Origin: an uncultured Bacteroidia bacterium
Lineage (GTDB): Bacteria; Bacteroidota; Bacteroidia; NS11-12g; UBA9320
NCBI GenBank assembly: GCA_905478335.1
Contig: CAJQIC010000025.1
Location: forward strand, 1 to 64,000
Direction: 5' to 3'
DNA: 64,000 bases
The position numbers and the translations under genes were made by a program. The notes beneath the pieces were generated by a model. That model was not told where the DNA came from and searched no databases. It saw nothing but the letters and a program-made list of their open reading frames with translations. This document shows, one piece after another, positions 1 to 64,000 of the stretch (positions within the stretch are counted from its first letter, which is position 1; every line of letters begins with the position of its first letter).

Positions 1-115
1 CTGATTAGTGAACTTGTACTTTTCTTGTTTACCATTAAGGTTGATTTAAAAGGTTATAAATATATTAAATAACCCTCTCTTAAATCATAACCCCTATAAG
101 TTCACTTTTTGCTGA
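1..115. other. Non-coding or degraded left edge
   Basis: All frames carry several stops and I see no start codon leading into the frame that opens at 116. The stretch is AT-rich. It may be intergenic, or the decayed or mis-sequenced 5' part of the broken gene that follows. Confidence 0.4.
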
Positions 116-959
116 CGTCGAACAGGTACATCTATTACTTCAGTTGTACTTCATCGCCCTACTGATGCATTAGAAGAATGGATAACACCCATTGATGGCT
201 TGAGTGTAACCGAAGACAAAATTGAAATCTTTAAGAACAATTCGTTGATGTATGTTGAAGACGAACTGGAAAACGAATCAGCGTTGACACCTCCTGTTGA
301 ATTTGCTGCCTACTATTTAGCAACCAACAATTGGGCGCTTCCCATAACAGATTCTGAAAAAGCACAGTATACAGCCAATGGATATGTCATTAACAAAAAC
401 ACCCGTTTTGAATTGATTATTGGTTGTGATTCCATGCTGCTCCTATACAACCAAGTCCGATTGGACAGAAACACACATAAAACTTGATAAAAACGGGAAT
501 GAATATTTTAGACAAGTCGTCCGTTACACTCCAAATTCAGACGGTTTTCTTCTGTACAAGGATATCGTTACCTGGACAATAGACGCACGCACAGAGCCTT
601 GCATACAGAAAATTGTATATGCCCAGTATGACGACATTCAACGTATTTATCACAAAGAACATCTATATCCAAGCCCCGAAAATGGTTATGTAACAGCCCA
701 AATAACTAAAGGAAACTTTGAATCAGTCACAGTTGCACAAATTGCTGGCACAAACCACATTTTTATTGACTTTGTCGCGCCGAACCTAAACACGGTCAAT
801 ATGGAAATAAAAGATTTATATGGGATCACTGTACTAGACAAAAGTCCAATTGACGTCAATGCACCGTATGTCGATCTGGGAGAACTACCCACAGGTGTTT
901 ACAGTTTACACTTAGACATCCCAAACACGCAACCTTGCAAATTCATTTTTAAACCCTAA
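116..959 (+). pseudogene. C-terminal part of a T9SS-secreted protein, frame-broken
   Basis: The reading frame opens after a stop at 113 and reads protein-like from 116, with no ATG; a TTG at 200 is the only candidate start. It runs to about 420, where the reading must move by one base to continue to the stop at 957-959. Dropping one G of the GG at 422-423 joins the two halves smoothly (…ELII then VVIPCCSY…). The last 75 or so residues resemble a Por/type IX secretion sorting domain (DLYGITVLDK, LPTGVYSLHL, ending KFIFKP), so the product is expected to be exported through the outer membrane. The upstream domain is not recognised. No signal peptide is present, so the 5' end is missing. It could be a true pseudogene or a sequence error; it lies 10 bases before the next gene. 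Confidence 0.6.
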
Positions 960-969
960 CTAATAATTT

Positions 970-2674
970 ATGAAAAACATACTTCTTAGTAGTGTTATGC
1001 TACTATCCATCTTATGCAAAGCGCAAGATCACTCTTTGATTATAAACCACGATGACGTAAACCCATGCCCTTTAGACTCTGTAATTGACAACACCTTTAC
1101 TCGGTTCGTTTTTACCAAGGACACGAGTTCTTCAAAAGATTCGAACGTCTTAGCGTCAGATCCTATTCCATACCCGTCTCACAACAAAGCAGACTATGAC
1201 ACCCGATTGATCTATTTTGTTCATGGACTAGGTGGGAACGACAAGTCGTGGGATGCTGTTGACGACGCGCACATGGATGAATATGTCTACACACCATTAA
1301 GAGTCGATTACGAAACCCACCAGCGCGACTTCAAGGAGGCTTCATTTGAAGTGTACAATGAAATGAATAAACTCAGACTAGCTGCACTCTATAACAATTC
1401 GAGAACGCTCAGTACCGAAAAGCCTTACGCCATTGGGCATAGTCAAGGTGGCTTGGTTTTAAGAGATATGGACCGCAAATACGATGTAAACTATGACGCA
1501 CATTTTAAAACGGGAAACAGGCAGTTTCATGGTTTAATCACATTTTGCACACCTCATCTCGGCGATCGTATTGCGACTTCGCAGACCGAGCTTTCTAAAC
1601 TATCTGCCGATTTTTCATATCTCATTGGAAATGCCATACTTAAGAAACAGGTCGCAAAGTTCTCCATCAAAGTCCCCTTCTTTTCAAAAAAAACTGAAGA
1701 AACTGTCGACCAGCGGCTCATTACTTTTAGAATCACTATCCACGAACCTAATTGTTGACGGTATCAATACCATGTCGAAAGGACAGCAAGCGCCAATGAC
1801 TCAGCAATATGGACCAAACGCAAAATATGTGACACACACAATGAATTATAGCAATGTTAACATGCCTAAAGCCTTATTCTATGCCGAAGAATCTGACCCC
1901 ATACTGTTTAAGATTGCCACATACATGATTGGTCCAAGTGCCAGTGATTTTGTGCATTATTCAAGGTTTGGTGCGAATGACGACCAACAAATAGAAAAAG
2001 GCGTTAACGAGCTGCGTGGCAAGTTATTAGCAGACATTAAATTACATCAAAAAGAGGCCGAAAAAATTCGTAAGAAAATTAATCGAACCAATATTCCAAT
2101 TGTTGGATTGGCCTATTTACTTACCAAAAAAAGCAAGTTGAACCAGCTCCAGATTCAAGAGGAAGCAATTGTTGCAGAAAAAGAGGCCGTTGAGTTTATT
2201 GAGAAAGTGAATCTTATGTATAAAACCATTATTGGAGCCATAGACATCAGAAGGTTATTTAAACGAGAAATAGACGGTTACTGGTGTGTTACAGGAAGTA
2301 AGAAGATTAAAAAGACGTTGCCATATAAAGGCAAGACTACATTCAGCATAGATATTAAACACAGGGTCGCGTCTCGTGATTTATGCGATGGGAATCTGAC
2401 CATACCGATTTACAAAAATGTATCTGTAGAACAATCCACAGGTGCTGTTTTATCGGTTAAAAGTCAAAAGGGATTTCCAGGATGCCACGATAGATATAAA
2501 CTATTGCTAAATGAGGTGCGTGAATACAATTCCAATAATGCCTTCATTGGCGTAAGACAGCAGTCAGATGTTAATCATATACAAATGCTGAATTGTTGGC
2601 AAACTGATGAGGCATTGCGCAGAATTTACGAAGGACGGGGCGTGCCTGTTTTCTTCAAACTAAGAGAGAAGTGA
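970..2674 (+). CDS. Secreted lipase-like alpha/beta hydrolase (frame-broken)
   Basis: The gene starts with a signal peptide (MKNILLSSVMLLSILCKAQ). It then shows an alpha/beta hydrolase core: an oxyanion-hole region LIYFVHGLGG (about residues 80-89) and a nucleophile elbow GHSQG with Ser158, followed by FCTPHLGDR, as in PGAP1/DUF676-type lipases. The first frame ends at 1758. The second frame covers about 1690-2674 and continues the protein for over 300 residues, including a helical Lys/Glu-rich stretch. Removing one A from the A8 run at 1686-1693 joins the frames into about 567 residues. This is probably a sequencing indel, though a real mutation is possible. Its stop overlaps the next ATG by one base (TGATG), suggesting translational coupling. 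Confidence 0.65.
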
Positions 2675-3912
2675 TGAGGTTATTGTTTTACCTTGGACTT
2701 ATCACCACGTGCCTTGGATGTGACGAGACGCACCACGCAATACCCCAAACTAGCATAGAGTCAGAATTAACCAAAGACTCAAGTGATAAACGGGTTGAAT
2801 CCGTATGGACAAAAAAGGTTAACACGCCACTGATTTGTCGGTCCGTTTTTATCTTTTCAAAAGGTGTTGTTTTTTTCACCCAGGAAGCAAAGCCCAATTC
2901 AAGAGATAACATCATAGCGCTTGGTAAAAACACTGGGGATACTATGTGGGTCTGGGATGAAGGACGGTATTTCACCAACCATCGTCACATCAAAGGCAGC
3001 ACCCTATATTTCTCTGCTGGCACGTCAGTCTTTGCAGTAGATTGTAATACAGGTAAAACGCTTTGGCAATTCACACCTCCAGACAACTTAGCCTATACCA
3101 CCTTGCATGTTGACGAAAACCACATTTTTGTTTCCTATCAAGACAGGAAACCCAACCCTATTGAGAACGAAACGATTTTATATGAATTAGAGGCAAATGG
3201 ATTGGCTAAAAAGTGGTTAACTGTAAAAGCTACAGATCGAGATGGTTTTACCTTAAACTTCGATCATATAACAGTCTTGCCGAATATCGACCATGGCTTA
3301 CTAATTTTCTGTGAAAGTCGTTCTTGGAACTATGGTCCAATAAATGAAGGTCGAGCGGAATATGTAACATTCAACTTGACTAAGCATAAAGTTCATAAAA
3401 ATTGGGGCAACATGTTTAATGATATCGATATAGGAGGTAAAGCCCTTTTGCAAAACAACACACTATACTTGAGTTCTGGCTGGAATCAAGCTGCCAGTAT
3501 AAATGTTAAAACAGGAAGAATTAACTGGCACGTACATTTCCCTGCAAGTAAAGCGACGGCAGGACTAATGCCAGTCCACGAACTCAATGGTAGTCTCTTT
3601 TTAAGCTTGGGTAACTTTGGTCGACTGCGTGTTTTAGATGCTTCGACAGGATTGACAATAAACGAATTAGAAGACATTGGAACGGAGTGGTATGCCACAG
3701 CATTTGTAAATTACAATGAACATGTATGGTTTACGACAACCAAGGGGTTGTATGCCTTAGATGTCAATGGAAAACTGCAGGCGTCGCTATTAAACTCAGA
3801 CTTTATTGGTATGCATACGGGAAACTTCACCAACGGCTTCGGCATTGATCAATCCACTGGTTTAATGTACGGTGTAAGAGGTAGTTCGTTTGTTTGTTTC
3901 AAATGGGCATAA
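2674..3912 (+). CDS. PQQ-propeller (BamB-like) lipoprotein
   Basis: The N-terminus is a lipoprotein signal (LLFYLGLITTCLGC), so the protein is expected to be anchored in a membrane facing the periplasm or the outside. The body carries PQQ-type beta-propeller repeats, for example VFAVDCNTGKTLWQF, SINVKTGRINWHV and LRVLDASTGLTIN, as in BamB and other quinoprotein-like propellers. Nothing in the sequence shows enzymatic activity. I chose the ATG at 2674, which shares one base with the previous stop; a GTG at 2671 in the same frame adds one residue. It is cotranscribed with the hydrolase upstream, and a strong hairpin terminator follows directly. A role in surface protein handling or sensing is inference. 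Confidence 0.7.
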   Translation: MRLLFYLGLITTCLGCDETHHAIPQTSIESELTKDSSDKRVESVWTKKVNTPLICRSVFIFSKGVVFFTQEAKPNSRDNIIALGKNTGDTMWVWDEGRYFTNHRHIKGSTLYFSAGTSVFAVDCNTGKTLWQFTPPDNLAYTTLHVDENHIFVSYQDRKPNPIENETILYELEANGLAKKWLTVKATDRDGFTLNFDHITVLPNIDHGLLIFCESRSWNYGPINEGRAEYVTFNLTKHKVHKNWGNMFNDIDIGGKALLQNNTLYLSSGWNQAASINVKTGRINWHVHFPASKATAGLMPVHELNGSLFLSLGNFGRLRVLDASTGLTINELEDIGTEWYATAFVNYNEHVWFTTTKGLYALDVNGKLQASLLNSDFIGMHTGNFTNGFGIDQSTGLMYGVRGSSFVCFKWA

Positions 3913-3913
3913 A

Positions 3914-3942
3914 AAAAGGCGATTGTAAAACAATCGCCTTTT
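3914..3942. terminator. Bidirectional intrinsic terminator
   Basis: The 8-bp stem GGCGATTG/CAATCGCC has a short loop and is flanked by A-run and T-run on its two sides. It sits between the convergent propeller gene and rpmA and can serve both strands. Confidence 0.85.
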
Positions 3943-3959
3943 CAGTTTATTGATATTTT

Positions 3960-4220
3960 TTATTCAGTAACAGCGTCTACTGCAACGTATGATCTGTTAT
4001 TCTTTCCTTTTTTAAACATTACAACACCGTCTGTTAATGCGAAAAGTGTGTGATCTTTTCCCATTCCAACGTTGTTACCTGGGTGGTGCTTTGTTCCTCT
4101 TTGTCTTACAAGAATATTACCTGCGATAGCCGCTTGACCACCGAAAATCTTAACACCAAGTCGTTTACTATGCGACTCTCTTCCGTTCTTCGAACTACCA
4201 GCTCCTTTTTTGTGTGCCAT
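3960..4220 (-). CDS. rpmA: 50S ribosomal protein L27
   Basis: The 86-residue product begins [16 protein letters not shown] and contains the L27 core ([20 protein letters not shown]), where the N-terminal tail reaches the peptidyl transferase centre of the large subunit. The length is typical. It follows rplU by only 4 bases, the standard rplU-rpmA operon order. No N-terminal propeptide of the Firmicutes type is seen. Confidence 0.97.
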
Positions 4221-4224
4221 TTTC

Positions 4225-4536
4225 TTATCCTTTTATTGATTCGATTTGAATTTTAGTATAATCTTGTCTGTGACCATTTCGTTTAGCGTAACCTTTTCTT
4301 CGCTTCTTCTTAAAAACGATTACTTTATCACTCTTAACATGTTCTAGAACTTTAGCCGAAACAGAAGCTCCCTTTACAGAAGGTTTTCCAATTTTCGCTT
4401 TACCGTCGTTATCTACTAACAACACCTTGTCAAAAGTCAAGGAGTCTCCAGAATCATTTTGTAGTTTATTAACGAACAATTCTTGTTCGTTTTCAACTTT
4501 GTATTGCTTACCTGCTATTTCTACTATTGCAAACAT
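4225..4536 (-). CDS. rplU: 50S ribosomal protein L21
   Basis: The product of about 103 residues starts [15 protein letters not shown], the classic L21 N-terminus, and ends with the conserved [15 protein letters not shown] region that contacts 23S rRNA. The ATG at 4536 was chosen over an upstream in-frame codon at 4557 because it matches the family start and lies just downstream of a good promoter. It is the first gene of the rplU-rpmA operon. Confidence 0.96.
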
Positions 4537-4554
4537 CGATTTTATTTTGGGGTG

Positions 4555-4584
4555 CAAAAATACGCTTAATTTTTACTTTTCAAA
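4555..4584 (-). promoter_or_regulatory. Bacteroidota-type promoter for rplU-rpmA
   Basis: On the minus strand a TTTG (-33 box) at 4581-4584 is followed after 18 bases by TATTTTTG (-7 box, consensus TAnnTTTG) at 4555-4562. The predicted start lies near 4549, giving a short leader before the rplU ATG at 4536. Confidence 0.7.
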
Positions 4585-4608
4585 CGTGATTGAATGAGTT
4601 TTTGCACA

Positions 4609-6110
4609 TTAAAACTCGTAATCGTCATCATCAGGTGCAATATTTGTGATATCGCTGTTCATCTTTGATTCAAATGTGACACTACTACCCTCAGAATCGG
4701 AGTCGTCAAAGTACGCTACATCCTCGAATTTGGCGAACTCTGCACGGAACCTTATTCTAGCCTTTCCTGTGCTCCCATGTCGGTGTTTAGCAATTATAAA
4801 ATCAGCCATACCTGTTAAGTCATTACCTTCCGCATCCTGTGTAAATCCATAGTAGTCAGCACGATACAAGAATCCAACCATATCCGCATCTTGCTCTATA
4901 GAACCAGACTCACGTAAATCAGACAGAATTGGAATTTTATCTTGACGCTGCTCAACAGCACGACTTAACTGTGCAAGTGCGATTACCGGAATGTCCAGTT
5001 CTTTAGCCAGCGACTTCAAAGACCTTGATATGTAGCTAATTTCTTGCTCACGGTTACCATTTTTACCTGTTTCTTCACCACGCATCAATTGTAGGTAATC
5101 AATAATCAGCATCTCAATACCCTTGTTTGATTTTAACCTTCGCGCCTTTGCACGCAAGTCGAAGATGCTTAATTGAGGTGTATCGTCAATATATATAGGT
5201 GCGTCACTTAAGTTTTGAACCCGAGCATTAAGTTGCTCCCACTCATAATCTGCCAACTTACCACTTCGAAACTTTTCGCCCGGTAATTCCGTTTCTCCTG
5301 AAATCAAACGTGTAACCAACTGAAGCGATGACATTTCCAGCGAAAATATAGCTACCGGTTTCTTATGTTCGACTGCAGCGTTTCGGGCTATTCCTAATAC
5401 AAATGCCGTTTTACCCATACCTGGACGTCCTGCCAAAATAACTAAATCCGATCGTTGCCAACCATTAGTCATTCGATCAATATTGGTAAATCCAGAAGGT
5501 ACTCCGGTCAAACCAGATCCCTGATCCTTCATTGATTCTACTTGCTTAATTGCTTTGTGAATCAAATCGTCAATGGAATCGTAATTCTTCTTTATCGTAT
5601 CATTTTTGATCGCATAAAGCTTTTTTTCAGCATCGTCTAACAAACCAAATGCATCCGTAGTATCCTCAAATGCATCTCTTCCAATTTGACCAGAAATACG
5701 GATTAACTCCCGTTGAATATATTTCTGTAGTAAGATTTTAGCATGAAATTCCAGATTGGCTGATGACGCCACTTTGTTTGTCAACTGCGTGATGAATACG
5801 CGCCACCTGCTGCTTCAAGCTGTCCTGCCTTGCGCAAGTCTTCAGTCACGGTAAGCAAGTCTACTGGCTCACCTACGTCAAACAATCTTTTTATTGCTGC
5901 AAAAATGATTTGATGCGAATCGTGATAGAATACTTCTTGTATCAGGACGTCTAAAACCCTAACAGGTGCATCCTTCTCTAACAACATAGCACCTAGCACA
6001 GCCTCTTCTAACGGCAAGGCTTGCGGTGGTTTACGGCCGAGATTACCTTCTTCTGATAGGACCAATCCCTTGCGTTCTACTCTTCTCTTCTGATCCTTAT
6101 TTATCTCCAT
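4609..6110 (-). CDS. dnaB: Replicative DNA helicase DnaB (one-base frame break)
   Basis: The N-terminal DnaB domain (starting MEINKDQKRR, with PLEEAVLGAML and GEPVDLLTV) runs from 6110 to about 5795. The RecA-like helicase domain continues in another frame to 4609, with Walker A GRPGMGKT near residue 225, and LLIIDYLQLM and SRSLKSLAKEL motifs. Restoring one A to the AA at 5795-5796 (plus strand) changes GGAYSSRS-stop to GGAYFITQLTNKV, the expected sequence, and gives one protein of about 500 residues, a normal length. DnaB unwinds DNA at the replication fork and recruits primase. The gene is essential in bacteria studied, so a consensus error is more likely than a true mutation. The C-terminus is acidic (NIAPDDDDYEF). 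Confidence 0.9.
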
Positions 6111-6442
6111 GAATACTTCTCAAATACGGTAGAACGAAGTTAGCCTAATTGATGAATGCGATGCAACAGTTTTAATTGGAAATATTTATTGACTGTTTCT
6201 AGATGTTGAAAAAACATGAATAACTTGAAATCAAAATACGTAACATCCTGATATACGATTACTTTAATCCACACATAATAGAGGTACAGGCAAGTTGACA
6301 TGATTTTTAGTTGATATTTTATGCCTAATTTGTCAGTATTTCCAATTTACTGGTCATTATTGTCAGACGTGGATGCATGAATCAATGTCGCACACAAAAT
6401 GGAATTATATTTGTTAAGTACATAGTCTACGAGAGATAAAAT
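6111..6442. other. Divergent dnaB/clpC intergenic region
   Basis: These 332 bases hold no open frame I can support. The region must carry the promoters of both divergent genes; only a -7-like box for clpC is clear. Confidence 0.5.
6406..6413 (+). promoter_or_regulatory. -7 box upstream of clpC
   Basis: TATATTTG matches the Bacteroidota -7 consensus TAnnTTTG, 29 bases before the clpC ATG. No TTG at the expected -33 position was found, so the promoter may depend on an activator or be weak. Confidence 0.45.
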
Positions 6443-8959
6443 ATGGAAGCTAAGTTTTCACCAAGAGTCAAAGAAGTTATTCAATTCAGTCGAGAAGAAG
6501 CAATACGTCTCGGCCATGGATACATAGGAACAGAGCACTTGTTGCTCGGAATAATTCGAGAAGGAGAAGGGAAAGCCCTTGTACATTTAAAAGCCATGGG
6601 TATTGACTTTTTACGTTTAAAAAAGTCGATAGAAGACAGTACCAGAGATACTGCATCTAAGAACACCAACCTTGGCAATATCCCCTTAACGAAACAGGCT
6701 GAAAAGGCCTTAAAAATCACCTACCTTGAAGCAAAAATCTTTAAGGCAGATATTATAGGTACGGAACATTTACTACTGTCAATACTTCGCGAAGAAGACA
6801 ACATTGCAAGTTCAATGCTCAATCAGTATGGGGTAGATTACGATGTTTTTAAAGGCGCTATAGAAAACAATAACCCTGAAATTAAAGCTGAGATGTCAAC
6901 CGACTCGCCAGAAGACTTTTATAAAGAAGAAAAAAAGTCTGCAGAAGCGAAACGCGTGAAAGGCAAGTCAAAAACGCCTGTACTCGACAACTTTGGCAGA
7001 GATTTGACCAAGCTAGCTGAACAAGACAAACTTGACCCAATTGTTGGTCGAGAAAAAGAAATTGAACGCGTTAGTCAAATTCTTAGTAGAAGGAAGAAAA
7101 ACAATCCTGTACTAATTGGTGAACCTGGCGTGGGTAAAACAGCTATCGCTGAAGGTTTGGCATTAAGAATTACTCAACGAAAAGTATCTAGAGTTCTTTT
7201 CAATAAACGTGTCGTTACATTAGACCTTGCCTCTTTAGTTGCAGGTACAAAATACCGAGGACAGTTTGAAGAGCGTATGAAAGCAGTAATGAATGAATTA
7301 GAGAAGTCGAAAGATGTAATTCTGTTCATTGACGAAATTCATACCATTGTTGGTGCTGGTGGAGCTTCAGGTAGCCTAGATGCCTCTAATATGTTTAAAC
7401 CGGCGTTGGCTAGAGGAGAGGTCCAATGTGTTGGTGCTACAACGCTTGACGAATACCGACAGTATATAGAAAAAGATGGTGCCTTAGAAAGACGTTTTCA
7501 ATCTGTAATGGTTGAGCCTACAACGCCTGATGAGACCATTCAAATTCTAACAAACATCAAAACAAAATACGAAGATCATCACGCGGTGACTTATACGGAT
7601 GAGGCAATTGATGCAGCGGTAAAAATGAGCGTACGTTATATTACAGATCGCCATTTACCTGATAAAGCCATTGACATCCTAGATGAAGTTGGTGCACGGG
7701 TACACTTATCCAACATTCACGTACCTCAGGAAATTCTTGATTTGGAAGAGAAAATCGAACAAATTAAGGAGGAGAAAAACAAAGTTGTTAAAAGCCAGAG
7801 ATACGAGGAAGCAGCAAAACTTCGTGACAAGGAAAAAACGCTATTAGAGCAACTCGATATCGCTAAAGTATCATGGGAAGAAGACACAAAAATGCAGCGT
7901 TACAGTGTAACTGAAGACGACGTTGCTGAAGTTGTTGCCATGATCACAGGGGTACCAACAAAGAGGATTGCTAAATCTGAAGGCAACAGACTTTTGTCTA
8001 TGGCGAATGAATTAAAAACATCAGTTATAGGTCAAGATACGGCCATCGAAAAGCTTACAAAAGCTATTCAAAGAACCCGAGCGGGTCTTAAAGACCCGAA
8101 CAAACCGATAGGTTCATTTATATTCTTAGGACCTACGGGAGTTGGGAAAACCGAAATGGCCAAGGTGCTCGCTACTTATTTGTTTGACAATCGCGACGCG
8201 ATGATTCGAATAGACATGAGCGAATACATGGAGAAATTTGCGGTGAGTCGTTTGGTTGGAGCCCCTCCAGGATATGTTGGTTATGAAGAAGGTGGCTTAC
8301 TAACTGAAAAAGTGAGACGCAAACCCTATTCAGTGATTCTTTTTGATGAAATAGAAAAAGCACATCCAGATATTTTCAACATGATGTTGCAAATACTTGA
8401 TGAAGGGTTTTTAACTGACTCACTGGGAAGAAGAGTAGACTTTAGAAATACAATCATCATAATGACTTCAAATATTGGTTCACGCCAATTGAAAGATTTC
8501 GGTACAGGAGTTGGCTTTTCAACTGCAACTAAAATTGATGCCATTACAAAAGAATCAAAAGGTGTTATCGAAAATGCACTGAAGAAATTCTTTTCACCTG
8601 AGTTCTTAAACCGAATTGATGACGTAATTGTATTTAACAACCTTGAGAAGGAACATATTGCTAAGATATTGGATATCAATGTAGTAAAACTACTAGACCG
8701 TATCGAAAGCGTTGGTTTTCAGATTAAATTATCAAAAGCTGCAAAAGAGTTTCTTGCTGAAAAAGGATTTGACAAGGCCTTTGGCGCACGACCTTTAAAC
8801 AGAGCCATTCAGAAATATCTTGAAGATCCTTTAGCGGAAGAAATCTTAAAACAAGAAATACAAGATGGAGATGTAATTAAGGTTGATTTGGATAAAGCCA
8901 AAAACGTCTTAAAATTCACCTACCCTAGCTGTCGTAAGACACCAGCTAAGAAAAAATAA
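6443..8959 (+). CDS. clpC: ATP-dependent Clp protease ATP-binding subunit ClpC
   Basis: This 838-residue class I Clp/Hsp100 ATPase has two Clp N repeats (about 1-145), a first AAA+ domain with Walker A GEPGVGKT near 226, a UVR-type coiled middle segment (about 430-470, [13 protein letters not shown]), and a second AAA+ domain with GPTGVGKT near 563 and the [21 protein letters not shown] block. The UVR motif and short middle domain mark ClpC rather than ClpB. The hexamer unfolds proteins and feeds them to ClpP. The length is normal. It is monocistronic, with a terminator just after the stop. Confidence 0.95.
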
Positions 8960-8977
8960 AACTTACAAATTAAATAT

Positions 8978-9007
8978 AAAGGGGTTCTTCGGAATTCCTT
9001 TTTTTGT
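8978..9007 (+). terminator. clpC intrinsic terminator
   Basis: AAAGGGGTTC and GAATTCCTTT pair across a TTCG tetraloop (with two G-U pairs), followed by a T-run, 18 bases after the clpC stop. Confidence 0.75.
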
Positions 9008-9200
9008 TTCGATTTTATACATGTGATTGCGTCAATTACGGACATGTTTCATGTTTCGTCATATGTAGTTTAATACTAACGTACGACGTGACCACTAGAC
9101 GTAAGACTCTGGCTACAAGTATTTAATAAATATAACAGGTCTACTACGGTTGCATAAACCCATAAACATTAAGATAGAAAATGAATGAAATGTGAGTCGC

Positions 9201-9737
9201 TTAACTCATTTTGCGTTGCGTCAGCTTTGGCGCTTTTGCTGGTGCGCTTTTCGCACTGACTTTCTTGGCTGGGGCTTTTTTAGGCTTTGCAGCCGACTTT
9301 GTTGCAGTAGTACTTTTCTTCTCGTCAGATGAATCTGCTTCTTCTGCTTCTTTCTGGAAGTCGATATGGGCTTTTAAGATGCCATACCACATACAAATTT
9401 TTAAAATATCCGACGTGTATACTTGGTCCTCATCAAATTCTGGAAGCACTTTTCTAAAGAAATCTCTAATCGCATCGCCGCCATCTTTCTTTTGTACCAA
9501 TTCCAAACCACCAGTAACCAAAGTATCTAAGCTCTTGAACACATCTCTTAACTTGACATCACTCTCATAGGTATAAATAGAGATGTCCTCAAGTATTGAA
9601 ACCTTTTGTGTAAGTGATGTAGGTGTTCGTTTTTTACGTTCATCAATACTCTCAACGATTAAACCGTTCGTTCTTCTGCCTACAACTTGATGAAGTCCAG
9701 GCTTACCGCCAATTGATACTACGTCTTTTAATTCCAT
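9201..9737 (-). CDS. DUF5606 domain protein
   Basis: The N-terminus MELKDVVSIGGKPGLHQVVG and the following IVESIDERKKR match the DUF5606 family, small cytoplasmic proteins widespread in Bacteroidota with no known function. Residues 1-130 or so form the domain. The last 45 residues are a Lys/Ala/Pro-rich tail (SAAKPKKAPAKKV) resembling histone-like, nucleic-acid-binding tails. I chose the ATG at 9737, which matches the family start, over a TTG at 9746. No signal peptide or membrane segment is present. It stands alone between clpC and kdsA. Confidence 0.8.
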   Translation of the reverse strand: MELKDVVSIGGKPGLHQVVGRRTNGLIVESIDERKKRTPTSLTQKVSILEDISIYTYESDVKLRDVFKSLDTLVTGGLELVQKKDGGDAIRDFFRKVLPEFDEDQVYTSDILKICMWYGILKAHIDFQKEAEEADSSDEKKSTTATKSAAKPKKAPAKKVSAKSAPAKAPKLTQRKMS

Positions 9738-9991
9738 GTATTTCAAATAATGTTGCGAATTTAGGCATTGGAGTTACTCATATGGCACAAGAATGTAATA
9801 TTGACCGACATAATTATTCACTTTCTTTCGTCAACTGACCTCACAAAAAGTCAATTGTCATAATTTTTTGGGTCAAAAATAATTTGAGGTGTGTGTCGTT
9901 TATTAAGTAGGGTAAATTTGAATTAATTGGTTAGTTAATTTGTGTAAAGGCTGGAGCAATCCGGCCTTTATGCATTTAACAGCATGTACGT
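9738..9991. other. Intergenic region with a kdsA-distal hairpin
   Basis: This AT-rich stretch has no supported gene. An imperfect hairpin (AAAGGCTGG with CCGGCCTTT, about 9945-9969) lies just past the kdsA stop. It could act as a terminator but lacks a T-run on the minus strand. Confidence 0.4.
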
Positions 9992-10825
9992 TTATAAAGC
10001 GCCTTTAATTTGAATCAACTTTTTCATCAAGCCATCAAATTGGTTTAACGGCAGCATATTCGCCCCGTCTGATTTTGCAGACTTTGGATCAGAATGTGTT
10101 TCAATAAATAAACCGTCAGCACCAACTGCTATAGCTGCTTTGGCAATCGTTTCTATGAGGGCAGGTTTACCACCTGTAACACCTGATGAAGAATTGGGTT
10201 GTTGTAGGCTATGTGTAATATCCATTACCACAGGCTTGCCGAAACTTTGCATTTCGGGTATGTTCCGATAATCAACGACAAGATCACCATATCCAAACAT
10301 GTTGCCTCGCTCGGTAAGTAACACTTGGTCATTTCCGCTCACCGTAACCTTATCTAAAGCAAATTGCATTGCTGAAGCTGACGCAAATTGTCCTTTCTTA
10401 ATGTTTACAACCTTGCCCGTTTTAGCAGCAGCAACGAGTAAATTGGTTTGGCGAAACAGGAATGCTGGTATCTGCAACACATCCACGTATTGGGCTGCCA
10501 TATCTGCCTCTTCGCTCTCGTGAATATCTGTAACAGTAGGTATATTGTACTTCTGACCCACTTCTGCCAAAATTTCTAATGCTTTCTCGTCACCAATACC
10601 GGTAAAGCTGTCCAAACGAGAACGATTCGCTTTTCGATAAGAACCTTTAAATACTAACGGTATGTCTAATCGGTCACATTTTTCAACCAACTGGTCTGCA
10701 ATTTCCATTGCAATATCCTTACCTTCAATCGCACATGGCCCAGCCAAAACAAAAAATGTAGATGGATTGGGTTTGATAATGTTTTGTATTGTTTCTAACT
10801 TTTTCAAGAACCTAATTTGAGGCAA
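9992..10825 (-). CDS. kdsA: 3-deoxy-8-phosphooctulonate synthase (Kdo-8-P synthase)
   Basis: The 277-residue TIM-barrel enzyme condenses phosphoenolpyruvate with arabinose 5-phosphate to make Kdo 8-phosphate for lipid A and LPS core. Visible motifs are LAGPCAIEG, FKGSYRKANRS, TDIHE, LTERGNMFGYGDLVVD and MDITHSLQQPN. The start is a TTG at 10825: the frame is closed by a stop at 10835-10837 and there is no ATG upstream of conserved sequence. It is a single gene here; kdsB lies about 50 kb away in the same window. Confidence 0.95.
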   Translation of the reverse strand: MPQIRFLKKLETIQNIIKPNPSTFFVLAGPCAIEGKDIAMEIADQLVEKCDRLDIPLVFKGSYRKANRSRLDSFTGIGDEKALEILAEVGQKYNIPTVTDIHESEEADMAAQYVDVLQIPAFLFRQTNLLVAAAKTGKVVNIKKGQFASASAMQFALDKVTVSGNDQVLLTERGNMFGYGDLVVDYRNIPEMQSFGKPVVMDITHSLQQPNSSSGVTGGKPALIETIAKAAIAVGADGLFIETHSDPKSAKSDGANMLPLNQFDGLMKKLIQIKGAL

Positions 10826-10897
10826 TATTACAATCTATAATTTGTAAATAAGTCGAGTTTCGTCAACCAATACGACCAATAGCTGTTATCTTAGTAT

Positions 10898-11491
10898 ATG
10901 CGCAATTGGGTTTTTAGCTTATTTCTTTTGATCACTGTGTCTTCCCATGCACAGATTGACCAGTATTTGACAGAATATACGGTCACAGAAGAGAAAGGAC
11001 TGGTTCTTATCACCTGGACAACAAGCGCTGGGTTTACGTGCGAAGACATTAAAATTAATTTCGGAATCGACAGCAATGCGCAATCGGTCGTTTATACTTA
11101 TCCTGGTATATGTGGCGCAGAAAATAAAGAAGAGCGTTACACCTATTTGTTCAGAGATGTTGTCTATAACCAACCCAATTATTTTCAAATCGATTTGGGT
11201 TCATTTGGCTTGTCGCCCATCTTGTCTATTACCGTTATAAGCGTCGACGGGCTGAATCCCAAAGTGTATCCAAATCCAGCAACGAACAACTCCACCTTGA
11301 TTTTTCCTAATGCTAATCAAGACGAAGCTTCAATCAAAGTGTATTCAGTAAACCGGACTTCATTTACCGAGGTTAAGACTAGAAATGATCGGATCGTAAT
11401 ATCTGAACTTGGTCTTGAAACTTCTGGATTGTATTTCTTTACCATAGAGATAAAAGGAATCCGCAGTCGTGGGAAGTTTCTTTTTCTTTAG
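10898..11491 (+). CDS. Small secreted protein with T9SS sorting domain
   Basis: The 197-residue product has a signal peptide (MRNWVFSLFLLITVSSHAQ), an unrecognised beta-rich domain of about 100 residues with two cysteines (FTCEDIK, YPGICGAE), and a type A T9SS sorting domain from about residue 128 (VYPNPATNNSTLIF, ending RGKFLFL). It should be exported to the cell surface by the type IX system. The middle domain is too small for a known enzyme. It ends 26 bases before fabI, with which it may be cotranscribed. Confidence 0.75.
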   Translation: MRNWVFSLFLLITVSSHAQIDQYLTEYTVTEEKGLVLITWTTSAGFTCEDIKINFGIDSNAQSVVYTYPGICGAENKEERYTYLFRDVVYNQPNYFQIDLGSFGLSPILSITVISVDGLNPKVYPNPATNNSTLIFPNANQDEASIKVYSVNRTSFTEVKTRNDRIVISELGLETSGLYFFTIEIKGIRSRGKFLFL

Positions 11492-11517
11492 TTAACATTG
11501 CAGGAAATATTTCAAGT

Positions 11518-12336
11518 ATGCAAAATCAACTGTTAGCAGGTAAGAAAGGAATTATTTTTGGGGCTTTAGACGAGAACTCAATTGCATGGAAAGTGGCTGT
11601 TCAATGCCACGAAGCTGGAGCCGAATTTATTCTTACCAATGCACCAATTGCCCTTAGAATGGGTGTCATTAACAATTTAGCAGAAAAAACAAACTCTGAA
11701 GTTATTGCCTGTGACGTTACTAGCAATGATGACATGAATGCTTTAATAGATGCAGCTGTTGCCAAATTTGGCAAAGTAGACTTCATACTTCATTCCGTTG
11801 GCATGAGTTTAAATATTCGCAAGAAAAAGCCATACACTGGTCTGAATTATGACTTTATGCACAAGACATTTGACATCAGTGCAATTAGTCTACACAGATT
11901 GTTACAGAACTGTTATGAAAAAGATGCGATTAATGAATGGGGTTCTGTAGTTGCGCTAACCTACATCGCTGCTCAAAGAACATTCCCTGATTACAGCGAA
12001 ATGGCTGAGAGCAAATCACTACTTGAGTCGATTACACGAAGCTTTGGTTACCACTATGGTGTGAAACGTAAAGTGCGTGTGAATTCCATTTCTCAATCTC
12101 CTACCATGACAACTGCAGGATCTGGCGTTGGTGGTTTTGATGCTTTTATTGATTACGCAGAAAAAATGTCTCCACTAGGAAATGCCAGTGCAGAAGATTG
12201 TGCATCCTATTGCATCAGTTTATTCTCTGACCATACCAAAATGGTTACCATGCAGAATTTGTTTCACGATGGAGGGTTTAGCAACGTAGGTGTTAGCGAA
12301 GCCGTAATGGAGAAATTTGGTAATTCAGAAGCTTAA
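11518..12336 (+). CDS. fabI: Enoyl-[acyl-carrier-protein] reductase (NADH), FabI type
   Basis: This 272-residue SDR-fold enzyme reduces enoyl-ACP in the last step of each fatty acid elongation cycle. It begins with the FabI cofactor site GIIFGALDENSIAWKVA and has the Tyr-x6-Lys catalytic pair (Tyr159, Lys166 in YSEMAESK), preceded by SVVALTYIAAQR, and the typical C-terminal LFHDGGFS. FabI is the usual triclosan-sensitive form. The stop directly abuts the stop of the convergent gene at 12337. Confidence 0.93.
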   Translation: MQNQLLAGKKGIIFGALDENSIAWKVAVQCHEAGAEFILTNAPIALRMGVINNLAEKTNSEVIACDVTSNDDMNALIDAAVAKFGKVDFILHSVGMSLNIRKKKPYTGLNYDFMHKTFDISAISLHRLLQNCYEKDAINEWGSVVALTYIAAQRTFPDYSEMAESKSLLESITRSFGYHYGVKRKVRVNSISQSPTMTTAGSGVGGFDAFIDYAEKMSPLGNASAEDCASYCISLFSDHTKMVTMQNLFHDGGFSNVGVSEAVMEKFGNSEA

Positions 12337-13284
12337 TTAGAAAGCATCTTTATTCTTCCTTTTCTTTTTTTTCTTCTTCTTGTAGCCCTTGGGGTCGTCC
12401 GGGTTTTGAATATCGTTCGTTTTCCTTAAGTCATGTTGATTTCCATCCATGTCTTGAAAAAAGAGTTCCTTACGTTTCCAAAAGCCTTTTTTAAACTCTA
12501 GGTAATCGTATGTTCCATCCGGAACATAAAACTCATACATGCCTTTTTGTAAAGGATGAAAAGGTACAAGATGATTAAAAACTATTTGTTTTTCTTCATC
12601 GTTATAGCGGCACGTAATGGTGGCTTGATCCGCAAATGTGTGCACGAGCCGGTATTTATACTCATCTTCGTCATCTTCGAAGATGGGCAAACCGAACATG
12701 GGTGTATTGTTTTCATCAAAATGAAGTACGTCAATAATTTTTTTATTGACGAGATGATCTTCCCCATCCCAACCAAACAATATATAGTGTGACTTTCCTT
12801 TATATGTGTAGTCGTGGATTTGATAATAAAGCGCTCCAATCCAATGCCTTGTATCAACAGATTCAAACTCAGCATCTCTCATGTTATCAGAGCTATCGTA
12901 CAGACCATACAGGATAAGTGAATCCTCATTGTTCATCTGAATGGCGCCAAAATACATATATTTACCGCTGTCAAGAAGCAGATTCCATGTGAACAAACGG
13001 AACTTATCGTCCGAAGGTTTTAGGATGGAAACCGTTTTAAGTAGTGTGAATTCGTAGTCGAAACTTGTTGGAACTTGTAAAGCCTTTTTTAACGTTTGGA
13101 CAAAATAGTAACAGCTGGTTATCCGTTCGTTAACATCGCTTCCATTGATAATGTTATGACTTAATCCTTCTAGCTGAAATTCAATATTACGAATAGAATC
13201 TCGATACGTAGTATCCTTCTCAGCTGCATAACCCAATGAGGTTACACATAATAAAAGAAAAATAGACAAGCCTCTAACTAGCAT
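12337..13284 (-). CDS. Conserved secreted protein of unknown function
   Basis: The 315-residue product has a signal peptide (LSIFLLLCVTSLGYAAE), a long beta-rich middle region with many aromatic and acidic residues (HYILFGWDGEDHLVNKK), and a basic C-terminal tail with a run of nine lysines followed by RKNK. Proteins of this general shape occur in Bacteroidota, but I do not recognise a named domain. It has no lipobox and probably acts in the periplasm. It is convergent with fabI, with no intergenic base between the stops. Confidence 0.6.
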   Translation of the reverse strand: MLVRGLSIFLLLCVTSLGYAAEKDTTYRDSIRNIEFQLEGLSHNIINGSDVNERITSCYYFVQTLKKALQVPTSFDYEFTLLKTVSILKPSDDKFRLFTWNLLLDSGKYMYFGAIQMNNEDSLILYGLYDSSDNMRDAEFESVDTRHWIGALYYQIHDYTYKGKSHYILFGWDGEDHLVNKKIIDVLHFDENNTPMFGLPIFEDDEDEYKYRLVHTFADQATITCRYNDEEKQIVFNHLVPFHPLQKGMYEFYVPDGTYDYLEFKKGFWKRKELFFQDMDGNQHDLRKTNDIQNPDDPKGYKKKKKKKRKNKDAF

Positions 13285-13326
13285 ATGTATTATAACTCAA
13301 AACGCGTGCCTAAAAGTATAGCAATA

Positions 13327-14502
13327 CTATACCTCTAATACCAATGCGCTTGCTCCACCCCCGCCATTGCAAATGCCTGCAGCTCCTAAATGTCCTCCTT
13401 TTTGTTTTAAGGCATGAATTAAAGTTACAATGATTCTAGCACCAGATGCACCTAGTGGGTGACCTAAAGATACGGCACCACCGTTAACGTTAACTTTATC
13501 GGTGTCTAAGGAAAGTAGTTTGTTGTTGGCTAAACTTACAACACTAAACGCTTCGTTGATTTCAAATACGTCTATGTCACTTAATGAACAATTGGCACGC
13601 TCAATAGCAATTGGCAGTGCTTTAGCTGGAGCCGTGGTAAACCATTCTGGCTTTTGCGCTGCATCAGCAAAACCTTTTATCTTAGACAAAGGCGTTAATC
13701 CTAAAGCTTCCATTTTCTCTTTCGACATCAGTAAGATTGCCGCTGCACCATCGTTCATTGTACTTGCGTTGGCAGCAGTTACAGTGCCATCTTTAGCAAA
13801 CACTGGACGCAATGCCGGTATTTTCTTAAAAAATACATTCTTGTATTCTTCGTCTTCTTCTTTTAGAATTGGATCACCTTTTCTTTGAGGTACTTCAACA
13901 CCAACTATCTCGTCATTAAATCGACCATTTTCCCAGGCATCCGCTGATTTCTTGTACGAGTTAATCGCAAATGTGTCTTGCTCTTCTCTTGAGATCTGCA
14001 TTTCTGTTGCTGTATTCTCAGCTGCATTTCCCATCATGAAATTATTGTACACGTCAGTCAAACCATCATGAGCTAAACCATCTATAGCTTTAAAATCACC
14101 ATATTTATAGCCCTTTCTAGAATTCATCAAATAATGTGGTACTCGACTCATGTTTTCCATCCCTCCTGCCATGACACATGAATTATGTCCAAGCATGATT
14201 GATTGTGCCCCTAACATTACGGCTTTCATCCCACTAGCACAAACCTTGTTAACTGTTGTACAAGGAACTTCTTCGCTAATACCAGCGTACATAGACGCCT
14301 GACGTGCAGGAGCTTGTCCAACACCCGCTTGAAGCACATTACCCATAAAAACTTCGTCAACCTCACCGGCATCTACGCCAGCCTTACTTAATGCTCCTTT
14401 TATCGCCGTTGCACCAAGTTTAGGTGCCGGAATTGAGCTAAACATACCATTAAAACTACCCATTGGAGTTCTAACTGCGGATACAATATAAACGTCGTTC
14501 AT
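13327..14502 (-). CDS. Acetyl-CoA C-acetyltransferase (thiolase)
   Basis: The 391-residue thiolase carries the nucleophile Cys88 in NKVCASGMK, the His of FEINEAF, the GHPLGASGAR block and a C-terminal CNGGGGAS in place of the usual CxGGGxG. It condenses two acetyl-CoA to acetoacetyl-CoA or works in the reverse, degradative direction. I use the ATG at 14502 rather than a TTG at 14511. It stands alone, with no linked beta-oxidation genes, so a biosynthetic AtoB/PhaA-like role is possible. Confidence 0.9.
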   Translation of the reverse strand: MNDVYIVSAVRTPMGSFNGMFSSIPAPKLGATAIKGALSKAGVDAGEVDEVFMGNVLQAGVGQAPARQASMYAGISEEVPCTTVNKVCASGMKAVMLGAQSIMLGHNSCVMAGGMENMSRVPHYLMNSRKGYKYGDFKAIDGLAHDGLTDVYNNFMMGNAAENTATEMQISREEQDTFAINSYKKSADAWENGRFNDEIVGVEVPQRKGDPILKEEDEEYKNVFFKKIPALRPVFAKDGTVTAANASTMNDGAAAILLMSKEKMEALGLTPLSKIKGFADAAQKPEWFTTAPAKALPIAIERANCSLSDIDVFEINEAFSVVSLANNKLLSLDTDKVNVNGGAVSLGHPLGASGARIIVTLIHALKQKGGHLGAAGICNGGGGASALVLEV

Positions 14503-14519
14503 TTGATTCAACTTTTGCG

Positions 14520-14553
14520 CAAAAATAGGCTTTCAAAATTCAATTGAATTCAA
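14520..14553 (-). promoter_or_regulatory. Putative thiolase promoter
   Basis: The minus strand has TATTTTTG (-7 box) at 14520-14527, with TTTG about 23 bases further upstream at 14551-14554. The ATG is at 14502. The spacing is at the long end of the range. Confidence 0.5.
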
Positions 14554-14634
14554 AATGAAACGGTTTTTGATTAACATCATATAATTTCAGGATTAGATTA
14601 ATTTTGAGCAGTCGTTAATCACGATGAAGTAAAT

Positions 14635-15444
14635 ATGTCAGAAAATAACGCATATATATTAGGCACCGCCCCAGACGAACTCTTTCGGTTGGGCGTGCAG
14701 CACCAAGTATGGGCATCCGAGGCCCAAAGAGGTTGGGAAAACGCAGGATTTACGGCAGGGAACACCTTGTTAGATTTAGGATGCGGACCTGGATATTGTA
14801 CCAAAGAGATGGCACTTATTGCAGGGAAAACGGGTAAAGTAATCGGTGTAGATAAATCAAAAAATTACATCGACTTTGTGAATCACATGAGTCAAACCTA
14901 TAGCTTACCGATTGATGCCATAGGAGCAGATTTTAACGACCTGGATTTATCACCAAATTCGTTGGACGGTGCATACTGCAGATGGGCCTTAGCCTGGATT
15001 TCTAATCCAGACGAAATTCTTCAGAAGGTCTATAACGCTTTAAAACCAGGTGGACGCTTCGTTATCCATGAATATTTTGATTGGATGACACACCAAACCG
15101 TACCAAGTTTACCAGGTTTAACCAAATGTATCAAGGCTTGTTTTGATAGTTTTGAAAATTTTGACGGGCGTATTAACGTAGGTCGAGAAGTGGCTGAAAT
15201 AGCAACCAAAATTGGATTCAATATTGTGAAGACAAGGCCTATGGCCAAAATGGCTCAAGTCAACGATCTTGCTTGGCAGTGGCCCAAAACATTTTATCAA
15301 ACCTATTTCTCGAAACTCGTTGAAATGGGATACCTCACAGAGCAAGAGGTTTCCAATGGATACAATGACCTAAAAGACTTAGAAGGACGAAAAGATGCGG
15401 TAATTTGTTGCCCATTAATGATTGAAATAATTATTGAAAAGTAA
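14635..15444 (+). CDS. Class I SAM-dependent methyltransferase
   Basis: This 269-residue protein has the SAM-binding motif I LLDLGCGPGYCTKEMA (from about residue 45), motif II KVIGVDKSKNYIDF and a motif IV region LDGAYCRWALAWI. This places it with UbiE/Methyltransf_11-type enzymes; the substrate is not evident. Its stop TAA is followed directly by the ATG of comB, so the two are almost certainly translated from one mRNA. The upstream region holds no clear promoter box. Confidence 0.8.
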   Translation: MSENNAYILGTAPDELFRLGVQHQVWASEAQRGWENAGFTAGNTLLDLGCGPGYCTKEMALIAGKTGKVIGVDKSKNYIDFVNHMSQTYSLPIDAIGADFNDLDLSPNSLDGAYCRWALAWISNPDEILQKVYNALKPGGRFVIHEYFDWMTHQTVPSLPGLTKCIKACFDSFENFDGRINVGREVAEIATKIGFNIVKTRPMAKMAQVNDLAWQWPKTFYQTYFSKLVEMGYLTEQEVSNGYNDLKDLEGRKDAVICCPLMIEIIIEK

Positions 15445-16152
15445 ATGAAGCCTACAGTTGAAATAGTCTTATCTCCCCTGCTCTTGCCTTTAACAAATTT
15501 AAAAGGGAAAACAGTCGTTATAATTGACATATTAAGAGCAACATCTACCATTTGTGCAGCACTTGACAATGGAGCAAACAGTATTACACCGGTAATATCG
15601 GTAGAGGAAGCATTAAGCTACCAATCGGGTCCATACTTGGTTGCTGGCGAACGAAACGGAGAAAAGGCCGAAGGCTTTGACTTCGGAAATTCGCCTTTAG
15701 AGTACAGCCCTGAAGTTATCACAGGAAAGGATGTCGTTTTGACAACAACAAACGGTACCAAGTGCATTCATGCGGCTAAGGATGCCGAAGAAATTTTGAT
15801 TGGTTCTTTTTTCAATCTGTCGACTGTGGTTCAACATCTTGTTTCGAGTAACCAATCCGTTGTTCTTTTTTGTGCTGGATGGAAAGATCAAGTCAATTTA
15901 GAAGACACCTTGTATGCTGGATACATCGCCAAAGCCCTATCTGACTCTCACGAGTGGGAAAGTGATCCGGTTGAAATAGCATTAGATTTAGTTGAAAACG
16001 CAGAGGATGACCCTACGGAATATTTAACAAGAGCGAGTCATGCCAAGCGCTTTAATAGACTTGGCAACAACATAGACCTTGGCGTGTGTATGCAATTCGA
16101 CGCACATCCGGTGTTGGTTAAATACCAAAACAACACCTTAGTTTCGGCATAA
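15445..16152 (+). CDS. comB: 2-phosphosulfolactate phosphatase family (ComB)
   Basis: The 235-residue product matches the ComB family, with IDILRATSTICAALDNGA near the N-terminus and LTTTNGTKCI and LFCAGWKDQVNLEDTL further on. In methanogens ComB hydrolyses phosphosulfolactate in coenzyme M synthesis. In Bacteroidota the pathway is unclear; sulfolactate or sulfonolipid metabolism is a plausible but untested role. It begins directly after the methyltransferase stop and is followed by a strong bidirectional terminator. Confidence 0.85.
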   Translation: MKPTVEIVLSPLLLPLTNLKGKTVVIIDILRATSTICAALDNGANSITPVISVEEALSYQSGPYLVAGERNGEKAEGFDFGNSPLEYSPEVITGKDVVLTTTNGTKCIHAAKDAEEILIGSFFNLSTVVQHLVSSNQSVVLFCAGWKDQVNLEDTLYAGYIAKALSDSHEWESDPVEIALDLVENAEDDPTEYLTRASHAKRFNRLGNNIDLGVCMQFDAHPVLVKYQNNTLVSA

Positions 16153-16155
16153 AAA

Positions 16156-16190
16156 AAAGTCCAAGTATCACACAGATACTTGGACTTTTT
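16156..16190. terminator. Bidirectional intrinsic terminator
   Basis: A 14-bp perfect stem (AAAGTCCAAGTATC with its complement) and a 5-base loop are flanked by A and T runs. It sits between comB and the convergent M16 peptidase. Confidence 0.9.
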
Positions 16191-16209
16191 AGGATGGTTT
16201 AATTAACCC

Positions 16210-19038
16210 CTATTCAGAGTCAATCACTTTTATCTTTCCGTAACCTAAAGCTTCTAAGCCTGGTTTAATTTTATACGCGTGACCAACAACTATAAATACC
16301 ATATTGTCTGGGTTGATATGCTTTTTAGCTAATGAATTAACATCTTCTTTCGTCAAATCATTAATAATCTTGATTTGCTCGTCTTTATAGCCAACAGGTA
16401 AATTGTTGTCAACGATGTCTGCCAAGAAACCAAGTTTCTGACGCGGTGTTTCATAATCTAACGCTTGACTTAACAAGATTGAACTTTTTGTAAAAGCCAA
16501 CTCTTCATCTGTAATACCATTCGCTTTAAAGTTTTTAAGCTCCTTCATTACTTCCATGATGGAACTATCCGTAGCTTCCTTTTTGATGTTACCGCTGAAT
16601 CTGTAATTACCGTAATGCTGATTGGCGCTAAAACCAGATCGTGCACCATACGTGTAACCTTTGTCTTCACGAAGATTTAGGTTAATACGGCTACTAAAAG
16701 CACCTCCAAGTGTGAAGTTCATCACATTTGCCTTAAAGTACTCCCCATTATAGTCGTAAGTCAGTGAAGGATAACCAGCAATAATCATTGATTGCGGCGC
16801 ATAAGGCTTATCGACTAAAATAATTGTTGTGTTCTCGAACGAATTAGGTTCTGGCAATGCAGGAATAACCACGTTCTTATTCTCCCACGATTTAAGGAAA
16901 CCAAGTTTACCCATAATTTCAGACTGTGTTACAGGTCCTAAAATAGACAGACTTGCCAAATTTGGTGAATAGAAATTATCGTAATAAGATCTGCAGTCAT
17001 CTACCGATATCTTGTTTACTGAGTTGGATGTACCAGTTGAAGGGTCAGCAAGAATACTTTTGCCGTAAACCGCTTTGTTATAATTCAAACTTGCCAAAAA
17101 GCTTGGGTTAGACCTACTGTTATTGATAGACTGAATACGCTGTTTTTTGATCCGTTGGAAATCTTTAGCGTCGAATCTTGGTTTTTCAAGTGTCTCTTTC
17201 AAAATCGCAAGCGTAGCGTCTAAGTTTTCTTTGAACGACTCAACATAGCACGTTGTAGTTGTTGTACCACTACTGAAGCTAATTCTACTGCCCAATAGGT
17301 CAAGTGCAGCACTCATCTCTTCTGATGTCAATGAGGCATTACCCTCATTTAACAAGTTGGCGGTAAGCAAAGCCGTCCCAGAGTTAATCTTCTTATTCGC
17401 CTCATTTAAGTGACCACCCTCAATTTGTAAATACAAGTAGACTTTCTTTAAATCACTTGCATTTGATCCGATTACTTTTAAACCATTATCAAAAGTTTCT
17501 GTGTAGTAATCAGGTACCTTAATACTTTTTACCGCAGCAGGTTTTGGTGCAACAGCTCTGTCAAAATTGTCTACAGGAGGATTGTATGTTAAGCCTTTAT
17601 ACTGAGCATCGATGATTTTAGGTTGTCCTGCATGGGGATTCACACTTTTTGATCCTTCGTCATCACCCTCTTTTGGTGCTTCTCTAGAAACAGTTAAAAT
17701 CACCGCTTTTTTGTTAAGAATGTACTTTCGGAATACACGCATGATGTCTTCTTTGGTTACGTTTTCGTAACGTGCAATCTCATCGTTTAAGTTGTAGCCC
17801 GCGCTTTGCATCATGTTCCATTCACTAAGCAAGGTAGCTTTACTAGAAATTGAATTTACCTGATCGACTAAATACGTCCGGTAACTCATTTTTGTTGCTT
17901 TCAGCTCTTTGTCAGAAACACCTGTTTTATTAAACTCTTGCAATACTTCATTAATCCGATCTTCAACTTCATTGAAGCTCATTCCCATATAACGGGCAAT
18001 GACACGAATACTAAAGAATCCACCTAGCTCTAAAGCAGTGTTAGAGGCATTTGACTGTACAGCGTCCTCAGTTTTTACAAACTTCTTATACATTAAAGAG
18101 TTGTTTGTTCCGCCTAATATTTGTCCAAGTAAACTTAACGCCGCTTCGTCTCTGTGGTAATTCGCAACCGTTGGGAAGTTCATTACGGTCATAGGCAAAT
18201 AAATGTTGTCCGTCATCGGTACATATTTATTTACTGGAAGGATAGGCTTTGGTGCACGTTGTTTGCGTACCTCAGGGCATTTATTGATTGTACCGTAGTA
18301 CTTGTCTACCCACTTTTTAACCTCTTCAGGGTTAACGTCGCCAGAAACGACTAAAGTTGCATTATTAGGCCCGTACCAGCGTAAGAAGAAGTTCCTCAAA
18401 TCATCGAAACTTGCGTCGTCAAGATCATCAACATATCCAATTGGTGTCCACTCGTATGGGTGGTTTGGATACATGCTTTTAAACAACACTTCGTTTACCA
18501 TTCCGTAAGGCTGGTTATCGTAACGTTGTCTTTTTTCGTTTTTAACCGCGTCGCGTTGATTGTTAAATTTTTCTTCTGTAAAACCATCAAGGTGTGTACC
18601 CATTCTGTCCGCTTCTAACCACAAAAGTGTTTCTGTTAAATTGCTCGGTGCGGTATTGATATAAACCGTTTTGTCGAAAGACGTATAAGCGTTATTCGTC
18701 CCCCCTGCTTCACTAATAATCTTAAAATGTTCTTCATCAGCAACATTCTTTGATCCTTGAAACATCATGTGCTCAAAGAAGTGAGCAAACCCACTATTAC
18801 GTGCACTTTCTCTTGCAGAACCTACATGGTATGCCACCTGAACGTGAACGATTGGATCACTGTGGTCTTCGTGAATAATTAATGTTAAATCGTTTTTAGT
18901 GTGCTTAAATTTTTGGTAAGCGATAATGCTTTCGTCAACATTACCTTCAACATTCTCTACCAACTCATACTGAGCATTTGAGGCGTTTACAAAAAGCACT
19001 GAAAGCAAGGTCAGCACTACAAATCTTAATTTCTTCAT
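16210..19038 (-). CDS. Secreted M16 zinc metallopeptidase (two-domain, PqqL-like)
   Basis: This 942-residue protein has a signal peptide (MKKLRFVVLTLLSVLFVNASNAQ) and a catalytic M16 domain with the inverted zinc motif HFFEH (His86, Glu89, His90). The repeated second half (from about residue 500) lacks the HxxEH site and forms the closing half of the clamshell, as in PqqL-type proteases. It should act in the periplasm on peptides and small proteins. The fused two-half layout and length are normal. It is transcribed alone, with the OmpA/SPOR gene upstream on the same strand. Confidence 0.92.
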   Translation of the reverse strand: MKKLRFVVLTLLSVLFVNASNAQYELVENVEGNVDESIIAYQKFKHTKNDLTLIIHEDHSDPIVHVQVAYHVGSARESARNSGFAHFFEHMMFQGSKNVADEEHFKIISEAGGTNNAYTSFDKTVYINTAPSNLTETLLWLEADRMGTHLDGFTEEKFNNQRDAVKNEKRQRYDNQPYGMVNEVLFKSMYPNHPYEWTPIGYVDDLDDASFDDLRNFFLRWYGPNNATLVVSGDVNPEEVKKWVDKYYGTINKCPEVRKQRAPKPILPVNKYVPMTDNIYLPMTVMNFPTVANYHRDEAALSLLGQILGGTNNSLMYKKFVKTEDAVQSNASNTALELGGFFSIRVIARYMGMSFNEVEDRINEVLQEFNKTGVSDKELKATKMSYRTYLVDQVNSISSKATLLSEWNMMQSAGYNLNDEIARYENVTKEDIMRVFRKYILNKKAVILTVSREAPKEGDDEGSKSVNPHAGQPKIIDAQYKGLTYNPPVDNFDRAVAPKPAAVKSIKVPDYYTETFDNGLKVIGSNASDLKKVYLYLQIEGGHLNEANKKINSGTALLTANLLNEGNASLTSEEMSAALDLLGSRISFSSGTTTTTCYVESFKENLDATLAILKETLEKPRFDAKDFQRIKKQRIQSINNSRSNPSFLASLNYNKAVYGKSILADPSTGTSNSVNKISVDDCRSYYDNFYSPNLASLSILGPVTQSEIMGKLGFLKSWENKNVVIPALPEPNSFENTTIILVDKPYAPQSMIIAGYPSLTYDYNGEYFKANVMNFTLGGAFSSRINLNLREDKGYTYGARSGFSANQHYGNYRFSGNIKKEATDSSIMEVMKELKNFKANGITDEELAFTKSSILLSQALDYETPRQKLGFLADIVDNNLPVGYKDEQIKIINDLTKEDVNSLAKKHINPDNMVFIVVGHAYKIKPGLEALGYGKIKVIDSE

Positions 19039-19058
19039 TTACTATCTTAAAGTTTCGC

Positions 19059-19066
19059 CAAAAATA
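19059..19066 (-). promoter_or_regulatory. -7 box of the M16 peptidase gene
   Basis: TATTTTTG on the minus strand, 21 bases before the ATG at 19038. No clear -33 TTG is present. Confidence 0.4.
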
Positions 19067-19127
19067 CAATAGGCACACTGAGTAAAGGAAACGAATCGAT
19101 AAAAAAGTGGTTTCTTTCTTGTAATGT

Positions 19128-20444
19128 TTATTCGTAGGCAATCCATCCAGAAGGAATACCGTGGTTTTTTGCGTAATCAAGAATCTTTAACGCTTCCTCT
19201 TTGGTCTTTGTCGCATAAATCCCTACACGATAAAAACCATTAGGCTGTGGCAACACCTTTACAATTTGAAAGTCATTCGCTATTAATGCGGCCGAACGCT
19301 CTGCTAGCGCTTGGTCTTTGGTTGAAATTGCAATAACGTAATACGACTTGGCATCTCCATCTGTTTTGTATTTCACCATCGGTGATGTCGGCACTGACTT
19401 AGACGTTGTTGTTTTGGTCGTTTTAGGTTTTGTATCAGCCTGCGCTATAGGTTTACTTTCTTTCTTTTTCGTGGTTGGCTTATCGCCGTCTATCTTGTTT
19501 TCAGAATCGTTTTTAGCAACCACCTCATCCTTTTTGCTTGGATCAACATCCGGAGTTTGTTTTGTCTCCTTCTTAGTAGCTTGAACAATTTCTCCCGTGC
19601 CTGGTTGGCAAACGACATCCACCACTTGGTTGTTTGACAGATTATATATGTCCGACTTTAGCTTTAATATAGATTGCTCCAAGTCATCAATTAAGGCCAA
19701 TACAGAGTCGTTTAACACAAGGCCACCATCCGACCACTCTTCAGGGCAGCCCGCATTGGTTGGTACGCCTGGAAGCGTTGGACATTTGTCATTGGCATCT
19801 GCAATTCCATCTTTATCGTAATCAATATCTTCTATAGGGACTACTGGCTTTTTAGTTTCTTTACCTATGGTTTGTGCAAACCCAAGACGATACTGCATAT
19901 GTGTATCAAAATCTCCATTGAGCTGCTGGTTTAGTGCCGCTCCAACCTGTAATTTTGATTTACTACCGAGTTTAATATACGTTCCGAACCCATATTCATT
20001 ACTAATTACCATTGGTGTGATGCCAAGGTCTTTGTAAGCATCTAAGTAATTAAAATTGTACCCAAACGATAAATACGGTGCGATTCTAGAGTCAACAGGA
20101 AAAAACCGACCGTTGTTTAGCGTTAACATCAGGTCTATATCGCCACCAAATAGGTGAGATTTTCTAATGAGTTTGTTTTCCTCTGTTTGATTTAATAAAA
20201 AACCATTCGTAACACCTACCGATAGTGCCCAAGATCTGCCTAAATAACGATTCCAGGAAATGCGTAAAGATTGAGATAACGAGGAATCAAAACTGGTAAT
20301 CTTGTTGTCCAACAGACGGACATTATAATCATGGAAATCTTGATTTATCCCAAAGCCATTTTTGTGCGTAGCGGTTTGAGCCAGTCCCATTAATGGAAGC
20401 AAGAAAACCCAAATAGATATGACAAAACGATTAATCAAACGCAT
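19128..20444 (-). CDS. Outer membrane beta-barrel protein with TSP3 linker and SPOR domain
   Basis: The 438-residue product has a signal peptide (ending LMGLAQ), an OmpA-like barrel of about 170 residues, a calcium-binding thrombospondin type 3 segment (YDKDGIADANDKCPTLPG, about 207-228), and a low-complexity Lys/Thr/Pro linker. A C-terminal SPOR domain follows (about 363-438, SYYVIAISTKDQALAERSA and GFYRVGIYATKTKEEAL). SPOR domains bind denuded septal peptidoglycan, so this protein may tether the outer membrane to the wall, in place of the usual OmpA peptidoglycan domain. The combination is the unusual part. Confidence 0.8.
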   Translation of the reverse strand: MRLINRFVISIWVFLLPLMGLAQTATHKNGFGINQDFHDYNVRLLDNKITSFDSSLSQSLRISWNRYLGRSWALSVGVTNGFLLNQTEENKLIRKSHLFGGDIDLMLTLNNGRFFPVDSRIAPYLSFGYNFNYLDAYKDLGITPMVISNEYGFGTYIKLGSKSKLQVGAALNQQLNGDFDTHMQYRLGFAQTIGKETKKPVVPIEDIDYDKDGIADANDKCPTLPGVPTNAGCPEEWSDGGLVLNDSVLALIDDLEQSILKLKSDIYNLSNNQVVDVVCQPGTGEIVQATKKETKQTPDVDPSKKDEVVAKNDSENKIDGDKPTTKKKESKPIAQADTKPKTTKTTTSKSVPTSPMVKYKTDGDAKSYYVIAISTKDQALAERSAALIANDFQIVKVLPQPNGFYRVGIYATKTKEEALKILDYAKNHGIPSGWIAYE

Positions 20445-20463
20445 TTATCCATGATTCTTAAAA

Positions 20464-20497
20464 CAAAGCTATTTGACAATCAGTTCTTTACACCAAA
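20464..20497 (-). promoter_or_regulatory. Putative promoter of the barrel/SPOR gene
   Basis: TAGCTTTG (TAnnTTTG) on the minus strand at 20464-20471, with TTTG at 20494-20497, 22 bases upstream. The start codon is 20 bases downstream of the -7 box. Confidence 0.55.
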
Positions 20498-20587
20498 TTG
20501 AATAGTGTTGTTTCAAACAAGCTTGTATAAAAGACTAGTATTTTATACAGTACAAATGCAAGTACTGTTCCGTTTTGCGTGCAGTAC

Positions 20588-21391
20588 CTATGAAGGTTTC
20601 GTAGCCAGCACCGTGTACACCATTGGGATGTAATTACCTAGGTGTTCTATTCTATACTTCCCAGGTTCAAATTCGACCGTATGCATAAAGCAGTTGTATG
20701 GCGAGTAGTCAAATTCGTTTAATGAATTAACGGTTAAACCACTTTTCACCAACGCATTAAACACCTCAGAAATACCGTGATTCCACATCACATATTCATC
20801 ATGAATATCAGCATCCCGATCGGTATACGTTCCTTCTTGCGTTTCGTGGATTGCTCCATCGTTAAAATAGTTATACCCCACACCAGCAAACTCATCATCA
20901 AACATCCAAACGACAGGGTGAAACTCAGCGAATACAAATTGGCCTCCAGGCCTCAAAAAGTGTGATACAACATTTGCCCATTTGTCCATATCAGGCAACC
21001 AACCAATGGTACCATAACTTGTAAATACAATGTCGAATTTCTCGTCAAGAACGTCTGCTAAACTGTATAGATCACATTCAACAAATCGAACCGGCGTATT
21101 GGTTTTATCTGATAGTTCATTCGCCATTTTAACAGACACATCAGACAAATCTACACCAGTTACCTCTGCTCCCATTCGAGCCAAAGAAATACTGTCTTGA
21201 CCAAAATGACACTGAAGGTGAAGAATTTTTTTGCCTTTTACATCTCCAAGCAACTCAAGTTCGAAACTATTTAGCGAGTTTTTGCCAGCAATAAAGTCTT
21301 TGTTGTTATAAAACTCTGATTCGAAATGTACAGGCGTTTTCTTGTTCCAAGCCTGCTTATTTATGCTGATGTAATTCTGTTCTGCGTCCAT
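20588..21391 (-). CDS. Class I SAM-dependent methyltransferase
   Basis: This 267-residue methyltransferase has motif I KKILHLQCHFGQDSISLA, an HLQCHFGQD variant seen in one Methyltransf_25-like subgroup, then EVTGVDLSDVSV and FDIVFTSYGTIGWLPDM. The substrate is unknown. Its ATG overlaps by one base the stop of the membrane-protein gene upstream, so the two are coupled. It is not closely similar to the other methyltransferase at 14635. Confidence 0.8.
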   Translation of the reverse strand: MDAEQNYISINKQAWNKKTPVHFESEFYNNKDFIAGKNSLNSFELELLGDVKGKKILHLQCHFGQDSISLARMGAEVTGVDLSDVSVKMANELSDKTNTPVRFVECDLYSLADVLDEKFDIVFTSYGTIGWLPDMDKWANVVSHFLRPGGQFVFAEFHPVVWMFDDEFAGVGYNYFNDGAIHETQEGTYTDRDADIHDEYVMWNHGISEVFNALVKSGLTVNSLNEFDYSPYNCFMHTVEFEPGKYRIEHLGNYIPMVYTVLATKPS

Positions 21392-21912
21392 TATTGATTG
21401 CGGTCAGTCTTTTTGTTTAACCACAGTGCAAGTTTGGGTGCATTTAATGTAATAAACAAACCAAATACAATAGAAAGACCAGAATACAATATAAAGTAGA
21501 AACTGTAATTTTTACTTACGGTAGTTGGCACCTTATTGGGTATATACAATTCCAGCAGGTAATACACCTGAGATAGCATGGTTATTATGTTGTGCACCAC
21601 TAAAGACAACCCAATAAAAACCAGGGCTGCATTAAAAAGGTCAATGCTAGATAGCCTGTCTGTCTTAACTTCTTCGCTGTCGTGATTTGACGTTAGTTTC
21701 AGAATCCGAATCAAACTGTCTGTTTTGAATACAAGTTGATAGAACAGAAATATCATAACAGCTATGGATATAAAGCTCACGAATGATTGACTTAAGCTGT
21801 CATTATCAATATAATCGTAATAAAACCCAGTGAAGTTTGATAGGATATAATTGATAAAGAAATAGATGCCTATTACCTTTAATAATACCCGATATAAATC
21901 TGTCGTAGTCAT
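21391..21912 (-). CDS. Small integral membrane protein, unknown
   Basis: The 173-residue protein has about four predicted hydrophobic segments (for example VIGIYFFINYILSNF, FISIAVMIFLFYQLVF, LFNAALVFIGLSLVVHNII and YFILYSGLSIVFGLFITL). No family was recognised. It is the first gene of a two-gene unit with the methyltransferase at 20588. Confidence 0.6.
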   Translation of the reverse strand: MTTTDLYRVLLKVIGIYFFINYILSNFTGFYYDYIDNDSLSQSFVSFISIAVMIFLFYQLVFKTDSLIRILKLTSNHDSEEVKTDRLSSIDLFNAALVFIGLSLVVHNIITMLSQVYYLLELYIPNKVPTTVSKNYSFYFILYSGLSIVFGLFITLNAPKLALWLNKKTDRNQ

Positions 21913-22036
21913 TTTTCAAAATGTAGAATAATTTGTTGGCTGCACATACAGTTACAAATACTACCGTTGGTGTGCAAGCTGCAAGTTAAGAAATCTGACC
22001 TAAATGGCGACTTATCGAATAATAGGGTAAAGCCGC

Positions 22037-22465
22037 TTACCCTTCAAAGCCATTTTGCTTATGACTCCCGTCACAATAAGGCTTGTTGGCAGAACCACCA
22101 CATCTACAAAATGCGGTAACTTTACTTTTCACCTCGAGTGACCCATCAGCATTCTTCAGTTCTAAATCACCATGGAAAAGCAATGGTCCATTCGGCGCAA
22201 CCTGCATTGATGGCATCGACTCGGACTTCGATTCGTTTGTTTCTGGCTGGTTGTTTTCAATATAACTCAACGCCCCAGATGGACACTTCTTAATCTGTTG
22301 ACGAATATCTTCAGCTGAAGCATTTTCTGGAGTTATCCAAGGTTTGGCCTTTGGGTTGTACACTTTTGGCAGCGCTTTAACGCACTCCGCTGCATGAATG
22401 CACTTGGCAGGCTTCCAAACAATCGTTACATCCCCTGCATCATAATGTTTTGTAATATCTTTCAT
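22037..22465 (-). CDS. Fused mono-cluster ferredoxin-like and CDGSH iron-sulfur protein
   Basis: The 142-residue protein joins a divergent Fer4_19-type domain (Cys22, Cys28, Cys61 in CIHAAEC and KKCPSGAL) to a C-terminal CDGSH domain whose ligands are Cys120, Cys122, Cys131 and His135 (CRCGGSANKPYCDGSH), which hold a 2Fe-2S cluster. Such fusions are known in bacteria and are thought to act in redox or iron-sulfur handling, but no reaction is established. It lies 27 bases downstream of pirin on the same strand, probably cotranscribed. It has no signal peptide, so it is cytoplasmic. Confidence 0.88.
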   Translation of the reverse strand: MKDITKHYDAGDVTIVWKPAKCIHAAECVKALPKVYNPKAKPWITPENASAEDIRQQIKKCPSGALSYIENNQPETNESKSESMPSMQVAPNGPLLFHGDLELKNADGSLEVKSKVTAFCRCGGSANKPYCDGSHKQNGFEG

Positions 22466-22492
22466 TGTATTGGTGTAAATATAAGAAGGAAA

Positions 22493-23362
22493 TCAATCAA
22501 AATCTTCGATAAGAATCCCCATCTTTCCAATTTGATAGTCTCGCATGGCTTCCATGATTTCAGTTTGGTTGTTCATTACGTAAGGTCCATAAGACTCAAT
22601 GTTTTCGCCTATGGGTTTACCGCTTAGCACAATATAACGTGTCTCAAAAACGCCTTCTATTTCCACGTCTTCTCCATTGTTTTCAAACACAACCATTTCC
22701 TTGCCTTGTACCGTTTCTCCATTAACCTTCAACTCGCCGTCAAGGGTGTAGAGTAAAGTGTTGTGACTTGCTGGAAGGTTAATCTTTCGCTTGCCGCCAC
22801 GATTTATTTTCCCGCGTAAAAGCGTCTGATCGGTGAAGGTCGGTGCAATTCCTTTCACCCCATCCAACTCTCCAGCAACAACAGATATTTCGTCATCCGC
22901 TGTTCTGATTACTGGTGTTTCTGCTTTTGTAATTGGCTTGTAATATGGCGTTCCCATTTTATCCGCAGCGGGCACATTTACCCAAAACTGAATAAATTCT
23001 AATGGCCCTCCTTTCTCTACAAACGCTTTATCATGACGCTCACTGTGCGTAATTCCTCTGCCCGCAAACATCCACTGCGTTCCGCCTGCCTCTACCTTTG
23101 CTTTGTTCCCAAGCGAATCGCGGTGCACGACATTGCCTTCGAAAATAAAGGTCACTGGGCTAAAGCCACGATGCGGATGAGGTCCAACGCCAACTTCTCT
23201 TTCTCTTTGCCCACCTGTAAGTGCTCCTTTCCAGTGATGGATAAGTAAAAACGGGTCAATGTTATTGATTCCTTCAATAGGTAAAGGTTGGTCAATGATA
23301 TGTCCGCCCATATTAACGAGCTGAGACGAGACAATGGTTTTGATTGTTTTTGTTGCAGTCAT
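22493..23362 (-). CDS. Pirin family protein (cupin-fold)
   Basis: This 289-residue bicupin has the pirin signature GPHPHRGFSPVTFIFEG with its metal-binding histidines, followed by HRDSLGN and a His/Glu pair in GRGITHSERHD. The C-terminal domain carries GKPIGENIESYGPYVMN. Pirins bind iron, and some act as quercetin dioxygenases; substrate and direction here are unknown. It sits in a minus-strand run of small redox or stress proteins, 25 bases downstream of the SRPBCC gene. Confidence 0.92.
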   Translation of the reverse strand: MTATKTIKTIVSSQLVNMGGHIIDQPLPIEGINNIDPFLLIHHWKGALTGGQREREVGVGPHPHRGFSPVTFIFEGNVVHRDSLGNKAKVEAGGTQWMFAGRGITHSERHDKAFVEKGGPLEFIQFWVNVPAADKMGTPYYKPITKAETPVIRTADDEISVVAGELDGVKGIAPTFTDQTLLRGKINRGGKRKINLPASHNTLLYTLDGELKVNGETVQGKEMVVFENNGEDVEIEGVFETRYIVLSGKPIGENIESYGPYVMNNQTEIMEAMRDYQIGKMGILIEDFD

Positions 23363-23387
23363 TGCATTCGTTTAGGAACAATACAAT

Positions 23388-23858
23388 TTATGACTGGGAT
23401 TGTTTGAAATGGGTGTCAAAGTAGTCATCACGGTAGGTAAACAACTTGTGGAGTCGACCGAGAATAAAGGTTACATAAATGTACTCGCCGAACCATGGAA
23501 ATGGCGGTTCGAATGTGATTTCATCTCTCATGATCACATTTCCTTGGTGAACCATAATAGAGTGTTTGTGTTTCCAAGACTTAAAAGGTCCGGCCAACTG
23601 TTCATCTATAAAGGACTCATGCAAAATAATATTGAAAAACCGCGCCTTCCATTTTAAGTATATAAACGGGAAGATTTTGATACGATAGGTAGCAACGAAG
23701 CCTTCAGAGATTTCGTCTATTGCATTTTTATCTAATCGTTGCCCTCCAAATTTCTTAGGCGTTAACTTCTTTAGATTGTTGGGATTGGTTAGAAACGTCC
23801 ATAAATCCTCAACCGTTGTATCGACAATATGATCACGCTTGATGGAATATGAAGCCAT
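23388..23858 (-). CDS. SRPBCC (START-like) ligand-binding protein
   Basis: The 156-residue product is typical of the SRPBCC fold: VDTTVEDLWTFLTNP at the start, a central AGPFKSWKHKHSI, and a C-terminal helix (YVTFILGRLHKLFTYRDDYF). Members bind hydrophobic ligands or act as cyclases. No catalytic residues can be named. It ends 25 bases before pirin and begins 3 bases after the upstream gene's stop at 23862. Confidence 0.75.
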   Translation of the reverse strand: MASYSIKRDHIVDTTVEDLWTFLTNPNNLKKLTPKKFGGQRLDKNAIDEISEGFVATYRIKIFPFIYLKWKARFFNIILHESFIDEQLAGPFKSWKHKHSIMVHQGNVIMRDEITFEPPFPWFGEYIYVTFILGRLHKLFTYRDDYFDTHFKQSQS

Positions 23859-23861
23859 GTT

Positions 23862-24446
23862 TTATTTGCTAATAATGTAAATTACTACCGTTTTGTCGTC
23901 AGACAAAAACCCAAAGTAATACCTTATTTTATCGAATTTAAACATGGTTCCGTTTCTTTTCTCCGTGCGTTGCTCAACCAAACCATATTCATCCGTAATA
24001 TCTTTGGATTTACTAAGCTTTAGCGCATAGCTAATTCTGTCGTAAAGACCATCTGCCTTTTTCAAAGAATCTGGCAACGTGCCGTAATTTAAAGCATTTA
24101 AGTTTGTTTTCAATTCTTCAATTTCATCCGAAGGAAGAGACACCAGCGAAATGGAACTGAAACCATCACTTTCTGCATTGTCGCTCCAAGTATCAGCAAA
24201 TAAGTATTCTCCTGACGTAGGAAACTGAACACCGGTAGCTTGAGTGAAATGATTTTCATACAAACCGAACGGTTTGTAAATGCCTTTGTACATAATAAAT
24301 GCCAAACCAAGGCTTGCTGCAACAACCAGTGCCCTGATCCACATAGGTTTTTCACCTTTAGACAAACGACGAAGAATAGCAATAGTTGCACCAAGCAACA
24401 TGACCAAACCAAGTAATAACGGAAAGAGAAACATCATCTGTTGCAT
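23862..24446 (-). CDS. Membrane-anchored protein of unknown function
   Basis: The 194-residue product has two N-terminal membrane segments (LFPLLLGLVMLLGATIAIL and ALVVAASLGLAFIMYKG) and an outer or inner soluble domain of about 130 residues containing a Lys-Lys-Ala-Asp-Gly repeat. I do not recognise it. It is in the same transcriptional run as its neighbours, 16 bases after the hydrolase stop. Confidence 0.55.
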   Translation of the reverse strand: MQQMMFLFPLLLGLVMLLGATIAILRRLSKGEKPMWIRALVVAASLGLAFIMYKGIYKPFGLYENHFTQATGVQFPTSGEYLFADTWSDNAESDGFSSISLVSLPSDEIEELKTNLNALNYGTLPDSLKKADGLYDRISYALKLSKSKDITDEYGLVEQRTEKRNGTMFKFDKIRYYFGFLSDDKTVVIYIISK

Positions 24447-24462
24447 ACTGAAATCTTAAGTA

Positions 24463-25098
24463 TTAATCGTTTTTTAATTTTTCTGTTATAATGGCACTTA
24501 TTTGGTCAGCCTTATCAGCCACCATAAAGTGTCCTCCGTCTTCAATAATGACGGTATCAAGACCTTCCTTAGCTGGCAGTACGCGATCATCTTCGCCATA
24601 AATTTTTATCACGTTATGCGCAGGAGACATATTGTCCCAATTCATGATCTGTTTTACAGCCCATTCTACAAATTCCTCATCTACGTCGTCTAAAATGTAA
24701 TCAATCACTTCAGGATCTTTTGTGCCAAAAAACCATTTAGCTACGGGCCGCGGTACTTCAACAAAACCAGAAGAAACCAAACGCGTCAATTTCATTTTAC
24801 CGATTAGCTTAAACCACCATGGCACTTCGTCTTTCGTTTCTGCCGATGACAGCAAAATGGTGTGGGTTGGGTTAATAAATTTACACATCTCTGTGGCCAG
24901 CATTCCACCAAAGCTCAATCCCACCAATGCAAAAGGTTCAGAGGTGTCAATTTGATCACACAAACGCCTTGCATAGTCCGTCATCGACTCATTTTTGGTG
25001 GGTGTTATCCAATTGACGTGCACAACCTCGTGTGGAAACTGAATAAATTGAAAGGCTCTCTCGTCTGCCCCCAAACCACTTATGGCGTATATTTTCAT
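24463..25098 (-). CDS. Alpha/beta hydrolase
   Basis: This 211-residue minimal alpha/beta hydrolase has the nucleophile Ser62 in VGLSFGGM, a candidate Asp in GEDDRVLPA and the His in DGGHFMV. The short lid suggests a small esterase. No signal peptide is present. It is the first gene of the 20.6-25.1 kb minus-strand run. The octamer repeat array begins about 50 bases upstream of its start. Confidence 0.78.
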   Translation of the reverse strand: MKIYAISGLGADERAFQFIQFPHEVVHVNWITPTKNESMTDYARRLCDQIDTSEPFALVGLSFGGMLATEMCKFINPTHTILLSSAETKDEVPWWFKLIGKMKLTRLVSSGFVEVPRPVAKWFFGTKDPEVIDYILDDVDEEFVEWAVKQIMNWDNMSPAHNVIKIYGEDDRVLPAKEGLDTVIIEDGGHFMVADKADQISAIITEKLKND

Positions 25099-25150
25099 AA
25101 TATTATCCTACCGCAAAGATTGACTCATTTGGAATGATAGGCAAGTTATT

Positions 25151-25280
25151 AAGGATTGAATGTTGGAAGGATTGAATGTTGGAAGGATTGAATGTTGGAA
25201 GGATTGAATGTTGGAAGGATTGAAGGATGGAAGGATTGAATGTTGGAAGGATTGAAGGATGGAAGGATTGAAGGATTGAA
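25151..25280. repeat. Octamer-register repeat array (16-bp units)
   Basis: Seven contiguous 16-base units (AAGGATTGAATGTTGG or AAGGATTGAAGGATGG) are followed by two 8-base half-units. The basic period is 8, each 8-mer being of the form AAnGnTnG. No indels interrupt the register across 130 bases. Confidence 0.95.
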
Positions 25281-25295
25281 TAATCGTCGTCAGGT

Positions 25296-25351
25296 TATCC
25301 AGTCTTTAGTCTTGAGTCCTCAGTCTTCAGTCTACATTCTACTCTCTTAAT
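25296..25351. repeat. Heptamer-register repeat array
   Basis: Eight contiguous heptamers (TATCCAG, TCTTTAG, TCTTGAG, TCCTCAG, TCTTCAG and so on) follow the octamer block. The 26 bases at 25291-25316 match, in reverse complement and with one mismatch, 62632-62657. Confidence 0.9.
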
Positions 25352-25379
25352 CCTGCACATTACCCAACGCAAGAATTAA

Positions 25380-25412
25380 CAAAAAAAAACGCCCATCAAA
25401 TGATGAGCGTTT
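25380..25412 (-). terminator. tRNA-His intrinsic terminator
   Basis: An 11-bp stem (AACGCTCATCA on the minus strand with its complement, one G-U pair) is followed by a run of nine T on the minus strand, starting seven bases past the tRNA 3' end. Confidence 0.85.
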
Positions 25413-25418
25413 AACTTG

Positions 25419-25493
25419 GGTGGATGATGGGGTTCGAACCCACGACCCTCGATACCACAAACCGATGCTCTAACCAGCTGAGCTACAACCACC
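25419..25493 (-). tRNA. tRNA-His (GTG anticodon)
   Basis: The minus-strand sequence folds as a cloverleaf: the extra 5' G of tRNA-His (G-1, opposite C73), D-arm AGCTCAGCTGGTTAGAGC, anticodon stem-loop TCGGT-TTGTGGT-ATCGA with anticodon GTG, and T-arm GTGGG-TTCGAAC-CCCAT. The acceptor has one T-T mismatch at 5:68. CCA is not encoded. Confidence 0.95.
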
Positions 25494-25511
25494 GTGTTTT
25501 TTTAAGGGATG

Positions 25512-25540
25512 CAAAAATATGTCATTTTAAAATTTAACAA
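25512..25540 (-). promoter_or_regulatory. tRNA-His promoter
   Basis: The minus strand has TTG at 25538-25540, an 18-base gap and TATTTTTG at 25512-25519, the same layout as the rplU promoter. The predicted start is about 13 bases before the tRNA. Confidence 0.7.
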
Positions 25541-25655
25541 TACATTTTTCTTTGATTTTGAAAAAAAATAATCTCTTCTAAAAACTACTCGATAGGAACA
25601 CATGTACTATCCACATATGTGCAGAACAAAATACCAAAACAGCCCATTTCACAGT

Positions 25656-25663
25656 TATTTTTG
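25656..25663 (+). promoter_or_regulatory. -7 box upstream of the TPR gene
   Basis: TATTTTTG lies 23 bases before the ATG at 25687. No -33 TTG is visible at the expected spacing. Confidence 0.4.
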
Positions 25664-25686
25664 AAACATACTCTTAAAAGGCAACT

Positions 25687-28600
25687 ATGCAATTCGGTAA
25701 TTTTGTTAGGTACAGTTTAAGTGTCATCGCGGTGATGTCATTTTTAGTAACTGGTTTTGCTCAAAAAACGCAGGTCTACACCCAACCTGAAGAAATTTAT
25801 TATCACGCTGTAGAATTATATGACAAAGAGTTGTTCGGACCAGCTATTGAGGAATTTGAACTGTACACCTCCAAAAGCAACACGGATGAATTGCTTAAAG
25901 AAAAAGCAACCATTTATGGCTTAATGAGCCACATGCAGTTGGACCACAACCACTACGATCGAAAGCTTGATCGATACCTGAAGAAAAATCCTGAAACGGC
26001 ATTACATAACCTCGCCTTGTTTGAACTGGGTAATTTTTATTTCAACAACAGGAAGTTTAAGAAGTCTGCAAAATATTTCGAATCACTTCAAATATCTAAT
26101 CTTCCAAAAGAGTATTGGGAGGAAGCAAACTTCAAAATGGGTTATGCCTTTTTTAGAACAAAAGATTACGATAAATCAAAGGCGCACTTTAACAAAATAC
26201 GGAACCAACAGGGTGAGTATTACACGGAAGCCAACTATTTCTATGGTTACATGTGTTATAAAGAGAAAAAATTTGATTGTGCGTTAAAAAGCTTTCAACG
26301 CATTGCAGGTGAAGGTCCGGAAATCATGCATTTGTACATCGCTCAAATCTATTATGCACAAAAAGGCTATAAACCTGCCCTCGACTATATCGAACAACAT
26401 AAGATTGAAAAATATGCCAATGAATATAATCTCTTAGAGGGCAAGACACACTTCCAACTAAAAGAATACAACAAAGCGGCCAAGTTTTTTAGCCTCATAG
26501 ATGACCAGTCTTTTTATCTGGCAGACGAAGATGTATATATGATTGGTTTCACTCAGTTTTTGAGTGAAAATCACAAGCGGGCACAGGAAGCTTTTGTGCG
26601 CATATCAGGTTTGGAATCGAGCTTAGGACAGTTAGCAAACTATCAACTCGGGCAGAGCTTCTTAGCAACAAACGACAAGCAGAAGGCGTTTTTAGCTTTA
26701 GGTGTTGCCAAACGAATGGACTACAACAAGGAAATTCAGGAGATGGCTCATTTCAATTATGCCAAACTTGCCTTTGAACAAGGTGCGCATAACAATGCCA
26801 TTCAAACCACTCAAGAATTTATCCGCAAGTATCCCAACAGCGAATTCAGCGACGATGCAAAGGGTATGCTTGCTGAAATGCTCGTAAACACAAAGAATTA
26901 CAATCAAGCTATTCGTGTTCTGGAGGAGATAAAGTCGTTTAATACGCAGAGTAAATCCATTTACCAAAAAATCACGTATAACAGAGCTGAACAGTTGTTT
27001 ACGGACAGAAACTACAAAGAGGCCAAGGTTTATTTTAACAAATCACTGCGTTTTACAAGCGACAAATTACTTCAAGCACAAGCGTACTACTGGCTTGGAG
27101 AAATGCAATTCATGGACGACAAGTTTGCCAGTGCTAGGTCTAATTATAGTAGAATGCTCAACATATCAGAATCTTCGCGAAGCATCTATTATACCAAAGC
27201 GCTTTACAGCATGGGCTATACGCATTACATGGAGCAAGACGTGAACAAGGCCCTTAATTATTTCAATAAATATAAATCTGTAGCTACAGATCGTGGGTCT
27301 GCCGTTCATAACGACAATGCGTTACGTTTGGGCGACAGTTATTTCTTAAAAAAACAATATGATCAAGCCATTGCCGCCTACAGCAGTGTGGCTAACGGAA
27401 AGTATCCACAAACAGTTTACGCACTGTTCCAAACAGGTATCATTTATGGTCTTAAAGGCAAGCCAAGTCAGAAAGTTGCGACCCTAAAACGTATAGAAAC
27501 GAATTTTTCTAAATCCGTTTTTGTGGATGATGCGCTTTTTGAAATTGGTGATACGTATCTGAAGTACCTCAACAAGCCAGAAATGGCGATGACTATGTTT
27601 AACCGTGTTGTGCGCAACCATCCTGGAAGTATTTATACGCCACCTAGTTATTTAAAGATCGGGAACATCTTTGCAATTTCTGGAGACAATAAAAAGGCCA
27701 TGGAGTATTGCAAAAAAGTCATTGAACAATACCCAAACACAAGCAGTGCGAAAGAAGCCTACGATTTAGGAGAAACCATCGCTATTAATATGGGAACGGT
27801 AGACGAATGGTTTGATTATGTCAATGGTCGACCAAACAGTGATGTACGTGTTACCTATCAAGATTCTCTATTGTACGAATCGTCTCTACAGAAATATCGA
27901 TTGGGTGATTGTGCTGGTGCCTCCAAAGGCTTTACTTCTTACAAGAATCGATTTGGTAAATCAGGATATTTCGTAACTCAAGCACATTACTACATTGCTG
28001 AATGTGCCTACGCTGAAGACAAATATGAACTGGCTATAGAAAACTATAAATATGTTGCCGATCAATCCATCAGTGACCATTTAGAAGACGCGACGTACAA
28101 ACTAGCTGAATTGTTATACTGGCAGAAAAAACTTACTGAGGCGCTACCTTACTTTAGCAAATTAGAAAGATTGGCAAGTACGAAGGTTCATTTCACTTCG
28201 GCCGTGGTTGGCCAAATGCGCTGTAACTATAGCATTGGTAACTTGGATGCGGCTAAAAAGAATGCAACAGACGTTCTACCAATTGAAAACATTGAGTCTG
28301 AGTATTTAATTGAAGCAAACCTTGTACTTGGGAAAATACAATTTGGTGCAGGCAATTACCTAACGTCTATGTTCCACCTCGATTTCGTGGTAAAAGAATC
28401 GTCTACCGAAGAAGGCGCTGAAGCGCAATACTACCGATGTAAGGTATACTTTAATCAAGGAAAACTAGAAGAAGCCAGAACAGCCGTATTTGGACTTAGC
28501 GAAGACTATGCTTCCTACGAGTACTGGGTTGTCAAAGGCTTTGTTTTATTGTCGGACATATATGTTGCAGAAGAGGACTACTTCCAAGCCCGTGCTACAC

Positions 28601-28761
28601 TTCAAGGAGTGCAAGATGCCTACGATGGCGATCAAGCAATCCTAGATGAAATTGCCGAAAAACTAAAAGCGTTAGACGCGCTAGAGAAAAAAAGCGAAGA
28701 AGACCTCTCTCCTGAAGAAGACAGCGAATACGATGATCAAGAAGAATCTGAAGACGAATAG
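25687..28761 (+). CDS. Large secreted TPR-repeat protein
   Basis: This 1024-residue protein has a signal peptide (SVIAVMSFLVTGFAQ). Nearly all the rest is tetratricopeptide repeats, for example YWEEANFKMGYAFFRTKDYDKSKAHFNK and AYYWLGEMQFMDDKFASARSNYSRML in pieces; repeats of about 34-37 residues recur throughout. The C-terminus is strongly acidic (SPEEDSEYDDQEESEDE). Large TPR proteins of this type are common in Bacteroidota and serve as periplasmic scaffolds; no specific partner can be named. It has its own promoter and is convergent with ppx. Confidence 0.85.
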   Translation: MQFGNFVRYSLSVIAVMSFLVTGFAQKTQVYTQPEEIYYHAVELYDKELFGPAIEEFELYTSKSNTDELLKEKATIYGLMSHMQLDHNHYDRKLDRYLKKNPETALHNLALFELGNFYFNNRKFKKSAKYFESLQISNLPKEYWEEANFKMGYAFFRTKDYDKSKAHFNKIRNQQGEYYTEANYFYGYMCYKEKKFDCALKSFQRIAGEGPEIMHLYIAQIYYAQKGYKPALDYIEQHKIEKYANEYNLLEGKTHFQLKEYNKAAKFFSLIDDQSFYLADEDVYMIGFTQFLSENHKRAQEAFVRISGLESSLGQLANYQLGQSFLATNDKQKAFLALGVAKRMDYNKEIQEMAHFNYAKLAFEQGAHNNAIQTTQEFIRKYPNSEFSDDAKGMLAEMLVNTKNYNQAIRVLEEIKSFNTQSKSIYQKITYNRAEQLFTDRNYKEAKVYFNKSLRFTSDKLLQAQAYYWLGEMQFMDDKFASARSNYSRMLNISESSRSIYYTKALYSMGYTHYMEQDVNKALNYFNKYKSVATDRGSAVHNDNALRLGDSYFLKKQYDQAIAAYSSVANGKYPQTVYALFQTGIIYGLKGKPSQKVATLKRIETNFSKSVFVDDALFEIGDTYLKYLNKPEMAMTMFNRVVRNHPGSIYTPPSYLKIGNIFAISGDNKKAMEYCKKVIEQYPNTSSAKEAYDLGETIAINMGTVDEWFDYVNGRPNSDVRVTYQDSLLYESSLQKYRLGDCAGASKGFTSYKNRFGKSGYFVTQAHYYIAECAYAEDKYELAIENYKYVADQSISDHLEDATYKLAELLYWQKKLTEALPYFSKLERLASTKVHFTSAVVGQMRCNYSIGNLDAAKKNATDVLPIENIESEYLIEANLVLGKIQFGAGNYLTSMFHLDFVVKESSTEEGAEAQYYRCKVYFNQGKLEEARTAVFGLSEDYASYEYWVVKGFVLLSDIYVAEEDYFQARATLQGVQDAYDGDQAILDEIAEKLKALDALEKKSEEDLSPEEDSEYDDQEESEDE

Positions 28762-28781
28762 TCTTAGTAGATTGAAAGACC

Positions 28782-29675
28782 TTATTTAGAATTTAAATAA
28801 TCGGCGTACAGCGATCGAACAATACCATCAGACAGCCCGATTTTAGGCACATAAATCTTTGTCGTATCGGTTCTATCGATGATAGACAAAAAGATTTCAC
28901 AGGCCGGGATAATAACATCAGCACGGTCTGGATTAAGATTAAACTGTGTAATACGATCTGTATAGGAAATCGACTTCATTTGATCATAAAACGAACGCAA
29001 GCTTTCTGTAGTGATATGTAGATCACTATTTCTTCTGCGCTTTAGCTTATAAATTTTGTTGATGTTACCACCAGAACCCAAAATAGGTATACCGCTTCCA
29101 ACTAATTCGTGTTCGGTTAGCCAATTTTTCAAACGCTTCCATTCCTGCTTGTCTATGGCGTCGGTCATGTAACGAATTGTTCCAATATTAAAAGACTCTC
29201 TAACCGACTTTTTCTTGTTGTGGTAGGTAAACTCTGTACTTCCCCCTCCGACATCAACGAATAATATTCTATCCTTGGCTTTAATAAATGCTGGTATCTC
29301 TTCACCTGAAATTACGTTTGCCTCCTTTTCACCACTGATAATGTCTATTTCAATTCCGGTGGTATTTTTTATATGGTCAACGATTACAGGTCCATTCACA
29401 GCATCACGCATAGCCGACGTCGCAAATGCCTTGTAGGAGATTATTTTTTGTGCCGACATGAGATGTTTGAACGCGTGCATGGTGTCAATCATCTCTTTCT
29501 CTTTTTCAATAGAGATTCGCCCCAATTTGAAGGCGTCGTCTCCAAGCCTTAAAGGCACCCTTAATAAAAGTCCTTTTCTAAAAAATGGCCCTTTATCAGT
29601 CTCAAATACATAGGCAAGTAAAAACCTAATGGCGTTTGAGCCAATGTCGATAGAAGCAAATTTTAATGGATCCAA
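28782..29675 (-). CDS. ppx: Exopolyphosphatase / Ppx-GppA family phosphatase
   Basis: The 297-residue protein has the two actin-like halves of the family, with DIGSNAIRFLLA near the N-terminus and the phosphate-binding LFVDVGGGSTEFTYH in the middle. It ends without the C-terminal HD-like domain found in longer Ppx. It releases phosphate from polyphosphate or removes it from pppGpp. It starts 3 bases after the ppk1 stop, an operon that couples making and breaking polyphosphate. Confidence 0.92.
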   Translation of the reverse strand: MDPLKFASIDIGSNAIRFLLAYVFETDKGPFFRKGLLLRVPLRLGDDAFKLGRISIEKEKEMIDTMHAFKHLMSAQKIISYKAFATSAMRDAVNGPVIVDHIKNTTGIEIDIISGEKEANVISGEEIPAFIKAKDRILFVDVGGGSTEFTYHNKKKSVRESFNIGTIRYMTDAIDKQEWKRLKNWLTEHELVGSGIPILGSGGNINKIYKLKRRRNSDLHITTESLRSFYDQMKSISYTDRITQFNLNPDRADVIIPACEIFLSIIDRTDTTKIYVPKIGLSDGIVRSLYADYLNSK

Positions 29676-29678
29676 TCG

Positions 29679-31709
29679 TTATTTGTTTTGTAAATAGTTA
29701 TAAAAATCATGCTGACAGCGGATCTTCTTACCGCTATTAGCCACGTATGCATTGCGCATCGACTGATCAAATAATCTAGCCTTGACGTTATCTTGTAGTT
29801 GTAAATTGATAAAGTCCATCAATTCATTTTGAATGTCTTTATCATAAATTGGCGTCGCTACCTCAATTCTCCGATCTAAATTTCTAGTCATCCAGTCTGC
29901 TGAAGAGAGATAAATTTTACGGTCGTCGTCCTTACCAAAAATGTATACACGTGCGTGTTCCAAATACCGATCTAAAATGCTTATCGCTCTAATATTTCCT
30001 TTTGCACTTTCATGCTCAGGAATCAGAGAACATATTCCGCGGATAATCAAATCTACCTGAACACCTTTACCTGCTGCTTCATATATTTTGTCAATGAGCT
30101 CTGGGTCAACTAAACTGTTAGACTTAATCAACATATAACCTGACCCGGAGGTTTCAGCGCGTTGTATTTGTTCATCAACCAAGGTAAGTAATCGGAACCG
30201 TGTATAACGCGGACTTACTAAAAGGTGATTAAACTTGGTAGTGAGATAGGGCGTTTCGATAAAGCTGAATACCTTGTCTACCTCGTCTGTAATTTCTTTT
30301 CTGGCGGTTAACAGAGAAATATCACTGTACACATTTGCCGTTCCCTCATGGAAATTTCCGGTACCAATATGGGCTATTCTGTTTCTTCCTACTTTAGATT
30401 TATACTCAATTAATATGAGCTTAGAGTGGATCTTCAAACCCGGTGATCCAAGTATTAAACGAACACCTGCATCAGTCAGTGTTTTGGCCCATTTCAAGTT
30501 GGCTTCTTCATCAAAGCGCGCTTGCAGTTCAATAACCACAACCACGTCCTTTCCATTTTTAACAGCGCTGATCAGGGCATTTATCACTTTCGAACCTTTG
30601 GCGAGTCGATATATCGTAACCTTGATTGTTTTAACGTTGGGAGAAATAGCAGCTTCACGCAATAAATCAATGATGTAGTCGAAATTCTGAAACGGGTAAT
30701 GAAGCAACACATCTTTTTTTGCGACAGCATCGATAATGCTGTTTTGACCTTCTAAATATTTATGACTTAGCGGTGGTTTGTCATTGTAAACCAATGAGTT
30801 ATCTCCAACATTAGGAAACTTCATAAAATCCTTAAAGTTGTGATAACGTTCGCCTGGAATAATGTTTTCTTCAGACGTCAGATTCATTTTTTTCAGGAGA
30901 TACTCGACTGACGCTGCCGGCATATTATTGTCGTAAACAAACCTTAGCGGCTCTCCTTTTTTTCGTTTCTCTAAACTCCGTTTGAGTTTATCATAAAAAC
31001 CCACCACAATATCATCATCAAGGTCTAACTCAGCGTCTCTTGTTATCTTGAAGATATGTGACTCAAATTTGTTGCAATTAAATATTTTAAAAATACGACC
31101 CAGGTTTGCACGTATAATGTCATCGAGGTAGATGATATACTTTTTCCCGTCTTTTTCTGGCAGAAGTAAAAAACGACTTAACTGGTCACTTGGTATTTCA
31201 ATTAAACTATACTGTTGTTGATCTTCACTGTCATGAAAGCCGACAAATAAGTAATTCACGTCGTCGTCGAGGTACGGGAATTGCTTTAGTTTTTTCAACA
31301 TCACTGGTACCAATAGTGGTTCAACCTTTTCTAGGTAATACGCATCTACGAATGCTTTTTGCTCTGTATTGAGTTGCATCTCGTTGATGATGAATATACC
31401 ATGCTGTCCAAGTTCCTTTATGATTGACTTATAGACTTTTTCGAATCTCTTTTGAAGCTTAACTACCGTTTTATGAATGTGATTCATCACACGTTGTGGA
31501 GATTCGACCATTTCGACATTGGTCTTTTTCTGAATCTTGATTAATCTTCGAATCGTTGCTACACGAACACGAAAGAATTCGTCAAGATTGTTTGAGAAAA
31601 TCCCTAAAAAACGCATTCGCTCGACTAGAGGATTAGCAGAATCCTCGGCCTCTTGCAATACGCGTTCATTAAAAGACAACCAGCTTATTTCTCTATTGAT
31701 TGTCTTCAT
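29679..31709 (-). CDS. ppk1: Polyphosphate kinase 1
   Basis: This 676-residue enzyme polymerises the gamma-phosphate of ATP into polyphosphate. The N-terminal REISWLSFNERVLQEA, LVPVMLKKLKQFP and the two catalytic blocks are all present: IHSKLILI with a phospho-accepting His, IAHIGTGNFHEGTANVYSD, and the closing YLSSADWMTRNLDRRIEV. The length and order are typical. It lies 3 bases ahead of ppx on the same strand and follows the 31732 outer membrane gene by 22 bases. Confidence 0.95.
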   Translation of the reverse strand: MKTINREISWLSFNERVLQEAEDSANPLVERMRFLGIFSNNLDEFFRVRVATIRRLIKIQKKTNVEMVESPQRVMNHIHKTVVKLQKRFEKVYKSIIKELGQHGIFIINEMQLNTEQKAFVDAYYLEKVEPLLVPVMLKKLKQFPYLDDDVNYLFVGFHDSEDQQQYSLIEIPSDQLSRFLLLPEKDGKKYIIYLDDIIRANLGRIFKIFNCNKFESHIFKITRDAELDLDDDIVVGFYDKLKRSLEKRKKGEPLRFVYDNNMPAASVEYLLKKMNLTSEENIIPGERYHNFKDFMKFPNVGDNSLVYNDKPPLSHKYLEGQNSIIDAVAKKDVLLHYPFQNFDYIIDLLREAAISPNVKTIKVTIYRLAKGSKVINALISAVKNGKDVVVVIELQARFDEEANLKWAKTLTDAGVRLILGSPGLKIHSKLILIEYKSKVGRNRIAHIGTGNFHEGTANVYSDISLLTARKEITDEVDKVFSFIETPYLTTKFNHLLVSPRYTRFRLLTLVDEQIQRAETSGSGYMLIKSNSLVDPELIDKIYEAAGKGVQVDLIIRGICSLIPEHESAKGNIRAISILDRYLEHARVYIFGKDDDRKIYLSSADWMTRNLDRRIEVATPIYDKDIQNELMDFINLQLQDNVKARLFDQSMRNAYVANSGKKIRCQHDFYNYLQNK

Positions 31710-31731
31710 GTATTCCGTAAACCTATGGTTA

Positions 31732-32502
31732 TTAGTAATTTAGAATTTGAGACATTGAAATGCGAATCACACGTCCTTTGCCTTGCGCTTGTGTAAATTT
31801 CCCATTGGTAGCGTCTTGAATACTGTCTCCATTTCTATCGAAACTAAAAGACGTTGCACTGGTTTCTCCATACTTGATGTTTACCTCGACTGGACTAAAT
31901 CCACGCCAAAAATGAAAGCCTAAACTCGCTACAGGAATCACAAAAGCAGTTTTACCACGATAATCGGTTTGGGTTTGATCAAATCTAATGAGGCCTACTT
32001 TGTTGAATTCAAGACCCACACCCATTGATATCCCAAAGTCTTTTTCACTTTCATACGTCGAACCAGAGCCAATATACAATTTGGCATATAATGGTATCTG
32101 GATAGAACCAAATCCTTCTATCGAGCCAACCGAAAAATCGCTGTAAGGTGGCGCAGTAACTTGTCCGATACCAATAGATATTGGTGAGGAAATAGCCAAT
32201 GCTGAGTTATCATCAAGCTTTCTGATGTTATACCTAGGTTCTAGTCCAAACGAAACTAGATTATTGGTAAATGATTGAAACGGTATTTCGGCATAAACAG
32301 GTATTGTACTATTTGGATTATCAGGGTCTGGCTTTACGTTACCCGTCGGAGCATATTCAACCTTAAGCGGTGTCCAGATATAATCGAAATAGAAAGAAGA
32401 ATGCATAGACAAAAAGAAGTTGTCATCAAAATCTTCATCTTGCCCGTAACTGCTCATCATACCTAGTATCAATGACAGAAAAATAAGCGCTAGTTTTTTC
32501 AT
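31732..32502 (-). CDS. Outer membrane or periplasmic beta-rich protein
   Basis: The 256-residue product has a signal peptide (MKKLALIFLSLILGMMSSYGQ) and alternating beta-strand sequence (GSGSTYESEKDFGISMGVGLEF) ending in an aromatic-rich C-terminus, as in small outer membrane barrels of this phylum. No function is shown. It is probably cotranscribed with ppk1-ppx downstream, which could link it to phosphate stress, but this is inference from position only. Confidence 0.6.
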   Translation of the reverse strand: MKKLALIFLSLILGMMSSYGQDEDFDDNFFLSMHSSFYFDYIWTPLKVEYAPTGNVKPDPDNPNSTIPVYAEIPFQSFTNNLVSFGLEPRYNIRKLDDNSALAISSPISIGIGQVTAPPYSDFSVGSIEGFGSIQIPLYAKLYIGSGSTYESEKDFGISMGVGLEFNKVGLIRFDQTQTDYRGKTAFVIPVASLGFHFWRGFSPVEVNIKYGETSATSFSFDRNGDSIQDATNGKFTQAQGKGRVIRISMSQILNY

Positions 32503-32557
32503 AGTTTATCTCTTACTTATTTAACGACTGAGTTCAAGATGTGTTTCAATTGAATCG

Positions 32558-33796
32558 TCAATGTTGTGTTTCTTTCTCCGATTTCGAAGATAATGGTGTA
32601 AAAGAAAAAATAACCAAACAAAACACTAAAATGCCTTGCTGTCGTTCTAAAACGGACTCCAACATAAAACTAATGATAAAAATGGCGGTTATTGCTATCG
32701 TTGCAGGGTTGTTTCGTGTTAAAAAGATCAACAACACAGCTATGAGTAACAACAATACACCACCAACTAAACCGTAGGCTAACGACAGTTCAAGGAATTG
32801 ATTGTGCGGTCCTACCCTATTCTCTGGGTAAAGAATGGTATCATCGAGCATATACTGATGCTGTATTTCCTTGTCTACATTGGGTGCACCGACCCCAAGG
32901 ATGAGGTTTTTTTCGATTACATGCATACTGGTTTTCCAAGCCTCTACCCGCATGGCTAGCGACTTGTAGTTAATGTCTTCACCAGATGTTACGGCGTTAA
33001 AATCTTCTACCGAGTTTAATACCTTGTTTCGGAATGAACCTGAAATTTGATAAGCCAAAATTGGTGTCAGCATCATCCCAATTAAACCAAAGGCAATCAA
33101 CTTATATTTTTTGGACTGCCACACTTGGGCCATTCCATATACCACTGCACTGGCATAAAAAGCAACCAAACCGGTTCTTGACGCTAAGATATGGAGCATA
33201 AGCGCCAACAGTATACCTAACGCCAACCACGTATTCTTACGACTATCTGTTTTATAAAAGAACAGACAAATCCAAATGCATAAAGACATGACAATACCGA
33301 AGTAAATGTGATGCATATTGCCAAAAATGGGAACGTGTTTGCTTTGAAGCAACAGGGTGTTTATTTCCTCATAATTGAGTCCGTAGTTAATGGTACTAAC
33401 AGCTGCTACGGCCATGGTGAGCATTGCAAACATGAGCCAACTGTTTCTGAACTGACAAGAGGATTTATCCAAAGTTAGAACGTATAAGGGCACAACAACT
33501 AAGGGCAGCTTCAGCGCCACTTCACTAAACCAACTTTCTAGATTCCCAGCCCTTAATCCATCCACAAAAACCAATATCACCCAGAAAATGAGTAAACGGT
33601 AAACATTCTTTGTGTTGTTTGATTGAGGTGCAAATAATTTGTCTTTTGACTTGACCATGTACCACACGACGTACACCAGCATGAGGCCAACACTTACAGA
33701 CAGTAAAAAGCGGCTGAAAAACAGAGATACAGCACACAGTACAAATGGAATGTATGCCCAATAGGGCGATTTGTTCAGTCCGAGCTTATTTAGCAA
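32558..33796 (-). CDS. O-antigen ligase-like membrane protein (Wzy/WaaL family)
   Basis: This 412-residue polytopic protein has about ten hydrophobic segments and a large periplasmic loop with the family pattern GVGAPNVDKEI and RVGPHNQFLELSLAYG (a conserved His near HNQFLE). WaaL-type ligases attach O-antigen to lipid A core; Wzy polymerases share the fold, so the exact role is uncertain. The start is a TTG at 33796 that overlaps the upstream LysM gene by 11 bases, which supports translational coupling. Confidence 0.75.
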   Translation of the reverse strand: MLNKLGLNKSPYWAYIPFVLCAVSLFFSRFLLSVSVGLMLVYVVWYMVKSKDKLFAPQSNNTKNVYRLLIFWVILVFVDGLRAGNLESWFSEVALKLPLVVVPLYVLTLDKSSCQFRNSWLMFAMLTMAVAAVSTINYGLNYEEINTLLLQSKHVPIFGNMHHIYFGIVMSLCIWICLFFYKTDSRKNTWLALGILLALMLHILASRTGLVAFYASAVVYGMAQVWQSKKYKLIAFGLIGMMLTPILAYQISGSFRNKVLNSVEDFNAVTSGEDINYKSLAMRVEAWKTSMHVIEKNLILGVGAPNVDKEIQHQYMLDDTILYPENRVGPHNQFLELSLAYGLVGGVLLLLIAVLLIFLTRNNPATIAITAIFIISFMLESVLERQQGILVFCLVIFSFTPLSSKSEKETQH

Positions 33797-34754
33797 AACT
33801 TACCTGAACATCAGCGTTATCTTCTATTTCAATATCAGAATGCGCCGTTTTACTAAGCTTAATAATGTTTCCTTTCGACTCATCTAGGGTATGGTTTGCA
33901 ACCACTTTGACAAAAACTGATTTATTGTTGGCTGGGTTAGACACCATAAGCGTACTCCCAATACTTGCGGAGTGATGCGAACAAACACGCTTGCCTTTGG
34001 TCTTTTTATCTTCTGACGACAGAAACTCAATGCTTCCAGTTTCGGTAACTTTTTGTGTTTTGTACTTCGGCAGTTTTTCGATGCTAACCGTGTACTTTTC
34101 TTTTTTCACTTCCGACATTTCAACCACAGGATCATCACGTAACTCTCTTGGGTTGATAGCCTCTTTGAGTGTTTCTAGTTTTTCTGAAACATCATCAACT
34201 TGTTGCTTCGCTTCGGTAATGGCTTTTTCTTGTTTGTCTTTTTCAGTTTTTGTTGCAGGCACCATTAGCTGCTGACCTTGACCCAAAATATCAGACTCTA
34301 AGCCATTTAAATTCTTAATGACATCAACCTTAGTGTTATACAAAACAGAGATTGAATATAGCGTTTCACCTGAAGCGACTGTATGATACTTTGCGAAAGT
34401 GGTTTTTTTACTTGCCTTTTTATCGAATGACTGGCTAGGTGCTTTATCTTCAGCAAAGTACTCTGTAACCGTTTTTTCTTCAAGCGCTGCGTCTTTACCA
34501 GTAGGGATAAGCAGTATTTGATTGATGTGTAACATTTTATCCGAACCAGGGTTGGCTACGATAATATCATCCAACGAAACACCATACCGTCTGCCAATGG
34601 CAAACAAGCCTTGTGATTTTTCGACTTGATGAAGGATGTATATCTTACCATTCTTCACCTTTGTTCCAATAGAATCTTGTGGATTGGCGAAACATGGTTT
34701 TGCAAAAAAGCCGAGGGCGATTACCACACCCACTATATATTTTAATTTTTTCAT
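33786..34754 (-). CDS. LysM-domain secreted protein
   Basis: The product of about 322 residues has a signal peptide (KYIVGVVIALGFFAKPCFA) and two LysM domains (around residues 38-84, HQVEKSQGLFAIGRRYGVS, and about 125-170, HTVASGETLYSISVLYNTK) that bind peptidoglycan. A Glu/Lys-rich helical segment comes next, then a C-terminal RlpA/double-psi-like region (SHHSASIGSTLMVSNPANN). I chose the ATG at 34754; another at 34763 is possible, and both lie downstream of a -7-like box at 34802-34809. It leads a two-gene unit with the O-antigen ligase. Confidence 0.78.
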   Translation of the reverse strand: MKKLKYIVGVVIALGFFAKPCFANPQDSIGTKVKNGKIYILHQVEKSQGLFAIGRRYGVSLDDIIVANPGSDKMLHINQILLIPTGKDAALEEKTVTEYFAEDKAPSQSFDKKASKKTTFAKYHTVASGETLYSISVLYNTKVDVIKNLNGLESDILGQGQQLMVPATKTEKDKQEKAITEAKQQVDDVSEKLETLKEAINPRELRDDPVVEMSEVKKEKYTVSIEKLPKYKTQKVTETGSIEFLSSEDKKTKGKRVCSHHSASIGSTLMVSNPANNKSVFVKVVANHTLDESKGNIIKLSKTAHSDIEIEDNADVQVSFAK

Positions 34755-34881
34755 TTCTACCATCGTTATATCCCTTTCTAATACACAACTACTATTCCAA
34801 ACAAATTTATTGCCTTCAATCCTATTTTTTGAGGTAATTTGCACACACTCTATCCATATATACACTGATATTGTTGCTTAA

Positions 34882-36261
34882 ATGAAACACTTTTCTCTTC
34901 TTCTTGTCCTGTTTAGTTCTATGCTGGTTTACGGCCAAACGAATCAAAGCAAAGTAGTTATCGTTAAACTGCACGAAGAAATTGCGCCTTCTGCGAGTCG
35001 TTTGATATCAAAAACACTCGACAGGGCAACCAGTGAATCTGCTGACCTTGTAATCATCGACATGGATACGTATGGTGGCCTTTTGGTGGATGCGGACAGT
35101 ATCCGAAAAAACATTCTAGATCACCCATCAGACGTTTACGTTTTTATTAATAAAAATGCCGGATCTGCTGGAGCGTTAATATCAATTGCATGCGACAAAA
35201 TATACATGGCACCTGGTGCCACTATTGGTTCAGCAACGGTAGTAAATGGTGAAGGTGAGGTTGTGCCTGATAAGTACCAATCTTACATGCGTTCCATCAT
35301 GCGGGCCACAGCTGAAAGTCATGGAAAAGATACCATAATCAGTAACGGAGATACGACGTATCGATTTAAAAGAGATCCTCAAATTGCTGAAGCTATGGTA
35401 GACGACCGCATTGCAATTCCAGGCATTATTGATAGCGCCAGAATTGTGGCCTTTACAACTAGTGAAGCCATAACACATGGATATTGTGAAGGAGAAATTG
35501 AATCTGTAGAAGCCATTCTTACACTAGAGAAAAAGACTTCCTACGAACGTATATCTGTCCACAAATCTTCCATGGACAAACTCATAGGCTTCTTGGCTAA
35601 ACCAGCGTTACAAGGCGCATTAATGATGATTATATTCTGGGGAATATTTTTTGAAATTAGAAGCCCTGGCATTGGTTTTCCGCTGGCTGCAGCAGTGTTA
35701 GCTGCTTTAATGTATTTCGCACCTCTGTACCTTGATGGATTGGCGGCAAACTGGGAAATTTTGCTTTTTATCGTCGGAATTGTGCTCATCGGTTTCGAAG
35801 TATTCGTCATACCTGGATTTGGTGTGGCCGGAGTTACGGGCATACTCCTCACCGTTGGGAGTTTAATCTTGAGCATGGTTCGCAATGTAGATTTTGATTT
35901 TTCAAACGCGAGTGAATTTGAATTGACACAAGCACTTATGGTTGTTTTGGTGGCCCTGGTTGGTTTTGTTATCGGTGCCGTTGTGTTTGGTAAAGGCATG
36001 ACGAGTAGTCCGCTATTTAAGCGCTTAATACTCACAACGACATTAAAAGACGCCAAAGCTGGTCCTTCTTTAACGTCCACCACTTCGGAAAGTTTAATTG
36101 ACAAAGAAGGCTTGGCACACACCGATATCAGACCTATTGGAAAAGCAAGGATTGGTGGAGTCATTATAGACGTTAAGTCAATGGCAGCATTTATTCCTGA
36201 GGGTGCTCAGATACGAGTCGTTGCTAAAGAGTTGGGGTATTGGGTTGTTGAACAGATTTAG
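34882..36261 (+). CDS. NfeD-type membrane serine protease (ClpP-class)
   Basis: The 459-residue protein has a signal peptide, then a ClpP/crotonase-like protease domain with the candidate Ser in NKNAGSAGALISIACD and a Lys in KYQSYMRS. It ends in four or five membrane segments and a C-terminal OB-like NfeD domain (about residues 390-459). Long NfeD proteins degrade membrane-associated partners such as stomatins; no stomatin gene follows here. It lies 9 bases ahead of the glycosyltransferase and may be cotranscribed with it. It is divergent from the LysM gene. Confidence 0.85.
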   Translation: MKHFSLLLVLFSSMLVYGQTNQSKVVIVKLHEEIAPSASRLISKTLDRATSESADLVIIDMDTYGGLLVDADSIRKNILDHPSDVYVFINKNAGSAGALISIACDKIYMAPGATIGSATVVNGEGEVVPDKYQSYMRSIMRATAESHGKDTIISNGDTTYRFKRDPQIAEAMVDDRIAIPGIIDSARIVAFTTSEAITHGYCEGEIESVEAILTLEKKTSYERISVHKSSMDKLIGFLAKPALQGALMMIIFWGIFFEIRSPGIGFPLAAAVLAALMYFAPLYLDGLAANWEILLFIVGIVLIGFEVFVIPGFGVAGVTGILLTVGSLILSMVRNVDFDFSNASEFELTQALMVVLVALVGFVIGAVVFGKGMTSSPLFKRLILTTTLKDAKAGPSLTSTTSESLIDKEGLAHTDIRPIGKARIGGVIIDVKSMAAFIPEGAQIRVVAKELGYWVVEQI

Positions 36262-36270
36262 TCAAAACAA

Positions 36271-37224
36271 ATGAAGGTTCTGATTATACGATTCAGCTCG
36301 ATTGGAGATATTGTACTTACCACACCGGTAATCCGTTGCTTGAAAGAGCAAGTTAAAGAGGTTGAAATCCACTATTTAACCAAGGCAGGTTATGCTTCAT
36401 TACTGACTAACAACGTCCATCTTACGAAGATTTGGTCTTTTTCTGGAGAATTGAAAGAACTGATTCCACAACTCAAAAACGAAAAATTTGATCACATCAT
36501 TGACCTACACAATAATTTGAGGAGCAAACGTGTGAGCATGGCATTACGCGTGACTACCAAAAGAGTGAATAAACTGAATTGGGAAAAATGGTGGTTGGTT
36601 AGAACGGGCAAAAACCTGCTACCAGATGTTCATATAGTTGATCGTTATATAGAAGCAGCGAATCGTATAGGTATTGAAAACGATCAAAAAGGCTTAGACT
36701 ATGCGATACCAGATGCGGTGACCCTGCCTACTGGCTTACCCTCTAGTTTTGTTTGTTATGCAATTGGTGGGCAACATGCCACCAAAAAAATGCCAACAAA
36801 CAAGATCATTGACATGTGCAATGAAATAAAGTCAAGTGTTGTATTGATTGGGGGAAAGGAAGACGCCGATGCAGCCAACGAAGTGGCCAGTAAGTGCAAG
36901 AATGTATACAACTATTGCGGTAAACTTTCCATTAACGAAAGTGCAAAAGTGATGGCTCATAGCAAACTTGTCCTAACCCATGATACAGGCATGATGCATA
37001 TTGCTTCAGCTTTAAATAAACGGGTGATATCCATTTGGGGAAACACCATTCCAGCCTTTGGCATGTATCCTTACCAAGCTGATGAAACATCAGTCCAATT
37101 TGAGGTGAAAGGCTTGTCGTGCAGACCCTGCTCAAAAATAGGCTTCGACAAATGTCCAAAAGGACACTTCAGGTGCATGAATGACCAGAACACGCACGAC
37201 ATTGCCAACATGTGCAATGTTTAA
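36271..37224 (+). CDS. Glycosyltransferase family 9 (heptosyltransferase-like)
   Basis: The 317-residue GT9 enzyme begins MKVLIIRFSSIGDIVLTTPV, typical of LPS heptosyltransferases, with the donor-binding region near the C-terminus (THDTGMMHIASALNKRVISIWG). Together with kdsA, kdsB and the O-antigen ligase it points to LPS core synthesis. The C-terminus has four cysteines (LSCRPCSKIGFDKC, GHFRCM) that are not family-typical. It overlaps the convergent crtY by 4 bases. Confidence 0.85.
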   Translation: MKVLIIRFSSIGDIVLTTPVIRCLKEQVKEVEIHYLTKAGYASLLTNNVHLTKIWSFSGELKELIPQLKNEKFDHIIDLHNNLRSKRVSMALRVTTKRVNKLNWEKWWLVRTGKNLLPDVHIVDRYIEAANRIGIENDQKGLDYAIPDAVTLPTGLPSSFVCYAIGGQHATKKMPTNKIIDMCNEIKSSVVLIGGKEDADAANEVASKCKNVYNYCGKLSINESAKVMAHSKLVLTHDTGMMHIASALNKRVISIWGNTIPAFGMYPYQADETSVQFEVKGLSCRPCSKIGFDKCPKGHFRCMNDQNTHDIANMCNV

Positions 37225-38375
37225 TACCGCCCTATAATTCGATTGACTAGTGCTTTAGTAAAAATAGCTTTTGGCATGTTCCAAAGAGTTTTTAAGTCAC
37301 TCCAGTTGTGTGCTTCTTCATCTAGAAATGCGAAAATATCTTGTAGACTATTGTTTTGAAACATCGCACTAAACAACTTACTGCCAACGGCATTGTTGTT
37401 ATTTAAAATATCCAACAAAAGCAGGTCATACAGCCAAAACCTTGTTTTACTTTTCGTCTTAATACGTGACCCCTTTTTCAGTTGATGAACGATTTCATTC
37501 GTTTTTAACATTGCGTTTCTAAAGGTATATCCAGTGCTTGCTTTAGCCCATCCACCGGCAATGCCAATGTGATTAATGTGCGTTGAATTATTTATCCAGA
37601 ACGGGTAACACGTCATCGGTATGCAGCCAGACTCTTCTTCGACAACTTCAAAGTTTGTAACACCTAAGTTTTTGAGGTATTCCTTAATTCCATCGGTATA
37701 TGCTTCCCTTTCAAGCATATCTTTAGAAAACAACGTATACTCTAGTAGAGCCTCATTCTTAGTAGTTGGCAGTACATACATAAAACGTGTATTCCCTTTT
37801 TGCGGAATATCGAAATCCATAAAAGTAGCTTGATCAGGATCAAAAAAATCGCCGTCAGTTTTGACCGTCCATCCAACAAAATGCTGGTTGATTAGCGGGT
37901 ATTTTTGATCGTTTTTATAGCCTTGATCAAACAGTACACTATTAAATACCTGCTTGCCCACATAGGTCGACGCTGTCGTTTTAACCCTAGCGTTCTCATT
38001 GTCCTCGTAGATATCAATTACCTTTTCCTGAAGCTGGGTAAAGTTACTTTTGGCTGAAAGGATGGCATGCACGTGATTGTAAAAATCTATAGAGCGTACC
38101 TTGTTATACGTATAAGGTTGCGTATGCTCTGATGCAGTAAGCCAAGGAGATTTAAATAATACCTTATTCCAACGTTTTGAAATTACATCCTCAATTATTG
38201 TTTCTTCTTTAGACCAGAAGCACCAAGTACGGTCATTCTGATCTTTTGCCGAGGCGTCAATGAGTAGAATTTGTTTGTCGTCAAAATACTTGTCTTGAGA
38301 CATACGAAACGCCAACAACAGCCCAGCAGCGCCACCACCAGTTAAGATATAATCGTATGAGGTTTGTGTAACCAA
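37221..38375 (-). CDS. crtY: Lycopene beta-cyclase (CrtY family)
   Basis: The 384-residue FAD-dependent enzyme cyclises both ends of lycopene to beta-carotene, leading to zeaxanthin-type pigments. The N-terminal FAD motif is YDYILTGGGAAGLLLAFRM, followed by ILLIDASAKDQNDRTWCFW, and a conserved CIPMTCYPFW and GIAGGWAKASTGYTF region. The length is normal. No crtE, crtB or crtI is in the window, so the gene is separated from the rest of the pathway. Confidence 0.88.
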   Translation of the reverse strand: MVTQTSYDYILTGGGAAGLLLAFRMSQDKYFDDKQILLIDASAKDQNDRTWCFWSKEETIIEDVISKRWNKVLFKSPWLTASEHTQPYTYNKVRSIDFYNHVHAILSAKSNFTQLQEKVIDIYEDNENARVKTTASTYVGKQVFNSVLFDQGYKNDQKYPLINQHFVGWTVKTDGDFFDPDQATFMDFDIPQKGNTRFMYVLPTTKNEALLEYTLFSKDMLEREAYTDGIKEYLKNLGVTNFEVVEEESGCIPMTCYPFWINNSTHINHIGIAGGWAKASTGYTFRNAMLKTNEIVHQLKKGSRIKTKSKTRFWLYDLLLLDILNNNNAVGSKLFSAMFQNNSLQDIFAFLDEEAHNWSDLKTLWNMPKAIFTKALVNRIIGRY

Positions 38376-38563
38376 GTTGCTAATCTACAGGTTATTAACA
38401 ACACTAAAGCTTTTTTGCTTTAATAAAAATGGTGCGCACTTGCGTTTCATATTCTCCTTTTGATTAGTACAGTTAAATATCAGCGACGTACGGAGAATGG
38501 ATAAGACTTCTCCTCATCATTTTACGATATTTGAGTCGAATAAATCAACATCAAGTAATACCC

Positions 38564-39091
38564 ATGAGTTTAACATTTGAACAAGGACTACCCATTCTAA
38601 AAAACACCCCAACAGCACTGAATGCGCTTGCAGAAGAATTGGGACCAGAAATTACAAGCGCAAACGAAGGTGAAAACACTTGGTCTTTTTACGACGTTGT
38701 CGGGCACCTTATACATTGCGAAGAGACTGATTGGTTGCCTCGATTAGAGATTATTTTGGGCAATACATCCAATAAAAAATTCGAGCCTTTTGATCGCTAT
38801 GGCTTCATTGATAAAAGCAAAGGATTGTCTTTTGAAGACTTGCTCATACGATTTCAAAGCAGACGCGCCCATAACTTGGACAAGCTCAGGAAAATTCAAC
38901 TCACAGCAACTGCTTTGCAAAAGGAAGGTATTCACCCAGAATTTGGACCAGTAACTGCCTCGCAACTCCTTTGTGCCTGGGTAGCGCACGACTTAAGCCA
39001 TTTGAGTCAAATATCGCGCGTTTTGGCGAATCAATGGAAAACGTCGGTTGGCCCATGGAAAGCATACATGACCATATTGGCGGATAGATAA
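38564..39091 (+). CDS. DinB-family (YfiT-like) protein
   Basis: The 175-residue four-helix protein has DinB-superfamily metal-binding positions: His in VVGHLIHCEETDW and His in AWVAHDLSHLSQISR. Members bind a metal and can act as thiol-dependent transferases; substrate unknown. I use the ATG at 38564; a TTG at 38531 in frame adds 11 residues. It is followed by a cupin 36 bases downstream, which may be in the same transcript. Confidence 0.8.
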   Translation: MSLTFEQGLPILKNTPTALNALAEELGPEITSANEGENTWSFYDVVGHLIHCEETDWLPRLEIILGNTSNKKFEPFDRYGFIDKSKGLSFEDLLIRFQSRRAHNLDKLRKIQLTATALQKEGIHPEFGPVTASQLLCAWVAHDLSHLSQISRVLANQWKTSVGPWKAYMTILADR

Positions 39092-39127
39092 CAAGTATTA
39101 CATAATTTAGCATGCTAACAACACCAT

Positions 39128-39484
39128 ATGTCAATCAACATCAAACAAAAACTCTCACTGTTTTCCGATCACTGGAACCCACGTATTGTCGGTGAGCTAA
39201 ACGGACAGCATGTCAAACTTGCCAAATTAAAAGGTGAATTTGTGTGGCACAAACACGATAACGAAGATGAAATGTTTTTGGTGATTAAAGGTTCCTTCGA
39301 CATGCACTACCGTGATCGAATTGAAACCATAAAAGAAGGAGAATTTACCATTGTCCCACGTGGCATTGAACACAAACCGGTGGCAGACAAAGAAGTGTCT
39401 ATCATGCTTTTCGAGCCAGCAAGTACGGTTAATACTGGTGATTCTGGTGGAGATTTAACGAGAGATAAATTGGAGTGGATTTAG
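39128..39484 (+). CDS. Small cupin-domain protein
   Basis: This 118-residue single-cupin protein has the metal-site pattern EFVWHKHDNEDEMFLVIKG (His-x-His and Glu) and a second motif in IVPRGIEHKP. It probably binds a metal; the reaction is not known. The end lies at the edge of a repeat array. It is likely cotranscribed with the DinB gene. Confidence 0.85.
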   Translation: MSINIKQKLSLFSDHWNPRIVGELNGQHVKLAKLKGEFVWHKHDNEDEMFLVIKGSFDMHYRDRIETIKEGEFTIVPRGIEHKPVADKEVSIMLFEPASTVNTGDSGGDLTRDKLEWI

Positions 39485-39497
39485 AGGGCTAATGTTT

Positions 39498-39593
39498 GAA
39501 GGATTTAAGGATTGAGGGATTGAATGTCGGGATGATTGTAGGGTTGAAGGATTGAAGGATTGAGGGGTTGAGGGTCTGAAGGATTGAAGGATT
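39498..39593. repeat. Octamer-register repeat array
   Basis: Twelve contiguous octamers (GAAGGATT, TAAGGATT, GAGGGATT, GAATGTCG, GTAGGGTT and others) hold an exact 8-base register for 96 bases with many substitutions but no indel. It is the same word family as 25151-25280. Confidence 0.92.
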
Positions 39594-39597
39594 GTGG

Positions 39598-39646
39598 TAT
39601 CAGCTATCAACTCTCAGCTATCAATTATCAATTCCTAACTCCTAAT
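39598..39646. repeat. Heptamer-register repeat array
   Basis: Seven contiguous heptamers follow the octamer block (TATCAGC, TATCAAC, TCTCAGC, TATCAAT twice, TCCTAAC, TCCTAAT). The words resemble those at 43970-44166. Confidence 0.88.
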
Positions 39647-39654
39647 GTTAGTGC

Positions 39655-40293
39655 CTAAACCCAACCTCCAGTCGCATTCGGCCGCTTACCTTTCCACGTT
39701 TTGTTTACGACAATATGCATGAGCAAGTCTGCCACCGTTTTAAGCACGATGAATAACAATAGCGCTTTGTTCACATTTTCGATTGAACTCGTATTGAAAC
39801 CATAAATGATTAATAAATGCATTGGAAATATGCGTAGGTAGGGTTGAAAAAATATCCCTGGCGATTCCTTGGCCGCATTGTCTTGCCTTACGTCCGACAT
39901 CGTTGACAACACGGTATTGCCCGCCAACGCCAACAGCAACAATAAGAACATTTTAAAGTCAACAGCACCAGGTAGATCAATCACCATTTTGAAGATGAAG
40001 AAAAAATAAACCAAATGAAAGAACCCATAATGAAGCAAAAAGAAAATGGCCTCACCGTAAATACCTTGTCGTGGATTATCATCATGCTCCAGTGCATTTC
40101 TTTTGCCTATGGCAATTAATCGTATGAAGTACTGTATGCCAATGAATACACTCTGTACGTAATAAAGCAGCACGACCAAAGAAGCCGATGTCTCCCCTAT
40201 ATGATAGGTATATACCAAAATCGCGTTAAACGCGAGAATCAACCAAAACTCTTTGTCCGAAAAAATATGCCTTATGCTACTCTCTTTCGACAT
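39655..40293 (-). CDS. DUF6498-like membrane protein, second tandem copy
   Basis: The 212-residue protein has about five membrane segments and a conserved ending HIVVNKTWKGKRPNATGGWV. It is clearly paralogous to the gene directly upstream (shared blocks GETSASLVV, FFQPYLRIFPMHL, HIVVNKT, RPNATGGW). DUF6498 proteins are polytopic and of unknown function. The lengths of both copies agree. Transcribed after its paralog with a short repeat-bearing gap. Confidence 0.72.
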   Translation of the reverse strand: MSKESSIRHIFSDKEFWLILAFNAILVYTYHIGETSASLVVLLYYVQSVFIGIQYFIRLIAIGKRNALEHDDNPRQGIYGEAIFFLLHYGFFHLVYFFFIFKMVIDLPGAVDFKMFLLLLLALAGNTVLSTMSDVRQDNAAKESPGIFFQPYLRIFPMHLLIIYGFNTSSIENVNKALLLFIVLKTVADLLMHIVVNKTWKGKRPNATGGWV

Positions 40294-40319
40294 TCTACAT
40301 TAAACATTAAAAATTCTCA
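40292..40319. repeat. Short heptamer array
   Basis: Four heptamers (ATTCTAC, ATTAAAC, ATTAAAA, ATTCTCA) fill the gap between the two DUF6498 copies and reach into the stop codon of the upstream copy, reading in a 7-base register. Confidence 0.6.
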
Positions 40320-40946
40320 AATCCATCCGCCAGTGGCATTTGGCCGTTGTTCGCGATAGGTTTTGTTCACCACGATATGCATGGCCAAATCTGCTATTGA
40401 TTTTAATACGATAAAAAACAGAAATGCGTTTGACAAGGATTGAATGGAATTAACAGCAAAAGCCAGCATAATAAACAGGTGCATCGGAACGATTCTAAAA
40501 TAAGGCTGGAACATAACCATAATGGGCAGTTTCGGCACTACCAAGTCTTTCTTTATATCGGAAATTGAAGATAGAATCGTGTTACCAAACAACGCAAGTG
40601 CAAACAGTTTCACTGCATCATAATCCACTGCTCCAGGTAATTTAACCACAATTGAGATTAAAAATACAAAGTAGACTACATGGAAGAAACCATAATGAAA
40701 TAGAAAAAATAAAGGCAGTGCAAACCGATTATGCTTCTTGTCAATCTTGTGATACATAAACCCAAGAGCTAGCAAACGAACAAAGTACTGTAGTCCGATA
40801 AAGAGAGACTGAATGTAGTATAACATGACAACTAAAGAAGCAGAAGTTTCTCCCAAATAGTATGTCACTACTAAGGCTAGGTTAAACAGCAGAATCAGCC
40901 AAAATTCTTGGTCTGACAGAATGTTTTTAAGTCTAATGTTCTTCAC
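40317..40946 (-). CDS. DUF6498-like membrane protein, first tandem copy
   Basis: The product of about 209 residues starts at a GTG (40946) giving VKNIRLKNILSDQEFW, which aligns with the paralog start; a TTG at 40955 is the alternative. It has about five membrane segments and shares most of its length with the gene downstream. The two probably arose by tandem duplication. No function is known. It is divergent from htpG. Confidence 0.7.
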   Translation of the reverse strand: MKNIRLKNILSDQEFWLILLFNLALVVTYYLGETSASLVVMLYYIQSLFIGLQYFVRLLALGFMYHKIDKKHNRFALPLFFLFHYGFFHVVYFVFLISIVVKLPGAVDYDAVKLFALALFGNTILSSISDIKKDLVVPKLPIMVMFQPYFRIVPMHLFIMLAFAVNSIQSLSNAFLFFIVLKSIADLAMHIVVNKTYREQRPNATGGWI

Positions 40947-41047
40947 TTGACACAATTATACTGACGATTTGACACAGTTTAGGACTTCTATACCGAATTT
41001 TTCAGTTTGGTAAACATTTTGAGTGTAGTGCTAAAAAACAAATTACA

Positions 41048-42859
41048 ATGCAAAAAGGAAAGGTTTCAGTAAACACGGAAAACATATTCCCAATAATTAA
41101 GAAGTTTCTTTATACAGATCATGAGATCTTCTTACGCGAGCTAATATCCAATGCGGTAGACGCGTCAAATAAGCTCAGAGTGCTAAGTGCCAAAGGTGAA
41201 AAGACCGGTCAAACCGATGACATGAAAATCACTGTGTCGATTGATGAGAAAAAGAAAACACTTAAAATCAGTGACCAAGGAATTGGTATGACAGCTGATG
41301 AAATTGACAAATACATCAACCAAATTGCATTCAGTGGTGCCGAAGAGTTTGTAGAAAAATTTAAAGACGACACGGAATCTGCCAATATCATTGGTCATTT
41401 TGGACTTGGTTTCTATTCGTCTTTCATGGTAGCAGACAAAGTGGAAATCGACTCGCTAAGTTTTACAGAAGGAGCTGAGGCTGCCAACTGGGTGTGTGAA
41501 GGGTCAACCGATTTTAAAATCAAAAAAGGGAAACGCAAAAAGCGTGGTACCGACATCATCCTTCATATCAACGAGGAATCAAAAGAATTTTTAGAAACCG
41601 GAAAGATTCAGGGTCTATTAAACAAATACTGTAAGTTCTTACCAATTGAAATCGAATTTGACGGCAAGGTAATTAACAACACAGACCCATTATGGAAGAA
41701 GAATCCATCTGAGCTTAAGGATGAAGATTATTTGGCTTTCTACAAAGAATTATATCCTTTTGCTGAAGATCCTTTGTTCTGGATTCATATGAACGTTGAC
41801 TACCCGTTCAACTTAACAGGCGTTCTTTATTTCCCAAAAATCAAAAAAGACATTGATCCAAACAGAAATAAAATACAACTGTACAGCAATCAAGTATTTG
41901 TGACGGATAACGTTGAAGACATCGTTCCAGAATATTTGATGTTGTTGCATGGTGTAATCGATAGTCCAGACATTCCTTTAAATGTGTCTAGAAGTGCGTT
42001 GCAAGCAGATGGAAACGTGAAAAAAATCACGGGCCACATCAGCAAAAAAGTGGCTGACAAGTTGAACGAACTGTATAAGAAAGACGCAACAGACTTCGAA
42101 TCAAAATGGAGCTCTATTAACCTGTTTGTTAAATACGGCATGATCAGCGACGAAAAGTTCTACGACCGTACTAAGAAAATTTGTCTGTTAAAAGATGTGG
42201 AAGACAAACACACCATTTTAGAAGACTATATCGAAGGAATTAAGGCCAATCAAATCGACAAAGACGGCAACACGATAGCGCTTTACACATCCAACTTAGA
42301 AGACCAATTCAGCTATGTGCAAAAAGCACAAGACAGAGGCTACAATGTTCTGTTAATGGATGAGGTAATTGACAACCATTTTGTATCAAACATCGAGCAG
42401 AAGCTTGAAAAAGTACAATTAAAGCGTGTTGATGCCGATACAATAGACAAGCTTATCGACAAAGATGAAAAGTCTGAGTCTGTGCTTAGCGAAGACGATT
42501 TGACCAAGTTGAAAGAGACTTTTGAATCGAATGTAGACAAGGACAAGTTTGCTGTAAACACCGTAGTCTTATCGCCAAGCGATGACTTCATCACTATTAC
42601 ACGTTCTGAGTGGGAACGTCGTATGAGCGAAATGGGTGGTATGGGCGGAATGGCCATGTTCGGTCAGATGCCAGAAAAGTATAGCGTAAGCGTAAATTCT
42701 AACCACAGTTTAGCCCAAAAAGTGCTAGATACGAAAGATGAAGAAGCTAAAAAATCGCTATTGAACAATGCGATGGATTTAGCCAAATTGGCTCAGAACC
42801 TATTGAAGGGCAAAGAGTTAAGTGACTTCATCAAGAGACAAGAAGAGAACTTGGTTTAG
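41048..42859 (+). CDS. htpG: Molecular chaperone HtpG (Hsp90)
   Basis: The 603-residue chaperone has the GHKL ATPase N-terminal domain (FLRELISNAVDASNKLR, DQGIGMTADEI, FGLGFYSSFMVAD), the middle domain (PLFWIHMNVDYPFNLTGVLYFP, VSRSALQADGNVKKI) and the C-terminal dimerisation domain. A short Gly/Met-rich stretch (EMGGMGGMAMFGQMP) lies near residue 540. It assists protein folding under stress. Length normal. A strong terminator follows. Confidence 0.96.
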   Translation: MQKGKVSVNTENIFPIIKKFLYTDHEIFLRELISNAVDASNKLRVLSAKGEKTGQTDDMKITVSIDEKKKTLKISDQGIGMTADEIDKYINQIAFSGAEEFVEKFKDDTESANIIGHFGLGFYSSFMVADKVEIDSLSFTEGAEAANWVCEGSTDFKIKKGKRKKRGTDIILHINEESKEFLETGKIQGLLNKYCKFLPIEIEFDGKVINNTDPLWKKNPSELKDEDYLAFYKELYPFAEDPLFWIHMNVDYPFNLTGVLYFPKIKKDIDPNRNKIQLYSNQVFVTDNVEDIVPEYLMLLHGVIDSPDIPLNVSRSALQADGNVKKITGHISKKVADKLNELYKKDATDFESKWSSINLFVKYGMISDEKFYDRTKKICLLKDVEDKHTILEDYIEGIKANQIDKDGNTIALYTSNLEDQFSYVQKAQDRGYNVLLMDEVIDNHFVSNIEQKLEKVQLKRVDADTIDKLIDKDEKSESVLSEDDLTKLKETFESNVDKDKFAVNTVVLSPSDDFITITRSEWERRMSEMGGMGGMAMFGQMPEKYSVSVNSNHSLAQKVLDTKDEEAKKSLLNNAMDLAKLAQNLLKGKELSDFIKRQEENLV

Positions 42860-42882
42860 TTTCATTCTGCTAATAAGAATTC

Positions 42883-42913
42883 AAAGCCTCAACGAACGTT
42901 GGGGCTTTTTTTT
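42883..42913 (+). terminator. htpG intrinsic terminator
   Basis: An 11-bp stem (AAAGCCTCAAC with GTTGGGGCTTT, one G-U pair), a GAAC loop and a T-run, 24 bases past the htpG stop. Confidence 0.88.
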
Positions 42914-42941
42914 GTTTGAGTATGAAGTAGTGGGTATTAAG
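42914..42941. repeat. Heptamer words upstream of the ORF6N gene
   Basis: Four heptamers, GTTTGAG, TATGAAG, TAGTGGG and TATTAAG, which recur almost unchanged at 43834-43868 on the other side of the ORF6N gene. Confidence 0.6.
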
Positions 42942-43231
42942 ATGGATATTTTTAGATCGTTACCTTAGGGTAGCATTAGTTCCAACAAGCATTTGCTTTA
43001 CAAATCTTCCCAATCAGTTCTTAATAAAATATAAAGTACAGTCTTTTGGAGATTAACATGCCACGATCTGTGGTTTTATGACTTTCAGCGATCAGTTAAT
43101 TGACTCATCTATTGTATAATAGAAGGCTGATAATTGGAAATGGTGATTTTCAATTCTACTGACAGTTCACACTATGACTATTGGATTGTGAACAAAACAG
43201 ATAACTTTTACCATTAAGCTTACGACCAACT
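42942..43231. other. Intergenic region before ORF6N gene
   Basis: No supported gene or box. The region is AT-rich and precedes the ORF6N start at 43232. Confidence 0.4.
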
Positions 43232-43771
43232 ATGAACAAAGACGAATTAGTGCCGAACGAAGTTGTTAAAAGCAAAATAGTAATACTAAGAGATGAGAAA
43301 GTAATGCTAGACCTGCATTTAGCTGAACTCTACGCTGTTGAAACAAGAGCCCTAAAACAAGCAGTGCGAAGAAATATGGACCTTTTTCCTGAAGATTTTA
43401 TGTTTATTCTAACCGCTGATGAAGTTGAAACCATGGTATCACAAATTGTGATACCTTCAAAACAACATCTTGGCGGTGCTCTACCATTTGCATTTACTGA
43501 ATCCGGCGTAGCCATGCTTTCTAGTGTTTTAAAAAGTGCTAGAGCTAAAGAAATGAACATCACAATAATGCGAACTTTTATAGCGCTTCGAAAAGCATCC
43601 CTTAACTATAATGAAATAATGAAAACGTTAGAACGTGTTGTTAATACTGTTAAAGGACATGAGGACGAGATTAAATTAATCTTTGATTATCTAAAGCATT
43701 TTGAACAAAAAAAGAATGAAGAGTTCAATCAAGCAAATCGAGAGCGAATAGGTTTTAAGCAGAAAGCATAA
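43232..43771 (+). CDS. ORF6N-domain (KilA-N related) protein
   Basis: The 179-residue protein has an ORF6N domain in its first 100 residues (IVILRDEKVMLDLHLAELYAVETRALKQAV, in parts, then FPEDFMFILTADE and FAFTESGVAMLSSVL). It ends in a helical region (NQANRERIGFKQKA). ORF6N domains are DNA-binding modules best known from phages and mobile elements; in Bacteroidota many lone chromosomal copies are known and their role is unclear. It has no linked phage genes. Both sides carry the same heptamer words, so it may sit in a small inserted or exchangeable segment. Confidence 0.85.
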   Translation: MNKDELVPNEVVKSKIVILRDEKVMLDLHLAELYAVETRALKQAVRRNMDLFPEDFMFILTADEVETMVSQIVIPSKQHLGGALPFAFTESGVAMLSSVLKSARAKEMNITIMRTFIALRKASLNYNEIMKTLERVVNTVKGHEDEIKLIFDYLKHFEQKKNEEFNQANRERIGFKQKA

Positions 43772-43969
43772 ACCCAAAGTCACGTCAAACTAGAACCTTA
43801 AGTAAAGGCCGTAATTGTTTTGTTCGGCAATGGGATTGAGTATAAAGTATGAAGTAGTGAGTACCAAGAATGCAGATTTCTGATTTCAGTTGGGCGAATT
43901 GACTACACTGTAGATTCTTCATAGTATAATAATTGGTCTAAACGGAAGAATGCCTCCGACGAACATTTT
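43772..43969. other. Intergenic region between ORF6N and repeat array
   Basis: No supported gene. A short heptamer array (43834-43875) lies within it; the rest is AT-rich. Confidence 0.4.
43834..43875. repeat. Heptamer array downstream of the ORF6N gene
   Basis: Six heptamers in register (GATTGAG, TATAAAG, TATGAAG, TAGTGAG, TACCAAG, AATGCAG). They nearly match 42914-42941. Confidence 0.65.
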
Positions 43970-44166
43970 CAAATTTCAAATTTCAATTCTCAATTAACAC
44001 TTACGATTAGCAGTTAATCATCAGCTCACAATTATCAACTCTCAATTATCAGCTCTCAATTATCAACTTTCAATTATCAACTCTCAATTATCAACTCTCA
44101 ATTATCAGCTCTCAATTATCAACTCTCAATTATCAACTCTCAATTGTCAACTCTCAATTATCAATT
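43970..44166. repeat. Long heptamer-register array with 14-bp units
   Basis: The register of 7 begins at CAAATTT (43970) and continues without indel to 44166. From 44027 it settles into ten 14-base units (CTCAATTATCAACT with C/T or A/G changes). The last unit is 12 bases before the S9 peptidase -33 box. Confidence 0.93.
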
Positions 44167-44171
44167 ATTAA

Positions 44172-44200
44172 TTGTTAATTGACCCCTTACCCTATATTTG
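44172..44200 (+). promoter_or_regulatory. Putative S9 peptidase promoter at repeat edge
   Basis: TTG at 44172-44174, an 18-base gap, and TATATTTG at 44193-44200. The box is only 5 bases before the ATG at 44206, so the mRNA would be leaderless or nearly so. Confidence 0.5.
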
Positions 44201-44205
44201 ACATC

Positions 44206-46620
44206 ATGAAATTTCTTCACCTTTTAATAGCGATTCTATTGTTTAACACTGTTGATGCACAAGAACAACTTGACTACCAAAAACCACCAAAAGATATTCT
44301 GGATTTAGTCGATGTAAATAGACCTCCAACTGCGCTATTTACAACCAACAAGGACTACATGATATTGCTGTTTCGCAACAGTTATAAATCGATAGCAGAT
44401 CTATCAAGAGAAGAATTAAGACTTGCAGGGCTTAGAATCGATCCAAAAACAAATATTGGAAGTCGGACAACCTTCTACACATCGGTAGAAGTCAAAAAAT
44501 TAGGTAAGAAAGCATCTGACCCACAAGTAGTGTCAGGGCTGCCAGACAATCCAAGATTAAGTAATTTCAGTTGGTCGCCAGACGAAAGCATGATTGCCTT
44601 CACCCATACAACGACAACGGGTAACCAATTGTGGTATCTTGACGTCAAAAAAAACCAAGCGTATAAACTGACCGAATCCATTGTTAACGCCAACATGTAT
44701 GGCTCTATAAACTGGTTGCGTAATAACAAGTCGTTAATTGTAAAGGTTATCCCGGATTCAAGAAAGGCATTGATTGACGCTGATAACGCCATTCCGACAG
44801 GACCGATAATCTCTACCAATAAAGGTAAAAAGGCTCAAAACAGAACGTACCAAGATTTATTAAAAAATAAGACCGATGAGTTCAATTTCGAACAACTGGC
44901 CACTTCAACCCTGAAGCGTATTGATTTAAAAGGAAATCAGGAAGATTGGTTAGCAGCCGATATGTATACAAGCATTTCCTTTTCTCCAGACGGGGAATAT
45001 GTGATGGTCGGAACGATCAACAAACCGTTCTCTTACATCGTCACCTACCGCAGATTTCCGAGTACAACACGAATGTTCACCAAAGAAGGCAAACTAGTTG
45101 AGACGGTTTTAACTGTACCGCTAATTGAAGACCTGCCAAAAGGCTTTATGGCAACACGAACAGGCCGTAGAAGCTTTACTTGGCGCGCAGATCATCCAGC
45201 CTCTCTTGTGTTTGCCGAAGCACTTGATAAAGGTGACCCTGCCGTACAGGTCGATTATCGGGACGAAGTATTTGAGCTACAAGCGCCATTTTCTGGCGAG
45301 CCACGGTCTATATGTAAAACCATTAACCGATATAGCGGAATACTATGGGGAGACGCCTCTACGGCAATAGTCTCGGACTATTGGTGGAATACCAGAAATA
45401 CAAAGACCTACCTGATCAACCCAGAGACCTCTAATGCCAATCCTTCAATTCTCTTTGACAGAAACTATCAAGACAGATACAGCAATCCTGGGCAGTTCAC
45501 ACGAAAGAAAGGGAAATACGGACGTTACGTCTTGAGCTTAGATAAAGGTCACGCATTTCTTGTGGGTCCGGGATATACCAAAGAGGGCCAGTATCCTTTT
45601 TTGGATGATATAGACTTAACGACCAAAGAAACTAAGCGTTTATATGAGTCTAGGTTCGAAAACAAATTGGAAAACCTGTACACCTACGACCATAAATCGG
45701 GTACCATTATGGTTCGTATCGAATCAAAAAATGAATATCCAAACTACTATCTGCGGCCAATTGATGCCAACAAACCCATCACACAATTGACCTCATTCAA
45801 GAATCCTTTCCAGAGTATAGCCGATGTGCATAAAGAGGTTGTGCATTACAAAAGAGCAGATGGCTTAGACCTCTCTGGAACACTTTACCTGCCGTTAGGC
45901 TACGATACCACTAAAAAAGAAAAAGTCCCAATGATTATGTGGGCCTACCCACGTGAGTACAAAGACAAATCGAGTGCTTCACAATCTACAGAAAACCCAA
46001 ATCAGTTTACCTATCCGTATTACGGATCGATGGTATACTGGGTAACCCAAGGTTATGCCGTGTTAGACGACGCCGCTTTTCCAATAGTCGGTGAAGGTAA
46101 AAATGAGCCGAATGACGATTTTAGAAACCAACTTGTTTCCAATGCAAAAGCAGGCATCGACGCTATAGATGCTATGGGTTATATAGATCGAAACCGCGTC
46201 GCGGTTGGAGGACACAGCTACGGTGCGTTTATGGTTGCCAATTTATTATCCCACTCGGATTTATTCGCAGCTGGAATTGCAAGAAGTGGCGCATATAATA
46301 GGACACTGACACCGTTTGGTTTTCAAAGTGAAGAGCGGTCTTACTGGGATGCTCCAGATGTTTACAACACCATGTCGCCGTTCATGCACGCCGATAAAAT
46401 GAAAACGCCGCTTTTATTAATACATGGAGAAGCGGACAATAATTCAGGGACTTACCCATTGCAGAGCGAACGTTATTTCAACGCGCTAAAAGGTTTAGGC
46501 GCTCCAGTTCGGCTGGTAATATTACCCAAAGAAAGCCACGGATACGCCGCCAAAGAGAGTATTTTACACTTGCTGTGGGAGCAACATCAGTGGTTAGAAG
46601 ACAACGTGAAGAATAAATAG
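44206..46620 (+). CDS. Secreted S9 prolyl-oligopeptidase family peptidase
   Basis: The 804-residue product has a signal peptide (MKFLHLLIAILLFNTVDAQ), a beta-propeller of about 500 residues, and a catalytic alpha/beta hydrolase domain with Ser671 in GGHSYGAFM, an Asp in LIHGEADNNSGTYP and His in KESHGYAAKES. It should cut short peptides outside the cytoplasm. I chose the ATG at 44206 because the longer start at 44179 adds residues ahead of the signal peptide and overlaps the promoter box. It leads a run of five closely packed genes. Confidence 0.88.
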   Translation: MKFLHLLIAILLFNTVDAQEQLDYQKPPKDILDLVDVNRPPTALFTTNKDYMILLFRNSYKSIADLSREELRLAGLRIDPKTNIGSRTTFYTSVEVKKLGKKASDPQVVSGLPDNPRLSNFSWSPDESMIAFTHTTTTGNQLWYLDVKKNQAYKLTESIVNANMYGSINWLRNNKSLIVKVIPDSRKALIDADNAIPTGPIISTNKGKKAQNRTYQDLLKNKTDEFNFEQLATSTLKRIDLKGNQEDWLAADMYTSISFSPDGEYVMVGTINKPFSYIVTYRRFPSTTRMFTKEGKLVETVLTVPLIEDLPKGFMATRTGRRSFTWRADHPASLVFAEALDKGDPAVQVDYRDEVFELQAPFSGEPRSICKTINRYSGILWGDASTAIVSDYWWNTRNTKTYLINPETSNANPSILFDRNYQDRYSNPGQFTRKKGKYGRYVLSLDKGHAFLVGPGYTKEGQYPFLDDIDLTTKETKRLYESRFENKLENLYTYDHKSGTIMVRIESKNEYPNYYLRPIDANKPITQLTSFKNPFQSIADVHKEVVHYKRADGLDLSGTLYLPLGYDTTKKEKVPMIMWAYPREYKDKSSASQSTENPNQFTYPYYGSMVYWVTQGYAVLDDAAFPIVGEGKNEPNDDFRNQLVSNAKAGIDAIDAMGYIDRNRVAVGGHSYGAFMVANLLSHSDLFAAGIARSGAYNRTLTPFGFQSEERSYWDAPDVYNTMSPFMHADKMKTPLLLIHGEADNNSGTYPLQSERYFNALKGLGAPVRLVILPKESHGYAAKESILHLLWEQHQWLEDNVKNK

Positions 46621-46622
46621 AA

Positions 46623-47024
46623 ATGGACCTAAATAAATCAATTGAAGAATTAGAAAATCATGTTTGGGAAGAACGTGAAGAATACTTTTCAGTCACCTTA
46701 AAGAACTGTCACGATTATCGTAAGATTCCGTTAAAGGACATTACCATTAAACAGGCGGTAACGCTATTGCAAAACGACATAGGCTCGGAACACTTAATGC
46801 CCGTTGTTTTAGACAGAATGAATGCCGATTTGTATGAAGAAGACCCCGATGATGGCAGTACCTTTCTTGAACATATAGATGGATTTAAGAACGAAATGTT
46901 TCAACGTAGTTCTGATTTGTGGAAGCCCATGATGGCTTTGCTTAGGACAAGACGAGAAGAGGTTGAACAATATATAGGTTGGAAACGTTATGAAGACTTA
47001 ATTCATAAAATGTTGGGACGATGA
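46623..47024 (+). CDS. CdiI-like immunity-family protein
   Basis: The 133-residue acidic protein resembles the contact-dependent growth inhibition immunity family (CdiI_2): KSIEELENHVW at the start, then CHDYRKIPLKDITIKQAVTLL and GSEHLMPVVLDRM, matching the family pattern of an N-terminal LE-W motif, a PL-leading helix and a GxxxLxPLAL region. This is recognition by pattern, so it is tentative. No CdiA-like toxin or CdiB is in the window. It is 2 bases after the peptidase and overlaps the next gene by 4 bases, so it is cotranslated in a redox operon. Confidence 0.55.
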   Translation: MDLNKSIEELENHVWEEREEYFSVTLKNCHDYRKIPLKDITIKQAVTLLQNDIGSEHLMPVVLDRMNADLYEEDPDDGSTFLEHIDGFKNEMFQRSSDLWKPMMALLRTRREEVEQYIGWKRYEDLIHKMLGR

Positions 47025-47530
47025 GTAACCTCCAAAAAACCACACTACAACTTACACTAATCGTTTTTACACTCTTCTTAAATAGTTGCACTCAAGAACA
47101 TAAATCTAGACTTGAAGCGGTAAACTATGATCAGTTATTCAACAACATCAAAGCAGATGACGGTAAGCTCTATGTGGTCAATTTTTGGGCTACCTGGTGC
47201 AGACCATGTATGGAAGAATTACCTGACTTTTTAGAAGTAAATGAAGCCTATACTGTTAATGACCAGTATCAAATGATTCTGGTTTCTTTAGACAAATCTT
47301 CTGCCTTGCAAACAGAGGTAAAAAGCGTTGTTCAGACCATGCAGATCAAACCAGATGTTTTGCTACTCGATGATGCAAAAAGAATGAATGAATGGATTCC
47401 GGCCATAAACAATCAATGGTCTGGTTCTATTCCTGCCACAGCGTTGTATAAAAACGGCAAACAACTTGAGTTTCATGAAGGGAAACTTACAAAACCAGAA
47501 CTCGAAAAATTAATAAAAAAACACATATGA
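47021..47530 (+). CDS. TlpA-like thioredoxin lipoprotein
   Basis: The 169-residue product has a lipobox (TLFLNSC, Cys23) and a thioredoxin domain with the active site VNFWATWCRPCMEEL (Cys60, Cys63). It should reduce or exchange disulfides on the periplasmic face of a membrane. It overlaps both neighbours by 4 bases (ATGA). Confidence 0.88.
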   Translation: MSNLQKTTLQLTLIVFTLFLNSCTQEHKSRLEAVNYDQLFNNIKADDGKLYVVNFWATWCRPCMEELPDFLEVNEAYTVNDQYQMILVSLDKSSALQTEVKSVVQTMQIKPDVLLLDDAKRMNEWIPAINNQWSGSIPATALYKNGKQLEFHEGKLTKPELEKLIKKHI

Positions 47531-48213
47531 AAAACACAATCTTAGCCTTAGTAATAGTCGCTTTCGCTTCTTGTACCAACTCAAGTTCAACATCTGAAGA
47601 CCATACGGACCATGCCGATTCTACGACAGATGTTCAAACAGAAACTGCCGAAGCGCCTAAAACTGGATATGCTATCGGCGATGAAGCAACTGATTTTAAT
47701 TTACCAAGCACCACAGGTGAAACGATCTCATTGGCTAATTATCCTGACGCTAAAGGATTTATTGTAATATTTACCTGTAACCATTGTCCTTATGCTGTTG
47801 CATACGAACAGCGCATAATCGATTTAGACGCTAAGTACGCAGCTCTCGGATATCCAGTGATTGCTATTAGTCCTAACGACACAACTGTAGTTCCTGAAGA
47901 TGGATTGGCATCTATGCAAACAAGAGCAGAAGAAAAAGGGTATTCGTTTCCTTATGTATTAGATGAAGCGCAAGACATTTACCCACAATATGGGGCAACC
48001 AAAACGCCACACATCTTTATTCTGAACAAAGAAGATGGCAAAAACATTGTAAAATATATTGGTGCAATCGACAACAACTACGAGGATGCGACTGACGTTA
48101 CTGAGCGCTATGTCGAAGATGCAGTAGATGCCTTAATTGCAGGAACAGAAATACCCGTAACTGAAACAAAAGCAATCGGTTGTAGCATAAAAGACAAACG
48201 AGAAAAAAAGTAA
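47527..48213 (+). CDS. Thioredoxin-family redoxin lipoprotein
   Basis: The 228-residue protein has a lipobox (VIVAFASC, Cys16) followed by a Ser/Thr/His/Asp-rich linker, and a redoxin/AhpC-like fold with Cys84 and Cys87 in FTCNHCPYAVAYE. It ends in a conserved AIGCSIKDK. It is likely a periplasmic thiol peroxidase or oxidoreductase partner of the upstream TlpA-like protein, which overlaps it by 4 bases. Confidence 0.85.
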   Translation: MKNTILALVIVAFASCTNSSSTSEDHTDHADSTTDVQTETAEAPKTGYAIGDEATDFNLPSTTGETISLANYPDAKGFIVIFTCNHCPYAVAYEQRIIDLDAKYAALGYPVIAISPNDTTVVPEDGLASMQTRAEEKGYSFPYVLDEAQDIYPQYGATKTPHIFILNKEDGKNIVKYIGAIDNNYEDATDVTERYVEDAVDALIAGTEIPVTETKAIGCSIKDKREKK

Positions 48214-48214
48214 T

Positions 48215-48367
48215 ATGAGGACAATTGAATGTCCGAATTGCGGGGAAAGTCAACCAAAGATTAGGCGACCAAAGAATTGGAGACAAATTTTGTGGGGTGG
48301 CAACACGTGCGCAAAATGTGGTGCAGAAATGGATGCACAGGGTCGCGAAGTGAAACCGAAAAAATAA
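48215..48367 (+). CDS. 50-residue zinc-ribbon protein
   Basis: This short ORF begins one base after the redoxin stop (TAA-T-ATG) and encodes 50 residues with two CxxC pairs (ECPNCGE and TCAKCGA), a single zinc ribbon. The spacing, the cysteine pattern and the operon position make it likely to be real. Function unknown. Confidence 0.65.
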   Translation: MRTIECPNCGESQPKIRRPKNWRQILWGGNTCAKCGAEMDAQGREVKPKK

Positions 48368-48553
48368 CCTAAAAGTTTGTCCAGTATTTTAAATACGAAA
48401 TGCACAAACTAACGGGTATTCAGTACGCCGGTGTGCAATAGATAAGTTGTTAAATACAGCATAGTTTTTGTGAAAAAAGGGGTTTGTAACAAGTGCGTTC
48501 AATCCTATTCTTTATTTTAGCGTTTATTAATCACACAACGGCACAAAAACTAA

Positions 48554-49414
48554 ATGTATATAAATCGTAAATATGGGTTTTGGATGACCTTCAATTGGTC
48601 GAAAATGCCTTTCATCTATGGCTTCGCATACTCCTTTGCAATAAGCCTTGCTTCTTACCTATTAAACTTCTACATCGCAGTTCCGTGGCAACCCATATCC
48701 ATAATTGGTATTGCTGTCGCGTTTTATTTAGGTTTCAAGAACAACAGTTCATACGATCGTACATGGGAAGCAAGAAAAATATGGGGCAGCATTGTAAATA
48801 ATAGCCGCACCTTTGGTGCAGCCGTTGTAACTTTTGTACAAGGAGAAAACGCCGAAGAAATTCATAAAGAACTTATATACAGACATATAGCATGGATAAC
48901 TTCGTTACGTCATCAACTAAGACTCAGTAGACCTTGGGAACATGATGTGAGGCTTAATGAGAAATATGCGCCGACAGTTTGTGAAGATTACTTTGTTCAG
49001 TTGGAAGACGACATAAAGCAGTTTTTGACGGATGAAGAGATGAATTTCATCGAACATAAAACGAACGGTGCCACACAAATAGTGAAAATACAGTCTCAGC
49101 GTTTGCAAGAATTAAGAGACCAAGAATTCTTCGAAGATTTCCGACACATGGAGTTTCATACCTTGATTACAAACTGCTATGCAGATCAAGGCAAACTAGA
49201 ACGAATTAAAGATTTCCCTTTCCCTCGACAATATGCATCTACCGCCATTTGGCTGACTTTTGTTTTTTGCGCTTTTGTTCCATTTGGTTTACTCGACATA
49301 TTCAAAAATCTTGATTCTTGGATGTATTGGCTAGGACCATTAATATCCGCACTAATAATCTGGATATTCTTCCTTATGGAACGAATAGGTGACTATTCTG
49401 AAAATCCTTTTTAA
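48554..49414 (+). CDS. Bestrophin-family membrane channel protein (truncated by an in-frame TAA)
   Basis: The 286-residue product has the bestrophin (UPF0187) start MYINRKYGFW, four membrane segments and the WEARKIWGSIVNNSR region, as in bacterial bestrophin-like anion channels. It ends with NPF then TAA at 49412-49414. In the same frame after the TAA the sequence reads GTYNDVPITSIARSIEIDLREM and on to a TAG at 49535-49537, which is the conserved C-terminal tail of the family. One base change (GAA to TAA) would explain it. The gene is therefore either naturally shortened, read through, or affected by a base error. Confidence 0.85.
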   Translation: MYINRKYGFWMTFNWSKMPFIYGFAYSFAISLASYLLNFYIAVPWQPISIIGIAVAFYLGFKNNSSYDRTWEARKIWGSIVNNSRTFGAAVVTFVQGENAEEIHKELIYRHIAWITSLRHQLRLSRPWEHDVRLNEKYAPTVCEDYFVQLEDDIKQFLTDEEMNFIEHKTNGATQIVKIQSQRLQELRDQEFFEDFRHMEFHTLITNCYADQGKLERIKDFPFPRQYASTAIWLTFVFCAFVPFGLLDIFKNLDSWMYWLGPLISALIIWIFFLMERIGDYSENPF

Positions 49415-49537
49415 GGAACGTATAACGATGTGCCCATTACATCAATTGCTCGTTCTATTGAAATCGATTTAAGAGAAATGATAGAAGATGACAACATACC
49501 TGGCCCAACACCTACTGAAAATGGGTTTTTAATGTAG
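49415..49537 (+). pseudogene. Detached in-frame C-terminal tail of bestrophin
   Basis: Forty codons continue the bestrophin frame from the first base after TAA: GTYNDVPITSIARSIEIDL, then REMIEDDNIPGPTPTENG. This is a conserved family tail with no start codon of its own, so it is annotated as a cut-off part of the preceding gene. Confidence 0.7.
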
Positions 49538-49538
49538 G

Positions 49539-49615
49539 TTTTTAGGCATTAGGAATTAGCCATTAGGAATTAGGGTAAACAGAATATAGAATAGAGAGAA
49601 GAGACAATAGACTTG
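49539..49615. repeat. Heptamer-register array after bestrophin
   Basis: Eleven heptamers (TTTTTAG, GCATTAG, GAATTAG, CCATTAG, GAATTAG, GGTAAAC, AGAATAT, AGAATAG, AGAGAAG and others) run without indel, starting two bases after the TAG that ends the bestrophin tail. Confidence 0.85.
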
Positions 49616-49715
49616 ATTGATCTATGACCTGTTTACCTGAGTTTGAAGGTCAGAGCCACGTGATTCTATATCCAGGCACTTTTACATTTTACTTTTTAAG
49701 ATTTACCTTCACAGT

Positions 49716-50174
49716 ATGTTAAAACGAATCATTTTATTTCTGCTGCTCAACTTTGGGGCATTGGCCATTGGTGGCTTATTTACCGGTTCTGGTGTAGCCT
49801 CCGATTGGTACACCAACTTAAACCAAGCACCTTGGACGCCTCCAGGATGGGTTTTTGGTGCGGCATGGACGACCATCATGATTTGTTTTACAGTATACAT
49901 GACTTATGCATACGAGCAGGTTACGAATAAACGAATTCTTGTTTTATTATTTGCCGTACAATGGATATTGAACGTTTCTTGGAATCCAATGTTTTTCAAG
50001 TTTCAACACGTCACCATTGGACTAATAACAATCACATCGCTGACCATTGTAGTAGCCGTGATGATGATCAAATATTGGAATTCGATGCGATCAAAGTCGG
50101 TATTGATATTGCCCTATCTATTATGGCTTTGTATTGCTACATCCTTAAACGCCTATATTCTATTGAATATTTAG
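49716..50174 (+). CDS. TspO/MBR family membrane protein
   Basis: The 152-residue protein has five membrane helices and the Trp-rich TspO pattern (WYTNLNQAPWTPPGWVFGAAW near the N-terminus, in parts, and WNVSWNPMFF). TspO binds porphyrins and modulates stress responses. Length normal. It is convergent with the GumN-like gene, 7 bases from its stop. Confidence 0.88.
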   Translation: MLKRIILFLLLNFGALAIGGLFTGSGVASDWYTNLNQAPWTPPGWVFGAAWTTIMICFTVYMTYAYEQVTNKRILVLLFAVQWILNVSWNPMFFKFQHVTIGLITITSLTIVVAVMMIKYWNSMRSKSVLILPYLLWLCIATSLNAYILLNI

Positions 50175-50181
50175 GCGTTGA

Positions 50182-51927
50182 TTATTTCAACTGGAAACTA
50201 GTAAAAAAAGCGTCTAGCAAGCCTGAATCTAAAAGCATCGGATCACCCGATATCGTTAGTTCATACGTCCCGTTGTCAGTCTCTACCAACATCGTTTTGG
50301 TATAACCTAAATATGCGGTTTCTGAAACTACCTTATAGGTTTCTCCCATCACGACTACTTCTTGCTCCACTATTGAGTCTTCGTCTCCAGTTAGATTGCC
50401 AGTTCCTTTCATTGCCTCTCCCATCATCTGCGCCATCGCTCTACCCATTACTGCTTTAGTTACTGTCCGCCAGTAATCATTCTCAAAAGCATCTTTCATA
50501 GAATTTCCTGACTTTTTACGCTTCATATCCGAACCGTAATCGGAGTCTACTGGTACTTCCTCTTCCTCTTCGTATTCGTAATCAGCCATATCGTGTTCTT
50601 CAACCACCTCAGGCTGCTCATCGTATTGATAGTCCTCTTCAACTTCTTCAACCGAATATTCATATTCTTGCTGAGCATCAGTCTGCTCTAGTTCCGCTTC
50701 ATATTCATATACCTCATCAGATTCAGCCTCTGCATCCTCCATAGCTTCTTCTACAGCATCAGTGGCTTCTTCTTCAACATCCACCTCTTCTGTTTCATAA
50801 TCGTCATAGACACCTTCTGCTTCTTCCGCGTAATCGTAATACCCTTCAGATTCATGCGCGTTCATCACCAACTCAATTCTAAACTCCGCTTTGCCTTTTG
50901 TGGTATAATAAGAGGCTTCAACATTGCCAGATATGTACGACATGTATTCTTTCGTTTCAATATCAGCAGGATCAATCTCGCTAACGCCGGAAGGAACCTG
51001 CACTGAGTAGTTGTCATTCGAGTAGCTCACCCAATTCACCTTGTCCTCGGATTTTTTGGTCACAATATCAATGGGTGTTAAGGTGTACCCTGCTTGTTTG
51101 AGTTGGTAAACCAATCCTGAATTGTCGCACAAATGACCTGCCCCAACCGCGATAAAATGCGACTCCTTCTTAATCATTTTAGACACGCGTTTCATCATGA
51201 TGGCGTTACGTTCATTAAACATTCTTGTATAAAGCGAATTTGTTAGCGCACTGGACTGCCCTTCCATTTGCTGAGTCAAATAGGTGCAGACATCCGAAAG
51301 GCGTCGTGTGCTATATGCGTCAACCATATCTTGCTGACCGCCCATTATCATTGCCACATCGACGTTCCAATCATCTGCTTCGACAAATCTCATGATGTCC
51401 TTTTTGAGCAGTGATTTATCCATGTCTAAGAAAATATTTAGCTGTTCTTTTACCGATTCAATTCCAACTACTTCTTTTCCGTTTTTCTCTGCGTATTCTT
51501 TTAGGAATAAATCAACAAAAGTTCCGCGCTTGTTCTTATCATTATTCAAAACAACCTTCAAAATATCGACGTATAAACTCGATATCCGTTCACCTAACGT
51601 ATCGGCAGGAATAGCATTTTCAATTGACGGCCTAAGGTCGTTGACTAAAAACGTTTCCCACTCCTTCATTTGCGACTTCGACGGTTTTATACTTTTCTTC
51701 AAACTTTTCGCATCGAAATCAAGTTCAAAAGCTGCCACATCTGCCTGATTTATAGCCCAAAACACACTGTCATTCCATCCAAATGCCGCCTCATCTTGAA
51801 CATGCATAGTTCCGAATAGGTAACTTGGCGTTTCCAATCCATTGCCTGAAATTTCAAATAGTAAGGTGTTTTGACCAAAAGCATTTAAACCCAGCAAAGA
51901 GCAGGTCAGTAAGAGTAATTTTTTCAT
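50182..51927 (-). CDS. TraB/GumN-family protein with an acidic insert
   Basis: The 581-residue protein has a signal peptide (MKKLLLLTCSLLGLNAFGQ), then the TraB/GumN domain (about 20-290, with YLFGTMHVQDEAAFGW and HFIAVGAGHLCDNSGLVYQL). Unusually, residues of roughly 358-464 form a long Glu/Asp/Tyr-rich insert, then a basic short KRKKSG and a C-terminal beta domain to residue 581 that is also not family-typical. GumN-type proteins are thought to be metal-dependent peptidases. I use the ATG at 51927 because the longer frame start adds residues before the signal peptide. Confidence 0.8.
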   Translation of the reverse strand: MKKLLLLTCSLLGLNAFGQNTLLFEISGNGLETPSYLFGTMHVQDEAAFGWNDSVFWAINQADVAAFELDFDAKSLKKSIKPSKSQMKEWETFLVNDLRPSIENAIPADTLGERISSLYVDILKVVLNNDKNKRGTFVDLFLKEYAEKNGKEVVGIESVKEQLNIFLDMDKSLLKKDIMRFVEADDWNVDVAMIMGGQQDMVDAYSTRRLSDVCTYLTQQMEGQSSALTNSLYTRMFNERNAIMMKRVSKMIKKESHFIAVGAGHLCDNSGLVYQLKQAGYTLTPIDIVTKKSEDKVNWVSYSNDNYSVQVPSGVSEIDPADIETKEYMSYISGNVEASYYTTKGKAEFRIELVMNAHESEGYYDYAEEAEGVYDDYETEEVDVEEEATDAVEEAMEDAEAESDEVYEYEAELEQTDAQQEYEYSVEEVEEDYQYDEQPEVVEEHDMADYEYEEEEEVPVDSDYGSDMKRKKSGNSMKDAFENDYWRTVTKAVMGRAMAQMMGEAMKGTGNLTGDEDSIVEQEVVVMGETYKVVSETAYLGYTKTMLVETDNGTYELTISGDPMLLDSGLLDAFFTSFQLK

Positions 51928-51970
51928 AATTCGATTAAAACACAAGTATACTATTACTTACTTTGCTAAG

Positions 51971-53254
51971 ATGCTTACAAAGTCAGATAAATTCATTTTT
52001 ATACTCATCTTTGGTTTACTGTTGTTTCTAAACTTCAACCGTCATGCGAAGCATGGATCTTTTAATTATCACAGCGAATTATGGGCAGACAAGGCTGGCT
52101 ATCAAGTTTTCTTACCCGCATTATTCTACTACGATTTTGACGCTTCAAAATTTCCCGAGGATATTGCGCGTAAAACAGGAACCGGTTTTTCGCTTAACAA
52201 AAAGTCAAATAAGGTACTGAGTAAGTATCCCATAGGAGTGGCCATTTTGCAACTACCTTTTTTCACAATGGGTGCAGGGATTGATGCCATCATCCAAACG
52301 GACGAGCCAAAGGGATATAGCAAGGTGCAGCATAAAATGATCGGCGTATCAACGATTTTTTACGCCGTTTTAGGCCTCCTATTTTTATTTAAATCATTAC
52401 CTCAACAATCAAGAAAGACAAGGTATTTGACCCTTTTTCTTGTCGTTTTTGGATCAAACTTATATTTCTATATCACACGTGATGCTGGTTTGTCGCACGG
52501 GTATTCCTTTTTCTTGTTTGCCTTATTGCTGTATGCCCTAAACCGGTTTATTGCAAAACCTGAGCGTTATGGATTTCTAGTACTCAGCATTTGCTGCATC
52601 GTCTTAGGATCTTTAGTTCGTCCTATAAATGTTTTGTTTTTGGGTCTTGCTTCTTTAATTCTGGTTATCCCAAACTTGAAGGTACTCATTACAAACAAAA
52701 CCGAGGTGTTAAAAGGTATTGGAGTTGCCATCCCGTTTATGTTGGTTTTAATCATTCCTCAAATGCTCTATTACAAGTATGCGTTTGGAGATTACTTGGC
52801 GTATAGCTATAACGACGAACGGTTTTTGTACTTCGCAAATCCAAAAATTGCTCGGGTGTGGTTTGCTCCAGCGAACGGGCTGCTGCTTTACAGTCCTATT
52901 TTTATTCTCTTTGTGATTGGCATAATCATGAGGTTCAAAAAGCATATGCTTCAAACAGCGCTGACCCTCATACTGTTTTGTGCAATTACATACCTCTATG
53001 CTTCTTGGTGGACGCCTGGTTTGGGATGCGGTTACGGTCACAGAGGGTATATAGAATTCCTTCCCTTTTTCGCTATACCCATGGCACACGTAATAGATAA
53101 ACTAAAAATTAATGTATCGACCGTGCTAATCGCTGTGGTTGGTTTCCTGTATATCATCTTATTGACCTATTTCCAGTATCAATATGATGGTTGTTGGTAC
53201 GGAAACGGATACTGGGACTGGCAAGAACTATTACTCATTTTGGGTATAAATTAG
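51971..53254 (+). CDS. Polytopic GT-C-like membrane protein
   Basis: This 427-residue protein has about ten hydrophobic segments and an N-terminal loop with an acidic ELWADKAGYQVFLPAL region, as in GT-C glycosyltransferases such as ArnT or PMT relatives. The acceptor is unknown and the family call is tentative. The downstream aminotransferase starts 50 bases later. It is divergent from the GumN-like gene. Confidence 0.6.
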   Translation: MLTKSDKFIFILIFGLLLFLNFNRHAKHGSFNYHSELWADKAGYQVFLPALFYYDFDASKFPEDIARKTGTGFSLNKKSNKVLSKYPIGVAILQLPFFTMGAGIDAIIQTDEPKGYSKVQHKMIGVSTIFYAVLGLLFLFKSLPQQSRKTRYLTLFLVVFGSNLYFYITRDAGLSHGYSFFLFALLLYALNRFIAKPERYGFLVLSICCIVLGSLVRPINVLFLGLASLILVIPNLKVLITNKTEVLKGIGVAIPFMLVLIIPQMLYYKYAFGDYLAYSYNDERFLYFANPKIARVWFAPANGLLLYSPIFILFVIGIIMRFKKHMLQTALTLILFCAITYLYASWWTPGLGCGYGHRGYIEFLPFFAIPMAHVIDKLKINVSTVLIAVVGFLYIILLTYFQYQYDGCWYGNGYWDWQELLLILGIN

Positions 53255-53303
53255 ATTCAGTTTAAATCAATATTCAATCACAATTAATTTCTTTTCTGCA
53301 CAT

Positions 53304-54482
53304 TTGTCAAAACTTAATTCGCATACATTGAATCATCCATCAACCATATCTTCCAAACTTCCAAAAAACGGTCAATCTATCTTTTCTATTATGTCGGGAT
53401 TGGCAAACGAGCACGATGCGATTAACCTGTCACAAGGTTTCCCGGACTTTAACCCTGACGAAAGACTCACCAAATTGGTGACGGAAGGCATGCGCAAAGG
53501 GTTTAACCAATACGCACCAATGCCGGGTATGATGGAATTACGAGAGGTAATTGCGGACAAAACGTATGAACTATATGGCATTGATTATAGTGCTCCGGAT
53601 GAGGTTACCGTTGTGCCAGGTGCAACGTACGGCATCTTTGCCGCCATTAGTTCAGTTATAAAGGAAGATGATGAAGTCATTTTATTTGAACCTGCTTATG
53701 ACTGCTACGTACCAGCTATCGAACTGAATGGAGGTAAACCTATTCGGGTCGAACTCAAGTTCCCAAACTTCAATATTGATTGGGCCGAGGTAGCCAAACT
53801 AATCACGTTTAGAACCAAAATGATCATCATCAATACGCCACACAATCCGAGTGGTTGTGTTTTGGGTCCAGAAGATCTTAAGCAACTGGCCAAACTTGTT
53901 CATGGGTCAGACATAATCATTTTGAGTGACGAAGTATACGAACACATCATATTCGACAATACAAGGCATGAGAGTGTGGCCTACTATCCAGAGTTGGCGG
54001 AGCGCAGCTTTATTGTTTCTTCGTTTGGTAAAACATACCATACCACTGGGTGGAAGATGGGCTATGTGTTAGCACCCAGAAATCTAACGCGAGAACTACG
54101 AAAAGTCCATCAATTCTTGGCGTTTAGTACAAGCAGCCCCATGCAATATGCTTATGCTAAAATGCTCAAAAACCCTAAAACGTATAATGGCCTACCTCAA
54201 TTTTATCAAGAGAAGCGCGATTATTTTGCGGAGTTGGTGCGCGGATCGAGGTTTGAATTACTGCCGTGCAGTGGGTCTTATTTCCAATTATTGAAGTATG
54301 ATAAGATATCTGACGAGGGAGATGAAGATTTTGCCAAAAGACTTACCATTGAACATAAGATTGCTTCAATTCCTATCTCGGTGTTTTACCGAAACAAAAC
54401 AGACAACAACGTGTTGCGATTTTGCTTCGCAAAATCGAATGAAACACTTGAAAAAGCGGCCGAAATACTATGCACGATTTAA
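53304..54482 (+). CDS. Methionine (glutamine) aminotransferase, MtnE/YbdL-like
   Basis: The fold-type I PLP aminotransferase has the family start region SKLPKNGQSIFSIMSGLANEH, in parts, then AINLSQGFPDF, with NTPHNPSG and the PLP-lysine in SSFGKTYHTTGWKMGY. There is no ATG before conserved sequence: the frame uses a TTG at 53304 or possibly 53328. YbdL-type enzymes transaminate methionine or glutamine with 2-oxo acids. It overlaps the omega-amidase by 13 bases, which is how glutamine transamination is coupled to clearance of its product. Confidence 0.88.
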   Translation: MSKLNSHTLNHPSTISSKLPKNGQSIFSIMSGLANEHDAINLSQGFPDFNPDERLTKLVTEGMRKGFNQYAPMPGMMELREVIADKTYELYGIDYSAPDEVTVVPGATYGIFAAISSVIKEDDEVILFEPAYDCYVPAIELNGGKPIRVELKFPNFNIDWAEVAKLITFRTKMIIINTPHNPSGCVLGPEDLKQLAKLVHGSDIIILSDEVYEHIIFDNTRHESVAYYPELAERSFIVSSFGKTYHTTGWKMGYVLAPRNLTRELRKVHQFLAFSTSSPMQYAYAKMLKNPKTYNGLPQFYQEKRDYFAELVRGSRFELLPCSGSYFQLLKYDKISDEGDEDFAKRLTIEHKIASIPISVFYRNKTDNNVLRFCFAKSNETLEKAAEILCTI

Positions 54483-55246
54483 ATATATCGCTCGTGCAGA
54501 CACTAGTTGCTTGGGAAGACAAGCAGACTAATCTGGATCATTTTAGTCAAATTATAGAAACCATTTCTGACACCGACCTTGTCGTTTTACCTGAAATGTT
54601 CAATACGGGATTTAGTATGAATCCGTCCAAAAATGGAGAAACCATGCAAGGTCCAACCATTCAATGGATGAAGCGTGTTACCAAGCAAAAACAGTTCGAA
54701 CTGGCGGGCAGTTTAATCATTGAAGAAAACGACAAGTATTTCAACCGGTTTGTAAAAGTCTCACCATCAGGAGAAACAGAATACTACGACAAGCGTCATG
54801 CATTCTCTATGGCCGGCGAAGACAAAGTATTCACCAAAGGAAGTGATCGCGTAGTTTGGAATACCAAAGGTTGGAAGATATGTCCTCAAGTATGCTACGA
54901 CTTGCGTTTTCCTGTTTGGAGCCGCAACGATTTGGCTTATGACGTCCTTTTATATACTGCCAATTGGCCAGAAAAAAGGATCAGTCATTGGCTTGCTTTA
55001 ACAAAAGCCCGCGCCATTGAAAATCAGTGTTATGTCGCAGCAGTAAACCGTATCGGTCAAGACGGTGAAGGGATCGATTATAACGGAAATTCCGTCATCT
55101 TTGATTTTGATGGACAATCACTTGCTCATAATCTAGGACAAGACGTTGTAGTATCATTTAGCTTGCCTAAAGAAAAGCTAGATAACAGAAGGGCTCAGTT
55201 TCCTGTACTAAACGATCGAGATAGTTTTAGTGTGGGTCAGGTGTAG
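54470..55246 (+). CDS. Omega-amidase (nitrilase superfamily, YafV-like)
   Basis: The 258-residue protein has the nitrilase triad: Glu in VVLPEMFNTGF, Lys in YDKRHAF and Cys142 in PQVCYDLRFPVW. YafV-type omega-amidases hydrolyse 2-oxoglutaramate, the product of glutamine transamination, to 2-oxoglutarate and ammonia. The 13-base overlap with the aminotransferase supports that pathway. The stop is convergent with the TonB receptor, overlapping it by 20 bases. Confidence 0.9.
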   Translation: MHDLNISLVQTLVAWEDKQTNLDHFSQIIETISDTDLVVLPEMFNTGFSMNPSKNGETMQGPTIQWMKRVTKQKQFELAGSLIIEENDKYFNRFVKVSPSGETEYYDKRHAFSMAGEDKVFTKGSDRVVWNTKGWKICPQVCYDLRFPVWSRNDLAYDVLLYTANWPEKRISHWLALTKARAIENQCYVAAVNRIGQDGEGIDYNGNSVIFDFDGQSLAHNLGQDVVVSFSLPKEKLDNRRAQFPVLNDRDSFSVGQV

Positions 55247-57614
55247 ATTTTAGTTTGTAAGACACCCCAATTACCACTGACCTTCCAGGTTCTTGTATAC
55301 CTATAATCTTATAGCGACTCATATTACTAAAGTATTCCGTATTCAATACATTATTCACGGCTAGGTTAATGTCAAAACCGCTTTTAAGATAGAGCGCCAA
55401 ATTCGCATTTACTAAGGAGTAAGCTTCAGTTGGTATATCGTTTCGTGGAACTCGATTCTGCTGACTATAAAAGCCAAGATTTACCTCTGCATGAATTTCA
55501 TCAAGCCATTTCTTGTTGGGTTTGAATATGTACTCTAAACCGGTTTTGACAGATAATGGAGGAATAAACGGAGCATATTCATCACGTTCGAGGTTTAGCA
55601 CTTCAGTATACTCACTTGTGGAATATAAAATCAGTTCGCTAAGCACTTTATATTCAATCGAAGTTTCAAAACCATAATGACGGGCTGGTGCTTGCGTATA
55701 GGCATACAATTGTCCTGCTTCTGGATATGGATAAACATTTCCATCAATTTCCAATCGAGCGAATTGGTTTGAAGGCGCTAAATACACAAAATTAAAAAAG
55801 TAATTGCCGTAAATAGACGATTCAATAAGCCACCGTTTGCGCTCATATATTATGCTCACGTCATTTTGGATTGCCGTTTCTGGTTTAAGATTGATATCTC
55901 CTTTTTCGAATCTGAATGCTCCATGATGCAAGCCATTTGACGCCAATTCATTGGGCTGAATCATACGACTTGTTTTGGCTGAATTTATTTTTATAAACAA
56001 GCCCTTTTTGATTTCCTTATTTAATCCAATTCCTAAGGCCCATAAGGGTTGAAAGGTTTCGAAAACAACATTTCGTTGAGCAAATCCAACTAATGTACCA
56101 TTTCGGTAGAAAGGCATCGCAGTTGAATCGAAACTGACATAATTGATCTCGGCTCTACCACCTAGATTGATTCTCCAGCCGTTTTTGGATTTTGTCTTTC
56201 CTAAACCATAGAGTGCAATGAGCCCTGTGTTATATGCAGGAATGATAAATTCATAACCATCAATTACATTGTTGCGCCATTGTCCTGAAAGACCAAATAT
56301 CTTTTTACTGTTTGAATCGTTTACAAAATATCGCGCATTCAAAGTTGCCGTATTGAGTTGTAGCTTCAATGCTTGATTATCTGCGGTAGCTTCTTCACCA
56401 AACGCTCCTGAGTGGGGTTTCGCTACTTCTCCCCTATTATTCCGCTGGAAGCCTGCATCAATTTCGAGCCAATTTGAGTTAATCAGAATGTTTGCATGTG
56501 TAGATAGGTTCAGGTGATTTACCTCTTGATAAGGTAAGTCAATATTGGTAAAGTCTCCGTCGTGTTGAAGTAACCCAACACTCGGTATGCCAAATGCTCC
56601 ACTAAAAAATCCAGATTGTTGTGTAAAGTAAGAAGCTCGTGCATACCAATAACCCCAGTTCTTTGAAATTCCTAAGTAAGCATTAAACGCAAGCTCGTCT
56701 AAAGCTGTATTTTTCAATCGATTGTTGTAAATCGGAAGCTTAGTGGTTTGGAACAAAAAGCTGTCTGAGGGTACTTTGTAGTCTCCGGCACGCAGCAAAC
56801 TGAGTCTTACCTTGAACCACTTCCCCCCTTTGTTACCTTCAACATACGTGCTTGAACCAAATGACTCATTCAAACTGTTACAGGTAGCTTGCTGGCCCAC
56901 AGAAAACTGGTCTTTGCCTTTCGGTAAGTCTGGCCGAATGTTGATCACACCAGCTACGGCATCTGATCCATAAACCAAGGCAGAAGCACCTTTTATTATT
57001 TCAATCTTATCTGCATTATTGGGATCTACTTCGAGACCATGGTCGCTGCCCCATTGCTGACCTTCTTGTTTAATGCCGTCTGTAGTAACCACTACCCTGT
57101 TCCCATTCAAACCACGCAATGCTGGTTTACTGACCCCAACACCGTTGTTCAATGATCCTATTCCAGGTATTTTTTCAAGCTTAGTCATCAAAGACGTACC
57201 ACCTTGTTGCTTTAAGAAATGCGCGTCTACGTGAATCACTTGTAAAGGGTTGTTTTTCAAGTCTTGCTTTTCAAGTGAATTTTCGATGATTACTTCGTGT
57301 AATTCATTGATGGATTGCTCCAGACCAAAGCGCAAGTTGTCAATAGACGACATCACATCAATATCTCTTTGTTGCGCGTGATAACCCGCATACGTAACGT
57401 GTAAATGGTAATGTCCTTTTTTAACTCCCGTGATATTAAAAAAACCGTTAGAATCGGTTAATACGCCTACATGTGTTTCATGTAAAAATACATCAACCGA
57501 TTCTAAAGGAATTCCTGATTCGCTAGTCACATACCCAGATAAAGTATGTTGTCCAAACGAAGCAAGGCACAATAACGCGCCTATAAAGAAAAAAAATAAG
57601 CGTTTACTTAACAT
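55227..57614 (-). CDS. TonB-dependent outer membrane receptor
   Basis: The 795-residue receptor starts with a signal peptide (RLFFFFIGALLCLASFGQ) and a carboxypeptidase-regulatory-like domain (SGYVTSESGIPLESVDVFLHE, in parts). It then has the plug with GVGVSKPALRGLNGNRVVV and IEIIKGASALVYGSDAVAG, and a barrel ending in VNNVLNTEYFSNMSRYKI. It imports a metal chelate or other nutrient with TonB energy. It lies just after the DUF4625 protein, an arrangement often seen for metal uptake loci in this phylum. Confidence 0.92.
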   Translation of the reverse strand: MLSKRLFFFFIGALLCLASFGQHTLSGYVTSESGIPLESVDVFLHETHVGVLTDSNGFFNITGVKKGHYHLHVTYAGYHAQQRDIDVMSSIDNLRFGLEQSINELHEVIIENSLEKQDLKNNPLQVIHVDAHFLKQQGGTSLMTKLEKIPGIGSLNNGVGVSKPALRGLNGNRVVVTTDGIKQEGQQWGSDHGLEVDPNNADKIEIIKGASALVYGSDAVAGVINIRPDLPKGKDQFSVGQQATCNSLNESFGSSTYVEGNKGGKWFKVRLSLLRAGDYKVPSDSFLFQTTKLPIYNNRLKNTALDELAFNAYLGISKNWGYWYARASYFTQQSGFFSGAFGIPSVGLLQHDGDFTNIDLPYQEVNHLNLSTHANILINSNWLEIDAGFQRNNRGEVAKPHSGAFGEEATADNQALKLQLNTATLNARYFVNDSNSKKIFGLSGQWRNNVIDGYEFIIPAYNTGLIALYGLGKTKSKNGWRINLGGRAEINYVSFDSTAMPFYRNGTLVGFAQRNVVFETFQPLWALGIGLNKEIKKGLFIKINSAKTSRMIQPNELASNGLHHGAFRFEKGDINLKPETAIQNDVSIIYERKRWLIESSIYGNYFFNFVYLAPSNQFARLEIDGNVYPYPEAGQLYAYTQAPARHYGFETSIEYKVLSELILYSTSEYTEVLNLERDEYAPFIPPLSVKTGLEYIFKPNKKWLDEIHAEVNLGFYSQQNRVPRNDIPTEAYSLVNANLALYLKSGFDINLAVNNVLNTEYFSNMSRYKIIGIQEPGRSVVIGVSYKLKSTPDPH

Positions 57615-58338
57615 CTATTTCGACTTCAGTGATGGACAAATTCCCATCACTGTCAAAAGTGCTAATGATTAATTCAGCTTCTTGTACAGAATTATCAATC
57701 GTAAACTTTTGATCGAACGTAAAACTAAGATCTGAACTGCCCTCAAGGTCAATATCACCATCTGAAATAGGCGCTGCAGATTCATTCTCGTGGTCAATAA
57801 GCTTGTATGATACCTCAGCAAGATCCACATCATCTTCTACAGTAAAAGTGATTGTAAATTCTTCACCCGCCTTTACTTCCATCGCCTCGACTAAGTTGGT
57901 ATAAGTAGGTTGACCCAGCTGTGTGATTTCAAAATCCAGTACTTTAACGTCAGATCGATTCCCTTCTGCATCTAATACAGATATCTCAAGATGATATGGT
58001 CCAGCAGCCGCATTGTTCGGAACCAATAAATTAGCCGTTTGATCAGCACTTGTTCCACTCAAGGATAATATTTGAGATCCATCATACTTCAAATTTGCCT
58101 TACCATGTTTGTGTCCTTCAAAGTTATCATGAACTTCTACGAAGGCTTCTGACAACTCCATGTTGTCGCTAAAAGTGATGCGTACGTTTAAGCTACCTCC
58201 AGCTTGAATGCTTGTCCCATCTAAAAAATTAACGCTTGTTATTGTTGGTTTGTCCTCATCAGAGGGTGTATTATCATCATTACAACCGGTGCCCCACAAA
58301 ATTGCAGAGACAACCAGCATCTTAAAAATTGTTTTCAT
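57604..58338 (-). CDS. DUF4625-containing lipoprotein
   Basis: The 244-residue product has a lipobox (LVVSAILWGTGC) and two Ig-like beta domains. The first has the DUF4625 motif VEVHDNFEGHKHGKANLKY with two His that may bind metal. I chose the ATG at 58338, which yields a standard lipoprotein signal; a longer frame (to 58482) overlaps the upstream gene. It overlaps the receptor gene by 11 bases. Confidence 0.72.
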   Translation of the reverse strand: MKTIFKMLVVSAILWGTGCNDDNTPSDEDKPTITSVNFLDGTSIQAGGSLNVRITFSDNMELSEAFVEVHDNFEGHKHGKANLKYDGSQILSLSGTSADQTANLLVPNNAAAGPYHLEISVLDAEGNRSDVKVLDFEITQLGQPTYTNLVEAMEVKAGEEFTITFTVEDDVDLAEVSYKLIDHENESAAPISDGDIDLEGSSDLSFTFDQKFTIDNSVQEAELIISTFDSDGNLSITEVEIDVK

Positions 58339-58408
58339 AAAAATATTGTTGCAGCTATGCCGCGTTAGGTCTGTAAAAAAAAGAAAGATTAGTTGGTTTT
58401 GATTAAAC

Positions 58409-58729
58409 CTAAGCGGGTGGGCCCCGAGACAATACCGTAGTAACATAACTTGAAAAGAAACTGGAATTGAACTCAGACTCATTAGAGACTGATAATTCGA
58501 GAATATTCAGGTTATAACAAGCGCAGTACTGAAGTGTATTGCCGTGAACAACTGTACACAACCCACACAATTCAGCTTCAAAATGAGGTGCACAATAATG
58601 AGCGGAGTCTACTTCACAAACTTCCTCCTCATGTTCTTCGTGCATGTGATGCCAAGCATCTATACCTTGTGCTAAACTCCATAAAAGGAGTAAACACAAC
58701 GAAATAAATGTTGTTGACTTCTTAAACAC
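58409..58729 (-). CDS. Small secreted His/Cys-rich protein
   Basis: This 106-residue protein has a signal peptide, then a His-rich stretch (DAWHHMHEEHEEEV) and several cysteines (CEVDSAHYCAPHFEAELC and CGLCTVVHG), ending in LSRGPPA. The composition suggests a metal-binding or metal-sensing peptide, which agrees with the neighbouring DUF4625 and TonB receptor. No named family is recognised. It starts 20 bases after the pyrG stop. Confidence 0.65.
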   Translation of the reverse strand: MFKKSTTFISLCLLLLWSLAQGIDAWHHMHEEHEEEVCEVDSAHYCAPHFEAELCGLCTVVHGNTLQYCACYNLNILELSVSNESEFNSSFFSSYVTTVLSRGPPA

Positions 58730-58748
58730 GTTGCGAAAATAAATCTAT

Positions 58749-60416
<1,668 letters not shown>

Positions 60417-60420
60417 TTAA

Positions 60421-60428
60421 CAAAGATA
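60421..60428 (-). promoter_or_regulatory. -7 box of pyrG
   Basis: TATCTTTG on the minus strand, 56 bases before the ATG. No -33 TTG found. Confidence 0.35.
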
Positions 60429-60459
60429 GCCCGCAGCACCTCCCATTGGATGAGAATTG

Positions 60460-61221
60460 TTATTTGCTTTTCAAGATATTTTCAACAGTCTTAATATCTT
60501 CAGGTGTATCAACACCTATAGAGTCATTCTTGGTTTCAATTGCCGAAACAACATAATGGTTTTGCAGCCATCTCAGTTGTTCCAGTTTTTCAGCCTTTTC
60601 TAACGCAGATTCCTGCACCGTTGCTAAAGACAATAAAACTTCAACAGAGAACCCATAGGTGCCAACATGTTTGTAAAATGGTGTTTCAGTTAGATCAACA
60701 TTACCTGTATCACGTACATATGGAATAGATGTACGACTGAAGTACAATGCGTCAGCAACACCTTCTTCGAATTCAGTCAAAACTGCTTTTACGACATTGG
60801 GATTAGTCAATGATTTAGGATCATCAATGCGTTTTACCAACGTGGCGATGTCGGTGTCGTCTTCCTCAAATACGGCAATTAAGCGATTGATATCCTTTGG
60901 ATTAATCAAAGGCTCGTCTCCTTGAACATTAATGACGCATTCGTATTCTTCACCAGCATCCATTAATCTCTCTACCGCTTCGATGATTCTTTCCGTTCCA
61001 TTTTGATGCGAGGTTGACGTCATGCACACATTGCCATCAAATCCTTGTACGTGATCAAAAATTCGCTGGTCATCCGTTGCAACGATTACATCTTCCGCAT
61101 GCGTTTGCAAACACTTTTCATACACCCTTTCAATTAGTGAAACTCCATCAATCATTTCCAATGGTTTACCCGGAAATCTTTCTGAATCGTACCTAGCTGG
61201 TATTACAATAAGTGCATTCAT
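60460..61221 (-). CDS. kdsB: 3-deoxy-manno-octulosonate cytidylyltransferase
   Basis: The 253-residue enzyme activates Kdo as CMP-Kdo for transfer to lipid A. It begins MNALIVIPARYDSERFPGKPL, the nucleotidyltransferase signature, and has NVQGDEPLI, followed by FYKHVGTYGFSVEVLLSL. Length is typical. It partners with kdsA at 9992 and lies directly downstream of the TerC gene. Confidence 0.95.
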   Translation of the reverse strand: MNALIVIPARYDSERFPGKPLEMIDGVSLIERVYEKCLQTHAEDVIVATDDQRIFDHVQGFDGNVCMTSTSHQNGTERIIEAVERLMDAGEEYECVINVQGDEPLINPKDINRLIAVFEEDDTDIATLVKRIDDPKSLTNPNVVKAVLTEFEEGVADALYFSRTSIPYVRDTGNVDLTETPFYKHVGTYGFSVEVLLSLATVQESALEKAEKLEQLRWLQNHYVVSAIETKNDSIGVDTPEDIKTVENILKSK

Positions 61222-61229
61222 GTTTATTA

Positions 61230-61299
61230 ATTCTTAATGTTTAATTCTTAATGTTTAATTGACCTATCAACTGTCAAGTGTCCATTATCAACTGACGTC
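61230..61299. repeat. Heptamer array entering the TerC 3' end
   Basis: Ten heptamers (ATTCTTA, ATGTTTA, repeated, then ATTGACC, TATCAAC, TGTCAAG, TGTCCAT, TATCAAC, TGACGTC) run in register. The TerC stop codon (61288-61290) and last four codons lie inside the array. Confidence 0.82.
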
Positions 61300-62367
61300 A
61301 GAAGAGGTGTCTTTAAATGCGATAGATAACAAAATACTTCCACCCAAAATTATGCCTATGATTAACAAAGACATCTTGTTGTCTATGCCTAAAATCTCAA
61401 CGATATAATGATGAAACAGCATTTTGACGCCAATAAACGTCAACAATACCCCAAGCCCGTACTTTAGGAATCTAAATAAGTGTACCACATTGGCGAGTAA
61501 AAAGAACATCGACCTCAGTCCCATAATCGCAAAGATGTTTGAAAAGAAAACGACGTATGGATCTTTAGTTACTACAAAAATGGCTGGAACCGAGTCGACG
61601 GCAAAGATTAAGTCTGACGCTTCAATCACCATCAACACAATAAACAAAGGCGTAGCCCAAGTCCTTTTGTCTTTTCTGATAAAGAAATTATGCCCCACGT
61701 ATCTCGGAAAAACTGGAAAAATCTTGCTTACCAGCTTGACAACCGGGTGGTTCTTCTCATCAATGGTTTCTTCCTTATCCCCTTGAATCAAAATTTTAAC
61801 ACCACTATAAATCAAGAATGCACCAAAGATGTAAAGCACCCAATGAAACTGTTGTATGATCGCTGCACCTAAGAAAATAAAGGTAAAACGCATAACGAGT
61901 GCACCCAAAATCCCCCAGAATAATACACGCTTGTAATACCGCTCTTTAACGCCAAAGGTTTGAAAGATTAACAGCATCACAAAAATATTATCGACGCTCA
62001 ACGCATACTCTATAAAATATCCCGTAATAAACTCAAGGGATAGATTGTTACGGTACGCTTCAGTAAGTGTTTCGAATGTATGCCCTTCAATTTCAATCGG
62101 ATGTTCGAATTTCTCAATGATATATTTCAGCTGCTGTAGGTCGGTAAACCCATGAATGAAGTGACCATAATTCTTAAGAAAAAAGAAGAACCCAAAGGCG
62201 CAGGCAACCCAAATAGCAGACCAGATTAGAGACTCTTTGAAGGTTACTACCTTATTCTCTTTTGAAAAAATACCCAGATCGAGCATTAAGACAAACAAGA
62301 TGAAAACGATAAAGATCGAAAAGAAAATTAACTCGTTCGACTGTATCGCTAAAAAAGGTATTTGCAT
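61288..62367 (-). CDS. TerC/Alx-family integral membrane protein
   Basis: The 359-residue protein has about nine membrane segments and the TerC motif GYFIEYALSVDNIFVML, a conserved Asp-rich membrane region tied to metal (manganese) efflux or tellurium resistance. The second copy of the motif, ASDLIFAVDSVPAIF, is present. I chose the ATG at 62367: it matches the family start and lies downstream of a -7 box (TATTTTTG at 62386-62393), while a longer frame at 62400 would start before that box. Confidence 0.85.
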   Translation of the reverse strand: MQIPFLAIQSNELIFFSIFIVFILFVLMLDLGIFSKENKVVTFKESLIWSAIWVACAFGFFFFLKNYGHFIHGFTDLQQLKYIIEKFEHPIEIEGHTFETLTEAYRNNLSLEFITGYFIEYALSVDNIFVMLLIFQTFGVKERYYKRVLFWGILGALVMRFTFIFLGAAIIQQFHWVLYIFGAFLIYSGVKILIQGDKEETIDEKNHPVVKLVSKIFPVFPRYVGHNFFIRKDKRTWATPLFIVLMVIEASDLIFAVDSVPAIFVVTKDPYVVFFSNIFAIMGLRSMFFLLANVVHLFRFLKYGLGVLLTFIGVKMLFHHYIVEILGIDNKMSLLIIGIILGGSILLSIAFKDTSSDVS

Positions 62368-62385
62368 AGGGTTTTTTAAGACGCG

Positions 62386-62393
62386 CAAAAATA
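62386..62393 (-). promoter_or_regulatory. -7 box of the TerC gene
   Basis: TATTTTTG on the minus strand, 18 bases before the chosen ATG at 62367. Confidence 0.45.
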
Positions 62394-62415
62394 CACGCAT
62401 TTAAATTGAAAGAGA

Positions 62416-62499
62416 ATTGATAGTTGATAATTGATAGCTGATAGTTGAGAGCTAATAGCTGATAATTGATAATTGAAAGTTGAAAGTTGAAAATGCATT
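62416..62499. repeat. Heptamer block 1 of the composite array
   Basis: Twelve heptamers (ATTGATA, GTTGATA, GCTGATA, GTTGAGA, GTTGAAA and others) without indel; reverse-strand relatives of the words at 43970-44166. Confidence 0.9.
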
Positions 62500-62500
62500 G

Positions 62501-62547
62501 TACTCATTCACTCATTCCACCTTCACTCATTCAATCATTCAATCCTT
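62501..62547. repeat. Octamer block of the composite array
   Basis: Six octamers (TACTCATT, CACTCATT, CCACCTTC, ACTCATTC, AATCATTC, AATCCTTC). They are the reverse complement of the AAGGATTG family. Confidence 0.8.
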
Positions 62548-62664
62548 CAGACATTCTAACAGCAGGAATTAGCCACTAGGCATCAGGAGTTGGTTTATTA
62601 GGAATATAGAAAAGAGACTCAAGACGGAAGACTCAAGACTAAGGACTGGATAACCTGACGTTGA
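62548..62664. repeat. 117-bp composite repeat, copy 1
   Basis: Mostly heptamer-register words (GGAATTA, GCCACTA, GGAGTTG, GACTCAA, GACTAAG, GACTGGA, TAACCTG). It is repeated at 62694-62810 with about four substitutions and no indel; part also matches 25291-25316 in reverse. Confidence 0.9.
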
Positions 62665-62693
62665 TTAATGACTCATTCAAACATTCCGACATT

Positions 62694-62810
62694 CAGACAT
62701 TCTAATAGCAGGAATTAGCCACTAGGCCTCAGGAGTTGGTTTATTAGGAATATAGAAAATAGACTCAAGACGGAAGACTCAGGACTAAGGACTGGATAAC
62801 CTGACGTTGA
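62694..62810. repeat. 117-bp composite repeat, copy 2
   Basis: The second copy of 62548-62664, at a spacing of 146 bases. Between the copies lies a short octamer block (ACTCATTC, AAACATTC, CGACATTC, AGACATTC). Confidence 0.9.
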
Positions 62811-62818
62811 TATTGACC

Positions 62819-62906
62819 CATTCAGACATTCAATCCTTCAGACATTCTATCCTTCAGACATTCTATCCTTCAATCCTCCTATCCCTCAATCCTTCACCCC
62901 TTCTAC
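62819..62906. repeat. Closing octamer block of the composite array
   Basis: Eleven octamers (CATTCAGA, CATTCAAT, CCTTCAGA, CATTCTAT, CCTTCAAT, CCTCCTAT and others) in strict 8-base register. Confidence 0.9.
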
Positions 62907-62950
62907 CTCGAATCATTCACAAAATAGGACAGTAACAATTGCGCACAGTT

Positions 62951-62979
62951 TTTGAAGTAATACAATAGTTTTAGTTTTG
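62951..62979 (+). promoter_or_regulatory. Promoter of the MORN-repeat gene
   Basis: TTTG at 62951-62954, a 17-base gap and TAGTTTTG (TAnnTTTG) at 62972-62979. The ATG at 63000 is 20 bases on, giving a leader of about 15 bases. Confidence 0.6.
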
Positions 62980-62999
62980 AACCCGTATTATATATACTT

Positions 63000-64000
63000 A
63001 TGCGATTAAAGTCTTTTTGGATTTCTCTTTTGGTTTTTAGTTCTCTGGGTGGCACTCAAGTATTTGCACAGAGTAAGGTCTTTTTCGAAAAACTTGAAAA
63101 AAAGGGAGACATCTACCTGTATCAAGGCAAGCCATATACGGGTACGTCTGTTTTGCTATTCGATAACAAAAAGAATTGGCAACGTGTTGAATGGAAGGAA
63201 GGAAAAATACATGGCTGGTTCAAAAGCTGGTATATTAATGGCCGCACAGATCAAAAAGTGCAGTATCAAAATGGAATAAGACATGGGTCATATCATTCGT
63301 TTCACGACAACGGTAACGACAAAATCGTATGCAACTATGTTAATGGTAAACGTGATGGCGTGTTTACGGAATACTACAAGAGTGGCATTAACAAACGAAA
63401 AGTAAACTATGACGACGGTGTTAAGAACGGACCATTAACCATTTGGTTCCCAAACGGAAAAAAAGAACAAGAAGGAAATTTTAAAGATGGAAAGCCACAC
63501 GGAACCGTAGTTAGTTACACACAAATAGAAACCAAACGGAAAGAAGTAAACTATGTAAATGGTCTTCGTCACGGTTTTTCGTATATCTATCATTCAAGCG
63601 GCGTTATTGGTGAGGAGACCGAATACAACATGGGCTTCATCCACGGAAAAAAAATCGTTTACGATCCGAAGCACAACAAATTGTCTGAGCAAACTTATGT
63701 AATGGGTAAACTTGATGGTGTTTCAATCAAGTATAGACCACCCGTCAATGCATCGCCTGTCGGTTACAAAATTGAACAAGCGCACTATAAAGCGGGCAAA
63801 CTAGACGGTGAATACATCAAATGGGTAGATCAAAAAATCGATATGCGCGGAAACTATTCGAATGGGCTAAAAACGGGTGAGTGGATTGAGCATGCGAGTA
63901 ACGATGGATCTAAGTCTTCAGGATCTTACAAAGCGGGTAAAAAGCATGGCCCTTGGATTATTGGACACTCTCGTCTTTTTGGTAAAAGTGAAGGCAGTTT
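63000..64000 (+). CDS. Secreted MORN-repeat protein (runs off the window)
   Basis: The frame runs from an ATG at 63000 to the window end with no stop (over 330 residues seen). It has a signal peptide (FWISLLVFSSLGGTQVFA) and tandem MORN/YwqK-type repeats of about 23 residues, each of the form (E/D)xxYxxGKxxGxxxxYxxNG, for example YVNGKRDGVFTEYYKSG and FKDGKPHGTVVSYT. Such repeats are common in Bacteroidota outer proteins and often annotated as YwqK antitoxin-like, but this name says little about function. C-terminal end not seen. Confidence 0.85.
   Translation, partial: MRLKSFWISLLVFSSLGGTQVFAQSKVFFEKLEKKGDIYLYQGKPYTGTSVLLFDNKKNWQRVEWKEGKIHGWFKSWYINGRTDQKVQYQNGIRHGSYHSFHDNGNDKIVCNYVNGKRDGVFTEYYKSGINKRKVNYDDGVKNGPLTIWFPNGKKEQEGNFKDGKPHGTVVSYTQIETKRKEVNYVNGLRHGFSYIYHSSGVIGEETEYNMGFIHGKKIVYDPKHNKLSEQTYVMGKLDGVSIKYRPPVNASPVGYKIEQAHYKAGKLDGEYIKWVDQKIDMRGNYSNGLKTGEWIEHASNDGSKSSGSYKAGKKHGPWIIGHSRLFGKSEGS

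Follow-up and report, generated by a model that had tools for sequence, protein, structure and literature searches.

An alternating heptamer and octamer array in a Bacteroidia genome carries a duplicated composite and probably evolves in a satellite-like manner

How does an intergenic array come to be built from words of two different lengths that take turns, and does it grow one word at a time or by the copying of larger segments? This question is raised by positions 62398-62916 of the window, by which we mean the whole 64,000-nt stretch of DNA analyzed here, taken from an uncultured Bacteroidia bacterium. The left neighbor of the array is TerC (61288-62400, minus strand; PF03741, E value 5e-51). 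To the right, a divergent, repeat-rich ORF occupies 63000-63998 on the plus strand; its product looks by eye as if it begins with a signal peptide, and a Pfam search gave no match. The -7 element of Bacteroidetes promoters has the consensus TAnnTTTG, and a putative element of this type precedes each of the two genes (Table 1). The array adjoins the upstream side of the putative TerC element and occupies the interval between the two divergent putative promoters. Therefore, it probably lies upstream of both genes and within neither transcript.

The periodicity of each block was assessed by counting self-matches at lags of 7 and 8 and comparing these counts with 2000 dinucleotide shuffles. The initial annotation had read the blocks from left to right as 7-8-7-8-7-8, and this order holds because every block exceeds all 2000 shuffles. 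Both copies of the 117-bp module reach 47/110 at lag 7 against a shuffle mean of 29, a score that none of the 2000 shuffles attains. GC skew flips sign block by block, and block C3 contains a 16-bp period within 62821-62872. The tandem heptamers (lag-7 59/76 and 47/110) place the locus with the bacterial intergenic heptamer arrays termed STRR/LSSR-like. It departs from them in word length, since 7 and 8 alternate here and in many other arrays of the genome, whereas one word length per array is typical of that class, if not strictly defining. Three further arrays of 7- and 8-bp words are present in the window (25141-25363, 39477-39653, and 43822-44205), all with polarity opposite to that of the TerC-site array. 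At the site of the array near 39.5 kb, the sister species G001 carries an octamer array.

Table 1. Coordinates of the TerC-site array and the elements that flank it
Feature	Position	Strand	Evidence	GC skew
Putative Bacteroidetes-type -7 element TATTTTTG, upstream of TerC	62386..62393	-	Sequence; motif also in relatives L041, L042, L043	
Putative -7 element TAGTTTTG of divergent ORF at 63000	62972..62979	+	Sequence; similar TAnnTTTG motif in L042	
Block A, heptamers of YTGAWAR type (TTGATAG/TTGAAAG)	62411..62493	+	Lag-7 59/76, shuffle mean 24, 0/2000 shuffles	+0.74
Octamer block C1, CATTCAAT type	62502..62555	+	Lag-8 33/46, 0/2000 shuffles	-0.90
117-bp module, copy 1	62548..62664	+	4/117 differences from copy 2; periodicity	+0.24
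Octamer block C2	62666..62701	+	Lag-8 20/28, 0/2000 shuffles	-0.50
117-bp module, copy 2	62694..62810	+	Alignment with copy 1; periodicity	+0.24
Octamer block C3	62815..62910	+	Lag-8 53/88, 0/2000 shuffles	-0.77
Full duplicated composite, copy 1, 180 bp with one gap	62525..62704	+	90.6% identity to 62671-62849	

The two 117-bp copies are colinear, offset by exactly 146 bp, and identical at 113 of 117 positions (96.6%), which bears out the earlier description of two equal copies with about four substitutions, 146 bases apart. The substitutions (copy 1/copy 2) are 62560 C/62706 T, 62582 A/62728 C, 62614 G/62760 T, and 62636 A/62782 G. Each copy consists of a heptameric core of ~82 bp (~62560-62641 in copy 1) followed by a 23-bp nonperiodic tail (62642-62664 in copy 1, with only 1/16 matches at lag 7), and its start falls within the octamer block before it. 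Because neither 7 nor 8 divides 117 or 146 evenly, the copies are out of word phase. All four ends of the longer, 180-bp duplication sit inside octamer blocks. Here a whole composite was duplicated in tandem, and the pattern is not the product of words growing in parallel. As in a higher-order repeat, a unit of several blocks is repeated with its copies more alike than its subunits: 90.6% for the 180-bp unit, 96.6% for its 117-bp core, and 94.6% for a 312-bp unit on contig C36 of the source genome (C numbers denote contigs of this 2.8-Mb draft, G000).

It is most improbable that misassembly doubled a single real module. Arrays do break contigs elsewhere in this short-read-type draft, where several lie at contig ends (C32, C33, C34, C60, C62, and C23), and copy numbers may therefore be wrong. 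Yet four substitutions separate the two copies, and each of the three octamer blocks around them is different. Independent composite duplications also exist elsewhere in this genome and in the assembly of the relative G004.

When the window array was used as a query, 85 matching pieces were found in the draft genome and grouped into ~36 loci, to which one at C40:30 kb was added later. Approximately 36-40 arrays, a lower bound because they were counted from BLAST and pattern searches, therefore share a common word vocabulary and block order. Like STRR/LSSR-like arrays, they are intergenic and dispersed. The same 7/8 alternation is found at C11, C36, C70, C31, C33, C26, and C62. Read on the oriented strand, word family A (TTGATAG) or E (TTAGGAA) is followed by F (AATAGAA), G (GACTCAG), a short tail, and then C (the octamers), and this succession can cycle.

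Composites in which a heptameric module is enclosed by octamer blocks are likewise duplicated elsewhere, with two-copy identities of 99.2% at C36, 95.7% at C31, 92.6% at C62, and 89.6% at C40. The maximal duplications at these loci measure 312, 214, 174, and 147 bp, respectively, and at all four, as in the window, they end in blocks of 7- or 8-bp words. The initial annotation had suggested growth by the copying of composite segments and not only by the addition of single words, and had allowed that the composite might prove unique, with a register that breaks on inspection. The suggestion is supported, because composites of the same type recur at other loci of this genome, and an array of G004 has an independent composite duplication built from different words.

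Modules also form dispersed families. The 117-bp family has two members in the window, two at C36 (99.2% alike), one at C11:1.2k, and part of one at C25:25.1k, with 72-87% identity between loci. A second family (GACTCAGGACT...AGAATTCTGTTCT) is listed at 10 places in the source genome with 88-100% identity, and its matches in sister species are only short and partial (G004) or confined to octamers (G001). The C11:1.2k module is a mosaic: its first 45 bp are 97.8% identical to its neighbor of the 117-bp family, and its last 86 bp are 91.9% identical to a different family at C11:8.8k. Copies within one array are usually closer to each other than to copies at other loci. An exception is at C40, where one copy is nearer to a C70 copy (91.3%) than to its own neighbor (89.6%); tandem duplication is therefore not the whole story. 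Separately, a dispersed repeat of ~205 bp lies near several arrays (L014:4102-4308, L018:6774-6978, L019:3244-3545, L025:1-225, and L027:3817-4055) and is also present in G001 (L130:1285-1488), where it is 73-85% like that of the source genome.

Comparison with sister species provides a relative date for the composite. At the TerC site of G001 (L121/L128 = L041), the flanks are the same as in the source genome, and the array is simple, with ~18 heptamers followed by ~4 octamers and without the composite. The composite therefore appears to have grown after the two lineages separated. The 117-bp copies are also more alike (96.6%) than the TerC coding DNA of the two species (81.3%), and for this reason too an origin after the G000/G001 split is most likely on sequence grounds, although gene conversion could have kept the copies of an older duplication alike.

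Other orthologous sites differ in comparable ways. At C36, G001 has a simple heptamer-octamer array, the source genome has two extra composites, and G004 has its own independent duplication of different content (E-F-REP-C twice). At C31, the array measures 925 bp in the source genome versus ~30 bp in G001, and in G003 heptamer-like words (TTGAC) precede CATTTACA octamers. At least eight of the 11 G001 array loci examined sit where the source genome also carries arrays, and three lack a counterpart among the stretches compared. In our reading, the site is old and common to sister species, and its content turns over quickly. One G001 octamer array (L155) has two flanks that map to two array-bearing contigs of the source genome, L023 (C62) and L030 (C74), which suggests either that the assembly has a gap here or that an array was the site of a rearrangement.

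Arrays in the source genome have a consistent direction. All 20 adjacent pairs of heptamer and octamer runs at the loci examined, which come from about a dozen loci and are not all independent, lie on one strand. Heptamers are 5' of octamers in 17 of these pairs, and the other three involve octamer blocks of the preceding unit within composites. Transcription was rejected as the source of this polarity: by a simple ORF rule, the neighboring genes are convergent at 15, tandem at 17, and divergent at five of the 37 arrays with both neighbors called. Replication direction was rejected as well, because C28 shows opposite polarities 3.3 kb apart.

Fixed polarity invites the reading that the arrays are selected cis-acting elements, such as insulators, terminators, or binding sites for DNA- or RNA-binding proteins, whose heptamer-then-octamer grammar is under selection. 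We regard this as unlikely, even though array sites are common to sister species, G003 and G004 keep the same order in different words at the site orthologous to C31, and the TerC-site array is placed exactly between two divergent putative promoters. Gene contexts are mixed, neither words nor length are conserved, and presence itself varies among sister species, as in G002, which has no array at C36 and only 45 bp between the matched flanks. An RNA hairpin between heptamer and octamer arms, a terminator, or another structured RNA was rejected for the window array, which folds no better than shuffles on either strand (z +3.6 and +1.4). Other arrays gave mixed folding results with no trend relative to shuffles, and an Rfam search of the window found only a tRNA at 25.4 kb and no known RNA family at the array.

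Such words are also present in more distant relatives. In a sample of 395 Bacteroidota genomes, 95 contain three tandem YTGAWAR heptamers, although the reversed motif, used as a control, gives hits in some genomes too. Three tandem MTTCARWC octamers occur in eight of the 395 and in four of 105 genomes of the order. At a handful of distant-family octamer loci read by eye (L185, L190, and L198), a G-rich heptamer block precedes C-rich octamers on the same strand, which is suggestive and is a further point for a selected grammar. In G356, from another family, octamers instead form an inverted repeat (L183:1440-1549; GTCTGAAT... / ...ATTCAGAC), unlike the direct arrays described here. A bolder and rather unlikely proposal is that the arrays obey a directional grammar, in which G-rich heptamers precede C-rich octamers on one strand, and that this grammar is maintained at orthologous intergenic sites of different species, and perhaps of different Bacteroidota families, even as words are replaced and composites are reduplicated independently.

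Alternatively, the composites could be a mobile element or its descendant (REP- or MITE-like) that inserted as a unit, with tandem duplication being secondary. A CGTC-tagged REP-like palindrome (CATTCAGAGCGNAGCGAAGAATCT) occurs in the source genome in six copies at three or fewer mismatches (L208-L213: C26, C33, C48, C62, C23, and C33), each next to 7- or 8-bp words; in C26 and C33 it sits between a heptameric module and an octamer block. Such sequences are also present at G004 sites, and CGTC-tagged REPs have been reported from Bacteroidetes (Di Nocera 2013, PMC3733652). However, all six lie outside the window array, no module was found without word blocks at its ends, and no clean target-site duplication was seen, making this origin quite unlikely. 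RAYT-driven spread was rejected because the Y1 transposase (PF01797) is absent from G000 and G001, with two matches in G004. Phage or plasmid origin was also rejected: phage records gave no match, and plasmid matches (E. coli, Planktothrix, and Microcystis) are confined to the heptamer block.

We consider it probable that these are satellite-like arrays shaped by word slippage, by block-to-block recombination that duplicates composites, and by occasional exchange between loci. Three levels would be involved, namely words of 7 or 8 bp, blocks of a single word length, and composites of ~150-200 bp in which one or more heptameric modules are followed by an octamer block. Slippage would add or remove single words and thereby vary block length. 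Unequal exchange, in which the short-word blocks on either side of a module recombine or allow template switching, would duplicate a whole composite, and ectopic exchange between arrays at different loci could yield mosaic modules and dispersed module families. We infer that these are the enzymatic routes and that the arrays have no selected function.

In the satellites of eukaryotes, short units are built into longer multi-unit repeats that are homogenized locally. The likeness to the arrays described here is one of analogy only, and these are far smaller, bacterial, mixed in word length, and dispersed over dozens of intergenic sites. Among bacterial systems, the closest is the TAACTGA direct repeat, an intergenic heptamer of Beggiatoaceae, cyanobacteria, and some Bacteroidetes (MacGregor 2015, PMC4679880); rotating this word gives CTGATAA, which is word family A. 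The accessible sections of that report describe sites common to close strains with lengths that differ in 7-nt steps, and some Bacteroidetes arrays that mix several heptamers; they mention neither blocks of octamers, nor duplicated composites, nor a fixed polarity of heptamers and octamers. According to the same sections, the Beggiatoaceae repeats lie mostly directly 5' of start codons. The end of block A is close to the annotated start of TerC, although upstream of the putative promoter and on the other strand, and its words are a mixture of TTGATAG and TTGAAAG.

The G-rich heptameric repeats of Xanthomonas and Nostoc, with GGGAATC words able to form quadruplexes (Rehm 2015, PMC4692102), are likewise degenerate intergenic arrays, in most cases flanked by the same genes in related species and varying in length and sequence. 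They differ in having one word length and regular G-runs, which the words here lack. CGTC-tagged REP palindromes (PMC3733652) resemble the CGTCATTCAGAGCG...GAAGAATC element that adjoins arrays of the source genome, but none is in the window array, and the 117-bp module and word blocks are not that element. No account that combines alternation of 7- and 8-bp blocks with duplicated composites was found in the open-access literature searched, in which PMC4679880 was the only close match for octamer/heptamer composites in Bacteroidetes. Because intergenic heptamer arrays were already known, what appears to be new is therefore the alternating, polar, higher-order organization and not the kind of array.

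These findings imply that bacterial short-word arrays can evolve by higher-order duplication and interlocus exchange, much like the satellites of eukaryotes, and that they do so in genomes whose small size allows every array to be compared between sister species. The question of why heptamers and octamers keep one fixed order and strand thereby becomes testable. On the practical side, arrays of this kind interrupt assemblies and provide strain markers that evolve fast. If the proposal of a conserved directional grammar is true, these arrays would represent bacterial satellite DNA in which architecture, and not sequence, is kept.
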